Assembly (NCBI RefSeq): GCF_017815515.1
Contig: NZ_CP072611.1
Span: 3,100,001 to 3,164,000 of the forward strand
From: Aureimonas populi
GTDB taxonomy: Bacteria > Pseudomonadota > Alphaproteobacteria > Rhizobiales > Rhizobiaceae
Length of the DNA: 64,000 nt
Reading direction: 5' to 3'
Part shown: piece by piece, positions 1 to 64,000 of the stretch
How positions within the stretch are numbered: the first letter of the stretch is position 1
Layout: every line of letters begins with the position of its first letter
Position numbers and translations under genes: made by a program
The notes under the pieces: generated by a model
Told to the model about the DNA's origin: nothing
The model's input: the letters and a program-made list of their open reading frames with translations, nothing else
Database searches by the model: none

Positions 1-854
1 TGCTCCTGGCTTACCACGCGCACGGCGATGGGCATGAAGGCGTGGTCACGGCCGCAAAGCTCCGAGCATTGCCCGTAGAAGATGCCCTCGCGCACCGCCT
101 CGAAATAATACTCGTTGATCCGGCCCGGAATGGAATCGACCTTCACGCCCAGTGAGGGAAGCGCGAAGGAATGGATCACGTCGCCCGCGGTCGTCAGCAG
201 GCGCACCACCGTGTTCACCGGCACGACCATCTCGTTGTCCACGGCCAGAAGGCGCGGATAGAGGGTGCGGTCCTCCTTGCCGATGGCGGCGCGGTCGCCG
301 TCCTGCAGCATGTAGGAGAGGAAGGAGACGGGCTCCGCCCCCTCGGCGCCCGCCTCGGCCGCCAGCGCGCCGTCGGCGGCCGAGGCGGGCGCCGAGGGGG
401 CGGAGCCCGTCTCGGCCGGCTGGTACTCGTAGCCCCAATACCACTGGTAGCCGGTCGCCTTCACCGTCAGCTCGGGCTCGCGCGGCGGGTTGTACTGTGC
501 CGTCAGAAGCTGGAACGAGGGAATGGCGAGCGCCAGGAGGATGAGGACCGGCGCCAGCGTCCAGACGATTTCGATGGCGGTGTTGTGGCTGGTGCGCGAG
601 GGTGTGGGATTGGCGCTGGCCCGGTAGCGGAAGACGCACCAGGCCAGGAGCGCGGCCACGAAGACGGTAATGGGGATGATGAACCAGAGCGTGTAGTTCG
701 AGAACCAGTCGATCTGCGCCTTCTGCGGAGAGAGAGCCTCCTGCAGCCCCATCTGCCAGGGATGCGGCTGGCCGGGCGGGAGCTGCGCCTCCTGCGCAAG
801 CACCGTGACCGTCGTGCCCAGAAGCGTTGCGGCTGCAAGGATCGGTCTTTTCAC
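1..854 (-). CDS. coxB: Cytochrome c oxidase subunit II (3' end beyond window)
   Basis: Subunit II of an aa3-type cytochrome c oxidase, which carries the CuA centre that takes electrons from cytochrome c at the periplasmic face. The GTG start at 854 follows a GGGGAG ribosome site and a cleavable signal peptide (VKRPILAAATLL...). Two membrane segments precede a cupredoxin domain. The CuA motif CSELCGRDHAFM is visible at about residues 263-274, with an upstream VIHSFALPSL copper-ligand stretch. The gene runs off the left edge only a few residues after the CuA motif. Odd feature: residues about 148-178 are an Ala/Gly/Glu/Pro-rich stretch, encoded by a 39-bp perfect inverted repeat, set just before the conserved LQDGDRAAIG region. 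The rest of a cox operon should lie to the left. Confidence 0.95.
   Translation of the reverse strand, partial: MKRPILAAATLLGTTVTVLAQEAQLPPGQPHPWQMGLQEALSPQKAQIDWFSNYTLWFIIPITVFVAALLAWCVFRYRASANPTPSRTSHNTAIEIVWTLAPVLILLALAIPSFQLLTAQYNPPREPELTVKATGYQWYWGYEYQPAETGSAPSAPASAADGALAAEAGAEGAEPVSFLSYMLQDGDRAAIGKEDRTLYPRLLAVDNEMVVPVNTVVRLLTTAGDVIHSFALPSLGVKVDSIPGRINEYYFEAVREGIFYGQCSELCGRDHAFMPIAVRVVSQE
325..413. repeat. 39-bp perfect inverted repeat inside coxB
   Basis: Positions 325-363 are the exact reverse complement of 375-413, separated by 11 bases (364-374). The repeat is nearly all G and C, so the mRNA could form a very stable hairpin within the coding sequence. In coxB it encodes an Ala/Glu/Gly/Pro-rich linker. 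Both arms stay in frame. Confidence 0.95.
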
Positions 855-1256
855 GAATGCTCTCCCCGTATGATGGACTGCCGTGCACCGAGCCGAGCAG
901 CAATGTCCGCCCCGGGGAACGGGAAATGCTTCCCGAATTCGAATGCCGCCAATGTGCATCTGGCGCTCGCTTCAACCACGAAACCGCCGCTTCCGCAACA
1001 TAAGCCCTCCTCGACTCAAGCCCCAGTTTAGAGGCTGCCGTGACGCATGGATAGGTGTTTTGAGGACGGTATTTGGCCGCAGGGCGCGGCCGGGACGCCC
1101 CTTTGCCGGGAGCCTGCCGCCAAGCCTCGCGGGATCGCGGCGGCATATCCACCGTCCGGCCCTTCGGAACGAAGATCGCCGGCGGCGAGGTGCCCATCGC
1201 ATCAATTGTTTGCCATAAGCGGCGCAGGTCGCCACGATCGTGATTCGGATTGTTCG
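855..1256. other. Intergenic region between divergent coxB and ialB-like genes
   Basis: About 400 bases with no convincing gene. The short frames here have no ribosome site or family resemblance. It must hold the promoters of the leftward coxB gene and of the rightward IalB-family gene. I see no clear -35/-10 pair, FNR-type box or hairpin in it. Confidence 0.5.
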
Positions 1257-1772
1257 ATGATGACAATGTTCGCCGTCAGGGCCCTTGCCGCCCTTGCCAC
1301 CCTGCCGCTCCTGGCGGCTTCCGCCTCTGCCCAGTCGGGCACGACCGGCGCGGTCCGCTCCGAGCACGGCGCGTGGGCCGTTGTCTGCGACCAGCCGGCC
1401 GGCGCCGCCGGGGAGCAATGCGCCCTGCTCCAGAACGTGGTCGCGGACGACCGGCCCGAGATCGGCCTCTCGGTCCTGGCGCTGAAGACGGCGGACGGGC
1501 AGGCGCAGATCCTGCGCGTTCTCGCCCCGCTCGGCATCCTCCTGCCGAACGGCCTCGGCCTCTATGTGGACGGGCGCGATATCGGCCGGGCGCAGTTCGT
1601 GCGTTGCTTCGAGGACGGCTGCTACGCCGAGGTCATTCTCGATCCTACGCTTCTCTCCACGCTTTCGGACGGCGAGCAGGCCACCTTCATCGTCTTTCAG
1701 ACGCCGGAGCAGGGGATCGGCATCCCGGTCGACCTCGTCGGCTTCGGAGAGGGCTTCGCCGCCCTCCCCTGA
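1257..1772 (+). CDS. IalB-family (invasion-associated locus B) secreted protein
   Basis: A 171-residue exported protein. The N terminus is a typical signal peptide (MMTMFAVRALAALATLPLL ending ASASAQ). The mature part has the IalB pattern: a HGAWAVVCD opening strand, a CALLQNVV strand, and the closely spaced pair RCFEDGCYAE that should form a disulfide. The family is widespread in Hyphomicrobiales and was named from Bartonella, where it is linked to erythrocyte invasion; in free-living species the role is unknown. Three ATGs lie together at 1257, 1260 and 1266; the first is listed. It is followed by tldD after 43 bases and may be cotranscribed with it. Confidence 0.85.
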   Translation: MMTMFAVRALAALATLPLLAASASAQSGTTGAVRSEHGAWAVVCDQPAGAAGEQCALLQNVVADDRPEIGLSVLALKTADGQAQILRVLAPLGILLPNGLGLYVDGRDIGRAQFVRCFEDGCYAEVILDPTLLSTLSDGEQATFIVFQTPEQGIGIPVDLVGFGEGFAALP

Positions 1773-1815
1773 ACAGGCCTCCCGCCCCGTTCGTACCTGC
1801 CGCAAGGAGAGTGGA

Positions 1816-3231
1816 ATGACCGCTTCGCTGATCGAACGCTTCGACATTTCGCGCGCCGAGATCGAGGCCCTGTTGGGCGACACGCTGCGCGGCGCGGACG
1901 ACGGGGAGCTTTTCGTCGAATATCGGGAACAGGAGTCTCTCGTCTTCGACAATGGCCGCCTGAAGGCCGGAAACTTCTCGACCGATGGCGGCTTCGGGCT
2001 CCGGGCCGTGGCCGGCGAGGCGGTGGGCTTCGCCCATTCGGGCGAGCTTTCGCTGGCGGCGCTCAAGCGTGCGGCCAGTGTCGTATCGGCCGTGCGCGCC
2101 GGTCATCACGGCATCATGGCGGAAGCGCCGGCCGGCACCAACATGCGCCTCTACGGAGACGAGAACCCCATCCCCTCCCCGCCCTTCGAGACCAAGGTCC
2201 GTCTTCTGCAGGAGATCGACGCCTATCTGCGCGGCAAGGATGCCGAGGTGCGGCAGGTCTCCGTTTCGATCTCGGCCCTGTGGCAGGTGGTGGAGATCCT
2301 GCGGGCGGACGGGCGGCTGGTGCGCGACGTGCGCCCGCTGGTCCGGCTCAACGTTTCGGTGGTCGCCGGGCGTGGCGAGCGGCAGGAGTCGGGCTCGCAA
2401 GGCAGCGGCGGGCGCACGGGGCTCGCCGAATTCATGCAGGAGCGCAACTGGAAGGCGATCGCCGACGAGGCGCTCCGCCAGGCCAAGGTGAATCTCGAGG
2501 CCGTTCCCGCGCCGGCCGGCAGCTTCGACATCGTGCTCGGCTCCGGCTGGCCGGGCGTGATGCTGCACGAGGCGGTCGGCCACGGCCTGGAAGGCGATTT
2601 CAACCGCAAGAAGACCTCGGCCTTTGCCGGGCTGATGGGCCAGCAGGTCGCCGCCAGGGGCGTGACCGTGGTGGACGACGGCACCATCGCGGAACGGCGC
2701 GGCTCGCTCTCGGTGGACGACGAGGGAACGCCCACGGCCCGCAATGTGCTGATCGAGGACGGAAAGCTCGTCGGCTACATGCAGGATCGGCAGAACGCCC
2801 GCCTCATGGGCGTGGCCGCCACGGGCAACGGGCGGCGTGAATCCTACTCCCACGCCCCCATGCCCCGCATGACGAACACGATGATGCTCGCCGGCGACAG
2901 GACGCCGGCCGAGATCATCGCCTCAGTGAAGGACGGAATCTACGCCGTGTCCTTCGGCGGCGGGCAGGTGGACATCACCTCCGGCAAGTTCGTCTTCGGC
3001 TGCACGGAGGCCTACCGCATTCGCGGCGGCCTCGTGCAGGAGCCGATCAAGGGCGCCATGCTGATCGGCAACGGGCCCGAGGCGATGCATCGCGTGTCCA
3101 TGATCGGCAACGACCTGGCGCTCGACATGGGGGTCGGCATGTGCGGCAAGGCCGGCCAGAGCGTGCCGGTCGGCGTCGGCCAGCCGCATCTGCGCATGGA
3201 CGCGGTCACCGTGGGCGGCACACAGGCTTAA
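1816..3231 (+). CDS. tldD: Metalloprotease TldD
   Basis: Zinc-dependent protease of the TldD/PmbA (U62) family, which with its partner TldE degrades unfolded or modified peptides and is linked to microcin maturation and antitoxin turnover. It has 471 residues, normal for the family. The zinc motif HEAVGH is at residues 251-256, followed by GLEGD, and the C-terminal half carries the conserved SFGGGQVD and FGCTEAYRI segments. The ATG at 1816 is preceded by AAGGAGAGTG, which selects it over the longer frame upstream. No pmbA/tldE partner lies next to it. The gene faces pdxH, with a shared hairpin between them. Confidence 0.95.
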   Translation: MTASLIERFDISRAEIEALLGDTLRGADDGELFVEYREQESLVFDNGRLKAGNFSTDGGFGLRAVAGEAVGFAHSGELSLAALKRAASVVSAVRAGHHGIMAEAPAGTNMRLYGDENPIPSPPFETKVRLLQEIDAYLRGKDAEVRQVSVSISALWQVVEILRADGRLVRDVRPLVRLNVSVVAGRGERQESGSQGSGGRTGLAEFMQERNWKAIADEALRQAKVNLEAVPAPAGSFDIVLGSGWPGVMLHEAVGHGLEGDFNRKKTSAFAGLMGQQVAARGVTVVDDGTIAERRGSLSVDDEGTPTARNVLIEDGKLVGYMQDRQNARLMGVAATGNGRRESYSHAPMPRMTNTMMLAGDRTPAEIIASVKDGIYAVSFGGGQVDITSGKFVFGCTEAYRIRGGLVQEPIKGAMLIGNGPEAMHRVSMIGNDLALDMGVGMCGKAGQSVPVGVGQPHLRMDAVTVGGTQA

Positions 3232-3232
3232 G

Positions 3233-3278
3233 AGACCGTTTGAGAATTCGGCGACCCGTCCGAACGCATAAACGGTCT
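3233..3278. terminator. Bidirectional hairpin between tldD and pdxH
   Basis: A 9-bp stem (3233-3241 with 3270-3278, AGACCGTTT/AAACGGTCT) encloses an inner TTCGG/CCGAA stem, between two convergent stop codons. T residues follow on each side but no long U tract is present. Confidence 0.55.
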
Positions 3279-3890
3279 TTAAGGGTAGAGCCGCGTCACC
3301 GCCCAGGCATCCCCCGCGCTCTCGCGGGTGAAGCGGAAGCGGTCGTGGAGGCGGGAGGCGCCGTCCTGCCAGAACTCCATCTCGACCGGCTCCACGCGGA
3401 AGCCCGACCAGTGCGGCGGCCGCGCGATGTCGCCGGAACCGAAGCGCGCCTCCACCTCCGCCACCCGCGCCTCCAGCGTTCCGCGCGAATCGAGCGGGTG
3501 CGACTGGCGGGATGCCCAGGCGCCGATGCGGCTGCCGCGCGGGCGCGAGGCGTAATAGAGATCGGCCTCCTCCGGGCTCACGATCCCCACCGCGCCGCGC
3601 ACCCTCACCTGCCGGCGCAGGCTCTTCCAGTGGAAGCACAGCGCGGCCTTACGCGCGGCCTGAAGTTCCTGCCCCTTGGCGCTTTCGAAATTGGTGTAGA
3701 AGACGAATCCGCGCTGGTCGAACCCCTTGAGAAGGACCACGCGCGCATTGGGCAATCCTTGCGCGTCGACAGTGGCGAGCGTCATCGCGTTCGGATCGTT
3801 GGGCTCGGTTTGCGTCGCCGCGTCGAGCCATTGCGCGAAGATCGCGAAGGGATCGTCGGTTTCATCCAATTTTAGGGGTTCGGCAGCCAT
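3279..3890 (-). CDS. pdxH: Pyridoxamine 5'-phosphate oxidase
   Basis: FMN-dependent oxidase that turns pyridoxamine or pyridoxine 5'-phosphate into pyridoxal 5'-phosphate, the last step of vitamin B6 synthesis and salvage. It has 203 residues. Visible family marks are the [10 protein letters not shown] opening, RVVLLKGFD and [10 protein letters not shown] (FMN and substrate binding), and a C terminus ending WAVTRLYP, where the family usually reads W-x-x-x-R-L-x-P. The ATG at 3890 is 11 bases after a GGAG and gives the usual length; a longer frame begins upstream but would run past the divergent lipoprotein start. It is divergent from the small lipoprotein gene at 3965. Confidence 0.95.
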
Positions 3891-3964
3891 TCTCGTCGTT
3901 CTCCACTCGCGTGACGGCGCCTTCATACTCTTCTCCCGGCCCCGACGGCAAAGATTTGAGCGCG

Positions 3965-4375
3965 ATGATTTCGATCCGCCCATCCCTCTTCCTCACCCTG
4001 TGCATCGCCGTCTCCGGCTGCACGGTCATCAGCGGCCAGGGGCTGGAGGACATGGTGGACCGCTCGCTCGTCACCGGTTCCATCGCGCCGCCGATCTCCG
4101 ATCCGGAGATCGATTCGGACGGGCGGGCCGTGCGCAACGCGGTTTCGGCGGCGGACCTTTCCACCGTCGAGGCGCGGCCCCTCGCCTGGGCCAACCCGCA
4201 GACCGGCGCGACGGGCTCCATCACCGCGATTACCGAAGAGCGCGCCGGCGGCCGCATCTGCCGCGCCTTCACCACCTCCCGGCAGCGCTTCGACGGGATC
4301 GCGCTCTATGCCGGGGAGGCATGCACGGCCGGCCAGGGCGAATGGACGCTGACGCGATTCACCACGAACGACTGA
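3965..4375 (+). CDS. Small RT0821/Lpp0805-like surface lipoprotein
   Basis: A 136-residue predicted lipoprotein. The signal sequence [12 protein letters not shown] ends in a lipobox with the acylated Cys near residue 19. The C-terminal half matches the RT0821/Lpp0805 surface-protein pattern: a W-x-N-P-x-T-G-A-T-G segment ([11 protein letters not shown]), then ICRAFTTS, then an [11 protein letters not shown] end. The function of this family is not known. The gene is divergent from pdxH and lies 106 bases before the DnaJ-family gene. Confidence 0.7.
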
Positions 4376-4481
4376 CGTTCACTCCCTTCCAGTTCGGCTT
4401 CCGGCTCGCCATATAGGCGGCGAACGCTCTGGCGGGCCACTTCGCGCCCGCTCCGCCCTTGCGAACAGGAAGAAACCCGCG

Positions 4482-5423
4482 ATGCGCGACCCCTACGCTG
4501 TTCTCGGCGTGTCCAAGACCGCGAGCGAGGCCGAGATCAAATCGGCCTTCCGCAAACTGGCCAAGACCTATCACCCCGATACCAATGCGGACGACCCCTC
4601 GGCCGCGGCCCGATTCAACGAGGCGAATCAGGCTTACGAGATCCTGGGCGACAAGGAGAAGCGCGCCCAGTTCGATCGCGGCGAGATCGACGGCGAGGGA
4701 AAGCCCAAGTTCCAGGGCTTTCCTGGCGGCGGCAGCCCCTTCGGCGGGGGCGCCCGCTCCGGCGGGTTCGAGTTCCGGTCCTCGCCGGGTGGCGGGGCCG
4801 GTTTCGGCGAATCGGGTTTCTCTGACTTTTTCGAACAGGCCTTCGGGGGCGCCATGGGGCGCGGTGCCGGCCGTCGATCCGGCTTCGGCGCCGCGCGGAG
4901 CACGCCGGTGAAGGGCGAGGACATCCGCGCCACGCTGAAGGTCGCGCTGGAGGACGTCGTCTCACAGGACAAGGTGGAAGCGATCTTCCCCACCGGCAAG
5001 CGGCTGGCCATCAAGCTGCCGGCCGGGGTGGAGGACGGGCAGACCATTCGCCTGCGCGGCCAGGGCCAGCCTGCCGCCTTCGATGAAGGCCCGGCCGGCG
5101 ACGCGCTGGTCACGATCGTCTTCGCGGAGCATCCCCGCTTCAAGGTGCGGGACCGCGACCTTCTGATGGAGCAGCCGCTGCCGCTCGCAGACGCCGTGCT
5201 CGGCGGCCGGCTGATGGTGGACACACTGGACGGGCGCGTGGCCACCCGAATCGCGCCATGGACGAATTCGGGCCGCGTCCTGCGTCTGCGCGGCAAGGGG
5301 CTGACAACCAAGGACGGCGGGCGTGGCGATCTGCTCGTCACCCTCCAGATATCGCTGGACCGCGAGCCCGACCCGGCCCTCGCCGCCTTTCTGGAAGAGC
5401 GGCGCAAGGCCGCGGCCGAATAG
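4482..5423 (+). CDS. DnaJ-type co-chaperone (CbpA-like, no zinc finger)
   Basis: A 313-residue J-domain protein. The J domain fills residues 3-70 with the HPD motif at 31-33, which stimulates DnaK ATPase. A Gly/Phe/Ser-rich linker (about 80-145) follows, then two C-terminal substrate-binding beta domains. The CxxCxGxG zinc-binding region of true DnaJ is missing, which makes this the CbpA class. In Escherichia coli CbpA also binds curved DNA in the nucleoid; whether this homologue does is inference. The start ATG lies 9 bases after AACAGGAAG. The fabI gene follows after about 100 bases. Confidence 0.88.
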   Translation: MRDPYAVLGVSKTASEAEIKSAFRKLAKTYHPDTNADDPSAAARFNEANQAYEILGDKEKRAQFDRGEIDGEGKPKFQGFPGGGSPFGGGARSGGFEFRSSPGGGAGFGESGFSDFFEQAFGGAMGRGAGRRSGFGAARSTPVKGEDIRATLKVALEDVVSQDKVEAIFPTGKRLAIKLPAGVEDGQTIRLRGQGQPAAFDEGPAGDALVTIVFAEHPRFKVRDRDLLMEQPLPLADAVLGGRLMVDTLDGRVATRIAPWTNSGRVLRLRGKGLTTKDGGRGDLLVTLQISLDREPDPALAAFLEERRKAAAE

Positions 5424-5525
5424 AAACATTCCTGCGAAGAGCGTGATCGGCCCTGCGCTTGTCGCTCCCCGGCGCCTATGCCATACCGCCCCGCACCCGA
5501 TGGAGTGGTAACAGGGAGCGTCCCC

Positions 5526-6344
5526 ATGACGGAAACGAGCGGCCTGATGGCCGGCAAGCGCGGTCTCGTGCTGGGCGTGGCCAACAACAGGTCGATCGCG
5601 TGGGGCATCTGCAAGGCTCTCGCCGCGCAGGGGGCGGAGCTTGCCCTCACCTACCAGGGCGACGCGCTGAAAAAGCGGGTCGAGCCGCTGGCCGCCGAGC
5701 TGGGCGCCACGCTGGCCGGCCATTGCGACGTTTCGGACGCGGCCAGCATGGACGCCGTCTTCGCGCTTCTGGAAGAGAAGTGGGGCAAGCTGGACTTCCT
5801 CGTCCACGCCATCGGCTTTTCCGACAAGGATGAGCTGACCGGCCGCTACGTGGACACGAGCGAGGGCAATTTCTCCAAGACCATGCTGATCTCCGTCTAC
5901 TCCTTCACGGCGCTGGCCCAGCGCGCCGAGAAGCTGATGACGGAAGGCGGCTCCATGCTGACGCTGACCTATTACGGCGCCGAGAAGGTGATGCCGCACT
6001 ACAACGTCATGGGCGTGGCCAAGGCCGCGCTGGAGGCCTCGGTACGCTATCTGGCCGTCGATCTCGGCGGCAAGGCGATTCGCGTCAACGCCATCTCGGC
6101 CGGGCCGATCAAGACGCTCGCGGCCTCCGGCATCGGCGATTTCCGCTATATCCTGAAGTGGAACGAGTACAACTCGCCGCTCAAGCGCACCGTCACCATC
6201 GACGAAGTCGGCCAGTCGGCGCTCTACCTCCTGTCCGATATGTCCACCGCCGTGACCGGCGAGGTGCATCATGTCGATTCGGGCTACCACACCGTCGGCA
6301 TGAAGGCGGTGGACGCGCCCGACATCTCCGTCGTCAAGGACTGA
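5526..6344 (+). CDS. fabI: Enoyl-[acyl-carrier-protein] reductase (NADH), FabI
   Basis: Reduces trans-2-enoyl-ACP in the last step of each round of fatty-acid elongation. It is a 272-residue short-chain dehydrogenase of the FabI branch, shown by the nucleotide site GVANNRSIAWG (residues 17-27) and the catalytic Y-x6-K set at Tyr159 and Lys166, with a second conserved Tyr at 150. FabI is the target of triclosan. The start is the ATG at 5526 behind GGGAG; an upstream in-frame ATG has no ribosome site. Only five bases separate the stop from the GTG of the next gene, so they are probably cotranscribed. Confidence 0.95.
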   Translation: MTETSGLMAGKRGLVLGVANNRSIAWGICKALAAQGAELALTYQGDALKKRVEPLAAELGATLAGHCDVSDAASMDAVFALLEEKWGKLDFLVHAIGFSDKDELTGRYVDTSEGNFSKTMLISVYSFTALAQRAEKLMTEGGSMLTLTYYGAEKVMPHYNVMGVAKAALEASVRYLAVDLGGKAIRVNAISAGPIKTLAASGIGDFRYILKWNEYNSPLKRTVTIDEVGQSALYLLSDMSTAVTGEVHHVDSGYHTVGMKAVDAPDISVVKD

Positions 6345-6349
6345 TCGCC

Positions 6350-6970
6350 GTGTCGGCTCAGGCGCCCGCCGAGCCGGCGGCGCTCCCGTTGCTCTTCCTC
6401 TGCCGGCACGGCCAGACGGACTGGAACGCGCAAGGGCGCATACAGGGCCAGCGCGATATCCCGCTGAACGACACGGGCCGCGCGCAGGCCGCGCGCAACG
6501 GCGCCACGCTGCGCGAAATCCTGGGCGACGCGGTGCGGGAGTTCGACTTCATCGCCTCCCCCCTCGGGCGCACGATGGAGACCATGCGGATTCTCCGGCG
6601 CAACGCGGGACTGCCGGAGGAAGGCTTCTCAACCGACGCGCGGCTGAAGGAGCTTCATTTCGGCGAATGGCAGGGCTTCACCCTGGCCGAGATGGAAAAG
6701 CGCGAGCCCGGCGCCGTCGCGGCACGGAACCGCGACAAGTGGAATTATCTGCCGGCGGGCGCGCAGGCCGAGAGCTACGGCCTTCTGGCCCGCCGCGTCC
6801 GCCCGGTCTTCGAGAGGCTGAAGCGCCCCACCATCCTCGTCGCCCATGGCGGCATCACCCGCGCTTTCCTCCATCTCCATGCCGGCGTACCGCAGGCGGA
6901 TGCCGCGCACGCCGATATCCTGCAGGACCGCGTGCTGCGCTGGCAGGACGGCACGGCCGTCTGGGTCTAA
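6350..6970 (+). CDS. Histidine phosphatase family protein (phosphoglycerate mutase-like)
   Basis: A 206-residue member of the branch-1 histidine phosphatase family. The catalytic RHGQTDWN motif starts at Arg19-His20, the acid is in LKELHFGEWQGF, and the second histidine is in ILVAHGGITR. The substrate cannot be read from sequence; relatives act on phosphoglycerate, alpha-ribazole phosphate or other small phosphates. The GTG at 6350 is the only start that keeps the gene clear of the fabI stop codon. Its last four bases overlap the end of the convergent small gene at 6967-7185. Confidence 0.85.
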   Translation: MSAQAPAEPAALPLLFLCRHGQTDWNAQGRIQGQRDIPLNDTGRAQAARNGATLREILGDAVREFDFIASPLGRTMETMRILRRNAGLPEEGFSTDARLKELHFGEWQGFTLAEMEKREPGAVAARNRDKWNYLPAGAQAESYGLLARRVRPVFERLKRPTILVAHGGITRAFLHLHAGVPQADAAHADILQDRVLRWQDGTAVWV

Positions 6971-7185
6971 GCCGCTTCCACCACGATGAGGTGGACGGTC
7001 ATTCCGGGCCTCAGCGCCTGTGAGCCGAGCGTATCCGGCAGCGCATAGCGCCGCCCGTCATCCAAGACGAGGAAGTCCTCGCCCACCAGCGCCACGCGGC
7101 CGGAAGCGTCCTGCGCGCTGTCCGGGATGGAGGCGGCGACCGCGAGAGCGGAACAGCCGAACAACGCGACGATGCGGGCCGACAT
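6967..7185 (-). CDS. Small exported protein, DUF1344-like
   Basis: A 72-residue protein with an N-terminal signal peptide (MSARIVALFGCSALAVAAS) and a single small beta domain reading VALVGEDFLVLDDGRRYALP...ALRPGMTVHL. This resembles the short periplasmic DUF1344 proteins common in Hyphomicrobiales, whose role is unknown. The ATG at 7185 sits behind a strong AGGAGGTG ribosome site, which decides it over an ATG 63 bases upstream. The Cys near residue 11 might be a lipobox, but the context is poor. Confidence 0.65.
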   Translation of the reverse strand: MSARIVALFGCSALAVAASIPDSAQDASGRVALVGEDFLVLDDGRRYALPDTLGSQALRPGMTVHLIVVEAA

Positions 7186-7371
7186 GCAGCACCTCCTGCA
7201 ACCAAGGAACGCGGCCGGCCCGCAACCGGGCACGGGTAACGCATTCATCCAGAGTTTTCGGCGAATATGGCCTTTTCCCGCACGTCCCCGCTCAGGATTG
7301 GAATAAATCGAAGTTTGACCGCGGCGCCGGCCCTGCCATAAGAAACGGCACTATCTGTCTGCGGATCGCTC

Positions 7372-8466
7372 ATGTCACATAACAGCTTCGGCCATCTCTT
7401 CCGCGTCACCACCTGGGGCGAAAGCCACGGGCCGGCCATCGGATGCGTGGTGGACGGAACGCCGCCGGGCCTTCGCTTCCGGCTGAGCGACATCCAGGCC
7501 CTTCTCGACAAGCGCCGCCCCGGCCAGTCCCGTTACACCACGCAGCGGCGCGAACCGGATGAAGTGGAGATTCTCTCCGGCGTGGTGTCCGGCGATGCGG
7601 AAGGCGAGCTGATTTCCACCGGCACGCCGATCTCGCTGATGATCCGCAATGTCGACCAGCGCTCCAAGGATTATTCGGAGATCGCGCAGCGCTATCGGCC
7701 CGGCCATGCGGACATCGCCTACGACATCAAGTACGGCCTGCGCGATTATCGCGGCGGCGGGCGCTCTTCCGCGCGCGAGACGGCCACGCGCGTGGCCGCC
7801 GGCGCCATCGCGCGGCTCGTGGTGCCCGGCGTCAGGGTGCGCGGCGCGCTGGTCCAGATCGGGTCGGTGAAGATCGACAGGGCGCGCTTCGACTGGCACG
7901 AGGTGGACCGCAACCCCTTCTTCTGCCCGGACGCTGAGACCGCCGAGCGCTGGACGCAGCTTCTGGACGATACGCGCAAGCGCGGCTCCTCCATCGGCGC
8001 GGTGGTCGAGGTCGTGGCGGAGGGCGTGCCGGCCGGTCTCGGCGCGCCGCTCTACGGCAAGCTGGACCAGGATATCGCCGCCCATCTGATGTCGATCAAT
8101 GCCGTGAAGGGCGTGGAGATCGGCAACGGCTTCGAGGCGGCCGAGCTTTCCGGCGAGGAGAACGCCGACGAAATCCGCATGGGCGAGAACGGCGAGCCCG
8201 CCTTCCTTTCGAACAATGCCGGAGGCGTTCTGGGCGGCATCTCCACCGGCCAGCCCATCGTGGCGCGATTCGCGGTGAAGCCGACCTCTTCCATCCTCAC
8301 CCCGCGCCGCTCCATCGATGCCGAGGGGCAGGAGGTGGAGGTGATGACCAAGGGCCGGCACGACCCCTGTGTCGGCATTCGCGCAGTCCCGATCGGCGAA
8401 GCCATGGTCGCCTGTGCCCTCGCCGACCATTATCTGCGCCATCGCGGCCAGACAGGCCGCGGATGA
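7372..8466 (+). CDS. aroC: Chorismate synthase
   Basis: Converts 5-enolpyruvylshikimate 3-phosphate to chorismate, the branch point for aromatic amino acids, folate and ubiquinone, using reduced FMN. It has 364 residues, the usual length. Family signatures are the N terminus [17 protein letters not shown], the motif GRSSARETA, and the C-terminal motif [12 protein letters not shown]. The stop codon overlaps the next start as ATGA, so the deacetylase-fold gene is translationally coupled to it. Confidence 0.97.
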
Positions 8467-9389
8467 CGACGCGGCTCTACCACCATCCGATCTTTACCGA
8501 GCACTTGACGGGGCCAGGGCACCCCGAGCGGCCGGAGCGGATGGCGGCGGTGGAGGCCGCGCTGGAGGCGGAGACCTTCCAGCATCTGGACCGTGCAGAG
8601 GCGCCGGAAGGCACCACCGCGCAGCTTCTCCTGTGCCACCCGCACGATTACGTGCGCCGTCTCGCCAAGGTCGTGCCGCGCGAGGGCATGGTGCGGGTGG
8701 AGGGCGACACGGTCGTCAGCCCGAGGAGCTTCCAGGCGGCGCTCTTCGGCGTGGGGGCGGCGTGCTTTGCGGTGGACGACGTGGCCGAGGGGCGTGCCTC
8801 CAACGTGTTCGTGGCCTCGCGCCCGCCCGGCCATCACGCCACGCGCCTGGGCGCCATGGGCTTTTGCCTCTTCAACCAGGCCGCCATCGCCGCGCGCCAC
8901 GCGCAGGCGTGCCACGGCCTGCCCCGCATTGCCATCGTGGACTGGGATGTCCACCACGGCAACGGCACGCAGGACATCTTCTGGTCCGACCCGTCCGTCC
9001 TCTACGTCTCGCTGCACCAGATGCCGCTCTATCCCGGCACCGGAGCAGCGTCGGAGACGGGCGCCGGCAACATCGTCAACGTGCCGCTCTCCGAGGGAGA
9101 CGGGGGCGATCTCTTCCGCGAGGCCTTCCACGACATGGTGCTGCCCGCGCTGCACGCCTTCGCGCCGGACCTCGTCATCGTATCGGCGGGTTTCGACGCG
9201 CATCATCGCGACCCGCTGGGCGGGCTGAAACTGACGGAGAACGATTTCGACTGGGCGACCGGCCAGCTTCTGGAGGTCGCCGACCGCCATTCCGGCGGCC
9301 GCCTCGTCTCGCTGCTGGAAGGCGGCTACGACCTCACCGGCCTGGCCAATTCCGTCTCGGCGCACGTCAAGCGCCTCATCGTCGGCTGA
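8463..9389 (+). CDS. Histone deacetylase-fold family protein
   Basis: A 308-residue zinc hydrolase of the arginase/deacetylase superfamily (HDAC, acetoin-utilisation AcuC and acetylpolyamine amidohydrolase relatives). The order of motifs is clear: HPERPERM near the N terminus, RPPGHHAT (catalytic His pair), [12 protein letters not shown] (zinc Asp and His), [14 protein letters not shown] (zinc Asp), and LEGGYDL. The true substrate is unknown; acetylated polyamines or lysines are candidates. The start overlaps the aroC stop by four bases and xseB follows after 24 bases, giving an aroC-HDAC-xseB-dxs-tlyA run on one strand. Confidence 0.9.
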
Positions 9390-9413
9390 CCGACCGATTT
9401 TCCGGGAAACTCG

Positions 9414-9683
9414 ATGTCCAACACCCCAAGCACCCCGCCGGCGGACGACGCCGACATCAAGCGCATGAGCTTCGAGGAGGCGCTCGACGCGCTGGAGAAG
9501 ATCGTCTCCGACCTGGAGCGCGGCGACGTGCCGCTGGAACAATCCATCCGCATCTTCGAACGCGGCGAAAAGCTGAAGGGCCATTGCGACCGCCTGCTGG
9601 GCGCGGCAGAGGACAAGGTGGAGAAGATCAAGCTCTCGCGGGCCGGCAAGCCGGCGGGCGTCGAGCCGCTGGACCCGGATTGA
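9414..9683 (+). CDS. xseB: Exodeoxyribonuclease VII small subunit
   Basis: An 89-residue XseB, which forms the accessory helices of exonuclease VII (XseA-XseB), a single-strand-specific nuclease. The hallmark [20 protein letters not shown] and the helix [13 protein letters not shown] are present. The large subunit gene xseA is not in this window. The position just before dxs is common in alphaproteobacteria. Confidence 0.95.
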
Positions 9684-9825
9684 GAGCGGGAAATCACCCG
9701 TCGAACGGGCGTGGCGACTTGAACAGTCCGGCGCGGCGACGATCTATGGTCATTCAATCGGAGCCGATTGCGCGCGCCAGAGGGCGGGCAGGCGCTCCGA
9801 AGCTATTGAGAAGGTGCAAGGCCCG

Positions 9826-11742
9826 GTGACGGATACGACCAATACGCCGCTCCTCGACAGGGTCCGTTCACCCGCCGATCTGCGGGAGCTTTCCGAAAGC
9901 GACCTGCCCCAGCTCGCCGAAGAGTTGCGGCGCGACCTCGTCGATGCGGTCTCGCGCACGGGCGGGCATCTGGGCGCGGGGCTCGGCGTCGTCGAGCTGA
10001 CGGTTGCCCTGCACTACGTCTTCGATACGCCAAGCGACAGGGTGATCTGGGATGTCGGCCATCAGGCCTATCCCCACAAGATCCTCACCGGCCGGCGCGA
10101 GGCCATGCGCACCGTGCGGCAGGAGGGCGGGCTTTCGGGCTTCGCTAAGCGCAAGGAGAGCGAGTACGACCCCTTCGGCGCCGGCCACTCCTCCACCTCC
10201 ATTTCGGCCGGCCTCGGCATGGCCGTGGCGCGCGACCTTTCGGGCGGGCGGAACAACGTCGTGGCGGTGATCGGCGACGGCGCGATGTCGGCCGGCATGG
10301 CCTATGAGGCGATGAACAATGCCGGCGCGCTCGATGCGCGCCTGATCGTCATCCTGAACGACAACGACATGTCCATCGCCCCGCCGACCGGCGCGATGAG
10401 CGCCTATCTCGCGCGGCTCGTCTCGGGCAAGGCCTATCGTTCCCTGCGTCACCATGCAAAGGCGATCACCGAGAAGCTGCCGGACTTCATGCGTGAGGGC
10501 GCCCGCCGCACGGAGGAGTTCACACGCGGCTTCTTCACCGGCGGCACCATGTTCGAGGAGCTGGGCTTCTATTATGTAGGGCCGATCGACGGCCACGACC
10601 TCGATCATCTGCTGCCCGTGCTGAAGAATGTGCGCGACGCCAAGGAGGGCCCGATCCTCGTTCACGTCGTCACCAAGAAAGGCAAGGGCTATGCCCCGGC
10701 CGAGGCCAGCGCCGACAAGTATCACGGCGTCTCCAAGTTCGACGTGGTGACGGGCGCCCAGGCAAAAGCCAAAGCGAATGCGCCCAGTTACACGAAAGTC
10801 TTCGCGCAGAGCCTTATCCAGGAGGCACGGGACGACGAGAAGATCGTCGCCATCAACGCGGCCATGCCGAACGGCACCGGCCTCGATCTCTTCGGCGAGG
10901 TCTTTCCGGCTCGCACCTTCGATGTCGGCATTGCCGAGCAGCACGCGGTCACCTTCGCGGCCGGGCTGGCGAGCGAGGGTTACAAACCCTTCTGCGCCAT
11001 CTATTCCACCTTCCTCCAGCGCGCCTATGACCAGATCGTGCACGACGTGGCGATCCAGGAACTGCCCGTCCGCTTCGCCATCGATCGAGCGGGCTTCGTG
11101 GGCGCCGACGGGCCGACCCATGCCGGCTCCTTCGATACCGGCTTTCTCTCCGCCCTACCCGGCATGGTGGTGATGGCGGCCAGCGACGAGGCCGAGCTGG
11201 TGCATATGGTCCGCACCGCCGCCGGCTATGACGAGGGGCCCATCTCCTTCCGCTACCCGCGCGGCAACGGCGTGGGCGTGGACATGCCGGCACGCGGGCA
11301 GCCGCTGGAAATCGGCAAGGGCCGTATCGTCAAGGAGGGCTCCAAGGTCGCCATCCTCTCCTTCGGCTCGCGCCTGTCCGACGCAGTGCTGGCGGCCGAG
11401 GAACTGGATACGTTCGGCCTGTCCACCACCGTGGCCGACGCGCGCTTCGCCAAGCCGCTGGACGTCGATCTCCTGCGCCGCCTCTCGCAGAACCACGAAG
11501 TGCTGATCCTTCTGGAGGAAGGCGCCTCCGGGGGCTTCGCGGCCCATGCGCTGGAGCATCTGGCGCGCAACGGCCTTCTCGACCACGGCCTGAAGGTGCG
11601 TCCGCTGACCATGCCCGACCGCTTCGTCGACCACGCTGCCCCCGAGGCGATGATCGCGCAGGTGGGGCTCGACAAGGCCGGCATCGTGGATGCCGTCTTC
11701 CGGGCCCTCGGCGATGGCGCTCGCCGCGTCCTCAACGCGTGA
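9826..11742 (+). CDS. dxs: 1-deoxy-D-xylulose-5-phosphate synthase
   Basis: Thiamine-diphosphate enzyme that condenses pyruvate and glyceraldehyde 3-phosphate, the first step of the non-mevalonate isoprenoid pathway. It has 638 residues. Visible marks are [23 protein letters not shown], the ThDP motif [25 protein letters not shown], and the transketolase-type [12 protein letters not shown]. The GTG at 9826 gives a normal N terminus ([13 protein letters not shown]); an in-frame GTG at 9814 is possible. The stop overlaps the GTG of tlyA. This gene and ispE at 36,076 are parts of the same pathway. Confidence 0.95.
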
Positions 11743-12488
11743 GCGAGCCCGGCCGACAACGCCTCGACGGGCTTCTGGCCGAACGCGGCCTGTTTCCCTC
11801 CCGCGCCCGGGCGCGGGATGCGGTCCTGCGCGGCCACGTGCACGTGGAAGGCGCCCTCGTGCGCAAGCCTTCGCAGATGGTGGCCGCCGACGCCGCGCTT
11901 GCCGTGGACGATCCGGTGGGCGGCTACGTCTCCCGCGCCGCGCTGAAGCTCATCGCCGGGCTCGATGCATTCGGGCTCGACCCGGCCGGGCTGGACACGC
12001 TCGACATCGGGGCTTCCACCGGCGGCTTCACGCAGGTGCTGCTGGAGCGCGGCGCCGCCCATGTGGTCGCCGTCGATGTCGGCCACGGGCAGATGCATCC
12101 GCAGATTTCGGGCGACCCGCGCGTCACCTCGCTGGAGGGACTGAACGCGCGCGCTCTTGAAGCCGGCGACCTTGGCGGGCACTCCATCGGCATGGTGGTT
12201 TCCGATGTGTCCTTCATCTCCTTGAGGCTGGCGCTGCCGCCGGCGCTCGCCCTCGCCTCGCCCGGCGCCGCCGGGGTCTTCCTCGTCAAGCCGCAGTTCG
12301 AGGCGGGGCGTGAGGCCGTGGGCAAGGGCGGTATGCTGCGCGACCCCTCCTCGGCGCCCGCCGTCGCGCAATCGCTCGCCGACTGGCTGGGGGCGCAGCC
12401 GGAATGGCGCGTGCTCGGCCTTGTCCCGTCCCCCATCGAGGGCGGCGACGGCAATCGCGAGTTCCTGCTCGGAGCGCGCAAGGCATGA
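11739..12488 (+). CDS. tlyA: TlyA-family rRNA methyltransferase / hemolysin-like protein
   Basis: A 249-residue protein with an N-terminal S4 RNA-binding domain (about residues 4-65, [20 protein letters not shown]) and a C-terminal FtsJ-type SAM methyltransferase domain (motif [20 protein letters not shown]). Characterised TlyA proteins 2'-O-methylate cytidines in 16S and/or 23S rRNA; older literature calls them hemolysins. The start is GTG, overlapping the dxs stop by four bases, and the stop in turn overlaps the next ATG, so translation is coupled along this run. Adjacency of dxs, tlyA and a TrmA-type methyltransferase is common in this order. Confidence 0.93.
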
Positions 12489-13702
12489 ATGAGATCGTGC
12501 GCATCGAAAGCCTCGGCGCCAAGGGGGACGGCGTCGCGGCCGGGCCTCTCTTCGTGCCCTTCTCGCTGCCCGGCGAGGAGCTGGAAATCCTGCGCGATGG
12601 CCAGCGAGCGCGGATCGGTTCGATCCTGCGCGCTTCGCCCGAGAGGCAGGAGGCACCCTGCCCGCATTTCGGCGCCTGCGGCGGCTGCGACCTGCAACAT
12701 GCCTCGCCCGGTCTCTATCGCGCCTTCAAGCAGGATGTCGTGGCGGAAGCGTTTCGCCGCGCGGGCATCGAGACGGAGGTTTTCCCGCTCGTCCCGTGTG
12801 CGCCCGCCACGCGCCGCCGCGCCGTGTTCACCGCGCTACGCGCCGGAAACCGCGTGCTCCTCGGTTTCCATCAAGCCCAGAGCCACCGTATCGAGGACCT
12901 GAAGACCTGCCTCGTCGTGGTGCCGGAGATCGAGCGGGCCCTGCCGCTGCTGCGCCGCTTCGCGGCCCTCATGGTGGACCGAAAGCGCCCCCTGCGCCTC
13001 ACCGTCTTCGCCGGGCCGATGGGGCTCGACCTTTCGCTGGACGACACGGCGAAGATGAACGAGACGCTGCGCCGGCAGGCCGTCTCCCTGGCTCTGGAGG
13101 CCGATCTGGCGCGGCTGACGGTCTCGGGCGAATCCCTCGTCGAGTCGCGCCGGCCTCTCGTCGATCTCGGCGGCATGGCTGTCGAAGTGCCGCCGGGTGC
13201 CTTCCTTCAGGCCGTCGCCTCGGCGGAGGCGGCCATGGCGCGGCTCGTGGGAGGCCATCTGGCCGGCGCGAAGGCCGTGGCGGACCTCTTTTGCGGCGTG
13301 GGCACCTTCGCGCTCAGGCTGGCGCGCTCGCACGCCGTGCACGCGCTGGAAAGCGATGCGCCGGCTCTCGCCGCCCTCGACAAGGCCAGCCGCGTTGCCG
13401 GCAGCCTCAGGCCCATCGCGATCGAGCGGCGCGACCTCTTCCGCCGCCCTCTCACGGTAAAGGAACTGGCACGGTTCGAGGGGCTGGTCTTCGATCCGCC
13501 CCGCGCCGGCGCGGAGGCGCAGGCGCGCGAGATTGCCGCCTCCAAGGTCTCCAGCGTTGCCGCCGTGTCCTGCAACCCGGCAACGCTGGCGCGCGACGCG
13601 AAAATCCTGATCGACGGTGGCTACCGGCTGGTCTCGGTGACGCCCATCGACCAGTTCCTCTGGTCGCACCACGTGGAGGCCGTGGCGCTGTTCACGCGTT
13701 AG
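12485..13702 (+). CDS. TrmA/RlmD-family 5-methyluridine RNA methyltransferase
   Basis: A 405-residue class I SAM-dependent RNA (uracil-C5) methyltransferase. It starts with a short TRAM-like segment ([18 protein letters not shown]). An iron-sulfur motif follows with Cys59, Cys65, Cys68 (ACGGC) and a fourth Cys near 142. SAM motif DLFCGVGTFALRL and the catalytic-nucleophile region SCNPATLARD come after. This layout matches RlmD/RumA-type enzymes that make m5U in rRNA or tRNA; which uridine is modified cannot be told. The ATG at 12,485 overlaps the tlyA stop. The 3' end overlaps the convergent crotonase gene by four bases. Confidence 0.9.
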   Translation: MNEIVRIESLGAKGDGVAAGPLFVPFSLPGEELEILRDGQRARIGSILRASPERQEAPCPHFGACGGCDLQHASPGLYRAFKQDVVAEAFRRAGIETEVFPLVPCAPATRRRAVFTALRAGNRVLLGFHQAQSHRIEDLKTCLVVVPEIERALPLLRRFAALMVDRKRPLRLTVFAGPMGLDLSLDDTAKMNETLRRQAVSLALEADLARLTVSGESLVESRRPLVDLGGMAVEVPPGAFLQAVASAEAAMARLVGGHLAGAKAVADLFCGVGTFALRLARSHAVHALESDAPALAALDKASRVAGSLRPIAIERRDLFRRPLTVKELARFEGLVFDPPRAGAEAQAREIAASKVSSVAAVSCNPATLARDAKILIDGGYRLVSVTPIDQFLWSHHVEAVALFTR

Positions 13703-14454
13703 GAGCGCTTGCCCCGCGCCATGAAGGCCATGAACGCGGCGCGCGCCTCCTCGGAGCGCAGGCGCTTGTGGAAGTGATCCGCTTCCAGCCGGATGCGGTC
13801 GAGGATTTCCGCGCGGTCCCCGCGCAGGAGGTCGCGCGCGATGGCCAGCGCCTCGGGCGGCTTGCCGGCAAGGGCGTGCGCGGCGCGCAGCGCCACCTCC
13901 TCCACCTCGCCGCCGGGCACGATGGCGGTCACGAGGTTCGCGGCCCTGGCGGCTTCCGCATCGAAACCCTCGCCCGCGACCAGAAGCGCGAAGGCGCGCT
14001 GGTGCCCCATGAGGCGGGGGGCCAAGAGGCTGGAGGCCGCCTCCGGCACCAGCCCGAGATCGAGGAAGGGCGTGCGGAAGATCGAGGACGGGCTGGCGTG
14101 AACGAGGTCGAAATGCATCAGCATCGTGGTGCCGATGCCGATGGCGAGCCCGTCCACCGCCGCGATGAGCGGCTTGCGGCAATCGGCAAGCGCAAAGAGA
14201 AACGCCTCCACCTCGTCCGTCTTCTCACCGCCCGTGGCGATCGCCAGGAAGTCCGTGATGTCGTTGCCCGAGGAGAAGGCGCCCGGAACGCCCTTCACCA
14301 GAACGGCGCGCACGGCCGGATCGGCGCTGGCCCGTTGCAAGGCATCGGCCATGGCGCGGTACATGGCGCGGTCGATGGCGTTCTTCTTGTCCGGCCGGTT
14401 AAGGCCGACGGTCAGGACGCCCGCATCCTGCGCGGTGGTGATGAAATCGCTCAT
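13699..14454 (-). CDS. Enoyl-CoA hydratase/isomerase (crotonase) family protein
   Basis: A 251-residue crotonase-fold protein. The CoA-binding opening GLNRPDKKNAID and the oxyanion-hole segments GAFSSGNDITDF and AAVDGLAIGIGTTMLMHFD are clear. The glutamates expected of a true hydratase are not both obvious, so an isomerase or hydratase of unknown chain specificity is the safe call. It lies 13 bases downstream of an acyl-CoA dehydrogenase on the same strand, fitting beta-oxidation or branched acid degradation. Confidence 0.85.
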   Translation of the reverse strand: MSDFITTAQDAGVLTVGLNRPDKKNAIDRAMYRAMADALQRASADPAVRAVLVKGVPGAFSSGNDITDFLAIATGGEKTDEVEAFLFALADCRKPLIAAVDGLAIGIGTTMLMHFDLVHASPSSIFRTPFLDLGLVPEAASSLLAPRLMGHQRAFALLVAGEGFDAEAARAANLVTAIVPGGEVEEVALRAAHALAGKPPEALAIARDLLRGDRAEILDRIRLEADHFHKRLRSEEARAAFMAFMARGKRS

Positions 14455-14467
14455 GGGACCCGTCCGC

Positions 14468-16258
14468 TCAGTTCAGCGCGCGGCGCGCGGCATCGAGGCC
14501 GGCGGCCCCGGCGAGAACCTGCCGCTTCAGGCCCGTGACCTCGGTCAACAGATTCTCGGCGGCAAAGCGCGCCAGCGCGATACGGTCCTCGCGCGCGGGC
14601 TCGGCCAGCCCGCCCTTGGCGAGATAGACCGCGCCCGCCGTCAGCGAGAAAAGGCGCAGATACGCCGTCGCGCCCGCCAGCGCCGCATCCGTTTCCTTGC
14701 CCCGCAACCGGTCGAGCAGAACGCCCGTCGCCTCGCGCAAGTCGGCGAGGGCTTCCGCCAGCGCCTCAGCGCTCGCGCCGAAAGCCGGGCTGTTGGAGGC
14801 GCGCACCTCCTCCGCCACCGCCGACAATTCCTCGATATAAGCCGAGACGGCGCCGCCATCGGAGAGAGGCAGCTTGCGCATGACGAGGTCGATGGCCTGG
14901 ATACCGTTCGTGCCCTCGTAGATCGGGGCGATGCGCGCGTCGCGCAGGAGGCGCGCGGCACCCGTTTCCTCGATATATCCCATGCCGCCATGCACCTGGA
15001 TGCCGAGCGAAGCCACCTCCACGCCGACATCGGTCGGAAAGGCCTTGGCCAGCGGCGTCAGGAGGCTCGCCCGCTCGCTCCAGCGCCTTGCCTCCTCGCC
15101 CTCGTGCACCCGGCCCAGGTCGATGGCATGGCCGCAGGCATAGGCGATGGCGCGGGCGGCGCCCGTCAGCGCCTTCATGGTCAGAAGCATCCGCGCGACA
15201 TCGGGATGCTCGATGATGGCCGAAACCTCGCCCGCGCGCTCGGGGGTCTTCGCCAGAAGCGTCGAGCGGCCCTGCCGCCGCTCCCTTGCGTAATCCAGCG
15301 CCTTCTGGAAAGCCGCCTCGGCCACGCCCAGGCCCTGTATGCCGACATAGAGCCGCGCGGAATTCATCATGGTGAACATGCAGGCGAGGCCCCTGTTCTC
15401 CTCGCCGATCAGCCAGCCGACCGCTCCCGCCTCGCCCGTCTCGCCGGTGCCGTCGCCATAGATCATGGTGCAGGTGGGAGAGCCGTGAATGCCCATCTTG
15501 TGCTCGATGGAATGACACTTCACATCGTTCCGCGCGCCGAGCGAACCGTCGTCCTTCACCAGGAATTTCGGCACCAGGAACAGCGAGATGCCCTTTACCC
15601 CCGCCGGCGCGTCGGGAAGCCGCGCGAGGACGAGGTGGACGATGTTCCCCGTCCAGTCGTGCTCGCCATAGGTGATGAAGATCTTCTGGCCGAAGAGGCG
15701 GTAGGTGCCGTCCTCGCGCCGCTCGGCACGGGTGCGCAGCCCCGAGAGGTCCGAGCCCGCGCCGGGCTCGGTCAGGTTCATCGTGCCCATCCATTCGCCG
15801 GAGACGAGCTTGTCGAGATAGATGCTCTTCAGCGCCTGCGAGCCATGGGTCTCCAGTGCGTCCACCGCGCCGATGGTGAGCGTGGGGCCGATGGCGAAGC
15901 CCATCGAGGCGCTGTTCCACATCTCCGTCACCGCCGCCGAAAGCGCGGTGGGCAACCCCTGCCCGCCATGGGCCTCCGGCCCCGTCAGCGCGTTCCACCC
16001 CGCCTCGCGCCAGCGCGTATAGAGCCCGGCCCATCCCTTGGGCGTGGTAACGGCGCCATCCTCCAGGCGCGCGCCCTCGCGGTCGCCCGTCTCGGCCAGC
16101 GGCGCGATCTCGTCCTCGGCGAACTTGCCGGCCTCGATCAGGATCGCATCCACCAGATCGGGCGTCAGTTCGCCATGAAGCCCGCGCGCGAGCGCGTCCT
16201 CCAGGCCGACCACCTTGTTCAGGGCAAAGCCGATTTCCTCGACGGGCGCCTTGTACAT
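14468..16258 (-). CDS. Acyl-CoA dehydrogenase, 600-residue DmdC-like class
   Basis: FAD-dependent acyl-CoA dehydrogenase of 596 residues, longer than the 380-residue classical type. The N terminus MYKAPVEEIGFALNKV is typical of the long class that includes 3-methylmercaptopropionyl-CoA dehydrogenase DmdC. Substrate and FAD motifs are visible: NLTEPGAGSDLSGLRT, IFITYGEHDWTGNIVHLVLAR, HGGMGYIEETGAARLLRD (includes IYEGTNGIQA). Long-chain or methylthio substrates cannot be told apart here. It starts an operon with the crotonase, and a palindromic ACGT-rich site lies 47-62 bases before the ATG. Confidence 0.9.
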   Translation of the reverse strand: MYKAPVEEIGFALNKVVGLEDALARGLHGELTPDLVDAILIEAGKFAEDEIAPLAETGDREGARLEDGAVTTPKGWAGLYTRWREAGWNALTGPEAHGGQGLPTALSAAVTEMWNSASMGFAIGPTLTIGAVDALETHGSQALKSIYLDKLVSGEWMGTMNLTEPGAGSDLSGLRTRAERREDGTYRLFGQKIFITYGEHDWTGNIVHLVLARLPDAPAGVKGISLFLVPKFLVKDDGSLGARNDVKCHSIEHKMGIHGSPTCTMIYGDGTGETGEAGAVGWLIGEENRGLACMFTMMNSARLYVGIQGLGVAEAAFQKALDYARERRQGRSTLLAKTPERAGEVSAIIEHPDVARMLLTMKALTGAARAIAYACGHAIDLGRVHEGEEARRWSERASLLTPLAKAFPTDVGVEVASLGIQVHGGMGYIEETGAARLLRDARIAPIYEGTNGIQAIDLVMRKLPLSDGGAVSAYIEELSAVAEEVRASNSPAFGASAEALAEALADLREATGVLLDRLRGKETDAALAGATAYLRLFSLTAGAVYLAKGGLAEPAREDRIALARFAAENLLTEVTGLKRQVLAGAAGLDAARRALN

Positions 16259-16304
16259 GAAATCCTCCCCGGATCCGTGCCAACAACACGAGCGCTAATG
16301 CACG

Positions 16305-16320
16305 TGAACGTAAACGTCAA
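16305..16320 (-). promoter_or_regulatory. Candidate LiuR/PsrA-like operator before the DmdC-like gene
   Basis: The minus strand reads TTGACGTTTACGTTCA, a partial palindrome resembling the ACGT-ACGT operators described for MerR-family LiuR regulators of branched-chain and fatty-acid degradation in proteobacteria. It lies 47-62 bases upstream of the acyl-CoA dehydrogenase start, a plausible promoter position. A related CGTTAACGTAA lies before the fadE-like gene. Confidence 0.4.
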
Positions 16321-16356
16321 TCGGGCGCACGGGCGGCTGCTCCGCCCCCTTAGGGC

Positions 16357-18624
16357 CTATTCCGCCGCTTCCGCGCGCCCCCGCTCCCCTCGCGTCTCGC
16401 GGCCGTGCTGGGCGGCAATGGGCGAGACGTCGGCCATCGGGAAGGCATCCACCTCGATGACCTTCGCCGTCGCCGCCGCCGCTTCCCGCAGGAGATCGGC
16501 CTCCTCCCGCGCGATGATGCCCTGTTCCAGCGCCTTCGCCGGATCGCCTATCCTCGCCTCGCGCAGCTTGGCGGCGGCGGGCGCGGCGCGTGCGACAAGC
16601 TCGAAGGCCGCTTCCAGATCCTTGATCGGATGCGCGCCATGGCGCGCGCCGAGATAGAGGTCCGGCGTCAGTCTGTCGCGCTGGCTGGATGGCCGCATGA
16701 GGATGCTGGCCACCTCCGTCACCAGTTCGTCCGGCGGTGCGGCGTAGGAGATGCCCAGCGGAAAGGCGATGAAGCGGGTGGCAAGCGCCGCCGTGCGGGA
16801 GGGCAGGTTGTCGAGCACGCCGTCGAAGGCGAGGCCGATGCGGTTATAGCCGCGCTGCATGACGTACTCGACCAGCGGCTTGTCCACCTCAGGCCGCCCG
16901 TCCCCCTCGAAGCGCTTCAGCGTGGCGGCGAGGAGGTAGAGTTCGGACAGGATATCGCCGAGCCGCCCGGAAATCATCTCGCGCCGCTTCAGCGCACCGC
17001 CCAGCGTCAGGAGCGACAGGTCGGCCAGAAGCGCGAAGGCAGCCGAATGGCGCGAGAGCTGCCGCCAATGGCCCGTAAAGGCCGCATGGCGCGGCGCGGG
17101 GGCCACGAGCCCCCCGGTCCAGCCCTGAAGGAACGCCCGGCCCGCATTCGTCACCGCGTGGCGCACATGCGCCCAGAAGTGCTTGTCGAACGCGTCGAGC
17201 GCCTTGTCCTCCTCGGGCTCGGTCAGCGCCTTCATCTCCTTCAGCATGAAGGGATGGGCGCGGATGGCGCCCTGCCCGAAGATCATCAGGCTGCGGGTGA
17301 GGATATTGGCGCCTTCCACCGTGATGCCGATGGGAAGCGACTTGTACTGCGCGCCGAGATAGTTCCTCGGCCCGTCGATGATGCCCTTGCCGCCATGGAT
17401 GTCCATCGCGTGCGTGATGGTCTCGCGCATTCGCGTGGTGGCGTTGTACTTCATGATGGCCGAGACGACGGAGGGCCGATGCCCCTCGTCCAGCGCCGCG
17501 ACGGTCAGGCGGCGGGCCGCGTCCACCTGGTAGGTGTTGGCGGCAATTTCGGCCAGCGGCTCCTGTATGCCCTCGAAGAGGCCGATGGGCATGTTGAACT
17601 GCGTGCGGACCCGCGCATAGGCGCCGGTCACGCGCGCGGCCATGGCGCAGGCGGCGGCGGACTGGGAAGGCAGCGAGATGCCGCGCCCCGCCGCCAGTGC
17701 CGTCATCAGCATGGTCCAGCCCTCGCCGATCTGCGCCTGCCCGCCCAGAATCCACTCCATGGGAATGAAAACGTCGCGCCCGTGGATCGGCCCGTTCTGG
17801 AAATAGGTGGAAAGCGGCACGTGGCGCTCGCCCGTCGTGACACCCGGCGTGTCGGTGGGAATCAGCGCCACGGTGATGCCGAGTTCGGTCCCCCTGCCCA
17901 GATGATTGTCGGGGTCGCGCATCTTGAAGGCAAGGCCCATCACCGTCGCGACGGGCGCAAGCGTGATGTAGCGCTTCTCGAAATTCAGGCGGATGCCGAG
18001 CATCCGCTCGCCCTCGTGCTCGCCATATTCGACCACGCCGGTATCTGTCATCGCGGCGGCGTCCGAGCCCGCCTGCGGGGAAGTGAGGCCGAAGCACGGA
18101 ATTTCGCGCCCGTCGGCCAAGCGCGGCAGCCAGTGGTCGCGCTGCTCCTGCGTGCCGAAATGCAGCATCAGCTCGCCCGGCCCCAGCGAGTTCGGCACCA
18201 TCACCGTCACGCCGGCCACCACGCTGGCGGACGAAACCTTGCGCACCACCTCCGAATGAGCCGTGTTGGAGAAACCGAGGCCGCCATACTCCTTCGGGAT
18301 GATCATGCCGAAGAACTTCTTCGCCCTCAGGAAGTCCCAGACCTCTGGGGAAAGGTCGTGGTCCTCATGGGCGACCTTCCAGTCGTCGATCATCCCGCAC
18401 AGCTCTTCGACCGGCCCGTCGAGGAAGGCCTGCTCCTCCTCGTTCAGCCTCGCGGGCGGCATGGAGAGGAGCTTGTCCCAGTCGGGCGCGCCGGAGAAGA
18501 TCTGCCCGTCCCACCACACGGTGCCGGCGTCGATCGCCTTGGCCTCCGTTTCGGAGATGGACGGCAGCGCGCCCTTGGCCCACCGATAGATGGGCTTTGT
18601 CAGCCTTTCCCTGCGAAACGACAT
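16357..18624 (-). CDS. fadE: Acyl-CoA dehydrogenase FadE-type
   Basis: A 755-residue acyl-CoA dehydrogenase of the FadE (YafH) class, the first enzyme of beta-oxidation. After an N-terminal 75-residue extension (WWDGQIFSGAPDW...) come the dehydrogenase domain motifs FGLTSPQAGSDAAAMTDTG, FEKRYITLAPVAT and HGGKGIIDGPRNYLG, and then the C-terminal domain unique to FadE (DUF1974), ending with IEVDAFPMADVSP. The length is slightly under that of E. coli FadE. It lies 98 bases upstream of the DmdC-like gene on the same strand and has a CGTTAACGTAA element before its start. Confidence 0.92.
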   Translation of the reverse strand: MSFRRERLTKPIYRWAKGALPSISETEAKAIDAGTVWWDGQIFSGAPDWDKLLSMPPARLNEEEQAFLDGPVEELCGMIDDWKVAHEDHDLSPEVWDFLRAKKFFGMIIPKEYGGLGFSNTAHSEVVRKVSSASVVAGVTVMVPNSLGPGELMLHFGTQEQRDHWLPRLADGREIPCFGLTSPQAGSDAAAMTDTGVVEYGEHEGERMLGIRLNFEKRYITLAPVATVMGLAFKMRDPDNHLGRGTELGITVALIPTDTPGVTTGERHVPLSTYFQNGPIHGRDVFIPMEWILGGQAQIGEGWTMLMTALAAGRGISLPSQSAAACAMAARVTGAYARVRTQFNMPIGLFEGIQEPLAEIAANTYQVDAARRLTVAALDEGHRPSVVSAIMKYNATTRMRETITHAMDIHGGKGIIDGPRNYLGAQYKSLPIGITVEGANILTRSLMIFGQGAIRAHPFMLKEMKALTEPEEDKALDAFDKHFWAHVRHAVTNAGRAFLQGWTGGLVAPAPRHAAFTGHWRQLSRHSAAFALLADLSLLTLGGALKRREMISGRLGDILSELYLLAATLKRFEGDGRPEVDKPLVEYVMQRGYNRIGLAFDGVLDNLPSRTAALATRFIAFPLGISYAAPPDELVTEVASILMRPSSQRDRLTPDLYLGARHGAHPIKDLEAAFELVARAAPAAAKLREARIGDPAKALEQGIIAREEADLLREAAAATAKVIEVDAFPMADVSPIAAQHGRETRGERGRAEAAE

Positions 18625-18649
18625 GGCGCTCTCTCCCGTGCTGTTCTCC

Positions 18650-18660
18650 CGTTAACGTAA
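18650..18660 (-). promoter_or_regulatory. Candidate operator half related to the 16,305 site
   Basis: The plus strand reads CGTTAACGTAA, 26-36 bases before the fadE-like start codon. It shares the TTAACG/ACGT character of the site before the neighbouring acyl-CoA dehydrogenase, suggesting one regulator may act on both. Evidence is only the pattern and its position. Confidence 0.3.
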
Positions 18661-18704
18661 GAGAGCGGAAAAAATGTCCAGCGGGTAAAACATCTTCTGC
18701 CGTT

Positions 18705-19961
18705 TCAGCCGCCCGCCGCCCTGTGGGCGATGTCGGTGCGCCAGAACCCGCCCGGCCAGTCCACCGCATCGACCAGCTCGTAAGCCTTGCGCACCGCGCC
18801 CGGCACGCCGGCGGCGCGCGCGGTGGCGTTCAGGACGCGCCCGCCCTGCGCGGCCAGCGCCCCGCCGGCCGCCTGCGTGCCCGCGTGGAAGACGAGGGCG
18901 CCCTCGCCCGGTTCCGGCAGCGAGAGAATCGGGGTGCCCTTCTCGTAGGCGCCCGGATACCCCCGGCTGGCGAGGACGACCGTGACCGCCGCGTCCTCGC
19001 TCCACACGGGCTGCGCGCCCGAGAGGTCGCCCCTGGCGCTGGCCAGCAGCAGCGGCAGGATATCGCTTTCCAGCCGCATCATCAGCACCTGGCACTCCGG
19101 GTCGCCGAACCGCGCATTGTATTCGATGAGCTTCGGCCCGTCGGCGGTCAGCATGAGGCCGGCGTAGAGCACGCCCTTGAAGGGAGTGCCCGCCTCGGCC
19201 ATGCCCTCCATCGTGGGGCGCACGATCTCCGCCATGGCGCGCTCGATCAGCGCCGGCGTCATCAGCAGGGAGGGCGAGTAGGCGCCCATGCCGCCCGTGT
19301 TCGGCCCCTTGTCGCCGTCGAAGGCGCGCTTGTGGTCCTCGGCCGTGCCGAAGAACACCGCCCGCGTTCCGTCGCAGAGGCAGAACAGGCTGGCCTCCGG
19401 GCCCACCATGCACTCCTCCACCACCACCGAGGCGCCTGGCTCGGCGAAGCAGGCTGTCAGCGCCGCCAGCGCCTCCTCCACCGTTTCGGCGACGGTCACG
19501 CCCTTGCCGGCGGCCAGCCCGTCCGCCTTGATCACGATGGGCGCGCCCGTCTCGCTTACATAGGCGCGCGCCGGCTCCAGCGCATCGAAGCGCCGATAGG
19601 CCGCCGTGGGAATGCCCTTCCTGTCGCACAGCTCCTTGGTGAAGCCCTTGGAGCCTTCGAGCTGGGCCGCAGCCCGGCTGGGGCCGAAGACGGTCAGGCC
19701 AGCGGCCTCCAGATCGTCCGCCAGCCCGGCGACGAGCGGCGCTTCCGGGCCCACGACCACGAGGCCGATGCCGTTCGAGACGCAGAAGTCGATGATGGCC
19801 GCATGGTCGGCGATGTCCAGATCGACGATCCGCGCCTCCTGCGCGATGCCGGGATTGCCGGGCGCGGCATAGAGGCGGCCGAGCTGCGGTGAACGGGCGA
19901 TCTTCCAGGCCAGCGCGTGCTCGCGCCCTCCGGAGCCGATGAGAAGCACGTCCAGCGCCAT
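18705..19961 (-). CDS. purD: Phosphoribosylamine-glycine ligase
   Basis: ATP-grasp ligase joining phosphoribosylamine and glycine, step two of purine synthesis. It has 418 residues, normal for PurD. Diagnostic segments are the N terminus [21 protein letters not shown], the motif [20 protein letters not shown], the ATP-grasp core [17 protein letters not shown], and [14 protein letters not shown]. No other purine gene is adjacent. The promoter lies in the 120 bases shared with the divergent ubiA. Confidence 0.97.
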
Positions 19962-20081
19962 TGCATGCCCTTTGCGGTAAGCGGTCGTCGCGGCCCGATT
20001 ACGGGGGACGGCGGGCGGCGGTCAAGCATTTGCGGGCCGAAAGAGCTTGACGCCCCCGCCGTTCCGGCCTTTCTCACAACC

Positions 20082-21083
20082 ATGCAGAACTGGTCCGACC
20101 GAATGGTCCACTCCGGCGAGCGCGTGGCCGACGCGCCCTCGTACAACTGGGTCTACCGCGCGCTGCCCCGCGTGCTCTGGCCCTATGCGCAACTGGCGCG
20201 GTGGGACCGTCCCATCGGCTGGCAGCTCCTCATGTGGCCGTGCTGGTGGTCGGCCGCGCTGGCACCGCAATGGGCCGCGCCCTCGGCCGTGCATACGGGC
20301 CTTCCCAGCCTGTGGCACCTGGCGCTTTTCCTCATCGGCGCCATCGCCATGCGCGGGGCCGGCTGCACCTATAACGACCTGGTGGACCACAAGGTGGACG
20401 CACAGGTCGCGCGCACCCGTTCGCGTCCCCTGCCCTCCGGCCGTGTTTCTCGCGGGCGGGCAAAAATGTTCCTGGTGCTCCAGTCGCTGGCCGGACTGGC
20501 CGTCCTGTTGCAGTTCAACCTGTTCGCGGTGGGCCTCGGCATTCTCTCGCTCGCCACCGTGGCGATCTATCCGTTCCTGAAACGGGTGACGGACTGGCCG
20601 CAACTGGGCCTCGGTCTCGCCTTCTCCTGGGGCGCACTGATGGGCTGGGCCGCCTATTGGGGCTCGCTGAGCCTGGCGGCGCTGGCGCTCTATGCCGGGT
20701 CCATCCTGTGGACCATCGGCTACGATACGATCTACGCCCATCAGGACCGGGAGGACGACGCGCTCGTCGGCGTGCGCTCGACCGCGCGCCTGTTCGGCGA
20801 ACGCACGAAGCCGGCGCTCGCGATCCTCTATCTGGGCGCGATCCTCTGCTTCGCGACGGCCTTCGCCCTGACCGGCGCGGGCAGCGGCGGCCCCACCTGG
20901 CCCGCCTATGCGGGCCTGGCCATCGGCGCGGGCCAGATGATCTGGCAGATTCGGACGCTCGACATCGACGACGGGGAACAGTGCCTGAAGCTTTTCAAGT
21001 CGAACGCCCTCTTCGGCTGGATCATCTTCCTGGGCCTCGTCTTTTCCGCCCTGTGGATGCTGTCCTTCCCCTTCGCTTACTAA
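20082..21083 (+). CDS. ubiA: 4-hydroxybenzoate polyprenyltransferase
   Basis: Integral membrane prenyltransferase that attaches the polyprenyl chain to 4-hydroxybenzoate in ubiquinone synthesis. It has 333 residues with multiple membrane segments. The first metal motif is NDLVDHKVDAQVARTRSRPLPSG and the second is YDTIYAHQDREDD. The ATG at 20,082 lacks a strong ribosome site; an in-frame ATG at 20,103 is possible. The polyprenyl diphosphate donor could come from the synthase at 33,079. Its stop is three bases from the end of the convergent DUF6101 gene. Confidence 0.93.
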   Translation: MQNWSDRMVHSGERVADAPSYNWVYRALPRVLWPYAQLARWDRPIGWQLLMWPCWWSAALAPQWAAPSAVHTGLPSLWHLALFLIGAIAMRGAGCTYNDLVDHKVDAQVARTRSRPLPSGRVSRGRAKMFLVLQSLAGLAVLLQFNLFAVGLGILSLATVAIYPFLKRVTDWPQLGLGLAFSWGALMGWAAYWGSLSLAALALYAGSILWTIGYDTIYAHQDREDDALVGVRSTARLFGERTKPALAILYLGAILCFATAFALTGAGSGGPTWPAYAGLAIGAGQMIWQIRTLDIDDGEQCLKLFKSNALFGWIIFLGLVFSALWMLSFPFAY

Positions 21084-21086
21084 GCA

Positions 21087-21662
21087 TCAGGAGCGGGCGA
21101 TGATCTCCTCGCCGCTCACCATCATGCGCAGGCCCAGCCCGCCGGGCTTGCGCCGGGCCAGGAAGCGGGGGCGACGCTGGCGCGAGGCGTTGCGGCGGCG
21201 CTCGCGCGGCTCACCGGCGCGCACGCGGCCCAGCGTCTCCTCCAGCGGCGTGACGCTGCCGTCCGCCTCCACCATCAGCATCGGAAGGCTGAACAGCTCG
21301 GACCAGCCGCGCCAGTCGGCCGCGACGTCGAAGAGGTCGCAAGCGACCAGCAACGGCACGGAAAGCTTCGGGTCCGCATGGTGCAGCTCCAGCGTCACCG
21401 TTACCTTGCCGGCGCCGTCCTCCATGGCGCGGGCGGCCACGCCCTTGAAGGCGCGGGGCGCGAGCGCCACCGAGACGGGCACCCTGCTATTCTCCAGCCG
21501 CCGGCGGACCACCGCGCCGCGGCGATCGACGCGGTAGCTGACGAGTTCCTCCCCGTCCATCATCTCGAAGGTCTGGCGCTTGTCGGCAAACGCCGGATCG
21601 AGGCGGATGGGAACGTTGGTCCATTCGGGACGCGGGGCGCTGCTGTTGATGACCGAGCTCAT
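21087..21662 (-). CDS. DUF6101 family protein
   Basis: A 191-residue protein of no known function. Its middle matches what I recall of the DUF6101 family of Hyphomicrobiales: PVSVALAPRAFKGVAARAM, KVTVTLELHHADPKLSVPLL and a DVAADWRGWSELFSLPML stretch. The C terminus is a basic Arg/Lys-rich tail (REPRERRRNASRQRRPRF). No signal peptide or membrane segment is visible, so it is likely cytoplasmic. Convergent with ubiA. Confidence 0.7.
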   Translation of the reverse strand: MSSVINSSAPRPEWTNVPIRLDPAFADKRQTFEMMDGEELVSYRVDRRGAVVRRRLENSRVPVSVALAPRAFKGVAARAMEDGAGKVTVTLELHHADPKLSVPLLVACDLFDVAADWRGWSELFSLPMLMVEADGSVTPLEETLGRVRAGEPRERRRNASRQRRPRFLARRKPGGLGLRMMVSGEEIIARS

Positions 21663-21836
21663 GATCGAAGCCTCTGCCTGTTGTCCGGACTTGCATCCGG
21701 TCCTGTCGGTGCGGCCGATGTGTTCCCGGCCTTGTTGAGCCGAAACTACAGGCCGCCTCTTGCAGGCAGGCTAAGAAAGTCGGTTAAGTGAAGCTGACCA
21801 AATTCAAGGTTATCATTTCGACACTTTGCGGAAAAC

Positions 21837-23270
21837 TTAAATCAGCTTTCGCGGGTTCATGATCGAGTAAGGATCGAAGGTGCCCTTGATGGCCCGCATC
21901 AGGTCCATCTCCGCCGGTTCCTTGGTGCGCGCCAGCTCGTCCCGCTTGAGCTGGCCGATGCCGTGCTCGGCCGAGAAGCTGCCGCCCAGCCGCGCCACGA
22001 TGGCGTGGACGATGCCGTTCACCTCCCCCCAGCGCTCCAGGAAGGCGGCCTTGTCGGCGCCGACGGGCTGGGAGACGTTGTAGTGGATGTTGCCGTCGCC
22101 CAGATGCCCGAAGGAAACGACGCGCGCCCCGGGGATGGCGGCCATCACCGCCTCGCCCGCCTCGCGCAGGAACTGCGGTACGAGCGCCACCGGCACGGAC
22201 ACATCGTGCTTGATCGAGCCGCCCTCCGGCTTCTGCGCCCAGCTCAGCTCCTCGCGCATCCGCCAGAAGTCCTTGGCGTCCGAGACCGACTGGGCAATGG
22301 CGGCGTCCTCCACCTCGCCGGCCTCGAAGGCCGCCTCGAGGATGGCCTCCATGGTCTCGCGCGCGTCCTCGGCAGAGCGCGAGGAGGAGATTTCCATGAG
22401 GATGTACCAATCGTGCGGCTCGCCCATCGGATCGCGCGCGCCGCGCGTGTGGCGGATGGTGAACTCCATACCGATGCGCGGCACGATCTCGAAGCCGGTG
22501 AGCTGGCTTCCCGCCCTCCGCTCCGCCCGCTTCAGAAGCTCCAGCGCCGCCTCCGGCGAGGCCAGCCCGATATAGGCCACCTCCCGCCCCATCGGGCGTG
22601 GCACGAGCTTGAGGACCGCTCCGGTGATGATGCCGAGCGTGCCCTCCGCGCCGATCAGGAGCTGACGCCAGTCGTAGCCGCGATTGTCCTTCTTCAGCCT
22701 GCGCAGGCCGTGCAGGATTTCCCCCGAGGGCAGCACGGCCTCGATGCCAAGGCACAGCTCGCGCATATTGCCATAGGCCAGAACACCGGTGCCGCCCGCA
22801 TTGGTCGCCAGATTGCCGCCGACCTGGCACGAGCCTTCGGAGCCGAGCGACAGGGGGAACAGGAGCCCCTCCTCGTCCGCCGCCTCCTGCACGCGCTGGA
22901 GCACCACGCCCGCATCCACCGTCATCGTGCGCCCGACGGCATCGACCTCGCGAATCCTGTTCATGCGCGAGAGGGACACCACCACCTCGCCGGCCGAGAG
23001 CGGCACCTGCCCGCCGACAAGGCCCGTATTGCCGCCTTGCGGCACCACGGGCGTGCGCGTCTCGCTCGCCAGCCGCAGGATGGCCGAGACCTCCTCCACC
23101 GAGCCGGGGCGCAGCACGAGGCCCGCATGGCCCTCGTAGAGGTCGCGCTCCTCGCGAAGATAGGGAGCGATCAGGTCCGGATCGGTCAGCGCGTTGCCCT
23201 CGCCGACGACGGCGGCGAAGCGGGCGATGAGGTCGGGGGACAGCGGAGGAGAATCAGGCATATTCGTCAT
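21837..23270 (-). CDS. GlcD-like FAD-binding 2-hydroxyacid dehydrogenase
   Basis: A 477-residue flavoprotein of the vanillyl-alcohol-oxidase/GlcD type. The FAD-binding PCMH domain is shown by VVPQGGNTGLVGGQVPL and SLGSEGSCQVGGNLATNAGG, and the C-terminal cap has the metal/substrate motif FGHLGDGNIHYN with a final EHGIGQLKRDEL. Such enzymes oxidise D-2-hydroxyglutarate or D-lactate and pass electrons to a quinone or electron-transfer flavoprotein; the substrate here is not decided. The start MTNMPDSPP at 23,270 is preferred to the ATG 12 bases upstream. It lies 39 bases after sua5 on the same strand. Confidence 0.9.
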   Translation of the reverse strand: MTNMPDSPPLSPDLIARFAAVVGEGNALTDPDLIAPYLREERDLYEGHAGLVLRPGSVEEVSAILRLASETRTPVVPQGGNTGLVGGQVPLSAGEVVVSLSRMNRIREVDAVGRTMTVDAGVVLQRVQEAADEEGLLFPLSLGSEGSCQVGGNLATNAGGTGVLAYGNMRELCLGIEAVLPSGEILHGLRRLKKDNRGYDWRQLLIGAEGTLGIITGAVLKLVPRPMGREVAYIGLASPEAALELLKRAERRAGSQLTGFEIVPRIGMEFTIRHTRGARDPMGEPHDWYILMEISSSRSAEDARETMEAILEAAFEAGEVEDAAIAQSVSDAKDFWRMREELSWAQKPEGGSIKHDVSVPVALVPQFLREAGEAVMAAIPGARVVSFGHLGDGNIHYNVSQPVGADKAAFLERWGEVNGIVHAIVARLGGSFSAEHGIGQLKRDELARTKEPAEMDLMRAIKGTFDPYSIMNPRKLI

Positions 23271-23309
23271 GGCGCGCATCATAGCTCGGTCACCCGCCGC
23301 GTCGAGCCT

Positions 23310-24272
23310 TCAACGCGGGGCGGCGGCACGCGCGAGCCGATCGTTGATGGCAAGGCCGAGGCCATGGCGCGGGATCGGCATGACCGCGATGCGCTCCACG
23401 TCCGGCGCGTCGAGCCGGGCCAGGGCGGCAAAGAGGTTCGCGGCGGCCTCCCGCAAGTCGCCGTCGGGGCTCAGGTCGATCCGCGAGGCCGCCTTCTCCT
23501 CTCCCTCGACCCGGCCCGACCCGAAGGCGACAAGGTGCTCCCCCGCCTCGACATGGCGAGCCTCGAGCCGCACCTGCCCGGCCGGCGCGTAGTGCGAGGC
23601 CATCTGTCCCGGCGCCTGAATTCCGCTCCCGGAAGCGGTCCTCAGCGGCAAGCCGATGGCGTCCTCGATCTCCTCCACCGTCACGGCGCCCGGACGCAGC
23701 AGGAGAAGCTCCCCGCCCTCGGGTTTCACGATGGTGGATTCGAGCCCGAAGGCGCATGGCCCGGCATCGAGAATGAGTTCGATGCGCCCGCCGAGGCTCC
23801 GGTTCACATGATCGGCCGTGGTGGGGCTGACGCGGCCGGAGCGGTTGGCGCTGGGCGCGGCGAGCGGACGGCCTAGCCGGCGGATGATCTCCGAAGCCGG
23901 CCCCTTCGGCATACGCACCGCGACGGTGGAAAGGCCCGCCGTCACCAGCGGATGCACGCGCGCGGAGGCGGCCAGCGGCAGGACGAGCGTAAGCGGGCCC
24001 GGCCAGAAGCGCTCGGCCAGCGCGAGTGCGACGGCATCGAGAGCTGCGATCTGCCGCGCCATGTCCAGGTCGCAGACATGCGCGATCAGCGGGTTGAAGG
24101 AGGGCCGCCCCTTGGCCTCGAAGATCCGCGCCACCGCCTGCCCGTTCATCGCGTCGCCCGCGAGGCCGTAGACCGTCTCGGTGGGAACGGCAACGAGCCC
24201 CCCGGCGCCGAGGCACCGCACCGCCTCATCAATAGCGCCCTGCGCTTGCGCGGAAAGAATTCGCGTATCCAT
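23310..24272 (-). CDS. sua5: L-threonylcarbamoyladenylate synthase (Sua5 type)
   Basis: Makes threonylcarbamoyl-AMP from threonine, bicarbonate and ATP for the universal tRNA t6A37 modification. It has 320 residues, so it is the two-domain Sua5 form rather than the short TsaC. The N-terminal YrdC domain shows VAVPTETVYGLAGDA, the KGRPSFNPLIAHV motif and GRVSPTTADHVNRSLGG. The C-terminal Sua5 domain starts with the linker SGIQAPGQMASHYAPAGQVRL. The gene order sua5-FAD dehydrogenase is often seen in rhizobia. Confidence 0.93.
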   Translation of the reverse strand: MDTRILSAQAQGAIDEAVRCLGAGGLVAVPTETVYGLAGDAMNGQAVARIFEAKGRPSFNPLIAHVCDLDMARQIAALDAVALALAERFWPGPLTLVLPLAASARVHPLVTAGLSTVAVRMPKGPASEIIRRLGRPLAAPSANRSGRVSPTTADHVNRSLGGRIELILDAGPCAFGLESTIVKPEGGELLLLRPGAVTVEEIEDAIGLPLRTASGSGIQAPGQMASHYAPAGQVRLEARHVEAGEHLVAFGSGRVEGEEKAASRIDLSPDGDLREAAANLFAALARLDAPDVERIAVMPIPRHGLGLAINDRLARAAAPR

Positions 24273-24325
24273 CCCCGTGCCATAGACCGGCGCGTGCCCG
24301 CCTCCAAGGCGGGCGGGCGCGAAAA

Positions 24326-24360
24326 CGAAAACGCCGGGCCCCCGAAGAAGGCCCGGCGTT
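24326..24360 (-). terminator. Rho-independent terminator of the small membrane protein gene
   Basis: An 11-bp GC-rich perfect stem (24,330-24,340 with 24,350-24,360; AACGCCGGGCC/GGCCCGGCGTT) and a 9-base loop, followed on the minus strand by TTTTCGTTTTC. It lies just downstream of the 77-residue membrane protein gene. Confidence 0.8.
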
Positions 24361-24384
24361 CGCCTCCCTAACGGGAGAGCAAGC

Positions 24385-24618
24385 TCAATTATCGGCCGGC
24401 GGGTTCACCTCGATGCTCGGCACCTCGACCGTGCGCTGCTCGGAGCCCACATCGACCGTGCCGACATTGACGTCCGCTTCCGGCATCTGGCCGCCGGAAA
24501 CACTCACCTCGGGAAGCTGGCCTTCCTGCGTCACGTCCACATCCACCATCATGAACGCGATCCATGCCACCGCGACGACGATGACGAGGCCGATGATCCA
24601 CCCAACTGCTCTACCCAT
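24385..24618 (-). CDS. Small single-span membrane protein with acidic tail
   Basis: A 77-residue protein I do not recognise. Residues 6-24 (GWIIGLVIVVAVAWIAFMM) form one membrane helix. The rest is an acidic, Val-rich periplasmic or cytoplasmic tail with alternating Val/Asp (VDVDVTQEGQLPEVSV, NVGTVDVGS). The gene stands alone between the sua5 and GH25 genes, with its own terminator. Codon use is like its neighbours. Confidence 0.7.
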   Translation of the reverse strand: MGRAVGWIIGLVIVVAVAWIAFMMVDVDVTQEGQLPEVSVSGGQMPEADVNVGTVDVGSEQRTVEVPSIEVNPPADN

Positions 24619-24728
24619 GATACACCTTTACGCATTGCCGCCGCCGGATGAGCGGCTGGCTCGGCAGCGAAAACAACCGAGCCTGCGCATGGTTCCCGCA
24701 GGCAAGCGATCAGGGTGAACCGGGCAGA

Positions 24729-26288
24729 TCACCGCGTGGCGGTGAAGGCCTGCGCGATACGCGCCTCCACGGAAGCCAGAAGAGCGCGCCCCCCCGCCAG
24801 TTCGCCGGTTCGTTCGGCGCGCGGGCCGTCCTGCGCCTCCTCCTCCGCCGGCGAGCCGAGCACGCCCTCGCCCCGCCGCAGCCGCTCGGCGATCCGCGAT
24901 CTGGCCAAGGTCGCCGCCTGAGGAGCATCGGCAGCAAGGCCCGGTGACGACTGCGGCGCCGTGGCTTGCAGATCGGACGCTTCATCGCCGTGGGGCGCAT
25001 CTGCGGGCGGGTTCAGAACCTGCGTCACGCCCTTCATCTCGTCCTGCAACTGGCCGAACGCGTCGATCAGGCCGGCCGAGACCTCATGGGTGCGCAAGGG
25101 GGCGAAGCGACGCCTTGTATCGGCCGGCATGTCCGGCTCGACGCGCGGCGTGCCTGTGAGCGCCGAAAGCGCGGGCTGCACCGTGGAGCCGCGATGCTCC
25201 TGCCGGGCGACTTCGGTGAGCAGGGCCAGCGGATCGAGCGTCGAGCGCTCCGCGGGCGGCCCATAAGCAGCCAGCATCATGTCGCGGGCCTCGTCGACCT
25301 CCTCGGGACTTGCATTGTTGGAGGCTGCGGCAGCATCGGCGACGATGCTGCCGACGATCTCGACCGTATCCCCGCCCTCCTTCGCCAGTTCGGCGATCAG
25401 GGCGCCTTCGTCCACCATGGGCGCGGGCGGCGGTGCGTCGCCGATCAGGTCGTCGAACGGCCAAGCCTCCTTCAGCTCGGCCACCGTCAGAGGCGAGACG
25501 TTGACGTCGATATCCGTCTTCGTGCCCTTCACGCGGTAAGGGCAGCTACGCGGCCCGCAATTGTGCATGGAGGCGAACTGCCAGAGGGCGTAGCTCGGCC
25601 ATGTCTCTTCCGGGAAGAGGCCGGTGATGTCGTTGCGGTAGCGCGCATACCAGAGCGGCAGGCGCGACAGCAGCGGATACTTCTCCGCGTTCCGCGAGAC
25701 GTATTCGGCCGTAGAGCCATTGGTGTAGAGCACCGGATAGCGCCCGAGGCGCACGCGGATCTGATCGGCGAAGATCTCCGCGTCCTCCAGCGACATCCAC
25801 TTTTCGGGATCGTTGTCCTCGATGTCGATGGCGATCAATTCGTCAGGTTCGGGCTTGGCGAAATCGACGAAATGGTCGGCCTGCTCGCGCGGGTTGCCGG
25901 GCCGGCCGAGATGATAGGCACCCCATTTCAGACCCAGCATCTTGGCCATCTCGCGACGGGTGAAATACAGCTCCTGCGTGACCGAATATTTCCACCAGCG
26001 GTTCTTGCAAAGCCGCTCATCGTCGCCTGAAAGGCCACGGCAGGTCCAGGAGGGCGGCAGGCCGTCCGAGGCCTTGTTGATGAAGCCGGCGATCCGCTCG
26101 TCGCTGGTCATCTCGGCCCAGTTGATCGGGTTGAACTCATAGGCGTCGATGACGAGGGCGCGATCCTCGCTCTTCCACGGCTCGTTCCACTCCGCCTGGG
26201 CGCCCGGCGCCCCCATCAGAAGGCCGCCCACCGTCAGAGCGAAAGACCATCGGGCGGCGGCCGAAACGGCCGCGCTCAACTTCAGCAT
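24729..26288 (-). CDS. Secreted glycoside hydrolase family 25 (lysozyme-like) protein with long C-terminal extension
   Basis: A 519-residue exported protein. A signal peptide (about 1-32, ending GAQA) is followed by a GH25 muramidase-fold domain (about 44-270). The catalytic-type Asp opens it (ALVIDAYEFNPINW, Asp48), AIDIEDND holds the acidic pair and SYALWQFAS ends the barrel. A FINKASDG stretch is typical of the family. Conserved cysteines (TCRGLSGDDERLC, NCGPRSC) suggest disulfides. The last 240 residues are low-complexity Ala/Glu/Pro-rich and match nothing I know. The start at 26,288 follows AGGGGAAC. It probably cleaves peptidoglycan. Confidence 0.8.
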   Translation of the reverse strand: MLKLSAAVSAAARWSFALTVGGLLMGAPGAQAEWNEPWKSEDRALVIDAYEFNPINWAEMTSDERIAGFINKASDGLPPSWTCRGLSGDDERLCKNRWWKYSVTQELYFTRREMAKMLGLKWGAYHLGRPGNPREQADHFVDFAKPEPDELIAIDIEDNDPEKWMSLEDAEIFADQIRVRLGRYPVLYTNGSTAEYVSRNAEKYPLLSRLPLWYARYRNDITGLFPEETWPSYALWQFASMHNCGPRSCPYRVKGTKTDIDVNVSPLTVAELKEAWPFDDLIGDAPPPAPMVDEGALIAELAKEGGDTVEIVGSIVADAAAASNNASPEEVDEARDMMLAAYGPPAERSTLDPLALLTEVARQEHRGSTVQPALSALTGTPRVEPDMPADTRRRFAPLRTHEVSAGLIDAFGQLQDEMKGVTQVLNPPADAPHGDEASDLQATAPQSSPGLAADAPQAATLARSRIAERLRRGEGVLGSPAEEEAQDGPRAERTGELAGGRALLASVEARIAQAFTATR

Positions 26289-26624
26289 ACAGGAGTTCCC
26301 CTCGTCGTCGCGCGGCAAGGCTCGAAGAGCCAGCGAAACTGGCTCCCCTGCCGGGCGATCTGCCCCATGCTTGGCACCCGCAAGGGGCAGCCGGATGCGT
26401 ACAGAGATTTCCGTTCACGAAGCCCGCTCGGCGCTTCGCGACTGCGATAAGTGCTTTTGATGACGCAGGTTTTTGTCAACCTGCGGGCGCTGCAATCACG
26501 TTCCCGTGAGCGTGGAACGACCCGCTGTTCCGTTCACGAACCCACGAATCGAGAAGGCCAGCCACGGCTTGCGCCGGGCTGGCCTTCGAAACGGATGGCG
26601 TTCACAGATTCGGGAGGGCGGTCG
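26289..26624. other. Intergenic region between GH25 and glyS
   Basis: About 340 bases without a gene. It holds a hairpin at 26,327-26,345 (GAGCCAG/CTGGCTC) just upstream of the GH25 start, another at 26,464-26,485 (CGCAGGTT/AACCTGCG), a 13-base direct repeat TTCCGTTCACGAA at 26,409-26,421 and 26,528-26,540, and the hairpin after glyS. No tRNA or small ORF is convincing. Confidence 0.6.
26553..26587 (-). terminator. Hairpin downstream of glyS
   Basis: An 11-bp perfect stem (26,553-26,563 with 26,577-26,587, GAAGGCCAGCC/GGCTGGCCTTC) with a 13-base loop, starting 38 bases past the glyS stop. The following minus-strand bases are only moderately T-rich, so termination is likely but not certain. 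Confidence 0.6.
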
Positions 26625-28751
26625 TCAGCCAGCGATCTTCGAGAAGTCCGCGACGCGGTGGGTGGCAACCCGTATGCGAGATAGCAAAGCCAGTCGGTTA
26701 GCACGCAAGTCCTCATCTTCCGCATTAACGAGAACCGTTTCGAAAAACGCATCCGCAGGCGCCCGGAGGCGCGCCAGCGCTGCGGTGGCGTGGGGATAGC
26801 TCTCCGTGCTCAGGGCCTCGTCCAGCTCGATCTCGGCGCGATCGACGGCGCCTGCGAGGACGCGCTCCTCCTCTTCCACGAGGCGCGCAAGGTCGAGCTC
26901 CCCGGCAATGCGCGTGCCCTTCTTCTCCTCGGCGGCGAGAATGTTGGCGGCCCGGCGATAGGCGGCCAGAAGGTTCTGCCCGTCGGCCGACCCCAGCAAC
27001 TGGCCCAGCGCCTCCACGCGCGTGGCGATATCCAGGAGGTCGTCATTGGCCCCGCCGCCCGCCTCGCCCGAAAGCACGGCATCCACCAGATCGTGGCGCG
27101 CGCCCTGCTCGCGAAGCTGCACCTTCAGCCGGTCATGGAAGAAGGACAGGAGGTCGCCGGAGGGGATGAGGCTGCCCAGCTTCACGCGGAGCGCGTTGTC
27201 GAGCACGATGCGGATGACGCCCAGCGCGGCGCGGCGCAGCGCATAGGGATCCTTCGACCCGGTCGGCTTCTCGTCGATGGCCCAGAAGCCCACCAGCGTG
27301 TCGAGCTTGTCGGCGAGCGCCACGGCGATGGCCACCGGCTCGGCCGGCACGCGGTCCCCGGGGCCGAGCGGCTTGTAATGGTCCTCGATGGCCGCCTGCA
27401 CGCTTTCCGGCTCGCCTTGCAGGCCGGCATATTTGCGGCCCATCAGGCCCTGCAATTCGGGAAACTCGCCCACCGCCTCGGTCGTCAGATCCGCCTTGGC
27501 CAGAACGGCGGCGCGGGCGGCGAGCGCCGGATCGGCGCCGACGAGCGGGGCGATGGTTTGCGCCAGCGCCGCGATGCGCCGCACCCGCGCCCCTTGCGTG
27601 CCGAGCCGGGCGTGAAAGGTGACGCCGAGCGCGTCGAGCTTGGCCATGCGCTGGTCGAGAGGTTTGGCGAGATCGAGGCCCAGCGCCTCGCCGGACGTCT
27701 CGAGCGCGGCAAGGTCCGGCAGGTCCTGCTGGTCGGTCTGCCAGAAATAGAGCGCGTCGGAAAGGCGGGCGCGCACGACCTTGCCGTTGCCGCGCGCGAT
27801 CTCCGCGCCGCCGTCATCCGCCTCGATATTGGCGACCAGCAGGAACTTGTTGGCCAGCCCCTCCTGCCCGTGCCGGCGCGTGACGAAGCATTTCTGGTTG
27901 GCGCGGATGGTCAGGCGGATCATCTCGGGCGGGATGGCGAGGAAGGCTTCCTCGAACTCGCCCATGAGCACCACGGGCCACTCCACGAGGCCGCAGACCT
28001 CCTCCAGGAGGCCTTCATCCTCCACCACGTCGAGGCCCTGCGCGAAGGCAAGGTTCTGCGCATCGGCGCGGATGATGGACTTGCGGCGCTCGGCATCCAG
28101 CACCACGCGCGCCTTTTCCAGCTTGGCGATATAGTCGTCGAAGCGCCGCACCTTGATCTCGCCCGGCGCGTGGAAGCGGTGGCCCACGGTCGTGTCGCCG
28201 GAGCGCACACCGGCGAACTCGAAATCCACCACCGCCGTCTCGCCCACCTCGGGCCCGAAAACGCACAGGATCGATTGCAGCGGGCGCACCCAGCGCGGCG
28301 AGCCGGGCTGGCGCGAGGCCGCGCCCCAGCGCATGGATTTCGGCCAGGGAAAATCGCGCAGGATAGCCGGCATCGCCTGCGCGACCACCTCCTCGGCGGT
28401 GCGGCCGGGCTTGTGAACCACGGCGACGTAGAACTTGCCCTTCTTGTCGGACTGGACCTGCGCCTCGTCGATAGAGGAGAGTCCCGCCGAGCGCAGGAAG
28501 CCCTCGATCGCCTTTTCCGGTGCGCCGACCTTGGGGCCCTTGCGCTCCTCGCGCATGTCCTTGGATCGCGCTTCGAGCCCGCGAATGTCGAGCGTCAGGC
28601 GACGAGGCGTCCAGTATTCGCGCGCGCCCTCATAGGTCAGCCCCGCCTCCACCAGCGCGTCGGTGACGAGCTTCCTCAGGTCACCCGCCGCCTTGCGCTG
28701 CATACGCGCGGGGATTTCTTCGGATCGAAGTTCGAGAAGCAGATCGGGCAT
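26625..28751 (-). CDS. glyS: Glycine-tRNA ligase beta subunit
   Basis: Beta subunit of the alpha2beta2 bacterial glycyl-tRNA synthetase; it binds and positions tRNA-Gly. It has 708 residues. The N terminus [18 protein letters not shown] and the [19 protein letters not shown] segment are hallmarks, and the C-terminal DALR-type helical region ends with [19 protein letters not shown] residues. Its partner glyQ lies 1 kb upstream on the same strand; the YpfJ-like peptidase gene is inserted between them. Confidence 0.96.
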
Positions 28752-28828
28752 CGAAAGCTACGCTATGAAAGGGTGTGCGATTGCACCGGCAAACACCACG
28801 CCCCTCGCCCGATTGCAAGCAACAGGCT

Positions 28829-29722
28829 CTAAAGCTGGCCTTCGAACGTGTCGCAGGCTTCCATGTCGCCGTTTTCATAGCCGCGCCGGAACCAGGTCTG
28901 CCGCTGCTCCGAAGTGCCATGGGTGAAGGAATCGGGCACCACCTCGCCCTGGCTGCGGCGCTGGAGCCTGTCGTCGCCGATCTGGCTCGCCGCATTCAGC
29001 GCCTCGTCGATATCACCGGCCTCCAGATAGCCGAGCCCGCCCACATCGTGCGCCCAGATGCCCGCGTAGCAATCGGCCTGAAGCTCGGTGAGCACCGAAA
29101 CCCGGTTGGCGGAGGCCTGCGACATCTGCTGCCGCACCCGCTGCGTGCGGGGCAGGATGCCGGTGACGTTCTGCACGTGATGGCCCACCTCGTGAGCGAT
29201 GACATAGGCCTGCGCGAACTCGCCCGGCGCGTCGAGATCCTGCGCGAGCTGCCGGAAGAAGCCGAGGTCGAGATAGAGGCTCTGGTCGGCGGGGCAGTAG
29301 AACGGCCCCGTCGCCGAGCCCGCGAAGCCGCAGCCGGAAGAGACGCTGTTGGTGAACAGCACCAGCGTCGGCTCCGGGTAGGTCTCGCCCATGGCCTGGA
29401 AGCGCGCGTTCCACACGTCCTCCGTATCGGCCAGCACGGTCGCGATGAAGTCGTCCGTCTCATCGGGCGTTCCCTGGATGCCCGGCCCGGTGGAGGAGGT
29501 CTGCTGCTGGCCCCCGCCATCGTCCATTCCGAGCAGAGCCAGCGGGTTGATGCCGAAGAACAGCCACATCGCACCGATGATCAGCAGGAAGCCGATGCCC
29601 CCGCCGCCGCCCGCGCGGATGGGGATGCGCATTCCCCCGCCCCGGCCGCCGGGAAAACCGCCCCCGCCGCTCCCGCGCCGGTCGGAGACATTGTTGCTCT
29701 GGCGACGGCCTCTCCACTGCAT
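28829..29722 (-). CDS. YpfJ-like neutral zinc metallopeptidase
   Basis: A 297-residue membrane-anchored protein of the KPN_02809/YpfJ neutral zinc metallopeptidase family. A Gly/Arg-rich N terminus (GGGGFPGGRGGG) precedes one membrane helix (IGFLLIIGAMWLFFGI). The zinc motif HEVGHH is near residue 190 within YVIAHEVGHHVQNVTG, and CYAGIWAH and RRSQGEVVPDSFTHGTS are conserved downstream. The periplasmic function of the family is unknown. Its place between glyQ and glyS is conserved in many rhizobia. Confidence 0.9.
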   Translation of the reverse strand: MQWRGRRQSNNVSDRRGSGGGGFPGGRGGGMRIPIRAGGGGGIGFLLIIGAMWLFFGINPLALLGMDDGGGQQQTSSTGPGIQGTPDETDDFIATVLADTEDVWNARFQAMGETYPEPTLVLFTNSVSSGCGFAGSATGPFYCPADQSLYLDLGFFRQLAQDLDAPGEFAQAYVIAHEVGHHVQNVTGILPRTQRVRQQMSQASANRVSVLTELQADCYAGIWAHDVGGLGYLEAGDIDEALNAASQIGDDRLQRRSQGEVVPDSFTHGTSEQRQTWFRRGYENGDMEACDTFEGQL

Positions 29723-29786
29723 GGCACTTTTCCTTGTCTGCGGGACGAGACGAAACTAGCGCGCCGGCGCCGGACGGCGACGGGGG

Positions 29787-30734
29787 TCAGGCCGCAATCT
29801 TCGCGCCGCCCGCTTCCGTCAGCAGGAATGCCTCGCCGCAAGCCTTGGCCAGCGTGCGCACGCGCAGGATGTAGCTCTGCCGCTCCGTGACGGAGATCAC
29901 GCCGCGCGCATCGAGGAGGTTGAACACGTGGCTGGCCTTGATGGCCTGGTCGTAGGCCGGCAGCACGCAGCGGTGCAGGGCGACGTTGGCCGAAGCCGAG
30001 GGCGCGCCGGCGGCCAGGATCGCCGCGCACTCCCGCTCCGCATCGTCGAAATGCTTCAGCAGCATCGCCGTGTCCGCGATCTCGAAATTGAAGCGCGAAT
30101 ATTCCTGCTCGGCCTGAAGGAAGACGTCGCCATACGTCACCTTCTCATCGCCCTCGCGGCCGTTGAAATTGAGGTCGTAGACGTTGTCGACATTCTGCAC
30201 ATACATGGCCAGACGCTCCAGCCCGTAGGTCAGCTCGCCCGCCACAGGCGCACATTCGATGCCGCAGACCTGCTGGAAATAGGTGAACTGCGACACCTCC
30301 ATGCCGTCGCACCAGCACTCCCAGCCCAGCCCCCAGGCGCCCAGCGTCGGGCTTTCCCAGTCGTCCTCCACGAAGCGCACGTCGTGGCGGCCCGTATCGA
30401 TGCCGATGGCCTTCAGAGAGCCGAGATAAAGCTCCTGCAGGTTGGTGGGATTCGGCTTCAGGATCACCTGATACTGGTAGTAATGCTGGAGACGGTTGGG
30501 ATTCTCGCCGTAGCGCCCGTCCTTGGGGCGGCGCGAAGGCTGCACATAGGCCGCGTTCCACGATTTCGGCCCCAGCGCGCGAAGCGTCGTGGCCGGATGG
30601 AAGGTGCCTGCGCCCACCTCCATGTCGTAGGGCTGAAGCACGACGCAACCGTAATCGGCCCAGTAGCGATGCAGCGCGAGAATCAGCCCCTGGAAGGAGC
30701 GTTCGGGCCGCATATGCGGTGCGGGATCGGACAT
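29787..30734 (-). CDS. glyQ: Glycine-tRNA ligase alpha subunit
   Basis: Catalytic alpha subunit of tetrameric bacterial glycyl-tRNA synthetase. It has 315 residues from the ATG at 30,734. The class II core is clear: [67 protein letters not shown] is split by conserved turns, and [13 protein letters not shown] is motif 3. An ATG 48 bases upstream is in frame but would give an unusual N-terminal tail. It is the first aminoacylation gene of the glyQ-YpfJ-glyS group. Confidence 0.96.
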
Positions 30735-30798
30735 GGGAGCGCTTTCGGCTGGGAAACGGGCGGTCTGGCCGCTCGTTGCCACGGCGAGCCGCGAGGGG

Positions 30799-30993
30799 TC
30801 AATCCTTGCGGATGCGGTACACCCCGTCCTCGCCGCGCACCAGTGTGCCGTGGGCGCCGGTGCGCGTCTCCATCTCGGCGCGCCGGTTGCGTTCCATCAC
30901 GCGCACGGCGTCCTTCTTCATCCGCTGCAAGCCGTAATAGGCGGCAGCGCCGACAATCCCTAGAAGCACAAACGGAGGCATGAGTTCGACCAT
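30799..30993 (-). CDS. Small membrane protein between S49 peptidase and glyQ
   Basis: A 64-residue protein of unknown function. Residues 7-20 ([16 protein letters not shown]) form one membrane helix and the remainder is basic ([18 protein letters not shown]) with a short [16 protein letters not shown] tail. It sits 64 bases before the glyQ start and 64 bases after the S49 peptidase stop, so it may be in the same transcript. Confidence 0.7.
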
Positions 30994-31057
30994 GATGACC
31001 CTTCGCCTGCGACTATGTTGGGGGAGAACGGCGAAGTAAAGGCGACTGAGGACGCTC

Positions 31058-31921
31058 TTAGAGGCCGTAGCGCCCCCAGAGCGCCCGCTCCTCGGCCACG
31101 GACACCAGCGCCTCCACCGCGCCGCCTCCGAGGGCCGCCGGATCGGCGAGGATGCCGGGGCCGCCGGGCCGGGTGCCGAACAGGCTGCGCTTGGCCTGCA
31201 TCACCACGGGCTTGGCCTTGGGCCCGTAGCGCTCGCGCAGGACCGAGCGAAGGTCGCCGAGGCGATCGACGAGGCCCAATTCCACGCCCCGGCCGCCGGA
31301 CCAGAAGAGGCCGGTGAAGAGTTGCGGGTCATCGGAAAGCCGTGCACCCCGGCTCTCCTTCACCAGGTCGATGAAGACCTTGTGAATGTCGAGCTGAAGG
31401 CTTTTCAGATGCTCCACATCCTCCGGCCTCTCGGGCTTGAACGGGTCGAGCGTCGCCTTGTTCTGCCCGGCCGTGTGCAGGCGGCGCTCGACGCCGATCT
31501 TCCCCAGGAGGTCGACGAAGCCGAAACCGCCCGAAACCACGCCGATGGAGCCCACGATGGACGAGGGGTCCGCCACGATGACATCGCCCGCGCAGGCGAT
31601 CATGTAGCCGCCGGACGCCGCCACGTCCTCGCAGAAGACGACGACCTCCTTGTTCTTCTCGGCCGCGAGGTCGCGGATGCGCTTGTGGATCAGCCTCGAC
31701 TGCACCGGCGAGCCGCCGGGCGAATTGATCTGGATGGCGACGGCCGGCGCTGCCTTGTTAGCGAAGGCCCTTTCGAGAAGCGGCGCGACGGCGGCCATGG
31801 AAACGGTCTGCCGCAGCGGCCCGCCGCCGGCCATGATCGCCCCGTGAATCCGCACCACGGGAATGACCACCTCGTTCTTCCGGAAGCGCGCGGGAAGGAA
31901 TCTCGTCAGGGAACTGGCCAC
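31058..31921 (-). CDS. S49-family serine peptidase (SohB/SppA-like)
   Basis: A 287-residue membrane-linked signal-peptide-peptidase-like protease. The family motifs are PVVRIHGAIM at the N-terminal strand, INSPGGSPVQSR, and the catalytic Ser segment EDVAASGGYMIACAGD. A Ser/Lys dyad is expected for the family. The GTG start at 31,921 gives VASSLTRFLPARFRKNEVVIPVVRI, a short form without the N-terminal membrane span of SohB. A longer frame continues upstream into the methyltransferase gene and is an artefact. Confidence 0.88.
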   Translation of the reverse strand: MASSLTRFLPARFRKNEVVIPVVRIHGAIMAGGGPLRQTVSMAAVAPLLERAFANKAAPAVAIQINSPGGSPVQSRLIHKRIRDLAAEKNKEVVVFCEDVAASGGYMIACAGDVIVADPSSIVGSIGVVSGGFGFVDLLGKIGVERRLHTAGQNKATLDPFKPERPEDVEHLKSLQLDIHKVFIDLVKESRGARLSDDPQLFTGLFWSGGRGVELGLVDRLGDLRSVLRERYGPKAKPVVMQAKRSLFGTRPGGPGILADPAALGGGAVEALVSVAEERALWGRYGL

Positions 31922-31982
31922 GCAAGAACGCCTCTTGGTCGATTGTCGGTCGCGCCGATGTAGGGTTGCATCGGGCCGCTCG

Positions 31983-32762
31983 CTAGGCGGACAGGCCGTC
32001 GATCCGGTATTGCCCCGCCGAGATGGCGTCGAGCCTCTCCCGCCCGCCTTGCCCGAAGAGTTCGAGCCCCGGCAGGACGGCCATCTCCCGCCGCGAACCC
32101 TGCACGCCACTGACGAGCATTCGCGTCGCCGGGCCGGGCCGCGTGTGCACCGGCAGCACGGCCAGGGAGCCGAGGCGGTTGCGCGCGCCTTCCAGCACCG
32201 CGAGCAGGTCCGCCGGCCTGGCCAAAAGAGCCAGCCGGCCGCGAGGCTCGAGCAATGCCGCCGCGACCCGCACCCAGCGAACGAGAAAATCCTCATCCGG
32301 CGCGCTCAGCGCCGCGCGGCGCGGCGCGTCCGGCGAGGCGCGATGGCCGGCCGGGTAGAAGGGCGGATTGGTGAGGACGAGGCCGAACCCGCCATCGGGA
32401 AGCCCGGCCGCCTCCCGCGCCGGGCGCGGGGCCAGCGCGTCCATCTCGCAAACGTGAAGGCGGCCGGCCAGCGCCGCGTTCTGCGCCAGACCGAGCGAAG
32501 CCCGCGCCAGCCCCGCCATCGCCGCCTCCTTCTCCACCAAGGTCACATGCAGGCCCTGCGCCCGTGCCGCGGCGCCGATCCCCACGGCGCCGGCGCCGGC
32601 GCCGAGATCGGCCGCCCGCCCGCCCTGTGCCTCATCGACGCAGGCCGCCAGCAGCATCGCATCGAGGCCGGAGCGGTATCCCCAGCCATCCGGCTGAACC
32701 AGGTGGAACGCGCCGCCGAAAAAGGCATCGATCCGCGTGGGGCCGGTGTCAGGAAAGCTCAT
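31983..32762 (-). CDS. TrmN6-like N6-adenine methyltransferase
   Basis: A 259-residue class I SAM methyltransferase of the small YfiC/TrmN6 group. SAM motif I is DLGAGAGAVGIG, and the catalytic N6-adenine motif NPPFY stands near residue 130. In E. coli the homologue methylates A37 of tRNA-Val1. The gene overlaps the DUF2007 gene by 14 bases and precedes the S49 peptidase, a common order in rhizobia. Confidence 0.85.
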   Translation of the reverse strand: MSFPDTGPTRIDAFFGGAFHLVQPDGWGYRSGLDAMLLAACVDEAQGGRAADLGAGAGAVGIGAAARAQGLHVTLVEKEAAMAGLARASLGLAQNAALAGRLHVCEMDALAPRPAREAAGLPDGGFGLVLTNPPFYPAGHRASPDAPRRAALSAPDEDFLVRWVRVAAALLEPRGRLALLARPADLLAVLEGARNRLGSLAVLPVHTRPGPATRMLVSGVQGSRREMAVLPGLELFGQGGRERLDAISAGQYRIDGLSA

Positions 32763-32967
32763 GGCCCAGATCGGCGTCCCTCAACAGGCGCCGCGCCTGG
32801 TCGAGGCGCTCCGCCTCCACCAGCACGCGGCGGGGCAGGACGCCGATGGAGCCGTCGAGCACGCTCATATGGCCATCCGCCACCATATGCGGGATGTCGG
32901 CGTCCTTCAGGAGGGCGTCCACGAAGGAGATGAGAACGGCGTCGGTGGTGCGCAGGAGCTCGAGCAT
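32749..32967 (-). CDS. DUF2007 family protein
   Basis: A 72-residue protein with the pattern of the DUF2007 (putative signal-transducing) family: MLELLRTTDAVLISFVDALL and DADIPHMVADGHMSVLDG, then RRVLVEAERLDQARRLL. These small proteins are ferredoxin-fold-like and of unknown function. The 3' end overlaps the TrmN6-like gene by 14 bases. It is divergent from the polyprenyl synthase gene at 33,079, with 111 bases between starts. Confidence 0.8.
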   Translation of the reverse strand: MLELLRTTDAVLISFVDALLKDADIPHMVADGHMSVLDGSIGVLPRRVLVEAERLDQARRLLRDADLGHELS

Positions 32968-33078
32968 CAGCGAGGTGTCCTCCGATTCGCGCCCGGCCGC
33001 AAGCGAGCCTTTGCTTTCTGTGCCCTTGCCGCCCGGCCTGTGGGCAGCTATCCCCCGCTCCAGCAATGGAGGTTCGTC

Positions 33079-34092
33079 GTGAGCGCAGCCACACCCCTCG
33101 CCCAAGACCGGCGGCGTGCGTCGATCGAAGGGATCGTCGGCCTCACCCGCCCGGACATGGAGCGCGTCAACGCGTTGATCCTGTCGATGGCGGGGTCGAA
33201 TGTCGAACTGATCCCCCGGATCGCGGAGCACCTGATTTCCTCTGGCGGCAAGCGTCTGCGCCCCATGCTGACCATCGCCTCGGCCCTCGCCTTCGGCTAC
33301 GAGGGCGGCAATCACGTCAAGCTCGCCGCCAGCGTGGAGTTCCTGCACACCGCGACCCTGCTGCACGACGACGTGGTGGACGAAAGCGACCTGCGGCGCG
33401 GCACCGAGACGGCGCGCACGATCTGGGGCAACCAGGCGAGCGTGCTGGTGGGCGACTATCTGCTCGGCCAGGCCTTCAAGATGATGGTGGAGGTCGGCTC
33501 GATGCGCGCGCTCGCCATCCTCTCCAACGCCTCGGCCGTGATCGCGGAGGGCGAGGTCTGGCAGCTTTCCGCCGCCAAGCACATGACGACCAGCGAGGCC
33601 GATTATCTCGCCGTGATCGACGCCAAGACGGCCGCTCTCTTCGCCGCTGCCACGGAGGTCGGCCCCGTCATCGCCGGGGCGGACGAGGCCATGCAGGTGG
33701 CGATGCGCCGCTACGGGCGAGACCTCGGCCTCGCCTTCCAGCTCGTGGACGACGTGCTGGACTATGATGGCTCGGCCCAGGCGCTCGGCAAGAATGTCGG
33801 CGACGACTTCCGCGAGGGCAAGATCACGCTTCCCGTGATCCTCGCCTTCGCCAGGGGTGACGAGGGCGAGCGCGCCTTCTGGCGCCGCGCGATGGAGGAA
33901 GGGCGCAACGACGACGCGGCGCTCGAGGAGGCCGCCGCCCTCCTGCGCCGCCACGGCGCGCTGGAGGAAACGAAGGCGCGGGCGCGCGGCTACGGCGCGA
34001 GCGCGCGCGAAGCGGTGGAGAGCCTGCCGCCGTCTCCCGCCCGCCAGGCGCTGGCCGATGTGGTCGATTTCTGCATAGACCGGATCGTTTGA
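33079..34092 (+). CDS. Polyprenyl (octaprenyl/decaprenyl) diphosphate synthase
   Basis: A 337-residue trans-isoprenyl diphosphate synthase that makes the ubiquinone side-chain precursor. Both aspartate-rich motifs are present: the first (FARM) in LLHDDVVDESDLRRG and the second (SARM) in QLVDDVLDYDG. The chain length, often ten units in this order, cannot be read directly. The GTG at 33,079 follows GGAGGTTC with good spacing. Partner genes in the pathway here are dxs, ispE and ubiA. Confidence 0.92.
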   Translation: MSAATPLAQDRRRASIEGIVGLTRPDMERVNALILSMAGSNVELIPRIAEHLISSGGKRLRPMLTIASALAFGYEGGNHVKLAASVEFLHTATLLHDDVVDESDLRRGTETARTIWGNQASVLVGDYLLGQAFKMMVEVGSMRALAILSNASAVIAEGEVWQLSAAKHMTTSEADYLAVIDAKTAALFAAATEVGPVIAGADEAMQVAMRRYGRDLGLAFQLVDDVLDYDGSAQALGKNVGDDFREGKITLPVILAFARGDEGERAFWRRAMEEGRNDDAALEEAAALLRRHGALEETKARARGYGASAREAVESLPPSPARQALADVVDFCIDRIV

Positions 34093-34238
34093 CCGGGCCC
34101 GGCCGTAAAAACGTCACTCTGGGCGCCGATTCTGACATCTGCACGCCTGCCGGCGCTCCCAATTCGCGGGCACGCGGTGCAAAATGCCTGAAAGCCGGAT
34201 TCCTCGGCGTGCTCGACCTTTCTGGAAGGGACAAATTC

Positions 34239-36068
34239 GTGCGGACATTGCGCATTTCTCGCTTGGCGCTTGCCGCCGCCCTGGCCGCGGGCATGGCGTC
34301 GACCGCAGCGGGCGCGGCCAGCGAACCCGTTGAGAGCGCGCAGCCCGCGCGGGCCACCGGCGACGTGCAGTCCCTCCCCGGCGCTTATCTTGCCGCCAAG
34401 GCCGCGCAGTCGGAAGGCGCGCTGGATGTGGCGACGGACTATTTCGACCTCGCCCTCGAGTTCGATCCCGACTCCGACCTGCTGCGGCAGGAGGCCATGT
34501 TCGCCTTCCTCGCCGACGGTCGCTTCGACGATGGCGTGGCTCTGGCCGCCGAGCTGCGCGACGATCCCGACGCGGGCAAGGTCGCGCGGATCGCGCTCGG
34601 CCTCGCCGCCCTGCGCGACGCAAGGGCGCAGGAGGCGGTGGAGCAGCTCGCCATCTCCGACCCCAGCGAGCTCGACAGCCTGCTCGTGGGCCATCTGGCC
34701 GCTTGGGCGGAGGCCGGCGACGGCCGCTTCGATGACGCGATCAAGCGGGTGGACGAGATCAACGGCGCGCCGTGGTTCGCGATCTTCAACCTCTACCAGA
34801 AGGGGCTTCTGGCCGAGTTGCAAGGCGAGCCGGCCGAGGCGCGCCGGGTGCTGACCCTGCTTCTCGACGACGCCGCCTCCGTCCAGACCTCGCCGGATGC
34901 CTATCTGGCCGCCGCCGAGGCGCTGGCCCGGGTGGAAGCGCGCGCGGGCGACGAGGCGGCGGCGCTGGCCGCGGCCGAGCGCGGGCTGGAACTGGCCCCC
35001 ACCTACGACCCGCTCCTGCATCTTCGCGGGCAGATCGAGGCCGGCGAGGAGATCGCTCCCACGCTGGCCTCCGCCCGCGACGGCGCGGCCGAGGCGCTGT
35101 ACATCCTCGGCCAGGCGATCAATCGCGGCGACGGGCAGCAGGTCGCGCTCCTGTATTTCCAGTTCGCGCAGGCGGTGGCGGACACCTCCTCGCCCAAGCT
35201 CCTCACGGCCCTGGCCGGCATTGCCGAGCGCGCGAGCCGGATCGATCTGGCCATCTCCTATTACGAGCAGATTCCCGAAACCTCACCCTACCGGCGCACG
35301 GCCGAACTCCAGATGGGCCTCGACCTCTGGTATGCCGACCGTAAGGAGGAATCCCTGAAGCATCTGGAGCGGGCGGTCGCGGCCTATCCGGACGATTTGC
35401 AGGCGCATCTGGCGCTCTCCGACGTCCTGTCCGCCAGCAAGGAATATGCGCGCGCGGCCGAGATCCTGGAGCGGGCGCTGAAGATCGCGCCCGAGGACGG
35501 GGCGAACAACTGGAACATCTACTACCAGCGCGGCATCGCCTATGAGCGCCTGAAGGAGTGGGACAAGGCCGAGCCCAATTTCCGCCGGGCGCTGGAGCTT
35601 TCGCCCAACCAGCCGCAGGTGCTGAACTATCTCGGCTACTCCTGGGTGGACATGAACCGCAATCTCGAGGAGGGCCTCGAGATGATCCGCACCGCCGTCG
35701 ACCTGCGGCCCAACGACGGCTACATCATCGATTCGCTCGGTTGGGCCTATTACCGGCTGGAGCGCTTCGAGGAGGCGGTGGAGCAACTGGAGCGCGCCGT
35801 GCTCATCACCCCCGCCGACCCCACGATCAACGACCATCTGGGCGATGCCTACTGGCGCGTCGGGCGCGAGCGCGAAGCCCGCTTCCAGTGGGAGCGCGCA
35901 CTGAGGGGCACGCCAGAGCCCGAGCCGGACGTGGCGGAGAAGATTCGCGCCAAGCTGGCCGACGGGCTCGGCCCGGTGGGCTCCGACGTCGGGCACGAGA
36001 ACGAGGCGCCTGCCGAGCGGGCCGCGAACACGCCGGCCGAGCAGGGCGACGCCAGCCGCCCCAACTGA
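34239..36068 (+). CDS. Exported tetratricopeptide-repeat protein
   Basis: A 609-residue protein with a signal peptide (VRTLRISRLALAAALAAG to about residue 25) and many TPR-like helix pairs. Clear repeats are at the C-terminal half: NWNIYYQRGIAYERLKEWDK, LNYLGYSWVDMNRNLEEGLE, IIDSLGWAYYRLERFEEAVE, and INDHLGDAYWRVGREREA. Such proteins scaffold envelope complexes; no partner is known here. The GTG at 34,239 with GGAAGGGAC in front is preferred to an upstream ATG because it starts the signal peptide. It lies just before ispE, seven bases apart, as in many alphaproteobacteria. Confidence 0.8.
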   Translation: MRTLRISRLALAAALAAGMASTAAGAASEPVESAQPARATGDVQSLPGAYLAAKAAQSEGALDVATDYFDLALEFDPDSDLLRQEAMFAFLADGRFDDGVALAAELRDDPDAGKVARIALGLAALRDARAQEAVEQLAISDPSELDSLLVGHLAAWAEAGDGRFDDAIKRVDEINGAPWFAIFNLYQKGLLAELQGEPAEARRVLTLLLDDAASVQTSPDAYLAAAEALARVEARAGDEAAALAAAERGLELAPTYDPLLHLRGQIEAGEEIAPTLASARDGAAEALYILGQAINRGDGQQVALLYFQFAQAVADTSSPKLLTALAGIAERASRIDLAISYYEQIPETSPYRRTAELQMGLDLWYADRKEESLKHLERAVAAYPDDLQAHLALSDVLSASKEYARAAEILERALKIAPEDGANNWNIYYQRGIAYERLKEWDKAEPNFRRALELSPNQPQVLNYLGYSWVDMNRNLEEGLEMIRTAVDLRPNDGYIIDSLGWAYYRLERFEEAVEQLERAVLITPADPTINDHLGDAYWRVGREREARFQWERALRGTPEPEPDVAEKIRAKLADGLGPVGSDVGHENEAPAERAANTPAEQGDASRPN

Positions 36069-36075
36069 GGCCGGC

Positions 36076-36975
36076 ATGGACGCCTCTTCCATGACGGGCG
36101 CGGCGGCGCACGACTTGCTCGCCCCTGCCAAGATCAATCTGTCGCTGCATGTCGTCGGCCGCCGGGCCGACGGTTATCATCTTCTGGATGGGCTGGTGGT
36201 CTTCGCGCGCGAGGGCGACCGGCTCATCGCCCGGCCCGCCGCGCAGGACGAGTTGCAGGTGCGCGGGCCTTTCGCGGCCCATGTTCCCGTTGCCGGCAAC
36301 AGCCTTTTCAAGGCCCTGGAGCTGGCGCGCGAGATCGCCCGCGCGCGCGGCATCACGATTCCCGCCCTTTCGCTGACGCTGGAGAAGAACCTGCCCGTCG
36401 CCTCGGGCATCGGGGGCGGGTCCTCGGATGCGGCCTCGCTCATGCGCCATCTGGGCGTGCTCCATCCCTCGCTGGCCGCCGAGATCGCAAGCGCCTCCAT
36501 CCGTCTCGGCGCGGACGTGCCGATGTGCCTGGCGGGCCGCCCCGTGCGCATTCGCGGGATCGGCGAGGTGCTGGAACCGCTGGCCGCCCTGCCGGCCCTG
36601 CCGATGGTCCTCGTCAATCCGGGCATCGCGATGGAGACGCCCGCCGTCTTCCGGGCGCTGGCCGGGCGTGTCGCGCACGAGCCCCCGCCCCTTCCCGCCG
36701 GCGGCTTTCAGGATATTGCCGCGCTCGCCTCCTATCTCGCCACCTGCCGCAATGATCTGGAGGAGCCGGCGCGGCGCCTCGTGCCTGCGATCTCCACGGT
36801 CGTGGAAGAGCTGACCGCCACAGGGCCGCTGCTGGCACGCATGTCGGGTTCGGGCGCGAGTGTCTTCGGCCTCTATGCGAGCGAAGCCGAAGCGGCGCGC
36901 GCGGCGCATGCCATCGCGCGGAACCGGCCCCGATGGTGGGTGCGCGCCACGCGAAGCGAGGAGACGAGAGCTTGA
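36076..36975 (+). CDS. ispE: 4-diphosphocytidyl-2-C-methyl-D-erythritol kinase
   Basis: GHMP kinase of the non-mevalonate isoprenoid pathway. It has 299 residues. The family motifs are APAKINLSLHVVGRRADGYH at the N terminus and the ATP-binding loop PVASGIGGGSSDAA. The final segment ARMSGSGASVFGLY is also typical. The start ATG follows the TPR gene by seven bases, so cotranscription is likely. The stop overlaps the TTG start of moaB. Confidence 0.95.
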   Translation: MDASSMTGAAAHDLLAPAKINLSLHVVGRRADGYHLLDGLVVFAREGDRLIARPAAQDELQVRGPFAAHVPVAGNSLFKALELAREIARARGITIPALSLTLEKNLPVASGIGGGSSDAASLMRHLGVLHPSLAAEIASASIRLGADVPMCLAGRPVRIRGIGEVLEPLAALPALPMVLVNPGIAMETPAVFRALAGRVAHEPPPLPAGGFQDIAALASYLATCRNDLEEPARRLVPAISTVVEELTATGPLLARMSGSGASVFGLYASEAEAARAAHAIARNRPRWWVRATRSEETRA

Positions 36976-37520
36976 GCACCGATGATCGCCCCTTCATCGC
37001 CCTGTCCATCGCGGTCCTCACCGTGTCGGACACCCGCACCATGGACGACGACCGTTCCGGCGGGACACTCGCGGCGCGGATCGCGGAGGCCGGGCACCGC
37101 GTGGCCGACCGGCGGATCGTGCCGGACGATGTCGAGGCGATCCGCGAAACGGTGGTGGCCTGGACGAAGGATCCGGCCGTGGACGTCGTCCTGACGACGG
37201 GCGGCACAGGCTTTACCGGCCGCGACGTGACGCCCGAGGCGCTGGAGCCGCTGTTCGACAAGCGGATGGACGGCTTCTCCGCCGTCTTCCACCGCATTTC
37301 CTTCGACAAGATCGGGGTTTCGACCATCCAGTCCCGCGCCACGGCCGGCCTGGTGAACGCGACCTTCGTCTTCGCGCTGCCCGGCTCTCCCGGCGCCTGC
37401 CGCGATGGCTGGGACCATATCCTCAAGGACCAGCTCGACTACCGCCACCGGCCCTGCAATTTCGTGGAAATCATGCCGAGGCTGGACGAGCACCTGCGCC
37501 GGGACGGACGTTCCGCCTGA
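36972..37520 (+). CDS. moaB: Molybdenum cofactor biosynthesis protein B
   Basis: A 182-residue MogA/MoaB-type enzyme that adenylylates molybdopterin before metal insertion. Diagnostic are AVLTVSDTRTMDDDRSGGTL, the nucleotide motif TTGGTGFTGRDVTPEALEPL and LPGSPGACRDGW. The start is a TTG at 36,972 that overlaps the ispE stop and has GAGGAG seven bases before it; no ATG or GTG fits. A TTG start coupled to ispE implies low, coupled expression. Confidence 0.9.
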   Translation: MSTDDRPFIALSIAVLTVSDTRTMDDDRSGGTLAARIAEAGHRVADRRIVPDDVEAIRETVVAWTKDPAVDVVLTTGGTGFTGRDVTPEALEPLFDKRMDGFSAVFHRISFDKIGVSTIQSRATAGLVNATFVFALPGSPGACRDGWDHILKDQLDYRHRPCNFVEIMPRLDEHLRRDGRSA

Positions 37521-37571
37521 AGGCGCGGGAGAGGCTCAGCGGGGCCTGACGAAGGCCTCTGGCGGTCGCTC

Positions 37572-38078
37572 TCAGCGCCGCTCGGGAGCGGCCTGCGTCA
37601 GCCCCACGTCGATCCGCACGGCCGCCCAGGAGCGAGCAAGATCCGCCAGCGTGGGCGAGGCGCCCCGCGCCTCGACGAGGAGACGCTTGGGTGCGAGGAC
37701 GCCCGAAGCGAGACTGGCGGGCCCTCGCAGGGGGAGTGCAAAGGCCAGGAAGCGGCTGCGGGAGAAGCTGGCGGGCCGCCCTCGGCCGGACGCGATGTGA
37801 AGCGCCACCGCATCGGTCCACCCCTGCCCGAGCCGCGCGCCGGCGGAGAGAAGCAGCACCCACTCCCCCTTGGCGCCGAGGAGGGCGGCCGAAAGATCGG
37901 GCGGACGGCAGATGGAGCAGCCGGCATGATCGGCCACCACGCGCGCCTGCTCTCCCATCCCCTCGTCCACGACCGTCACATCGCGCAACAGCCCCTCCAC
38001 CGCACCGGGCACGAGGCTCGCTAGGGTCGAAGCGAGGCGGGCGGGCTCATCCCGCGACTGGATGAAGGCGCTGAGCAT
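37572..38078 (-). CDS. Putative glycosyltransferase-like protein
   Basis: A 168-residue protein with the opening MLSAFIQSRDEPARLASTL and DVTVVDEGMGEQARVVADHAG, as in the start of a family-2 glycosyltransferase-like fold. It is far shorter than a complete GT-A enzyme and the DxD motif is not seen, so the activity is uncertain. It is convergent with moaB (51 bases apart) and divergent from the LexA-boxed radical SAM gene. A longer frame begins at 38,132 but would overlap that promoter region. Confidence 0.55.
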   Translation of the reverse strand: MLSAFIQSRDEPARLASTLASLVPGAVEGLLRDVTVVDEGMGEQARVVADHAGCSICRPPDLSAALLGAKGEWVLLLSAGARLGQGWTDAVALHIASGRGRPASFSRSRFLAFALPLRGPASLASGVLAPKRLLVEARGASPTLADLARSWAAVRIDVGLTQAAPERR

Positions 38079-38136
38079 GGCCACCCGATTAACCGAGGAC
38101 GCCCCCTTGCGCCAGCAAAAGCGGCACACCATTTTT

Positions 38137-38151
38137 GTTCTTGTATTGTTC
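38137..38151 (+). promoter_or_regulatory. LexA (SOS) box of the alphaproteobacterial type
   Basis: The sequence GTTC-TTGTATT-GTTC matches the direct-repeat LexA operator GTTC-N7-GTTC of alphaproteobacteria exactly. It lies 49-63 bases before the ATG of the radical SAM gene, in a short AT-rich tract (AACA/TTGT-rich) unlike the surroundings, i.e. the promoter. A third GTTC follows at 38,156. Confidence 0.75.
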
Positions 38152-38199
38152 TTTTGTTCGCGTTAGGACTTTGTTCACAACAGCCAAGGGAGTGTTCCC

Positions 38200-39357
38200 A
38201 TGCAGGAGATCGCGACGGCCGACAAGGCCGCCTTCTCCCGGGCGAACGGGATCGACATCGCCAACCGAATGGTCGAGGAGTCCGGCCTGCGCGTGGGGAT
38301 GGACCGTCGGCGCGGCCGTGGCGCGGGGCTGAACCCCAGCGGTCGCTTCGAGCCTTTCGCCCGCGCGGCCTTCGACGATGGCTGGGGCACGATCGAGGAC
38401 TTGCCGCCCTTCAGGACGGAGGTTCAGGTCGAGAAACCGAAGACGATCATCACGCGGAACGCATCGCCCGATATTTCCTTCGACCGCTCGATCAACCCCT
38501 ATCGCGGCTGCGAGCACGGCTGCGTCTATTGCTTCGCCCGGCCCACGCACGCCTATATGGGCATGTCGCCCGGCCTCGATTTCGAATCGCGCCTGTTCGT
38601 GAAGCCGAACGCGCCTGAGCTTCTGGAGGCGGAGCTTTCGAAGCCCGGCTACGAGGTGAAGTCGATCGCCATCGGCACGAACACCGATCCTTACCAGCCG
38701 ATCGAGAAGAAGTGGGGCGTCATGCGCCGTATTCTCGAGGTGCTGGAGGCGGCGAATCATCCGGTCGGCATCGTGACGAAGTCCGCCCTCGTCACGCGCG
38801 ACATCGACATTCTCTCCCGGATGGCGGCCAAGGGCCTGGTGCGCGTGGCGCTGTCGGTGACGACGCTCGACCGGAAGCTGGCCCGCGTGATGGAGCCGCG
38901 CGCGGCAACGCCGGCCAAGCGCTTCGAAACCGTGAAGGCCCTCAGCGAGGCCGGCATTCCCACCATGGTCATGACCGCACCGATCATTCCGGGCCTGACC
39001 GATTGCGAGATCGAGCGACTGCTGGAGGCGGCGCACGCAGCCGGGGCGCGCCACGCCGGCTATGTGCTGCTGCGCCTGCCGCTGGAGGTTTCGCCGCTCT
39101 TCAAGGACTGGCTGCTGCGCCACTACCCGGATCGATACCGCCACGTCCTGAACCTTCTGCGTTCCATGCGAGACGGCAAGGATTACGACGCGGAATGGGG
39201 CAAGCGGATGCGCGGCAGCGGCCCCTACGCCATGCAGATCCGCCGGCGCTTCGAGCTGGCCTCCAGGCGCCTCGGCCTCGATCAGGAGCGCGCGCCCTTG
39301 CGCTGCGATTTGTTTCACGCGCCGAAGAGCGCGGGAGTGCAACTCGCCCTCCTCTAG
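38200..39357 (+). CDS. PA0069/SplB-related radical SAM protein
   Basis: A 385-residue radical SAM protein of the COG1533 (SplB-related, PA0069/Rv2578c) family. The [4Fe-4S] motif CEHGCVYCF is near residue 107, and the SAM-binding regions KSIAIGTNTDPYQPIE and GIVTKSALVTRDIDIL follow. Relatives are tied to DNA repair by genome context but the reaction is not established. The exact LexA box in its promoter supports a DNA-damage role. The ATG at 38,200 follows AAGGGAG. Confidence 0.88.
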   Translation: MQEIATADKAAFSRANGIDIANRMVEESGLRVGMDRRRGRGAGLNPSGRFEPFARAAFDDGWGTIEDLPPFRTEVQVEKPKTIITRNASPDISFDRSINPYRGCEHGCVYCFARPTHAYMGMSPGLDFESRLFVKPNAPELLEAELSKPGYEVKSIAIGTNTDPYQPIEKKWGVMRRILEVLEAANHPVGIVTKSALVTRDIDILSRMAAKGLVRVALSVTTLDRKLARVMEPRAATPAKRFETVKALSEAGIPTMVMTAPIIPGLTDCEIERLLEAAHAAGARHAGYVLLRLPLEVSPLFKDWLLRHYPDRYRHVLNLLRSMRDGKDYDAEWGKRMRGSGPYAMQIRRRFELASRRLGLDQERAPLRCDLFHAPKSAGVQLALL

Positions 39358-39392
39358 CACTCGATTGCCTCCGGCGTTCCTCGTCGCCGGTG

Positions 39393-39428
39393 GCAAGCCT
39401 TCCGCCCGCCTATGGGCGGAAGGCTTGC
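39393..39428. terminator. 15-bp perfect hairpin between the radical SAM gene and rnhB
   Basis: Positions 39,393-39,407 pair perfectly with 39,414-39,428 (GCAAGCCTTCCGCCC/GGGCGGAAGGCTTGC) with a six-base loop. No T run follows, so it may be a factor-dependent or attenuating hairpin instead. The loop contains an ATG (39,412) in frame with rnhB, and the likely rnhB ribosome site GGAG comes right after the hairpin. Confidence 0.5.
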
Positions 39429-39441
39429 GGAGAATCGGACG

Positions 39442-40158
39442 ATGGAAGAGTCTCGCCGCAACATGACTCGCCCTTGCTCCGATTCTCCGCTCCTCCCTTC
39501 CCTGCCCGTCCCCGGCGAGCCGGCGTCGCCTTTGCCTCATCCGGGACCGGATTACGCCCTGGAGGAGGCCCGGCTGGCCCGTGGCGCCCGGCTTGTCGCG
39601 GGTATCGACGAAGCCGGGCGCGGTCCGCTGGCCGGCCCGGTCGTCACCGCGGCAGTCATCCTGAAGGCGGGCGCGATTCCCGACGGGCTGGACGATTCCA
39701 AGAAGATGGCGCCAGAGGATCGCGAGCGCCTGTTTCCGGAAATCCTGCGCTGGGCGACCGTATCGGTCGCCTCGTCGAGCGCGGGCGAGATCGATCGCCT
39801 GAACATCCGCCAGGCGACGCTGCTGGCCATGTGCCGCGCCTTTGCCGGCCTGGGAACCGCGCCCTGCCATGCGCTGATCGACGGGCGCGACGTGCCCTTG
39901 CCGCTGCTGGCCAAGGCGAGCGCGATCGTCGGCGGGGATGCGCGAAGCCTCTCCATCGCCGCCGCCTCCATCGTCGCCAAGGTGACGCGCGACCGGATCA
40001 TGGCCCGCTTGTGCGCCAGCTTTCCGGCGTACGGTTTCAGCCGCCACATGGGCTACGCGACGAAGCAGCATCTTGGAGCCCTGGAGCAGCATGGCCCCTG
40101 CCCCTACCACCGCATGAGCTTCCGCCCCATCAGGCCGCCGGAATCGCTGCTCGTCTGA
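39442..40158 (+). CDS. rnhB: Ribonuclease HII
   Basis: Removes RNA from RNA-DNA hybrids, including single ribonucleotides in DNA. It has 238 residues with a 45-residue N-terminal Ser/Pro-rich extension before the core (ARLVAGIDEAGRGPLAGPVV, catalytic DEAGRG acids; ASIVAKVTRDRIM; HMGYATKQHL). The ATG at 39,442 is nine bases after GGAG; an in-frame ATG at 39,412 lies inside the hairpin loop and another is at 39,463. It is followed by a bidirectional terminator shared with the Fo operon. Confidence 0.93.
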   Translation: MEESRRNMTRPCSDSPLLPSLPVPGEPASPLPHPGPDYALEEARLARGARLVAGIDEAGRGPLAGPVVTAAVILKAGAIPDGLDDSKKMAPEDRERLFPEILRWATVSVASSSAGEIDRLNIRQATLLAMCRAFAGLGTAPCHALIDGRDVPLPLLAKASAIVGGDARSLSIAAASIVAKVTRDRIMARLCASFPAYGFSRHMGYATKQHLGALEQHGPCPYHRMSFRPIRPPESLLV

Positions 40159-40187
40159 GCGCGGTCGCCCGGCCCATGCCCCGCAAA

Positions 40188-40219
40188 CGAAAACGCCGGC
40201 TCGAAAGCCGGCGTTTTCG
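40188..40219. terminator. Bidirectional terminator between rnhB and atpF
   Basis: A 13-bp perfect stem (40,188-40,200 with 40,207-40,219; CGAAAACGCCGGC/GCCGGCGTTTTCG), six-base loop. The A/T ends of the stem give a U run in either direction, the classical two-way terminator between convergent operons. Confidence 0.85.
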
Positions 40220-40241
40220 TAGATGATACGGGGCTCGAACG

Positions 40242-40724
40242 TCAGTTCAGACGACGGCGAACTTCCTCGATGGAGCGCTCGGTGGTGCCCGTGTCCGCTC
40301 CGAGATTCCTGTCGGAGATGACGCCCGCCGCCGCCTGGATGGCGAGGTTGACGGCCGCGGCGCGAACCTCCGCGATGGCGTCGGATTCGGCCTGCGCGAT
40401 CTTCAGCTCGGCCGTGCGCGTGCGGCGGGTGATGTATTCGGCGCTCTTGGCGCGCGCCTCCTCCACGATCGCCTGCGCGTCACGCTCGGCCCCGGCCACG
40501 ATGTCGCGCGCCTCGGCCTCGGCCTCGCGGCGGCGGCGCTGATATTCGGCAAGCTGCTGCTTGGCCTCTTCCTTCAGCTCCCGCGCTTCATCGAGTTCGC
40601 GGCGGATACGCTCCGCACGCTCGTCCAGCGACTTCGACACGAGTTTCGGCACGCCGAGATAGGCGACGAGGGCGAGGAAGAGAACGAGCCCGACGAGAGC
40701 CCAAAAGCTGGAATCTTCAAGCAT
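40242..40724 (-). CDS. atpF: F0F1 ATP synthase subunit b
   Basis: A 160-residue peripheral-stalk subunit: one N-terminal membrane helix (SSFWALVGLVLFLALVAYLGV) and a long Ala/Glu/Arg coiled coil. It dimerises with b' (previous gene) and holds F1 in place. The ATG at 40,724 follows AGGAGAAG. Last gene of the Fo operon atpI-atpB-atpE-atpF'-atpF; the start overlaps the end of atpF' by eight bases. Confidence 0.93.
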   Translation of the reverse strand: MLEDSSFWALVGLVLFLALVAYLGVPKLVSKSLDERAERIRRELDEARELKEEAKQQLAEYQRRRREAEAEARDIVAGAERDAQAIVEEARAKSAEYITRRTRTAELKIAQAESDAIAEVRAAAVNLAIQAAAGVISDRNLGADTGTTERSIEEVRRRLN

Positions 40725-41346
40725 CGCGCTTCTCCTGGCCTGCACCCGCCGCCTTCACCGCATTGGCCACTTCCTCACGGGAAACGTCGAGCCGGGTCAG
40801 TTCGGTGATGATCGCCTGGGCCGTTTCCTCGGCGATGGTATCGACATCGGCCAGGGCCTTGGCCTTGATCTCCGCGATCCGGCCTTGAGCGCTTTCCAGC
40901 TTCTGGTCAAGTTCGGCTTCGTTGCGCTTGCGCTCCGCATCCGCGTCCGCACGGGCGCTGTCGCGCGCGTCCTGGGCGATCTTGTGGGAGCGTTCGCGCG
41001 CTTCGGCCAGATCCTGCTCATAGGCCGCCTGCGCCTCGTCGGCGTCGGCGCGCATCCGGTGCGCGGCATCGAGGTCGAGCGCGATTCGGTCACGCCGGTT
41101 CTCGATGATCCCGGCCAGACGCGGAACGAGCGTCTTGGACATGACCCAGTAGAGCAGGCCGAAGGTAATCGCCAGCCAGAGAATCTGGGAGGCAAAGAAT
41201 TCGCTCTCGAGCGGCGGGAATCCGCCGGTTTCGAGTTCTTCGACGAGGATGGCCTCGGCGGTGGGCGGCGGAGGGCCGTCCGTTACGACCGGAGCCTCAC
41301 CGACCGTCGGCGCCTCTGTCTGCGCAAGTGCGTCACGGACAAACAT
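40717..41346 (-). CDS. atpF': F0F1 ATP synthase subunit b'
   Basis: A 209-residue second b-type stalk subunit, as in photosynthetic and alphaproteobacterial ATP synthases. An acidic/Pro-rich N-terminal tail (about residues 1-40) precedes one membrane helix (FASQILWLAITFGLLYWVM) and a long coiled coil (RDRIALDLDAAHRMRADADEAQ). The extra N-terminal tail is characteristic of b'. It overlaps the atpF start by eight bases and follows atpE after 71 bases. Confidence 0.93.
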   Translation of the reverse strand: MFVRDALAQTEAPTVGEAPVVTDGPPPPTAEAILVEELETGGFPPLESEFFASQILWLAITFGLLYWVMSKTLVPRLAGIIENRRDRIALDLDAAHRMRADADEAQAAYEQDLAEARERSHKIAQDARDSARADADAERKRNEAELDQKLESAQGRIAEIKAKALADVDTIAEETAQAIITELTRLDVSREEVANAVKAAGAGQEKRDA

Positions 41347-41417
41347 CTGTCACTCCGGCGATACGGGCCGGCCGCCCAGCGTTGGGCGGCCGGATGCACA
41401 ATCCTCTGATTCGTCGA

Positions 41418-41642
41418 TCAGACGAAGAGGAGGAGCAGCGCGATCAGCAGCGAGAAGATGCCGAGAGCTTCCGTCACGGCGAAGCCGAAGACGAGGCGGC
41501 CGAACTGGCCATCCGCTGCCGAGGGGTTGCGCAGAGCGCCCGTGAGGAAGCTCGAGAAGATATTGCCGAGGGCGAGCGCCGTGCCGGCCATGCCGAAGGT
41601 GGCAAGGCCCGCGCCGATGTAACGTGCAGCTTCCGCTTCCAT
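41418..41642 (-). CDS. atpE: F0F1 ATP synthase subunit c
   Basis: A 74-residue proteolipid of the proton-driven rotor ring, two membrane helices with a polar loop (RNPSAADGQ). The essential proton-binding carboxylate is Glu in GFAVTEALGIFSLLIALLL, as usual in alphaproteobacteria. The ATG at 41,642 has AAGGAGTTTACT before it; the in-frame upstream ATG has none. High expression relative to its neighbours is expected for this gene. Confidence 0.95.
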   Translation of the reverse strand: MEAEAARYIGAGLATFGMAGTALALGNIFSSFLTGALRNPSAADGQFGRLVFGFAVTEALGIFSLLIALLLLFV

Positions 41643-41704
41643 AGTAAACTCCTTCGATTGGATTGTGCGGGTGATGGCGCGGCGAACGCCGCGCAACTCT
41701 GTCG

Positions 41705-42454
41705 TCAATGATGCACGTGAAGCGCGTCGTTGAGATACATGCAGGTCAGGACCGCGAAGACATAGGCTTGCAGGAACGAGACCAGGAATTCCAGCGCGGT
41801 GATCGCGATCGTCATGATCAGCGGCAGCACCGCACCGAAGATGCCGACCGCCCCGAGGCTGCCCAGCGAGATGATGAAGCCGGCGAACACCTTGAGCGTA
41901 ATGTGCCCGGCCAGCATGTTGGCGAAGAGACGCACCGAGAGCGAGACGGGCCGCGAGAGAAACGAGATCACCTCGATCAGCGACACGAAGGGGACCACTG
42001 CGGCCGGCACGCCCGAGGGAATGAAGATGCGGAACCAGCCGAGGCCATGATGCCAGATGCCGTAGACCACGACGGTGCCGATCACCAGCATGGCCAGCGA
42101 GAAGGTGACGATGATGTGGCTCGTCACCGTGAAGAAATAAGGGAACATCCCGAAGAGGTTGGCGACGAGAATGAAGAGGAAGAGCGAGAAGACGAAGGGG
42201 AAGAATCGCATCCCGTCCGACCCAGCGCCGTCGCGCAGCATCTTGGCGATGAATTCATAGGCCAGCTCCGACACCGACTGCGAGGCGCTGGGCACCAGCC
42301 CGCGACCACGCGTGGACCAGAACAGGAAGGCCGTCGTAACGGCGACCGTGGCGACCATGAAAAGGGAGGAATTCGTAAAGGAGAAATCGACACCGCCGAT
42401 TTCGATCGGGACAAGCCGAGAAATCTCGAATTGATGAAGCGGATCGGTCGCCAA
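41705..42454 (-). CDS. atpB: F0F1 ATP synthase subunit a
   Basis: A 249-residue membrane subunit that forms the proton half-channels. The essential Arg is in [14 protein letters not shown] and the C-terminal motif [16 protein letters not shown] is typical. The start [11 protein letters not shown] is conserved in rhizobia. Second gene of the Fo operon, 83 bases after atpI. Confidence 0.95.
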
Positions 42455-42537
42455 ACGTCAGGTCCTCTCGTCTCGTGCCTCTCGCGGGCGCCACTCCCTT
42501 AACGTCCCGGCCCCCTCTTCGCAACACCCTGCACTCA

Positions 42538-42918
42538 TCAATCCCGGTCCGGGGCCTTATCCTCGCCGCTCTTTGGCGGGGTGGAGGAAGCGGCGCCGCG
42601 CACCACGTTGAGAATACCGGCGCCGAACCCGAGAAACAGGAAGATGATCAGCGCGAAGGGACTGGTGCCCAGAAAATGGTCGATCCCGTAGCCGAGAAGC
42701 GCACCCACGGCGATGCCGGAGATGAACTCGCTGGCGATCTTGAGCCCCTGAGCCATGCCTTGCATGGAGCCCTGCCCACCCTTGGCCGCACGGGCCTCCA
42801 CCTCGCGGCGGGTCAGATGCTGGTTCAGGCGCTCATCCAGCGAAGCGCGGCGCGCGCGCCATTGCGCGTCCGTCAGCGGCTCGCCCTCGGGCGGAGAATC
42901 GGTGTCCCTGTCGCTCAT
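42538..42918 (-). CDS. atpI: AtpI/AtpZ-family assembly protein
   Basis: A 126-residue protein with an acidic N-terminal region and two membrane helices (ISGIAVGALLGYGIDHFLGT and FALIIFLFLGFGAGILNVV). It heads the Fo operon as in other alphaproteobacteria. AtpI homologues aid c-ring assembly or magnesium supply. The F1 genes are not in this window. Confidence 0.88.
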   Translation of the reverse strand: MSDRDTDSPPEGEPLTDAQWRARRASLDERLNQHLTRREVEARAAKGGQGSMQGMAQGLKIASEFISGIAVGALLGYGIDHFLGTSPFALIIFLFLGFGAGILNVVRGAASSTPPKSGEDKAPDRD

Positions 42919-43015
42919 CCCGCGCTCCCGGATACGGCCCGGCCATGAGGCCGGCCCGGCGTTCCCGCGATTGTCACGAGAGGCGGGGAAAGGTCAAACC
43001 CGATCGGCCCGGTGC

Positions 43016-44092
43016 TCAGTTCCAACCGCCGTTGAAGGTGCGGTAGAAGACGTGCAGGCCGATCTTCTCCATCTTTTCCATCGCGCGCGCCCAGCGCGGG
43101 GCCACGTAAGTCGCGTGGTAATGGGTCGCCGACCCGACCTCGGGCAGCCAGATTTCGCCGCGCGTCACCGCGAGTGCGATTCGCTCGGCCTTGGCGTAGG
43201 CGCGCTTGTTGGTGATGCGGTCCGGAATGCCGTCGCAGGCGAAGGAGAACTGGCAACGATTGCGCATATGCTTGTTCTGGTAGACCACGCCGCAGATCGT
43301 ATCGGGATAGGAAGGCGCCCGCACGCGGTTGAGGATGACCTGCGCCACCGCCTCCTGCCCGCGCGCAACCTCGCCGCGCGCCTCGAAATAGATGCCCGTC
43401 GCGAGGCACGTCTGCTCTTTCTTGGAGAAGGCGGCCGCCGGCAGCGGGGTGGCCGCCCAGGAGTGGTCTTTCGCGCCGATGGGCGGGACGAAGCCCTTGC
43501 CCGGCTGTCGGTCGCGCAGAATGTCCGTGAAGCGCGAGGACACGGAGGGCGCGCCGGAAGGAGCGTAGGCCATCTCGGCATCGTCGGCAGATGCGCCCGG
43601 GCCGGACGGCAGCGCCAGCGAGGCCATGACCGTCTGCTCGGCCGGGTCCATCCGTTGGGCGGGCGAAACGAACGCCTTGGCCAGCGACATGCGGCTGGTG
43701 AAGTCCTGGGGGCCGGCCAGCGCGGTGCGCATCAGGTCGTCGCCGCCCACGATGCCGGCGCGAAGGAGGCTGCCTCCCTCGTTCAGCCGAAGCGCGACGC
43801 GCCCTTCCGTCGGCGCCTTGCGCTCCGCCACGACGCGCCCGCCGCGCTCGGCCATGGGTGAAAGCGGCCTGTCACGCCACAAGGCCTCCGCCTCGAGCGA
43901 GAGCGCCTCGCTCATCAGCGCCGCCTTGGCCTCGGCCACGAAACCCGGCCGGTCGCCGGGAGAGGGCGTGGTGGACGTGACGGAAGCAAATCCGATGGAA
44001 AGGGCAGCGAGCGTCGTGAAGCGGGCCGCGCGGCCCACGATGGCGTTCTTCTGCTGCCCCACTGACGCGCCCCTCTTTTCCCCCGCCGCCAT
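43016..44092 (-). CDS. SleB-type cell wall hydrolase
   Basis: A 358-residue exported peptidoglycan hydrolase. The N terminus is basic then hydrophobic (ARFTTLAALSIGFASV), a signal or anchor. The long middle is of low conservation. The last 140 residues are the Hydrolase_2 (SleB) domain: CLATGIYFEARGEVARGQ, NRVRAPSYPDTICGVVY, CQFSFACDG, and ATHYHATYVAPRWA. The ATG at 44,092 has GGAG eight bases before; ATGs at 44,110, 44,134 and 44,164 are also in frame but lack such a site. The upstream DNA has several TTAAC boxes. Confidence 0.8.
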   Translation of the reverse strand: MAAGEKRGASVGQQKNAIVGRAARFTTLAALSIGFASVTSTTPSPGDRPGFVAEAKAALMSEALSLEAEALWRDRPLSPMAERGGRVVAERKAPTEGRVALRLNEGGSLLRAGIVGGDDLMRTALAGPQDFTSRMSLAKAFVSPAQRMDPAEQTVMASLALPSGPGASADDAEMAYAPSGAPSVSSRFTDILRDRQPGKGFVPPIGAKDHSWAATPLPAAAFSKKEQTCLATGIYFEARGEVARGQEAVAQVILNRVRAPSYPDTICGVVYQNKHMRNRCQFSFACDGIPDRITNKRAYAKAERIALAVTRGEIWLPEVGSATHYHATYVAPRWARAMEKMEKIGLHVFYRTFNGGWN

Positions 44093-44133
44093 GCCCCGCT
44101 CCAATCTCATTAACGAGGGGGTATGGTCGAGCA

Positions 44134-44154
44134 TTAACCTTGTTTCTTGGTTAA
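44134..44154. promoter_or_regulatory. TTAACC/GGTTAA dyad before the SleB-type gene
   Basis: TTAACC at 44,134-44,139 and GGTTAA at 44,149-44,154 form a symmetric element, with another TTAACG at 44,110-44,115. TTAAC is the half-site of the cell-cycle regulator CtrA, but the spacing is not the standard TTAA-N7-TTAA. The boxes lie 18-62 bases before the proposed start. Confidence 0.3.
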
Positions 44155-44212
44155 CGCCCGGCAAATGCGGCCATCTCCGGGCGGCCGCGACGGGAGTGGG
44201 AACTTTGTTCCG

Positions 44213-45622
44213 TCAGTGTGATCTTTTTTTTCTAGACGCATACGGATTTGCGGGCTTGCGCAGATTCAGCCGAATCGGCACGCCCGCGAGCCCGAAATCC
44301 TCGCGAAGGCCGTTGACGAGGTAGCGTGTATAGCTCGCCCCCAGCGCCTCGGGCCTCGTCGTGGAAACGATGAAGGTCGGCGGGCGCGTCTTCACCTGCG
44401 TCATGTACTTCACGTTCACGCGCCGCCCCGCCACTGCTGGCGGCGGATGGTGGGCCACCATGCGCTCCAGCCACTGGTTCAGCTTGGCGGTGGAAACACG
44501 GCGGTTCCACGTCTCGTGCGTTTCGGCGATCGCCTTCATCAGGCGCTCGAGGCCCGTTCCGGTCTCTCCCGAGATCGGAACGGCCTGGATGCCGCGGATT
44601 TGCGGCAGCAGCCGCTCGGTTCTCTCGCGAAGGTCGGCCAGAACCTCCTGCCGGTCCTCGATGAGGTCCCATTTGTTGAAGGCGATGACGGGCGCCCTGC
44701 CCTCTCGCGCGATCAGATCGGCGATCTGCAAGTCCTGCCGCTCGAACGGGATGGTCGCGTCGAGCACGATCACCACCACCTCGGCGAACTTGATGGCGCG
44801 CAACGCGTCGGCCACGGAAAGCTTCTCCAGCTTTTCCTGGATCTTCGCCTTGCGCCGGAGCCCGGCCGTGTCGAACATCTTCACGCGCCGCCCGCGCCAT
44901 TCCCATTCCACCGAGATGGAATCGCGCGTGATGCCCGCCTCCGGCCCCGTCAACAGCCGGTCCTGCCCGATGAAGCGGTTGATCAGGGTGGACTTGCCCG
45001 CATTGGGCCGTCCCACGATGGCGATGCGCAGCGGCTTGGTCTCGTCATAGACCTCGACCGGCTCGCCCTCCTCGTCCAGAACGACCTCGACATCGGCCTC
45101 CGCCTCATCCACCTCGACGTCGAAGACCTCCGGCCCGAGCGCGGCCACGATGGCGTCGCGCAGGTCGCCCATGCCTTCGCCGTGCTCCGCCGAGATCGCC
45201 ACAGGCTCGCCGAGGCCGAGCGAGAACGCATCGTAGAACCCGACATCGGAGCCCCGCGCCTCGGCCTTGTTGGCCACGAGGATGACAGGGCGGCCGCGCC
45301 GGCGCAGCAGCTCGCCGAAGAAGCTGTCCTGCGGGGTCAGGCCGCTCTTGGCGTCCACCACGAAGAGCGAGAGATCGGCCGCGTCCACGGCCGCCTCCGT
45401 CTGCGCGCGCATTCGCCCTTCGAGCGTTTGCGCGCCGGCATCCTCGAGCCCCGCCGTGTCGACGACGGTGAACTCGATGTCGAGCAGCGTGGCGTCGCCC
45501 TCGCGCCGGTCGCGCGTCACGCCCGGGCGGTCGTCGACCAGCGCGAGGCGCTTGCCCACGAGGCGGTTGAAGAGCGTCGACTTGCCGACATTCGGCCGGC
45601 CGATGATCGCGATGGTGACCAT
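44213..45622 (-). CDS. der: Ribosome assembly GTPase Der (EngA)
   Basis: A 469-residue tandem GTPase for 50S subunit maturation. Two G domains show [16 protein letters not shown] and [16 protein letters not shown], with switch residues DTAGLEDA and [11 protein letters not shown]-like C-terminal domain follows ([19 protein letters not shown]). The tail is short and basic (ASRKKRSH). It lies 20 bases after the YfgM-like gene on the same strand, an order conserved from enterobacteria to rhizobia. Confidence 0.96.
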
Positions 45623-45642
45623 GACGCCAAGCGCCCTTTCGA

Positions 45643-46443
45643 TCAGGAAGGCGGCAGGGCGCCGTCTTCGGGGGCAGCGTCAGGCGCTGCATCCTGCGGT
45701 GCCTGCGGCGCTTCGATGGCGGGCGCCTCCGGCGCCGGGGCCTGCGTTTCGGGTGAGGGCTCGGCCGGGGTGGCCGGCGCCTGAGCCTGCGCCGAGCCGG
45801 CGTCGATGAGTTCCAGCATCAGGCGGGCTCGCTCCGCGATTCCCTGCGGCGCACCCAGATCGTCCGCAAGCGACTGGAAGAAGCCGCGCGCCTCCTCCGT
45901 CTCGCCGGCGCGCCAGAGGGAGAGGCCCAGCGCCTCGCGGGCGGGATAGCGCAGCGGCTCGGCCTCATTGGTCAGGCGCTCCACCCGCGCCCGCACATCC
46001 TGCGGCGTGCCGGTGTCGACGAGGATATAGGCGGCGCGGATGGCGGCAAGGTCTCGCAAGGGGCGCGGCGCGGAGGAGCCGGCCACCGCGTCGAAGGTTT
46101 CCACCGCCGCCGCGCGCTCGCCCGCCATGTCCTGCGCTGCCGCCATCTGGAGGCGCGCCAGCTCGGGATAGGCGCCCACGCCATCCGCCGCCAGCGCCTC
46201 GAAGGCGGCGAGCGCGGCGGCCGTATCTCCGCCTTCGGCAAGCTCCACGGCCTCGATATAGCGCGCGCCGTCCGCCGCCGCCCGCGCGCTCACGCTTCGA
46301 TCCCAGACGACGTAGCCGATGGTGCCGAGGACGCCGAGCACCACGAGCGCGATGATGAGCTTGCCGAAGCGCGACCAGATCGCCTGGGCCCTCTCCTGGC
46401 GCAACTCCTCGTTCACTTCGCGAATGAAGGTGTCGTTGCTCAT
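45643..46443 (-). CDS. YfgM-like membrane-anchored TPR protein
   Basis: A 266-residue protein with a single N-terminal membrane helix ([19 protein letters not shown]) and TPR-like helices behind it, ending in an acidic Pro/Ala/Glu-rich tail. The N terminus [19 protein letters not shown] matches the rhizobial form of the YfgM/TPR_21 family. In E. coli YfgM works with the chaperone PpiD at the Sec translocon; the same role here is inference. It precedes der by 20 bases. Confidence 0.8.
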
Positions 46444-46567
46444 CGCTCGCATCAACCTGTCAAAGACGAGGCGCGCGGAGACGAGAGTCCCCGCGCGCCA
46501 TAAAAGACGTTGGCCGCTTTCTAACGGATTTTACGGCGAGCGAAAGGGCACCTGCGCCCGTCAGCCT

Positions 46568-47578
46568 TCAGAGCGCCGCTTCCACCCTCTCGGCCACCTC
46601 CGGGCTCACCCACGCCTTCCACACCTCCGGCCGGGTTTCGAGGAAGTGCAATGCCGCGTCCTCCCCCGTCGCCTGGTTCTCGTCCTTCCAGGCCAGCACC
46701 GCGTTCACGGTCTCGTTGCTCCAGGCACGCGTATTCAGGTACTCGGCGGCCGCCTCGGACGTTTCCGCAATGCCCGGCGTGACGAGCGTGAACACATCGG
46801 CCGGCGTCCATGCGTTGCGGGCTGGCTCGGCGCAGTCGGGCTGGGTGGTGCAGTTCGTCCACTCCTCCTGGTCGAACGGCACGTCGAACTCCAGGAGCTT
46901 CATCGGGTATCGCCCGACGATGGGCGTGGGCGACCAGTAATAGCCGATCCATCCGCGCTCGCCCTGGAAGGCGTTGGCGATGGACCCGTCGAGCCCGGCC
47001 GAGGAACCGGTGTCCACGAGGTCGAAGCCGTTCTCCCCGCCCCCATAGGCCCGGAAGAGATTGCCCACCATGATCTGGCAGCCCCAGCCCGCCGGGCAGT
47101 TGTGCACGGCGCCCCGTTCCGGGTTTTCCTGCGAAGGGAAGAGGTCGGGGCGCTGGAGCGCGTCGCCAAGCGTGCGGATATCCGGGTTGGCGTCGGCGAC
47201 ATATTGCGGGATCCAGAAGCCTTCCTGCGAACCATCCGTCAGAACCTTAGCGGCGTATTCGATGCGCCCTTCGGCCACGGCCGCGTCGATCTGCTCGCGG
47301 AACTGGTTCACGAACATCTCCGGCGCCACATCCGGCTCGCCGCGCTCAGTCATGGACGTGAAGGTCGGCATCGTATCGCCCGGCACGAGCTGCGCGTCGC
47401 AGCCATAGCCGTTTTCCAGGATGAACTGGTCGATCGACGCCATGGTCTCCGCCGAGGCCCAGTTCATCTGCGCGATGCGGATCGTGCCGCAGGCTTCGGG
47501 CGCCGCGTCCTGCGCCGAGGCGGGCATGGCGAGGAGCACGGGAAAGACGGCGACCGAGGCCGGAAGAGAGAATTTCAT
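46568..47578 (-). CDS. Glycine-betaine/proline-type ABC substrate-binding protein (orphan)
   Basis: A 336-residue periplasmic binding protein of the OpuAC/ProX class. A signal peptide ends at MPASAQDA. Conserved ligand-region features are IRIAQMNWASAETMASIDQFIL and GDTMPTFTSM. Choline, betaine or a related quaternary amine is the expected ligand. No permease or ATPase gene adjoins it, so it must pair with subunits encoded elsewhere. The ATG at 47,578 has GGAG in front. Confidence 0.82.
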   Translation of the reverse strand: MKFSLPASVAVFPVLLAMPASAQDAAPEACGTIRIAQMNWASAETMASIDQFILENGYGCDAQLVPGDTMPTFTSMTERGEPDVAPEMFVNQFREQIDAAVAEGRIEYAAKVLTDGSQEGFWIPQYVADANPDIRTLGDALQRPDLFPSQENPERGAVHNCPAGWGCQIMVGNLFRAYGGGENGFDLVDTGSSAGLDGSIANAFQGERGWIGYYWSPTPIVGRYPMKLLEFDVPFDQEEWTNCTTQPDCAEPARNAWTPADVFTLVTPGIAETSEAAAEYLNTRAWSNETVNAVLAWKDENQATGEDAALHFLETRPEVWKAWVSPEVAERVEAAL

Positions 47579-47652
47579 GAAGAGCACTCCACCATGTGCG
47601 ACTGGTCGGAAAGCTGGCGCGCCCCGGCCGGGAGTCAAACCTGAGGGCGGCC

Positions 47653-49425
47653 TTATTGCGCAGCCGCCTCCACCTCGCCCGAGGAGCGGGCGGCCCCTTC
47701 GCGCCGCGGATCGACGCCGGCGGAAAGCCGGCCGCGCTCCAGCGAGATGGCATGAAGGCCGCTGTTCAGCTCCATCATGCGAACCTCGTGCCCCAGCGCC
47801 TCCAGCGCCTGTGCCAGTCCTTCGGGCGCCAGCCCTTCCTCCAGGTCCACCGGGCCGCCGAGCGTGGCGACATGCGGCAGCGACACGGCCTCCTGCGGGT
47901 CGAGCCCCCAGACGAGCACGCCCAGGATCGTGCGCGCGACATAGGGGATGATCCGCGCCCCGCCCGGCGAGCCGACGACCAGAACCGGCTCGCCGCCGGC
48001 ATCCAGCACGATCGTCGGCGCCATGGAGGAGCGGGGCCGCTTGCCGCCTTCCACGCGGTTGGCGACCATCAGGCCGCCCTCCTCCGGCACGAAGGAGAAA
48101 TCGGTCAATTCATTGTTGAGCAGGAAGCCGCGCACCATCAGGCGGGAGCCGAAGCCGGCCTCGATGGTGGTGGTCAAGGAAACGACGTTGCCCTCCCCGT
48201 CCATGATGGAGACATGGCTGGTGGAGGGAATTTCGAGGCTTCGGTCCGGCGCGCGCAAACCCGCCTCTCGCCAGGGCGGGTTGCCCGCCGAAACGGCCTC
48301 CGCCGCCTGCGCCCGGTCGATGCGCTGCGCGCGGGCTGTCGTGTAGCCGGGATCGAGAAGGCCCTTGGCGGGCACCCGCACGAAATCGGAATCGGCGATG
48401 TAGAGCGCGCGGTCCGCATAGGCGAGACGGGACGCCTCGACGAAGAGATGCGTGGCCGCGGGCGAAAGCGGCTCGAGCGCCTCCAGGTCGAAATGATCGA
48501 GCAGGCCAAGGATCTGGCCGACCGTCAGCCCGCCGCTGGACGGCGGCCCCATGCCGCAGACTTCATAAACGCGGAACGGCGCGCAGACCGGCTCGCGCGG
48601 GACGACGCGATAGTGGGCCAGATCCTCCAGCGCCAGCGTGCCGGGATTGTCCGTGAAGCCCTGCACGGCCTGCACGATGTCCTCGGCGATCTCGCCCTGG
48701 TAGAATGCCTCCGCCCCACGCTCCGCGATGGCGCGCAGCGTGGCGGCGAACTCTGGGTTCCTCAGCGTGTCGCCGGCCTCGATGGGGCGCCCTTCCGGGT
48801 GGAAATAGTCACGCGCGGCCTCCTGCCGGGTCAGTGCCTCATCGCCGGCCACGAGCCCGGCCAGCCTTTCACCGACCTCGAAGCCCTCTTCGGCCAGCCG
48901 GATCGCCGGTTCGAACAGCTCGGCCCAGGCCAGCCTGCCGTGCAGGCGATGCGTCAACTCCATAAGGCGCAGCGTGCCCGGCGTTCCCACCGAACGCCCG
49001 CCCACCACCGCGTCCATGAAGGACAGCGGCTGGCCGAGATCGTCCAGGAAAAGGTCGGGCATTGCGGCCGCCGGCGCGGTCTCGCGCCCGTCATAGGCCG
49101 TCATCCGCCCGGTGCGGGCATCGCGGTAGAGCAGGAAGGCCCCGCCGCCGATGCCGGAGGATTGCGGCTCCACCAGATTGAGCACGAGTTGCGTGGCGAT
49201 CATCGCATCGATGGCCGTGCCCCCCGCCGCCAGCATCCTCGCGCCCGCCTCGGCGGCCAGGGGATGGGCCGCCACCACCATGTCCTTGACAGACGAAACG
49301 GCCTGCCGCTCGGCGAAACCCGTCGCGGCCTCCGGCGCCGGGCGCTCGATCTCCTGGGCCAAGGCGACGCTCGTCGCCAGCGAGATGGCGGCCAAAGCCC
49401 CCAGCATTGAGCGCATCATCGGCAT
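47653..49425 (-). CDS. ggt: Gamma-glutamyltransferase
   Basis: Periplasmic Ntn hydrolase that cleaves the gamma-glutamyl bond of glutathione and related peptides. It has 590 residues with a signal peptide ending SVALAQ. The autoprocessing site, where a Thr becomes the N terminus of the small subunit, is in STSHVSIMDGEGNVVSLTTT; substrate segments GIGGGAFLLYR, GPPSSGGLTVG and VGSPGGARII follow the family pattern. It stands 75 bases upstream of the binding-protein gene on the same strand; a link through gamma-glutamyl compounds is possible but not shown. Confidence 0.93.
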   Translation of the reverse strand: MPMMRSMLGALAAISLATSVALAQEIERPAPEAATGFAERQAVSSVKDMVVAAHPLAAEAGARMLAAGGTAIDAMIATQLVLNLVEPQSSGIGGGAFLLYRDARTGRMTAYDGRETAPAAAMPDLFLDDLGQPLSFMDAVVGGRSVGTPGTLRLMELTHRLHGRLAWAELFEPAIRLAEEGFEVGERLAGLVAGDEALTRQEAARDYFHPEGRPIEAGDTLRNPEFAATLRAIAERGAEAFYQGEIAEDIVQAVQGFTDNPGTLALEDLAHYRVVPREPVCAPFRVYEVCGMGPPSSGGLTVGQILGLLDHFDLEALEPLSPAATHLFVEASRLAYADRALYIADSDFVRVPAKGLLDPGYTTARAQRIDRAQAAEAVSAGNPPWREAGLRAPDRSLEIPSTSHVSIMDGEGNVVSLTTTIEAGFGSRLMVRGFLLNNELTDFSFVPEEGGLMVANRVEGGKRPRSSMAPTIVLDAGGEPVLVVGSPGGARIIPYVARTILGVLVWGLDPQEAVSLPHVATLGGPVDLEEGLAPEGLAQALEALGHEVRMMELNSGLHAISLERGRLSAGVDPRREGAARSSGEVEAAAQ

Positions 49426-49546
49426 CGATTATCTCCCCCGTCCCGTGGGTCGTCCGGCGACTATGCCTCATTCCGGCCGCGCATTCAGCGCGTCATAGCC
49501 GCAATCCAGAGAAGAATTGCCACGCGCCGAAGTCGCGCGGCGGGGG

Positions 49547-52006
49547 TCAGCCCGGCCGATCGAGCGTCAGGCCCCGCAACCGCAACGCGTTGCCGATGAC
49601 GCTGACCGAGGAGAGCGCCATGGCGGCCGCCGCGATGATCGGGGACAGGAGCAGGCCGAAGGTCGGATAGAGAAGGCCCGCGGCCACGGGAATGCCGGCG
49701 GCATTGTAGATGAAGGCGAAGACGAGGTTCTGGCGGATGTTCTTCATCGTCGCCTCGGAGAGCCGCCGCGCCTTCACGATCCCCATGAGGTCGCCCTTCA
49801 GCAGCGTGACGCCGGCGCTTTCGATGGCCACGTCCGTGCCGGACCCCATGGCGATCCCGACATCGGCGGCGGCGAGCGCCGGGGCGTCGTTGACGCCGTC
49901 GCCGGCCATGGCCACCACGCGGCCCTCGCCCTTCAGGCGGTTCACCACGGCGCTCTTCTGGTCCGGCAGCACGTCGGCCTCCACCTCGTCGATGCCGAGC
50001 CTGCGCGCCACCGCCTGCGCCGTGGTCCGGTTGTCGCCGGTCAGCATGACGATGCGGATACCGTCCGCATGCAGCCCCTTCAGCGCCTCCGCCGTCGTCG
50101 CCTTCACCGGGTCGGCGATGGCGAAGATGCCCCCCGCCGCGCCCTCCACGCCGATATAGATGGCCGTCGCACCGTCATGACGGAGGGCCTCGGCCTGTTG
50201 GGAGAGAACGGACGCGTCCACGCCGTTCTCCGCCAGGAAAGCCGCGTTGCCGAGCACGATGCGCCGCCCCTCGACCATGCCGAGCGCACCCTTGCCCGTA
50301 GGAGAATCGAAGCCGTCGACAGGCGGCAAGGCAAGGCCCCTTCCCTCGGCCGCCGCCACGATGGCGAGGGCGAGCGGATGCTCCGAGGCCTTTTCCACAC
50401 TGGCCGCAAGGCGGAGGATATCGTCCTCCCCGAAACCCTGAGCGGCCACCACCTGCGTCACCGACGGCTTGCCCTCGGTCAGCGTGCCCGTCTTGTCGAC
50501 GACCAGCGTGTCCACCTTCTCCAGTCGCTCGAGCGCCTCGGCGTTCTTGATCAGCACGCCCGCGCCCGCCCCCTTGCCGACGCCGACCATGATCGACATC
50601 GGCGTGGCGAGCCCAAGCGCGCAGGGGCAGGCGATGATCAGGACCGAGACGGCGGCGATCAGCCCATGGGCGAAGCGCGGCTCCGGCCCCCAGAACCCCC
50701 AGGCGAAGAAGGCCAGTACCGCAACGGCGATCACCAGCGGCACGAACCAGCCCGATACCTGGTCCGCCATGCGCTGGATGGGCGCGCGCGAACGCTGCGC
50801 CTCGGCCACCATCTGCACGATGCGGGACAGCATCGTGTCCCGCCCCACCTTTTCGGCACGGATCACCAGAGCGCCGGTCTGGTTCAACGTGCCGCCGATG
50901 ACGCGGTCGCCGGCCTCGCGCGTCACCGGCATGGATTCGCCCGTCACCATCGCCTCGTCGAGCGAGGAGCGCCCCTCCTCCACACTGCCGTCCACCGGCA
51001 CCGTCTCCCCGGGGCGCACGCGCAGCCGGTCGCCGAGCGCGACTTCCTCGACGGGCACGTCGTCCTCCGCGCCGTTCGGGCCAATCCGCCGCGCGACCTT
51101 CGGCGCCAGATCGAGCAGCGCCTTGATCGCCCCGGAGGTCTGCTCGCGAGCCCGCAGCTCGAGAACCTGGCCGAGCAGCACCAGCACGGTGATGACCGCC
51201 GCCGCCTCGAAATACACCGCGACCGTCCCGTCCCCTGCGCGGAAGGCAGCGGGAAAGATACCGGGCGCTACCGTAGCGACAACGCTGTAGGCCCAGGCGA
51301 CGCCCGTCCCCATTGCGATCAACGTGAACATGTTGAGGCTGCGATGGACGAGCGATGCCCATGCCCGCTCGAAGAACGGCCATCCCGCCCACAGCACGAC
51401 GGGCGTCGCAAGAGCGAACTGAATCCAGGTCGAGACATTCGTGGGCACGAGGTGATGCAGCGCCGGCACCAGATGCGAGCCCATCTCCAGGAGGAACACC
51501 GGCAGCGCGAGAGCCAGCCCGATCCAGAAGCGGCGGGTCATGTCCTTCAGCTCGGGGCTGGGCCCCACGTCCGCCGTCGCCACCAAGGGCTCCAGCGCCA
51601 TGCCGCAGATCGGGCAGCTTCCCGGTCCGTCCCGGCGGATTTCCGGGTGCATGGGGCAAGTCCAGATCGCACCGTCGGGAACGGCTTGCGGATCGACCGC
51701 CGTCGCCCTCCCATAACGGGCATGGTTCGCATCATGATGGTGATGCGCATGACCGGCCGCGTCTGGCACCGACGCGGCGGCCGCGCCATAGCGGCCCGGC
51801 CCGGCCTCGAACTTCGCCTTGCAGCCAGCCGAGCAGAAATACTGCGTCTGCCCTTCGTACACGAGGCTGTGCTTCGCCGTCTTCGGATCGACCGACATTC
51901 CGCAGACCGGGTCGCGAGCCATGCCGTCCGCAGGCTCCTCATGCCCGGAGCCCCCGCCATGGGCCGCATGATCATGCGCGTTATGGCGATCCTCGTTCGA
52001 CATCAT
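49547..52006 (-). CDS. Copper-type P1B ATPase with YHS and heavy-metal-binding domains
   Basis: An 819-residue metal-exporting P-type ATPase. The N terminus is His-rich, then a YHS domain (DPVCGM at 32-37, FCSAGC at 57-62), a second His-rich stretch, and a heavy-metal-binding domain (WTCPMHPEI...[10 protein letters not shown], 115-140) in place of the usual HMA domains. The core shows TGES (355-358), the metal-path CPC (460-462), the phosphorylated DKTGT (Asp504), an HP motif and GDGVNDAP. This domain layout marks Cu(+)-ATPases of the CopA-2/silver-copper group. The start is 52,006 or 52,003 behind GGGAAGG. It has no copper-sensor gene beside it. Confidence 0.9.
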
Positions 52007-52166
52007 GCCAAGACCTTCCCGCAAAAAGCGGCCCCAGCCCGCACCCAGCCGACTCGTACCCGCCCGCCCAGTCTAGGCCCCTCCGCCCCTCATGTCCCCG
52101 CCATCGAAGCGTAAGCGTCCGGTGAGCGAGGGTTTGTGATTGGCGACTGTTGGGCGAAGTTTCAAA

Positions 52167-52172
52167 ACTAGG
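52167..52172 (+). repeat. Left 6-bp target duplication of IS481 element
   Basis: ACTAGG, identical to the six bases at 53,175-53,180 on the other side of the element, and matching the NCTAGN target reported for IS481 of Bordetella. Confidence 0.85.
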
Positions 52173-53118
52173 TGTTTAGTCCCGGCATTTGATGGATTGG
52201 ATCGATGATGAATCGATCCGGCTCGGATGTCCACTGCTTGCAGATGAACTCGTAGGGCGTGAGACCCTTGAGCGTCTTCAATCTTCGCCCGAAGTTGTAG
52301 GCGTCGATGAAGTCGGCAAGATGCTTTTTCAGTTGCGCGTGATCGTCGTAGTGGAAGCGCTTGACGGTGGCGTCCTTGATGGTCCGGTTCATGCGTTCGA
52401 CCTGTCCGTTCGTCCAAGGATGCTTGAGCTTTGTGAGCCTGTGCTCGATGCCGTTCTCGTCGCAGACCCGATCGAAGATGTGGTGGAAAGCGTATTTGTG
52501 GCGGGCCTGATTGGTGAACTGGATGCCGTTGTCGATCAGCACTGTATGGATGGTGTAGGGAGCCGCTGCGATGAGATTGCGCAGGAACTGGGCTGCATTC
52601 ATCTTGCCGGCTTTGGCATAGAGCTCAGCGAAGGCGAACTTGGATGTGCGGTCAATCGCTACAAAGAGATAGAGCTTGCCCTCGGCCGTCTGCACCTCGG
52701 CAATGTCGATGTGGAAATAGCCGATCGGGTAACTCTTGAACTTCTTCTTCGGCTCCTTGTCGCCTTCGACATCGGGAAGCCTGCTGATCCCGTGACGGTG
52801 CAGGCAGCGGTGCAATGAAGAGCGCGTCAGGTGCGGGATCGTCGGCTGGAGCGCATACAGGCAGTCGTCAAGCGGCAGCAGCGTGTGCTTGCGGAAGGCG
52901 ACGATGATCGCCTCCTCATCAAGCGAGAGCACCGACGAATGCGGGTCTCTCGGCCCAGTGGGTAGGTCGGCTACTGAAGTTCGCTTCTTCCACTTGGCGA
53001 CAGTCTTCTGGTTGATCCCGTAGCGCTTGGCCAGAGCTCTCAAGCTCTCTTGACTATTTTGTATCGCTCGACGCACCGCCTCTGTCGTCGTGGCGCTCCC
53101 GTGCAAAATCTGGCCCAT
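52168..53118 (-). CDS. IS481-family transposase
   Basis: A DDE-type integrase-core transposase of about 316 residues from the ATG at 53,118 (MGQILHGSATTTEAVRRAIQ), with a 5-residue longer start at 53,133. The N-terminal helix-turn-helix reads LRALAKRYGINQKTVAKWKK, the DDE core has FHIDIAEVQT, VLIDNGIQFTN and NGQVERMNRTIK with the acids expected. The stop TAG falls in the target duplication: the last codon ACC spans the element edge and TAG is supplied by the target. Same strand as the copper ATPase but unrelated in function. Confidence 0.93.
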   Translation of the reverse strand: MGQILHGSATTTEAVRRAIQNSQESLRALAKRYGINQKTVAKWKKRTSVADLPTGPRDPHSSVLSLDEEAIIVAFRKHTLLPLDDCLYALQPTIPHLTRSSLHRCLHRHGISRLPDVEGDKEPKKKFKSYPIGYFHIDIAEVQTAEGKLYLFVAIDRTSKFAFAELYAKAGKMNAAQFLRNLIAAAPYTIHTVLIDNGIQFTNQARHKYAFHHIFDRVCDENGIEHRLTKLKHPWTNGQVERMNRTIKDATVKRFHYDDHAQLKKHLADFIDAYNFGRRLKTLKGLTPYEFICKQWTSEPDRFIIDPIHQMPGLNT

Positions 53119-53174
53119 AGCGCATCCCTCCATTCTGAAGAAAATAATGCACCATCAAAGCCCGGGATCAAACA
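52173..53174 (-). mobile_element. Complete IS481-family insertion sequence (1002 bp)
   Basis: Bounded by TG...CA ends with 23-bp imperfect terminal inverted repeats (TGTTTAGTCCCGGCATTTGA at the left; 19 of 23 match on the right) and the ACTAGG target duplication. Contains one complete transposase gene on the minus strand. Its intact structure suggests recent movement. It has landed at the end of an older, broken IS5-family element. Confidence 0.88.
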
Positions 53175-53180
53175 ACTAGG
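53175..53180 (+). repeat. Right 6-bp target duplication of IS481 element
   Basis: ACTAGG, second copy of the insertion target (see 52,167-52,172). Confidence 0.85.
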
Positions 53181-53192
53181 GATTGTGGGGAT

Positions 53193-53445
53193 TCATTGTG
53201 AGTTTATAACGGCGGCGGTGAGGTAGATCATGGCCTTGAAGCTCCGATCGATTTTGCAAGCGCGCATGGCGATGCGCTTGAACTATTTGAATTTGCGGAA
53301 GAAATTTTCGATGAGGCGCCGCCATTTGTACATCTCCTTGTCGATTTCGAGCGGCGCTATGCGGTTCTTGCGCTGGGAAATGACGACCTTTGCCCCGCGC
53401 TGACTGAGTTCTTCGACGATCCAGTTGGCGTCAAATGCCTTGTCA
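53193..53445 (-). pseudogene. IS5-family (IS427 group) transposase remnant with a nonsense codon
   Basis: C-terminal third of an IS5-family transposase. Reading leftward it gives ADDKAFDANWIVEELSQRGA, then RIAPLEIDKEMYKWRRLIENFFRKFK, then a TAG stop at 53,283-53,285, then FKRIAMRACKIDRSFKAMIY and LTAAVINSQ with the normal stop at 53,193. A Glu codon is expected where the TAG stands. The N-terminal two thirds are gone; at about 53,441-53,450 the sequence passes into a trbI fragment on the other strand. It cannot be active. Confidence 0.85.
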
Positions 53446-53667
53446 TCGGCCAGTATGATGATGGCGTGACCTTCGGCCAGCGCCGGGGGCTGCTTGTCTG
53501 GAACCGCCTGATCCTGCCGGGCGGCCGTTCTATCGTTCTGGAGCGCCTGCCGGGCGCGGACACCAGCGGCTACGCCGGCCTTGAGGATGGCGTCGATTAT
53601 CATTGGTGGGATCTGATGAAGGCCGCAGCGCTGTCCACGCTGCTTGCAGCCGGCACGGAGCTGGCCG
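53441..53667 (+). pseudogene. Remnant of a Trb-type conjugal transfer protein TrbI
   Basis: An internal piece of TrbI (VirB10-like channel protein of a type IV secretion/conjugation system). Forward frame reading gives IGQYDDGVTFGQRRGLLVW, RLILPGGRSIVLERLPGADT, YAGLEDGVDYHWWDLMKAA and STLLAAGTELA, all typical of the TrbI C-terminal domain. Both ends are truncated: the left by the IS5 remnant and the right by a deletion that joins it to a DUF2274 fragment. No start codon or complete gene remains. Confidence 0.8.
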
Positions 53668-53754
53668 GTAAAGCTCATCGTGCCGATGCTGGAACGCTTC
53701 GTTGCCACGGATCGCGGTTTCGCCAAGGCGCGGCGAACTCCGTCAGTCGGCTAA
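53668..53754 (+). pseudogene. Remnant of the DUF2274 gene that usually follows trbI
   Basis: Frame-shifted relative to the TrbI piece, the sequence reads KLIVPMLERFVATDRGFAKA then RRTPSVG and a stop at 53,752-53,754. This is the C terminus of the small DUF2274 protein that follows trbI in integrative conjugative elements. The N-terminal part is missing, so an internal deletion fused the two genes. Confidence 0.65.
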
Positions 53755-53784
53755 GCCGCCTGTGTCAGTACGGTGCCAGTAGGC

Positions 53785-54726
53785 TCAGGAGGTGACAGCG
53801 GCGCCATTCAATTGCTGCCCGCTCTTTCTCGCGCTGGCCATCGTCCGTGCCAGGCTGAGAAGCCGTCGCATCGAGGGATTGTCGTTGACCGGCGACCAGA
53901 CTGCGCTGAATGGCAGGCTTTCACCGCGGATCGGTCGATAGACGATGCCTGGAAAACGCGCGGCAGTCGTCGCTTCGCTGGTCAGGGTTAGTCCGCGCCC
54001 CAGGGAGACCAGAGGGAGAAGATTGTCGCGCCCCACAGCCTGGAGTTCGATGTCAGGTCAATGCCCGAGATCGGCGAGCCGTTGAACCAGATAGTCCCGA
54101 ACGTCAGGTCCAGGCGCGATGTCGCTGACGATGAACCTTTCCCTCGACAGATCGGCCCAGTCGAGTTCGGACCTCGACGCAAGACGGTGGCTTTCGGGAA
54201 GCACCGCGAACGCACGTTCGGACCAAAGGTGCGTCATGTCGCATCCCGCTCGTTCGATGACGCCCGTTGCAAAAGCCACATCGATGCGAACCTGGCGTAC
54301 CGCAGCAACGTGTTCGGCAGGGTCGCCATCAAAGAACTCGATCCTGACCCTCGGATGCCGCTCGGAGTATACCCGCACCAGATCGGTCAGATAGCCCGAA
54401 GCCAGCGACGTGAAGATACCGATCCGAATAAGCCCTTCTTCACTCCGACCGATACTTGCGACGTCCCTCTCGCCATCACCAATGCTTCTGAGCGCTCGCC
54501 GTGCCCGCCGCAGAAATCGCTCGCCCGCGAGCGTCAGGCAGACGCCGCCGCTATACCTGTTGAACAAAGATGCGCCGAGATGGTCTTCGAGGTCCCGGAT
54601 GCGGCGGCTCACCGCCGAGTGGTCGAGATCAAGGACGATCCCTGCCTTGCGAAAGGTGCCATGCTCCGCCGTCGCAACAAAGTAGCGCAGATGCCGCAAC
54701 TCGATTGTCAGCGGAGTGGCAGGCAT
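53785..54726 (-). pseudogene. LysR-family regulator interrupted by an in-frame TGA
   Basis: A LysR-type regulator. The N-terminal winged helix is intact (IELRHLRYFVATAEHGTFRK, SAVSRRIRDLEDHLGASLFN), and the first half of the effector domain follows. At 54,058-54,060 a TGA stops the frame after LVQRLADLGH; past it, in the same frame, PDIELQAVGRDNLLPLVSLG and GRGLTLTSEATTA continue to the real end at 53,785. It is a single-base nonsense mutation. The 222-residue stump keeps the DNA-binding domain. It lies three bases after the PmtA-like gene, so it was an operon member. Confidence 0.85.
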
Positions 54727-54729
54727 TTG

Positions 54730-55389
54730 TCAGCCGTTCTCTGTCGCGGAAATTGGTGCTGACTGCGAGGTCAGGAGCAAGCGCTCACGCTTCGACCGGA
54801 AACGCGTATTCGGAGCCCTTTGGCGGAGTCGGTAGACCGCCGCAGGAGGAATGTTGGCGACTGTCCCGCCGATCCGCTCCGCCTCGAGCCCGAGATGATC
54901 CAGCAACCTGACCGGGACCGGGCAACGCGGGCCATAGGTGAACTGGTAGAAGGCGCCGTCCGGTCTCATCTGCCGGAACGCCCCGCTCAGGATCGCGTGC
55001 ACCTTGCGCTGTGGTATCGACAGCAGCGGCAGTCCGCTGACGACGGCGCCGGCCGGCCTCCCGTTGAAAAGGTTAAGCTTCCGCAGGCGGGCGGCATCCA
55101 TGCAGATCGTGTCCGCTTCGGGATACTGAGAATGGAGCGTGGCGGCGAACTCCGATCCGAACTCGACCAAGGTGAGGTCTTCCTGTCTGACGCCACGAGC
55201 GATCAGCGCGCGGGTGAACGCGCCGGTTCCCGGTCCCAGCTCGATGACCGGCCCGATCTCATGCGAGATTTCGGAAGTTATGAGGTTCGCGAGCGCGCGC
55301 CCCGAAGGCGCGACGGCGGCAACGCGCAGCGGGTTTCTAAGCCATGCCTTGAAGAAGCCGAACGTCTCGGCCATACGCTGTTGGTTCAT
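54730..55389 (-). CDS. PmtA-like phospholipid N-methyltransferase
   Basis: A 219-residue class I SAM methyltransferase that resembles the rhizobial PmtA group, which methylates phosphatidylethanolamine to phosphatidylcholine. Marks: FFKAWLRNPLRVAAVAPSGR at the N terminus, SAM motif I VIELGPGTGAFTRALIARGV, and VVSGLPLLSIPQRKVHAIL followed by FTYGPRCPVPV. No signal peptide is present; such enzymes sit on the inner face of the membrane. The ATG at 55,389 overlaps the stop of the DedA gene. It could equally be an rRNA-adenine-type methyltransferase by fold, but the segment order favours a lipid substrate. Confidence 0.75.
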   Translation of the reverse strand: MNQQRMAETFGFFKAWLRNPLRVAAVAPSGRALANLITSEISHEIGPVIELGPGTGAFTRALIARGVRQEDLTLVEFGSEFAATLHSQYPEADTICMDAARLRKLNLFNGRPAGAVVSGLPLLSIPQRKVHAILSGAFRQMRPDGAFYQFTYGPRCPVPVRLLDHLGLEAERIGGTVANIPPAAVYRLRQRAPNTRFRSKRERLLLTSQSAPISATENG

Positions 55390-56099
55390 GGGAGACGATC
55401 TCGAACATTTTTGAATTGAGGCGGCAGCGCCGCCGATTGACCGCCGTCGCAAGGAGACCTCACATCCTGCATGACACGGCCTCCAGTCTGCCGGCTCGAA
55501 ACCCGCCGCCCGATCCAGAACAGGGACGCCTCCGCACCAAGCAGGCAGCCGAGAGCGGCCAGCGCGAGCACGGTCGTGTTCGCTGTCTCGATCGCGTGCG
55601 AAGCCGCGTATCCGACACCGATAAAGAGGCCGTTCCAGACCGCGACGCCCGCCGCCGACGCGATCAGGAAGCTGCGCGAGGTCGCGCGAAGAAGGGCGGC
55701 GAAAGCGGGCGCGAACAACCTGACGACGGGCACGAGTTGGAGCGAGAAGCTCAGGGCCGTCTGGTTCCTCTGGAACGAGGCGATGCAGCGCTCGATGCGA
55801 TCGGCGGACATCCCGAAGAGGCGGCCGACCGTGCCGAGGAGCCGCATGGATCGCACGTCGCCCAGGCCGCGGACCGCCCAGAACCAGACCGTACAGCCGA
55901 GCATGCTGCCCAGGGTGGTCGCGATGAACGCCGCCGGCAGCGACCACACCGCCTCCGCTGCCCCGATGCCGACCGCCAGAAGCAGTCCGTAGGATGGCAT
56001 CACCGGCACGAAACGCTCGGCCAGGGCGACGGCGAAGAGGCCGATGAGACCATAGGCGCTGATCCATGCCATGGCTGCACCGACCGGGTCGAAATCCAT
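55386..56099 (-). CDS. DedA-family membrane protein
   Basis: A 237-residue polytopic membrane protein of the DedA/SNARE-associated (VTT) superfamily. Typical marks are ISAYGLIGLFAVALAERFVP, MPSYGLLLAVGIGAAEA, and TTLGSMLGCTVWFWAVRGLG; the conserved amphipathic region QLVPVVRLFAPAFAALLRAT ends in an Arg-containing re-entrant segment. DedA proteins move phospholipids or undecaprenyl phosphate across the membrane and affect resistance to cationic peptides. The ATG at 56,099 follows AAGGACAGCG. It overlaps the PmtA-like gene by four bases, suggesting joint function on lipids. Confidence 0.82.
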   Translation of the reverse strand: MDFDPVGAAMAWISAYGLIGLFAVALAERFVPVMPSYGLLLAVGIGAAEAVWSLPAAFIATTLGSMLGCTVWFWAVRGLGDVRSMRLLGTVGRLFGMSADRIERCIASFQRNQTALSFSLQLVPVVRLFAPAFAALLRATSRSFLIASAAGVAVWNGLFIGVGYAASHAIETANTTVLALAALGCLLGAEASLFWIGRRVSSRQTGGRVMQDVRSPCDGGQSAALPPQFKNVRDRLP

Positions 56100-56238
56100 A
56101 CGCTGTCCTTCGTTTGCTCTTTGGTTGATGGCTACGGTCGTCAGCAGCATCGAGACGAAAACTGGCTGCGCTCAAAGCGGGCGCGGTGTCGACCGAGCAT
56201 TCAGCCGAACCCGCTGCCCGGTCCGGCAGCGACGTCCT

Positions 56239-57315
56239 TCAGGTGCGGATGAGCGGGAGCAGTTCGTCCTCGCACCACAGGCGGAAGCTGGTGGGCGTGG
56301 TGTTCTCGGGCGTTCGAGGCTCGGCGTTGTCGAGGCCCTCGTTCTTGGCCCGCGCGAGGTCCGTCTGGCCCCTGGCCATTCCCGGGGACGAACCGAAGCT
56401 CTCGAACCGGGCCTCGTATTCCTCGAAAGTGATCCGATCGAAGCGAACCGGCCTTTCGAGCACCTCGGTCATGATCTGCGCCATCTCGTTGAACGAGATG
56501 TCTTCCGGCCCGAGCACCGCGAGCTGATCCCGGCCGGTCCAGCTGGTATCGAGCAGCGAGCGGATCGCGCTGACGGCGATGTCCCGGGTCGCACAGGCCG
56601 GAACTCTCAGATCTCCGTCGATCGCGGAGAAGAAGACGCCGTCGTCCCTGATGGATTGCGCCTGTTCGGCGATGTTGTCGATGAAGGCGGGCATGGCCAG
56701 CGCCCGGAACGCAACGCCGGTGTCCGCGATCATATCGTCCATCGCCAGCGACGCCGTGACGAAACCGGCGTTTTCCGCCATCGGCGTGCCGCGACCGAGC
56801 CCGGTGACGCTGACGACGCGCTGCACGCCCTGACTGACGATCGCCTCGCTGGCGGGGCGGGAAAAATCCACATAGGCCGCCATCGGATTCTCGGCGGTGT
56901 CCTCCGGCGGGCATATCCAAAGAACCGTATCGGCTCCTTCGAAAGCGCGGTTCACCACGTCGGCCTCGCTGTGAGATCCCCGAACGACTTCGACGCGCTC
57001 GAGAATGTACGGGGGGAGCCGCCGGACCAGCAATTCGGGAGGAAGCGATGACTGGGAACGCGCGATGATCCGGACGTTGACGTCGCTGTCGAGAAGGTGC
57101 CGAACGACCCGATGGCCGATCTTCCCGGTGGGCGTGGTGACGACGATCGTGCGCCGGTCCGCCGTCGAGACGGCGTCTTGCGCCCTGGCGGCAAGGGTGC
57201 CCGCCCCGAGGGCGGACGCTCCCGCGCCAAGCGCGAGGCCGCCAATCATAAAGCGGCGACGATCGATGCCATATGGCCCTTGATGGGCCACGGAATCGGA
57301 TTCCTTCTTCGTCAT
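56239..57315 (-). CDS. Tat-exported NmrA/SDR-like NAD(P)-binding protein
   Basis: A 358-residue atypical short-chain-dehydrogenase-fold protein of the NmrA type, with a twin-arginine signal peptide (DRRRFMIGGLALGAGAS, cleavage near ARAQ). The nucleotide-binding strand reads RRTIVVTTPTGKIGHRVV, followed by VNVRIIARSQS and ADTVLWICPP. Export of a cofactor-binding fold via Tat is expected because it would fold with NAD(P) before export. The substrate is unknown. The start MTKKESDS at 57,315 has AGGGGTGT in front. A 45-bp element shared with the two-component promoter lies 86-130 bases upstream. Confidence 0.75.
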   Translation of the reverse strand: MTKKESDSVAHQGPYGIDRRRFMIGGLALGAGASALGAGTLAARAQDAVSTADRRTIVVTTPTGKIGHRVVRHLLDSDVNVRIIARSQSSLPPELLVRRLPPYILERVEVVRGSHSEADVVNRAFEGADTVLWICPPEDTAENPMAAYVDFSRPASEAIVSQGVQRVVSVTGLGRGTPMAENAGFVTASLAMDDMIADTGVAFRALAMPAFIDNIAEQAQSIRDDGVFFSAIDGDLRVPACATRDIAVSAIRSLLDTSWTGRDQLAVLGPEDISFNEMAQIMTEVLERPVRFDRITFEEYEARFESFGSSPGMARGQTDLARAKNEGLDNAEPRTPENTTPTSFRLWCEDELLPLIRT

Positions 57316-57400
57316 GCGACACCCCTGGACTGGATTGCTTTCATCGCCGCACGAGGATGGAGAAGCAGTGTCGCAGCCGTATGCTGACGGGCCGCTCAAA

Positions 57401-57445
57401 TGTATTCGACTGTCGCAAAATCGCCGTCCGGGACGCTCGATTACA
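57401..57445 (+). promoter_or_regulatory. 45-bp element, copy A (before the Tat NmrA-like gene)
   Basis: Begins TGTATTCGACTGTCGCAAAA and ends TCGATTACA; matches copy B (59,692-59,736, read on the minus strand) at 39 of 45 positions. TGTATTCGA and TCGATTACA at its two ends form an inverted repeat. It lies 86-130 bases upstream of the NmrA-like start and just past the sensor kinase stop. Candidate operator for the adjacent response regulator, or terminal repeat of a cassette. Confidence 0.7.
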
Positions 57446-57555
57446 AAGCGAACCCGGTAGGCTGCTGAAGGAATCGAACCTCAACTATAAGAAATGTATG
57501 ATGAGCGACCTCAAGTCGCTGACCGTAGCTTGGCGGACAGTGACTGGACGAATGC

Positions 57556-58923
57556 TCAACTGTGTACAGCCGGGAGGCTGACCACGAGACGTGCCCCGCC
57601 GGTGCAGGCATCTTCGGCCCTCACCGAGCCGCCATTGGCCTCGACTGCGACCTTTGCGATGGCGAGGCCGAGTCCCGAACCACCGGTGTCCCGGCTGCGC
57701 GACGCTTCCAGCCGCACGAAAGGTTCGAAGACCCGCTCGCGCTCATGGCCTGGAATGCCGGGCCCATTGTCCTCGACGATGATGAGGGCGACATCATTGG
57801 CGCTTTGAAGCGTAATGCGCGCCTCTTCCCCGTAGCGCATCGCATTCTCCGCGATGTTGCGCAGTGCTCTTTTCAGGCTGGTCCGCCGGGCTTTGACGTT
57901 GAGGTCGCCCTCCAGGGATATACTGATATCGCCGCCTGCCTCCTGCATTTCCTCGGCGAGCGTCCGCAGCATCCGGCCAAGGTTCACAACCGTGACCGGT
58001 TCGCCCGTATCGGCCCCGCGCGCCAGCGCCAGGGCGGATTCGACCAGCGTCTGCATTTCATCGAGACAGTTGTTCATGCGCTCGCGGGTCTCTTCGTCGT
58101 CGACCATCTCGAGCCGGAGCCGCATGGCGGTTATCGGCGAGCGAAGGTCGTGGCCGAGCGCCGCCAGCATGTTCGAACGTTCCGAAAGCAGTTTCGTCAG
58201 CCGTTGCGCCATCTCTTCGAATGTCGTGGTCAGCCGGCGTATTTCGTCCGGCCCGGTGCTGTCGAGCGGCTCGATCGCTGCCCCCCGGCCGAGACGTTCG
58301 GCATTTTCGGCAAGCCGTCGCATCGGACGTGAAACCCTGCCGACGAGAAGCCAGACCGTGGCGATCACCGCTGCCATCGTCAGGAGGATCGAGACGAAAG
58401 CCGGCCAGGCCCATTGCAGGGGCGGCCCGCCGGTGTCGACGCGCGCATTCAGCCAGGATCCGTTGCGCAGCTCCGTGGAAATGGCGAGGTGTGTCGGATC
58501 ACCGTCCTCGTCCCCGTCCGGACCCGGACGGGGCGACGATGCCACCTCGTTGTCGATCAGGGCCACACCGACGGAACGGTCGGGGACGCTCGCAAGCGCC
58601 GACTGGATGTGTCCGGACAGGTAGTCGAGCGCATCCGCGCCGTCGGCATCTGTGAGGGGCGCGCCGTCGACGCTCAGCCGGAAATCGATCGATTCCGCAG
58701 ACCGCAGGATCGAGGCGATCGCCCCGTCCGGTGCAGCGTCCACTGCACCGGCGACGGACGCGATCCGGCTCACGCCGTCCTTGGCCAAAGCCGCTAGGAT
58801 CGAACGCTGGCGTTCGTGGATGAACAGCGCGATGCTGACGCATTGCACCACCGTCAATGCCAGCATCAACAGCACGATGAACTGGCCGCGGATGGTGCGC
58901 GGCGCTGCCGACAGGATCTTCAC
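57556..58923 (-). CDS. Sensor histidine kinase (OmpR-partner class)
   Basis: A 455-residue membrane kinase. Helix one is about 15-36, the periplasmic sensor 37-170, helix two 171-194, HAMP after RPMRRLAENAERL. The phosphorylated His258 is in LGHDLRSPITAMRLRLEMV, N box NIAENAMRYG (Asn360), G boxes DNGPGIPG and GGSGLGLAIAK. The sensor has an acidic run (GPDGDEDGD, about 134-142) that could bind cations or cationic peptides, as PhoQ does. It overlaps the regulator gene by four bases. Confidence 0.92.
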   Translation of the reverse strand: MKILSAAPRTIRGQFIVLLMLALTVVQCVSIALFIHERQRSILAALAKDGVSRIASVAGAVDAAPDGAIASILRSAESIDFRLSVDGAPLTDADGADALDYLSGHIQSALASVPDRSVGVALIDNEVASSPRPGPDGDEDGDPTHLAISTELRNGSWLNARVDTGGPPLQWAWPAFVSILLTMAAVIATVWLLVGRVSRPMRRLAENAERLGRGAAIEPLDSTGPDEIRRLTTTFEEMAQRLTKLLSERSNMLAALGHDLRSPITAMRLRLEMVDDEETRERMNNCLDEMQTLVESALALARGADTGEPVTVVNLGRMLRTLAEEMQEAGGDISISLEGDLNVKARRTSLKRALRNIAENAMRYGEEARITLQSANDVALIIVEDNGPGIPGHERERVFEPFVRLEASRSRDTGGSGLGLAIAKVAVEANGGSVRAEDACTGGARLVVSLPAVHS

Positions 58924-59645
58924 GCGCTCTCCGTGACGTCGGACATGAAGCAGTATCCGCCGCCCCTGACCGTCGAGATGAGTTCGGGACTGGCTGCATC
59001 CCGCTCGATCTTGCGCCGGAGGCGGCTGACCTGATTGTCGATGGCCCGGTCGAATGGAGCCGCCTCGCGCCCGCTCGTCAGGTCGAGCAGGCGGTCGCGG
59101 GACAATATGATCCTGGGCCGCTCGAGGAACGCCACCAGAAGCTGATAGTCTCCCGTCGTGAGGACCGCTTCCTCACCACCGGCGTCGATCAGGATTCGCC
59201 GATCGACGTCGAGCGTCCAGCGGTCGAACAGCAGCTTCTTGCCGCCATACTGTCCGCCGAGGGAAACAGGCGCGCGCTCGGTTCGTCTCAGGATCGCCTT
59301 GATGCGCGCCAGCACCTCCCGGGGATTGAACGGCTTGGGCAGGTAGTCGTCGGCACCCACCTCGAGGCCGATGATCCTGTCCGTGTCCTCGCCGAGCGCC
59401 GTCAGCATCAGGACGGCGACGTCGCTCTCGACGCGCAGGCGCCGGCAGGCGGACAAGCCATCCTCGCCCGGCATCATGACATCGAGAACGACCAGATCGT
59501 AACGGCTCTCGGACATGGCCTTGTCCATGGCCCTGGCGCTGTCCACGGCGCTGGTCCGGAAGCCGTTCCGCTCGAGATAGCGCTTGAGCGCATCGCGGAT
59601 CTCGCGGTGATCGTCGACGATCAGGATGTTCGGTGCGGTGCTCAT
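58920..59645 (-). CDS. OmpR-family response regulator
   Basis: A 241-residue two-component regulator. The receiver holds DD at 11-12, phosphoacceptor Asp55 (VVLDVMMPGEDG), Thr82 and Lys104 (LPKPF). The C-terminal winged helix has QLLVAFLERPRIILSRDRLL and the wing end RLRRKIERDAASPELISTVR. The ATG at 59,645 starts a frame of the right length; a longer frame upstream is not coding. The kinase gene follows with a four-base overlap. Element copy B lies 47-91 bases upstream. Confidence 0.93.
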   Translation of the reverse strand: MSTAPNILIVDDHREIRDALKRYLERNGFRTSAVDSARAMDKAMSESRYDLVVLDVMMPGEDGLSACRRLRVESDVAVLMLTALGEDTDRIIGLEVGADDYLPKPFNPREVLARIKAILRRTERAPVSLGGQYGGKKLLFDRWTLDVDRRILIDAGGEEAVLTTGDYQLLVAFLERPRIILSRDRLLDLTSGREAAPFDRAIDNQVSRLRRKIERDAASPELISTVRGGGYCFMSDVTESA

Positions 59646-59691
59646 GGAGCAAACATTACCGCAAGGCCTGCGTCTGTCGAAGTCGTCTCGT

Positions 59692-59736
59692 TGTAACCCA
59701 CCGTCCCGCAAGGCGATTTTGCGACAGTCGATTACA
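59692..59736 (-). promoter_or_regulatory. 45-bp element, copy B (between regulator and membrane methyltransferase)
   Basis: On the minus strand begins TGTAATCGACTGTCGCAAAA and ends in GGGTTACA; 39 of 45 positions agree with copy A, in opposite orientation. Lies 47-91 bases before the response-regulator start and about 194 bases before the divergent methyltransferase-efflux operon, so it could control both. Confidence 0.7.
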
Positions 59737-59929
59737 CTTAAGCACTTTGCTGGCACACAGACACGACACTGCTCCCCCAGCTTGCGTCGTACGTCGCGGC
59801 AACACGCCGGCCAAGAGGCAACGCGTCGGTGTTCCCGCCGATCCGTTCGCTTGAAGAGCCGCCAACCGCGATCAACGAAAGGTGCTGCCGAGACCGCTCC
59901 AGTGGTGTCCCGGCACATAGCTGCTGGAG

Positions 59930-60568
59930 TTGTTATGCTGGATACGGTTTCGGGGGCAGCAGACCCTTGGACTAACCCAATCACGACGCAAGATCGCCAT
60001 CCGTATCGCATTGGCTCTCATGCTGCCGCTGCTTCTTGTCACGGAGGCGGCGGCCGAACCAGGCTCCTGGCAGCGCGACTGGATCGAGGCGACCGGCGTC
60101 CTTTTTATCGTGCTCGCAATTCTCGGCCGATCCTGGTGCACGCTCTACATCGGTGGGCGCAAGGTCGAGAGGCTGGTCAGAGCGGGACCATACTCGGTCA
60201 CGCGAAATCCGCTCTACCTGATCTCCCTAGCGGCTGCTGCCGGAGTCGGCATGCAAACGGGCAGCCTCGTCCTCACTCTCATAGTGGTGTTGGTCGCCTA
60301 TGCAATCTTCACACCGGTCATCCGCCGGGAAGAAGAGGTTCTGCGACATGTCCACGGTGCAGACTTCGAGGAGCATTGTCGAACCGTTCCCCGTCTCTTG
60401 CCACGGTTCGGCCTATGGAATGAAGAACGGGAGATAACGATAAACCCGTTCCTCTGGAGACGCACGGTGCTGGACAGCATGTGGTTCCTGCTTCTGGTGC
60501 CGCTTGTCCGGTCGCTCGGGACTGTGCGGGCCTGGGTGCCCGATCTTCCCGCCATCACCCTTCCTTAG
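59930..60568 (+). CDS. Integral-membrane methyltransferase (ICMT/PEMT-like)
   Basis: A protein of up to 212 residues with several membrane helices and the hallmark of isoprenylcysteine/phospholipid methyltransferases, RAGPYSVTRNPLYLISLAAA, followed by RREEEVLRHVHGADFEEHCR, the second conserved block. Relatives use SAM on lipids or small membrane molecules. The start is uncertain: the listed TTG at 59,930 is just after GGAG but with tight spacing; an ATG at 60,020 gives a shorter form. It leads an operon with the RND genes (gap 45 bases). Confidence 0.72.
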   Translation: MLCWIRFRGQQTLGLTQSRRKIAIRIALALMLPLLLVTEAAAEPGSWQRDWIEATGVLFIVLAILGRSWCTLYIGGRKVERLVRAGPYSVTRNPLYLISLAAAAGVGMQTGSLVLTLIVVLVAYAIFTPVIRREEEVLRHVHGADFEEHCRTVPRLLPRFGLWNEEREITINPFLWRRTVLDSMWFLLLVPLVRSLGTVRAWVPDLPAITLP

Positions 60569-60613
60569 TCTGCACACCGCAACGGGCGAAGAAAAGACGA
60601 CGTGAGGCACGCA

Positions 60614-61708
60614 ATGAGACTGCTCAGGATGCTTCTTGCCGTTGTGTTCGTGACGGGTATGCCGTTCGCGGGGCAGCATCTCGCTGCGTCCTTCTTCGCG
60701 GAGCCGGCCGACCAGGCAGGTGATGATCCGGACGACGAGGAAGCTACGGACGTGCAGACCGTTCAGGCCGAGGTCCGGCGCTTCTCGACGCGCGTCCGGG
60801 CTGTCGGATCAACCCGGGCCCACCGGGCGATCGAGCTGCGCCCGGAGGACGCCGGGCTCGTCACCCGCATCCATTTCGAGCCCGGAGAGCATGTCGAGGA
60901 GAGTGCGCTCCTCCTGGAACTCGACGCGAGAAGCCAGATCGCGGCATTGAACGCCGCGGAAGCGACGCTGACCGAAGCGCAGACGGCCTTCGACCGCCTT
61001 TCCCGATTGCATGCGAACAACGCCACATCCCGTGTCAGTCTCGATGAGGCTGAGGCGGCGCTGCTGCGCGCTGCGTCGGAACGCGATATCGCGGCCGCAA
61101 ACCTCGCCAATCGAAGCGTGACGGCGCCGTTCGCGGGGCGGGTCGGCCTTTCAGGGGTCACGGTGGGTGCGCGGATCGAGGCGAACGCGGTGATCGCGAC
61201 GCTCGACGATACATCCACCATACAGGTCGACTTCCACGTTCCCGAAAACCTCATGACGCAGATCGAGATCGGGCAGCAAGTTCATCTGACCTCGTCGGCC
61301 TGGCCGGACCGTACATTCGAGGGGAGACTGACGGCGATCGACGGCCGGGTGGATCACAGCACGCGTTCGCTGGCCGTCCGCGCCGAGATCGACAATTCCG
61401 ATGGTGTCCTCACCGGCGGGATGTTCGTCCGGATCGAGGTGCTTCTGGACGACCGGGAAAGTCCGGCCGTACCGGAATATGCTTTGACCGTCGAGGGCAT
61501 GGAGACCCTTCTGCATGTGCTGCGTGACGGCACGATCGAGCGCGTCACCGTCGAGGCGGGCGACACTGTCGGCGGCCATGTCGAAATCCTTCAGGGAATC
61601 GCTGTGGGCGAGGATGTGATCGTCACGAACTTTCACCGGGTCGAACCGGGCATGCCCGCGCAAAGGCTGGAGGCCGCGCGACGCCAAACACTCGGGGACC
61701 AGCCATGA
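60614..61708 (+). CDS. RND efflux periplasmic adaptor (membrane fusion protein)
   Basis: A 364-residue adaptor linking an RND pump to an outer-membrane channel. An N-terminal signal or anchor (LRMLLAVVFVTGMPFAGQHL) is followed by an unusual acidic stretch (DDPDDEEATD, about 37-46), a biotinyl-like hairpin domain (IHFEPGEHVEESALLLELD, SVTAPFAGRVG), a coiled-coil hairpin between them, and a beta-barrel domain. The ATG at 60,614 follows GAGG; a GTG at 60,602 is in frame. The stop overlaps the pump start as ATGA. Confidence 0.9.
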   Translation: MRLLRMLLAVVFVTGMPFAGQHLAASFFAEPADQAGDDPDDEEATDVQTVQAEVRRFSTRVRAVGSTRAHRAIELRPEDAGLVTRIHFEPGEHVEESALLLELDARSQIAALNAAEATLTEAQTAFDRLSRLHANNATSRVSLDEAEAALLRAASERDIAAANLANRSVTAPFAGRVGLSGVTVGARIEANAVIATLDDTSTIQVDFHVPENLMTQIEIGQQVHLTSSAWPDRTFEGRLTAIDGRVDHSTRSLAVRAEIDNSDGVLTGGMFVRIEVLLDDRESPAVPEYALTVEGMETLLHVLRDGTIERVTVEAGDTVGGHVEILQGIAVGEDVIVTNFHRVEPGMPAQRLEAARRQTLGDQP

Positions 61709-64000
61709 CGCTCCCCGAGCTTTCGCTCAAGCGCCCTGTTTTCATCACGGTCCTCAACCTGCTCATCGTCCTGATCGGCGTCGTCGCGCTCACGCGCCTG
61801 CCGGTACGGGAGCTTCCCCAGATAATTTCCGCCGAGGTCACGGTCACCGTCGCCTATACCGGCGCTTCGCCCGAGGTGATCGACGCCCAGATATCCTCGG
61901 TCGTCGAGGGCGCGCTGGCGGGCATAACCGGCCTGCGCTCGATGATGTCCGAGACGGAACGAGGCAGCACGCGGACCGTGCTGACCTTCGATCCGGGTAT
62001 CGATATCGATTTCGCGGCGAACGACGTCCGCTCGGCCATCGACACCATCGTCGCGGAATTGCCCGATGACGCCGATCCCCCGGTTGTCGAGAAGAACAAC
62101 AGCCAGGCCGAGCCCGTGCTTCGCTTAAGCCTGTCGTCGACGTCCATGACCCCGATGGAGCTGACGGACTGGGCCTCGCGCAACCTCACGGAGAGGCTTT
62201 CGCGCCTGCCCGGCGTGGCGCGCGCGTCGATCTTCGGCGCACGCGATCCCGCGATGCGCATCTGGCTGGATACGAGCGCCATGGCCGAGCATTCGGTTAC
62301 GGCACAGGATGTCATCTCCGCGCTGGGGTCATGGAATCTCGAACTGCCCACGGGCGACATCGAGACGGGCGCCCGCCAGATCCAGCTTCTGGCCCGAACC
62401 CGTCTCGGCACGCCCGAGGAATTCAGCGAGATCGTCGTGCGGGATCAGGGCGCGCGCCCGTTCCTGCTCGGCGACGTGGCACGCGTGGAAGTCGCGCCGG
62501 AGGCGACCGAGAGCAATTTCCGCACGAACGGCGTTTCGGGCCTCGGGATCGGCATACAGGCGCAGGCTCAGGCGAACACGGTTCTCATCTCCGAAGCGGT
62601 CCGCGCCGAGGTGAACCGCATCGTCCCGAACCTGCCCGACGGCATGACTCTCGAAATCACCTCCGACGAGGCGGTCTTCATCGAAAGCACGATCGCGGAG
62701 GTCCTGCGGGTTTTCGTGGAAGCCATCGTGCTCGTCATGGTCGTGATCTTCCTCTTCCTCGGTTCGGTGCGGCTGTCGCTCGTCCCGGTGGTGACGATCC
62801 CCATTTCGCTGCTCGGCGCCGCCATCAGCATGCTCATCCTCGGCTTCTCGATCAACATCCTGACCCTGTTCGCGCTCATTCTCGCCATCGGGATCGTGGT
62901 CGACGACGCGATCATCGTGCTGGAGAACATCCAGCGGCACAAACGCGAGGGTGTCACCACGATCGAGGCCGTCCGGCGCGGCACGAACCAGGTGAACTTC
63001 GCGGTCATCGCGATCACGGCCGTGCTCGCCGCCGTGTTCCTGCCGGTCAGCTTCATGGAAGGCGAGATCGGCCAGTTGTTCGCGGAGTTCGGGATCGTTC
63101 TCACCGTCGCGGTTCTGGTGTCCGGCTTCGTTGCGCTGACCCTGTCGCCGGTGCTTGCATCCCTGGTCATGCGCGACGACGAGCGCGCCAATCTTCTCAC
63201 CCGGACGAGCGAACGGGTGCTCGGCGCGCTGGAGCGGACCTATCGCGCAATCCTGTCGCGCCTTCTCCATGCGCCCGTGGCCCTGCTCGCACTGACCGGA
63301 TTCGTCATGGGGATGGCCTGGGTCGTCTACGGCCAGCTTCCGCAGCAGCTGATCCCGAACGAAGACCGCGGCCAGTTCCGCATCTATCTCGCCGCGCCGC
63401 AGGGCACCAGTCTCGAACGAACGGATGTCATCACCGCGCAGGTCGAGGCCATTCTCGACCCCCTGCGGCGGACCCGGTCGCCGGAAGGGGTCATCGAAAG
63501 CGTGTCGACCATCGTCGGTCATACCGGCGACATCCGCCGCGCCCAGATCGAGGTGAACCTCGTGCCGTGGAACGAGCGCAGCGTCACCGTCGAGGACGTT
63601 CTCGCCGAGCTTGGCCCGCAGCTCGACGCGGTCACCGACGCCATGCTCATGACGCGCGTGACCGGCGGCCTGGGGGGCGGTGCCGAGGACGGCTTGCAGT
63701 GGATGCTCGGCGGGCCTGACGTGGAAACGGCCGCGGAGTGGGCGGAAGAGCTGGCCGAGCTCCTGGAGGAGACGGGCAGGTTCGAGGAGGTGGAGATCGA
63801 CTATGCCGTGAACCAGCCGGCGGCGATGATCACCATCGATCGGGCGCGCGCCCAGGATCTCGACGTGGATGCGCATGCCGTCACGCAGACGCTGCAAGTG
63901 CTTTTCGCCTCCCACAGTGTCGGCGAATATGCCAGGGACGGACGCCAGTATCCGGTCATTCTCCAGGCCGCTGCCGGGGATCGCGCCTCGCTTGCGGCGC
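61705..64000 (+). CDS. RND efflux inner-membrane pump (3' end beyond window)
   Basis: The first 765 residues of an AcrB/MdtB-like proton-driven exporter of about 1030 residues. The start MTLPELSLKRPVFITVLNLL is the usual first membrane helix. The proton-relay Asp pair is in IGIVVDDAIIVLENIQRHK, and the porter-loop pattern (SRLPGVARASIFGARD) is typical of hydrophobe/amphiphile pumps. The cut comes in the second porter half. No outer-membrane factor gene is seen in the window; it may follow to the right or be shared. Confidence 0.93.
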   Translation, partial: MTLPELSLKRPVFITVLNLLIVLIGVVALTRLPVRELPQIISAEVTVTVAYTGASPEVIDAQISSVVEGALAGITGLRSMMSETERGSTRTVLTFDPGIDIDFAANDVRSAIDTIVAELPDDADPPVVEKNNSQAEPVLRLSLSSTSMTPMELTDWASRNLTERLSRLPGVARASIFGARDPAMRIWLDTSAMAEHSVTAQDVISALGSWNLELPTGDIETGARQIQLLARTRLGTPEEFSEIVVRDQGARPFLLGDVARVEVAPEATESNFRTNGVSGLGIGIQAQAQANTVLISEAVRAEVNRIVPNLPDGMTLEITSDEAVFIESTIAEVLRVFVEAIVLVMVVIFLFLGSVRLSLVPVVTIPISLLGAAISMLILGFSINILTLFALILAIGIVVDDAIIVLENIQRHKREGVTTIEAVRRGTNQVNFAVIAITAVLAAVFLPVSFMEGEIGQLFAEFGIVLTVAVLVSGFVALTLSPVLASLVMRDDERANLLTRTSERVLGALERTYRAILSRLLHAPVALLALTGFVMGMAWVVYGQLPQQLIPNEDRGQFRIYLAAPQGTSLERTDVITAQVEAILDPLRRTRSPEGVIESVSTIVGHTGDIRRAQIEVNLVPWNERSVTVEDVLAELGPQLDAVTDAMLMTRVTGGLGGGAEDGLQWMLGGPDVETAAEWAEELAELLEETGRFEEVEIDYAVNQPAAMITIDRARAQDLDVDAHAVTQTLQVLFASHSVGEYARDGRQYPVILQAAAGDRASLAA

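Follow-up and report, generated by a model that had tools for sequence, protein, structure and literature searches.

The twin elements and their neighborhood

Two 45-bp elements, which face each other across a response regulator and its sensor kinase in Aureimonas populi, raise the question of whether they are operators of that regulator or the terminal inverted repeats of a regulatory cassette. They lie toward the end of the 64,000-nucleotide stretch analyzed here (hereinafter the window), at 57,401–57,445 on the plus strand (op1) and at 59,692–59,736 on the minus strand (op2). Based on their sequence and that of homologous loci, we predict that both are operators of the adjacent OmpR-family regulator and that op1 is a duplicate which was copied together with its outward promoter, a reading to which we assign a probability of about 0.87.

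The regulator (58,920–59,645, minus strand, 241 aa), recognized with Pfam and NCBIfam models, combines a Response_reg domain (103.2 bits) with a Trans_reg_C domain (70.3 bits), as in OmpR/PhoB-type response regulators, and its best match outside its own genome is 67% identical. The adjoining sensor histidine kinase (57,556–58,923, minus strand, 455 aa) displays matches to the HAMP, HisKA and HATPase_c domains. The same strand, downstream of op1, codes for an NmrA-like/NAD(P)H-binding protein (56,239–57,315), with the result that op1 precedes the NmrA-like gene and op2 is located between divergent genes. Outward of op2, the plus strand codes for a PEMT/ICMT-type methyltransferase (59,930–60,568, start codon uncertain), a membrane fusion protein of the HlyD/CusB type (60,602–61,708) and a 1,027-aa RND efflux transporter of the AcrB/AcrD/AcrF family (61,705–64,000), which leaves the window and ends at the equivalent of position 64,788. 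The placement proposed in an earlier note on this DNA was thereby confirmed: op1 lies between the kinase stop at 57,556 and the NmrA-like gene, and op2 between the regulator start at 59,645 and the methyltransferase gene. Near its start, the NmrA-like protein has an RRRFM sequence that by eye resembles a Tat export signal, and the methyltransferase has two further homologues in the genome, at C1:866660–867208 (55% identical) and C1:1602781–1603293 (42%). About 4 kb from op1 are an integrase-core (rve) protein (52,168–53,133) and an ORF that by eye is transposase fragment-like and is free of Pfam matches (53,283–53,726); nothing ties either of these ORFs to the 45-mers.

The match described in the earlier note was reproduced: the two 45-mers are identical at 39 of 45 positions and share an identical 20-base core. 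When the genome-wide search for copies was carried out, the core was found at exactly two places in the 3.82-Mb genome, namely op1 and op2; its sole other near-match, at C1:2,686,204, has 3 mismatches. Within the 64-kb window, no 45-mer on either strand, op2 excepted, agrees with op1 at 27 or more positions, and op2 read on its other strand agrees with op1 at 27 of 45. An exact match to a 15-base part of the core was found in none of the 20 same-genus genomes surveyed.

Anatomy of the 45-bp array

Each element can be read as two OmpR-type boxes that oppose each other, with the half-sites within a box being 10 bp apart. The layout common to these elements and their counterparts elsewhere, TGTNNC-N4-NGTNNC-N13-GNNACN-N4-GNNACA, is palindromic and 45 bp long, with 14 fixed letters, 12 of which are found in op1 and 13 in op2. 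In op1 the strong box, TGTATT-CGAC-TGTCGC, is on the NmrA side (57,401–57,416, plus strand), and the weak opposed box, TGTAAT-CGAG-CGTCCC (57,430–57,445, minus strand), keeps the frame of the conserved right arm of relatives. The strong box of op2, TGTAAT-CGAC-TGTCGC, is on the side of the efflux operon (59,721–59,736, minus strand) and its weak opposed box, TGTAAC-CCAC-CGTCCC, on that of the regulator (59,692–59,707, plus strand). A tandem of GNNACA half-sites with a 10-bp step is matched by relatives in both spacing and letters. The strong boxes of the window depart from it in the outer half-site, whose first letter is A where G is expected, and the departures of the weak boxes are greater. 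Both op1 and op2 have T rather than C at pattern position 6.

The two elements have the best pattern scores within the 64 kb, and op2 alone reaches at least 13 of 14 letters in the whole genome. The 12 letters of op1 are equaled at four other places in the genome and a control pattern also gives four, so the case for op1 is built on its likeness to op2 and on its place, not on the pattern. These four additional places being the control count, no wider regulon was found in this genome. The strong box, formulated as TGTAWYN4TGTCGCAA, occurs with no mismatch in the genome at op1 and op2 only, and a search with this one box at 2 mismatches returned 14 matches as compared to 2 and 3 for controls. 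The genomes G129, G042 and G086 do contain the 15-base part of the core; with no more than 10 of 14 pattern letters at the corresponding loci (L004, L006 and L007), these occurrences were attributed to chance.

A 43-bp stretch at C1:3,164,830–3,164,872 (L161:4330–4372), some 40 bp after the end of the RND gene and 830 bp outside the window, is possibly a third copy that has decayed; it seems to be located between convergent genes. It is one of the 14 one-box matches just mentioned and reads TGTAAT-CGAG-TGTCTC, with a TGTAAT in opposition. Local alignment to op2 gives a borderline score of 47, as against 43 for the best of 300 shuffles, and no likeness to op1 is seen (29 against 38).

The array upstream of regulator homologues

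The look at orthologous loci that had been proposed in the earlier note revealed the 45-bp four-half-site layout before the homologous regulator genes of other genomes, spanning Alpha-, Beta- and Gammaproteobacteria. Since the pattern was derived by eye from the closest homologues, which also belong to the set used for the subsequent count, these homologues are not independent of it. This set consists of 103 distinct regions, each taking in up to 250 bp of upstream sequence (109 before the removal of near-duplicates, from 80 + 29 loci), and 28 of them have the array at 13 or more of 14 letters; it is found upstream of 20 of the 36 regulator homologues that are at least 55% identical, and in none of five mononucleotide shuffles of each region. 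The geometry is strict: an array length of 45 bp yields 28 regions, as opposed to five for 46 bp, one for 47 bp and zero or one for the other lengths from 36 to 57 bp, and a half-site step of 10 yields 28 regions, with every other step from 7 to 14 yielding none. As for the position relative to the gene, op2 ends 46 bp before the regulator start codon, and the array ends 42–57 bp before it in 20 of the 28 (70–158 bp in the others).

We mapped the presence of the array as a label on a FastTree phylogeny of 104 regulators, where it requires 13 label changes against a mean of 25.5 for shuffled labels, with none of 500 shuffles being as low. It is present in 14 of the 17 members of the supported clade that contains the window's regulator (the window included) and in 8 of the 20 members of the sister clade. 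The members of the window's clade that are devoid of an array at 13 or more letters are L102, L017 and L116, the first of which by eye possesses a similar array that is one base longer.

Fifteen whole genomes, 14 of them chosen for carrying the regulator, were searched for exact matches to the pattern, which yielded 11 matches in nine genomes and none for the control. Nine of the 11 are at regulator promoters, eight of these being known beforehand; of the three new matches, one immediately precedes another regulator homologue of G202 (G202:C5), the second in that genome. The other two, G061:C8:22271–22315 and G164:C1:1499359–1499403, are away from the listed regulator homologues and are possibly further targets or chance matches. 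What this search adds is the rarity of exact matches elsewhere.

In all eight relatives scanned (chosen by eye among the loci with arrays), the divergent neighbor of the regulator codes for an EF-hand protein, and it is in the place of this gene that the Aureimonas populi window has the methyltransferase–RND efflux operon. The homologous system at L167 is framed by twin sites as in the window: its second array (13 of 14 letters) comes after the kinase, past a small gene, and precedes a same-strand gene of 337 aa. Among the Rhizobium/Ensifer loci L058, L066 and L055, arrays of 12 or 13 letters are seen about 1.25–1.4 kb before the regulator; L058 and L066 have another array just after the kinase, and the gene beyond the upstream arrays of L066 codes for thioredoxin-like domains. 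In the betaproteobacterial loci L035, L037, L038 and L039, the kinase is followed by weak matches to the fusion protein (22–25% identity). Two further associations were rejected, namely those of the array with the methyltransferase gene, whose homologues (L142–L160) reach at most 11 of 14 letters, and with the NmrA-like gene, whose homologues (L010–L012) have the same upper bound. Since homologues of both genes are thus devoid of the array, the targets seem to be particular to this lineage.

Promoter geometry and the direction of control

On the regulator side, nine TATAAT-like hexamers (at least 5 of 6 letters) were found at positions 28–36 past the operator edge in 29 regions, all at +31 to +34, as against a mean of 0.9 and a maximum of five in 200 shuffles; at least four of the nine are from betaproteobacteria that by eye are closely related. 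Such a -10 is absent at these positions in the remaining 20 regions, including that of the window, where the candidate -10 of the regulator gene is the weak GGTAAT (4 of 6 letters; 59,655–59,660, minus strand), at +32 from the operator edge. A sigma-70 consensus scan returned no promoter.

On the outward side, 17 of 27 relatives carry GNNACA at +27/+28, and 12 of 27 carry the narrower GNGACA at outward positions 26–29, as compared to a mean of 0.12 and a maximum of two in 500 shuffles. The window has GCGACA at outward +27 of op1 (57,369–57,374, minus strand), which matches, and ACGACA at outward +27 of op2 (59,763–59,768, plus strand), which does so save for its first letter. This suggests that the +27 element is either a fifth half-site or a -35-like element, and further suggests that it links the NmrA and efflux promoters of the window to the EF-hand promoters of the relatives. 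CATCG or TATCG words at outward +53–55 are found in 14 of 27 relatives and are by eye absent in the window, for which no outward -10 could be fixed. The GACACT outward of both copies was dropped as a -10 as relatives show GNNACA at the same place.

These distances bear on whether the bound regulator would activate or repress. Because, in those relatives with a recognizable -10, the box edge lies 31–34 bp before it, we infer activation from boxes placed just upstream of the -35: the regulator would bind as an activator and the flanking genes would respond. Repression, whereby the bound regulator would block both its own and the flanking promoters, might be argued from the outward half-sites of op1 and op2, which run into the -10-like words TACATT and TACACT. 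However, we set these outer words aside as -10 elements given the recognizable -10 of relatives, whose distance from the operator edge leaves space for the polymerase beside the boxes, and we regard repression as unlikely.

Probable duplication of the operator–promoter segment

When each is read toward its outward gene, op1 and op2 have the same orientation and their likeness continues past the edges of the 45-mers as a gapped local alignment of about 130 columns, which scores 93 against a best of 39 from 300 mononucleotide shuffles. It reaches outward into the NmrA and efflux promoters, and inward it stops within a few bases. Comparison of op2 with the sites of 28 relatives shows 18–27 of 45 letters to be shared, and these 28 sites compared pairwise share a median of 25, with a 95th percentile of 31. 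As op1 and op2 share 39 letters, op2 and the relatives 18–27, and as the likeness runs outward, the operator–promoter segment has probably been duplicated and copied in inverted orientation. We take op1 to be the duplicate, with op2 sitting in the place seen in relatives.

One could instead suppose that the two elements arose with no segment duplication, by independent convergence on one operator motif, which both of them do fit; moreover, one of the 378 pairs of relatives' sites reaches 39 or more shared letters (42, between the near relatives L128 and L018). Yet the agreement of the two copies at a level well beyond the median of relatives includes the free spacer and is accompanied by the outward extension of the likeness, making convergence improbable.

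It might also be asked if the elements serve as operators for some other DNA-binding protein, encoded away from this locus, to which the proximity of this two-component system would be incidental. The binding of the adjacent regulator is a prediction, and 75 of the 103 homologues have no array at 13 or more letters within 250 bp; against this, the array clusters with the clade of this regulator, its half-sites are of the type used by OmpR proteins, and the exact matches across genomes concentrate at regulator promoters in the proportion given above. Further, the own genome has just one protein matching the regulator at E ≤ 1e-60 among the seven scored of 42 candidates. Hence, we consider a foreign binding protein very improbable, and the operator reading favored by the earlier note gains support from both the array upstream of regulator homologues and its rarity in the genome.

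The other reading entertained in the earlier note, in which the elements would be terminal inverted repeats and the 2.3 kb that they frame a mobile regulatory cassette, is hardly credible. In its favor are the inverted orientation, the equal length, the placement around exactly two genes and the absence of the core from all 20 same-genus genomes. Against it, the likeness runs past the outer edges instead of ending sharply, no target duplication is visible there (TCAAA on the left and CTTAA on the right, in agreement with that note), inspection of the ORF list by eye showed no transposase between the copies, the genome contains no exact core besides these two, and most array-bearing relatives have one array at the regulator promoter rather than a pair at cassette ends. 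The same absence from the genus does mean that the locus may have been acquired.

Comparison with known systems

The best-scoring NCBIfam models for the window's kinase and regulator are those of EnvZ and OmpR. Nevertheless, the regulator attains 265.2 bits with the OmpR equivalog NF007005, below its curated cut-off of 331, and by this cut-off is not OmpR; the kinase likewise attains 188.5 bits with the EnvZ equivalog NF007004, whose curated cut-off is 415. The OmpR box motif GTTACAnnnnGTTACA, as quoted in PMC7315122, agrees with the GNNACA-N4-GNNACA half-site type and its 10-bp step. The difference from EnvZ/OmpR lies in the two boxes being opposed here at a fixed 45 bp, an array found in none of the 27 regulators of a clade with OmpR-like recognition helices by eye. 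The RstA box TACATNTNGTTACA likewise has TACA-type half-sites in tandem with a 10-bp step, to which a dimer of the OmpR family binds (PMC4117788); the half-site unit of the pattern resembles it, RstA having a single box where the window has two opposed ones. Inverted symmetry is shared with HP1043, which belongs to the OmpR family and binds inverted repeats, although according to PMC3960148 the half-sites there are apparently inverted within one dimer site. In contrast, each predicted dimer site in the window is a direct repeat and it is the two sites that are mutually inverted.

The EF-hand-associated OmpR-like systems (L013 of Xanthobacter, L070 of Roseovarius, L016 and others) have the same 45-bp array upstream of the regulator, with the kinase adjacent to it. 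They differ in that the window's divergent gene belongs to the methyltransferase–efflux operon and in that it has a second array before the NmrA-like gene. No description of an opposed double box was found in the open-access literature searched by words. The composite design of the predicted operators is shared with relatives.

A proposed mechanism

We propose that each 45-bp composite would present two boxes opposed across 13 bp, with one regulator dimer occupying each box. As the two boxes face each other, one array could serve promoters on both sides. In the case of op2, the regulator's own divergent operator, this would entail autoregulation along with control of the methyltransferase–RND efflux operon, and op1 would put the NmrA-like gene under the same control. 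More tentatively, the face-to-face dimers, held in a fixed phase by half-sites at positions 1, 11, 30 and 40, could form a bridging complex that drives both divergent promoters, with the array being copied along with the outward promoter and recruiting new targets as an operator class of its own; we see this as a conjecture with clearly less than even odds. The targets recruited in this way would be the EF-hand protein, the RND efflux system and the NmrA-like redox protein.

Significance for the OmpR family

Regulators of the OmpR family are widespread, and many of them have neither a known signal nor known target genes. The clade of the window's regulator has no named member in the searches of this analysis; Caulobacter UzcR is a possible relative. 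The strict and searchable 45-bp signature ties this clade to its likely targets by sequence alone. At the Aureimonas populi locus an operator–promoter unit has apparently been copied, bringing another gene under control, and if two dimers do bridge the array it would represent a distinct way for the OmpR family to run divergent promoters.
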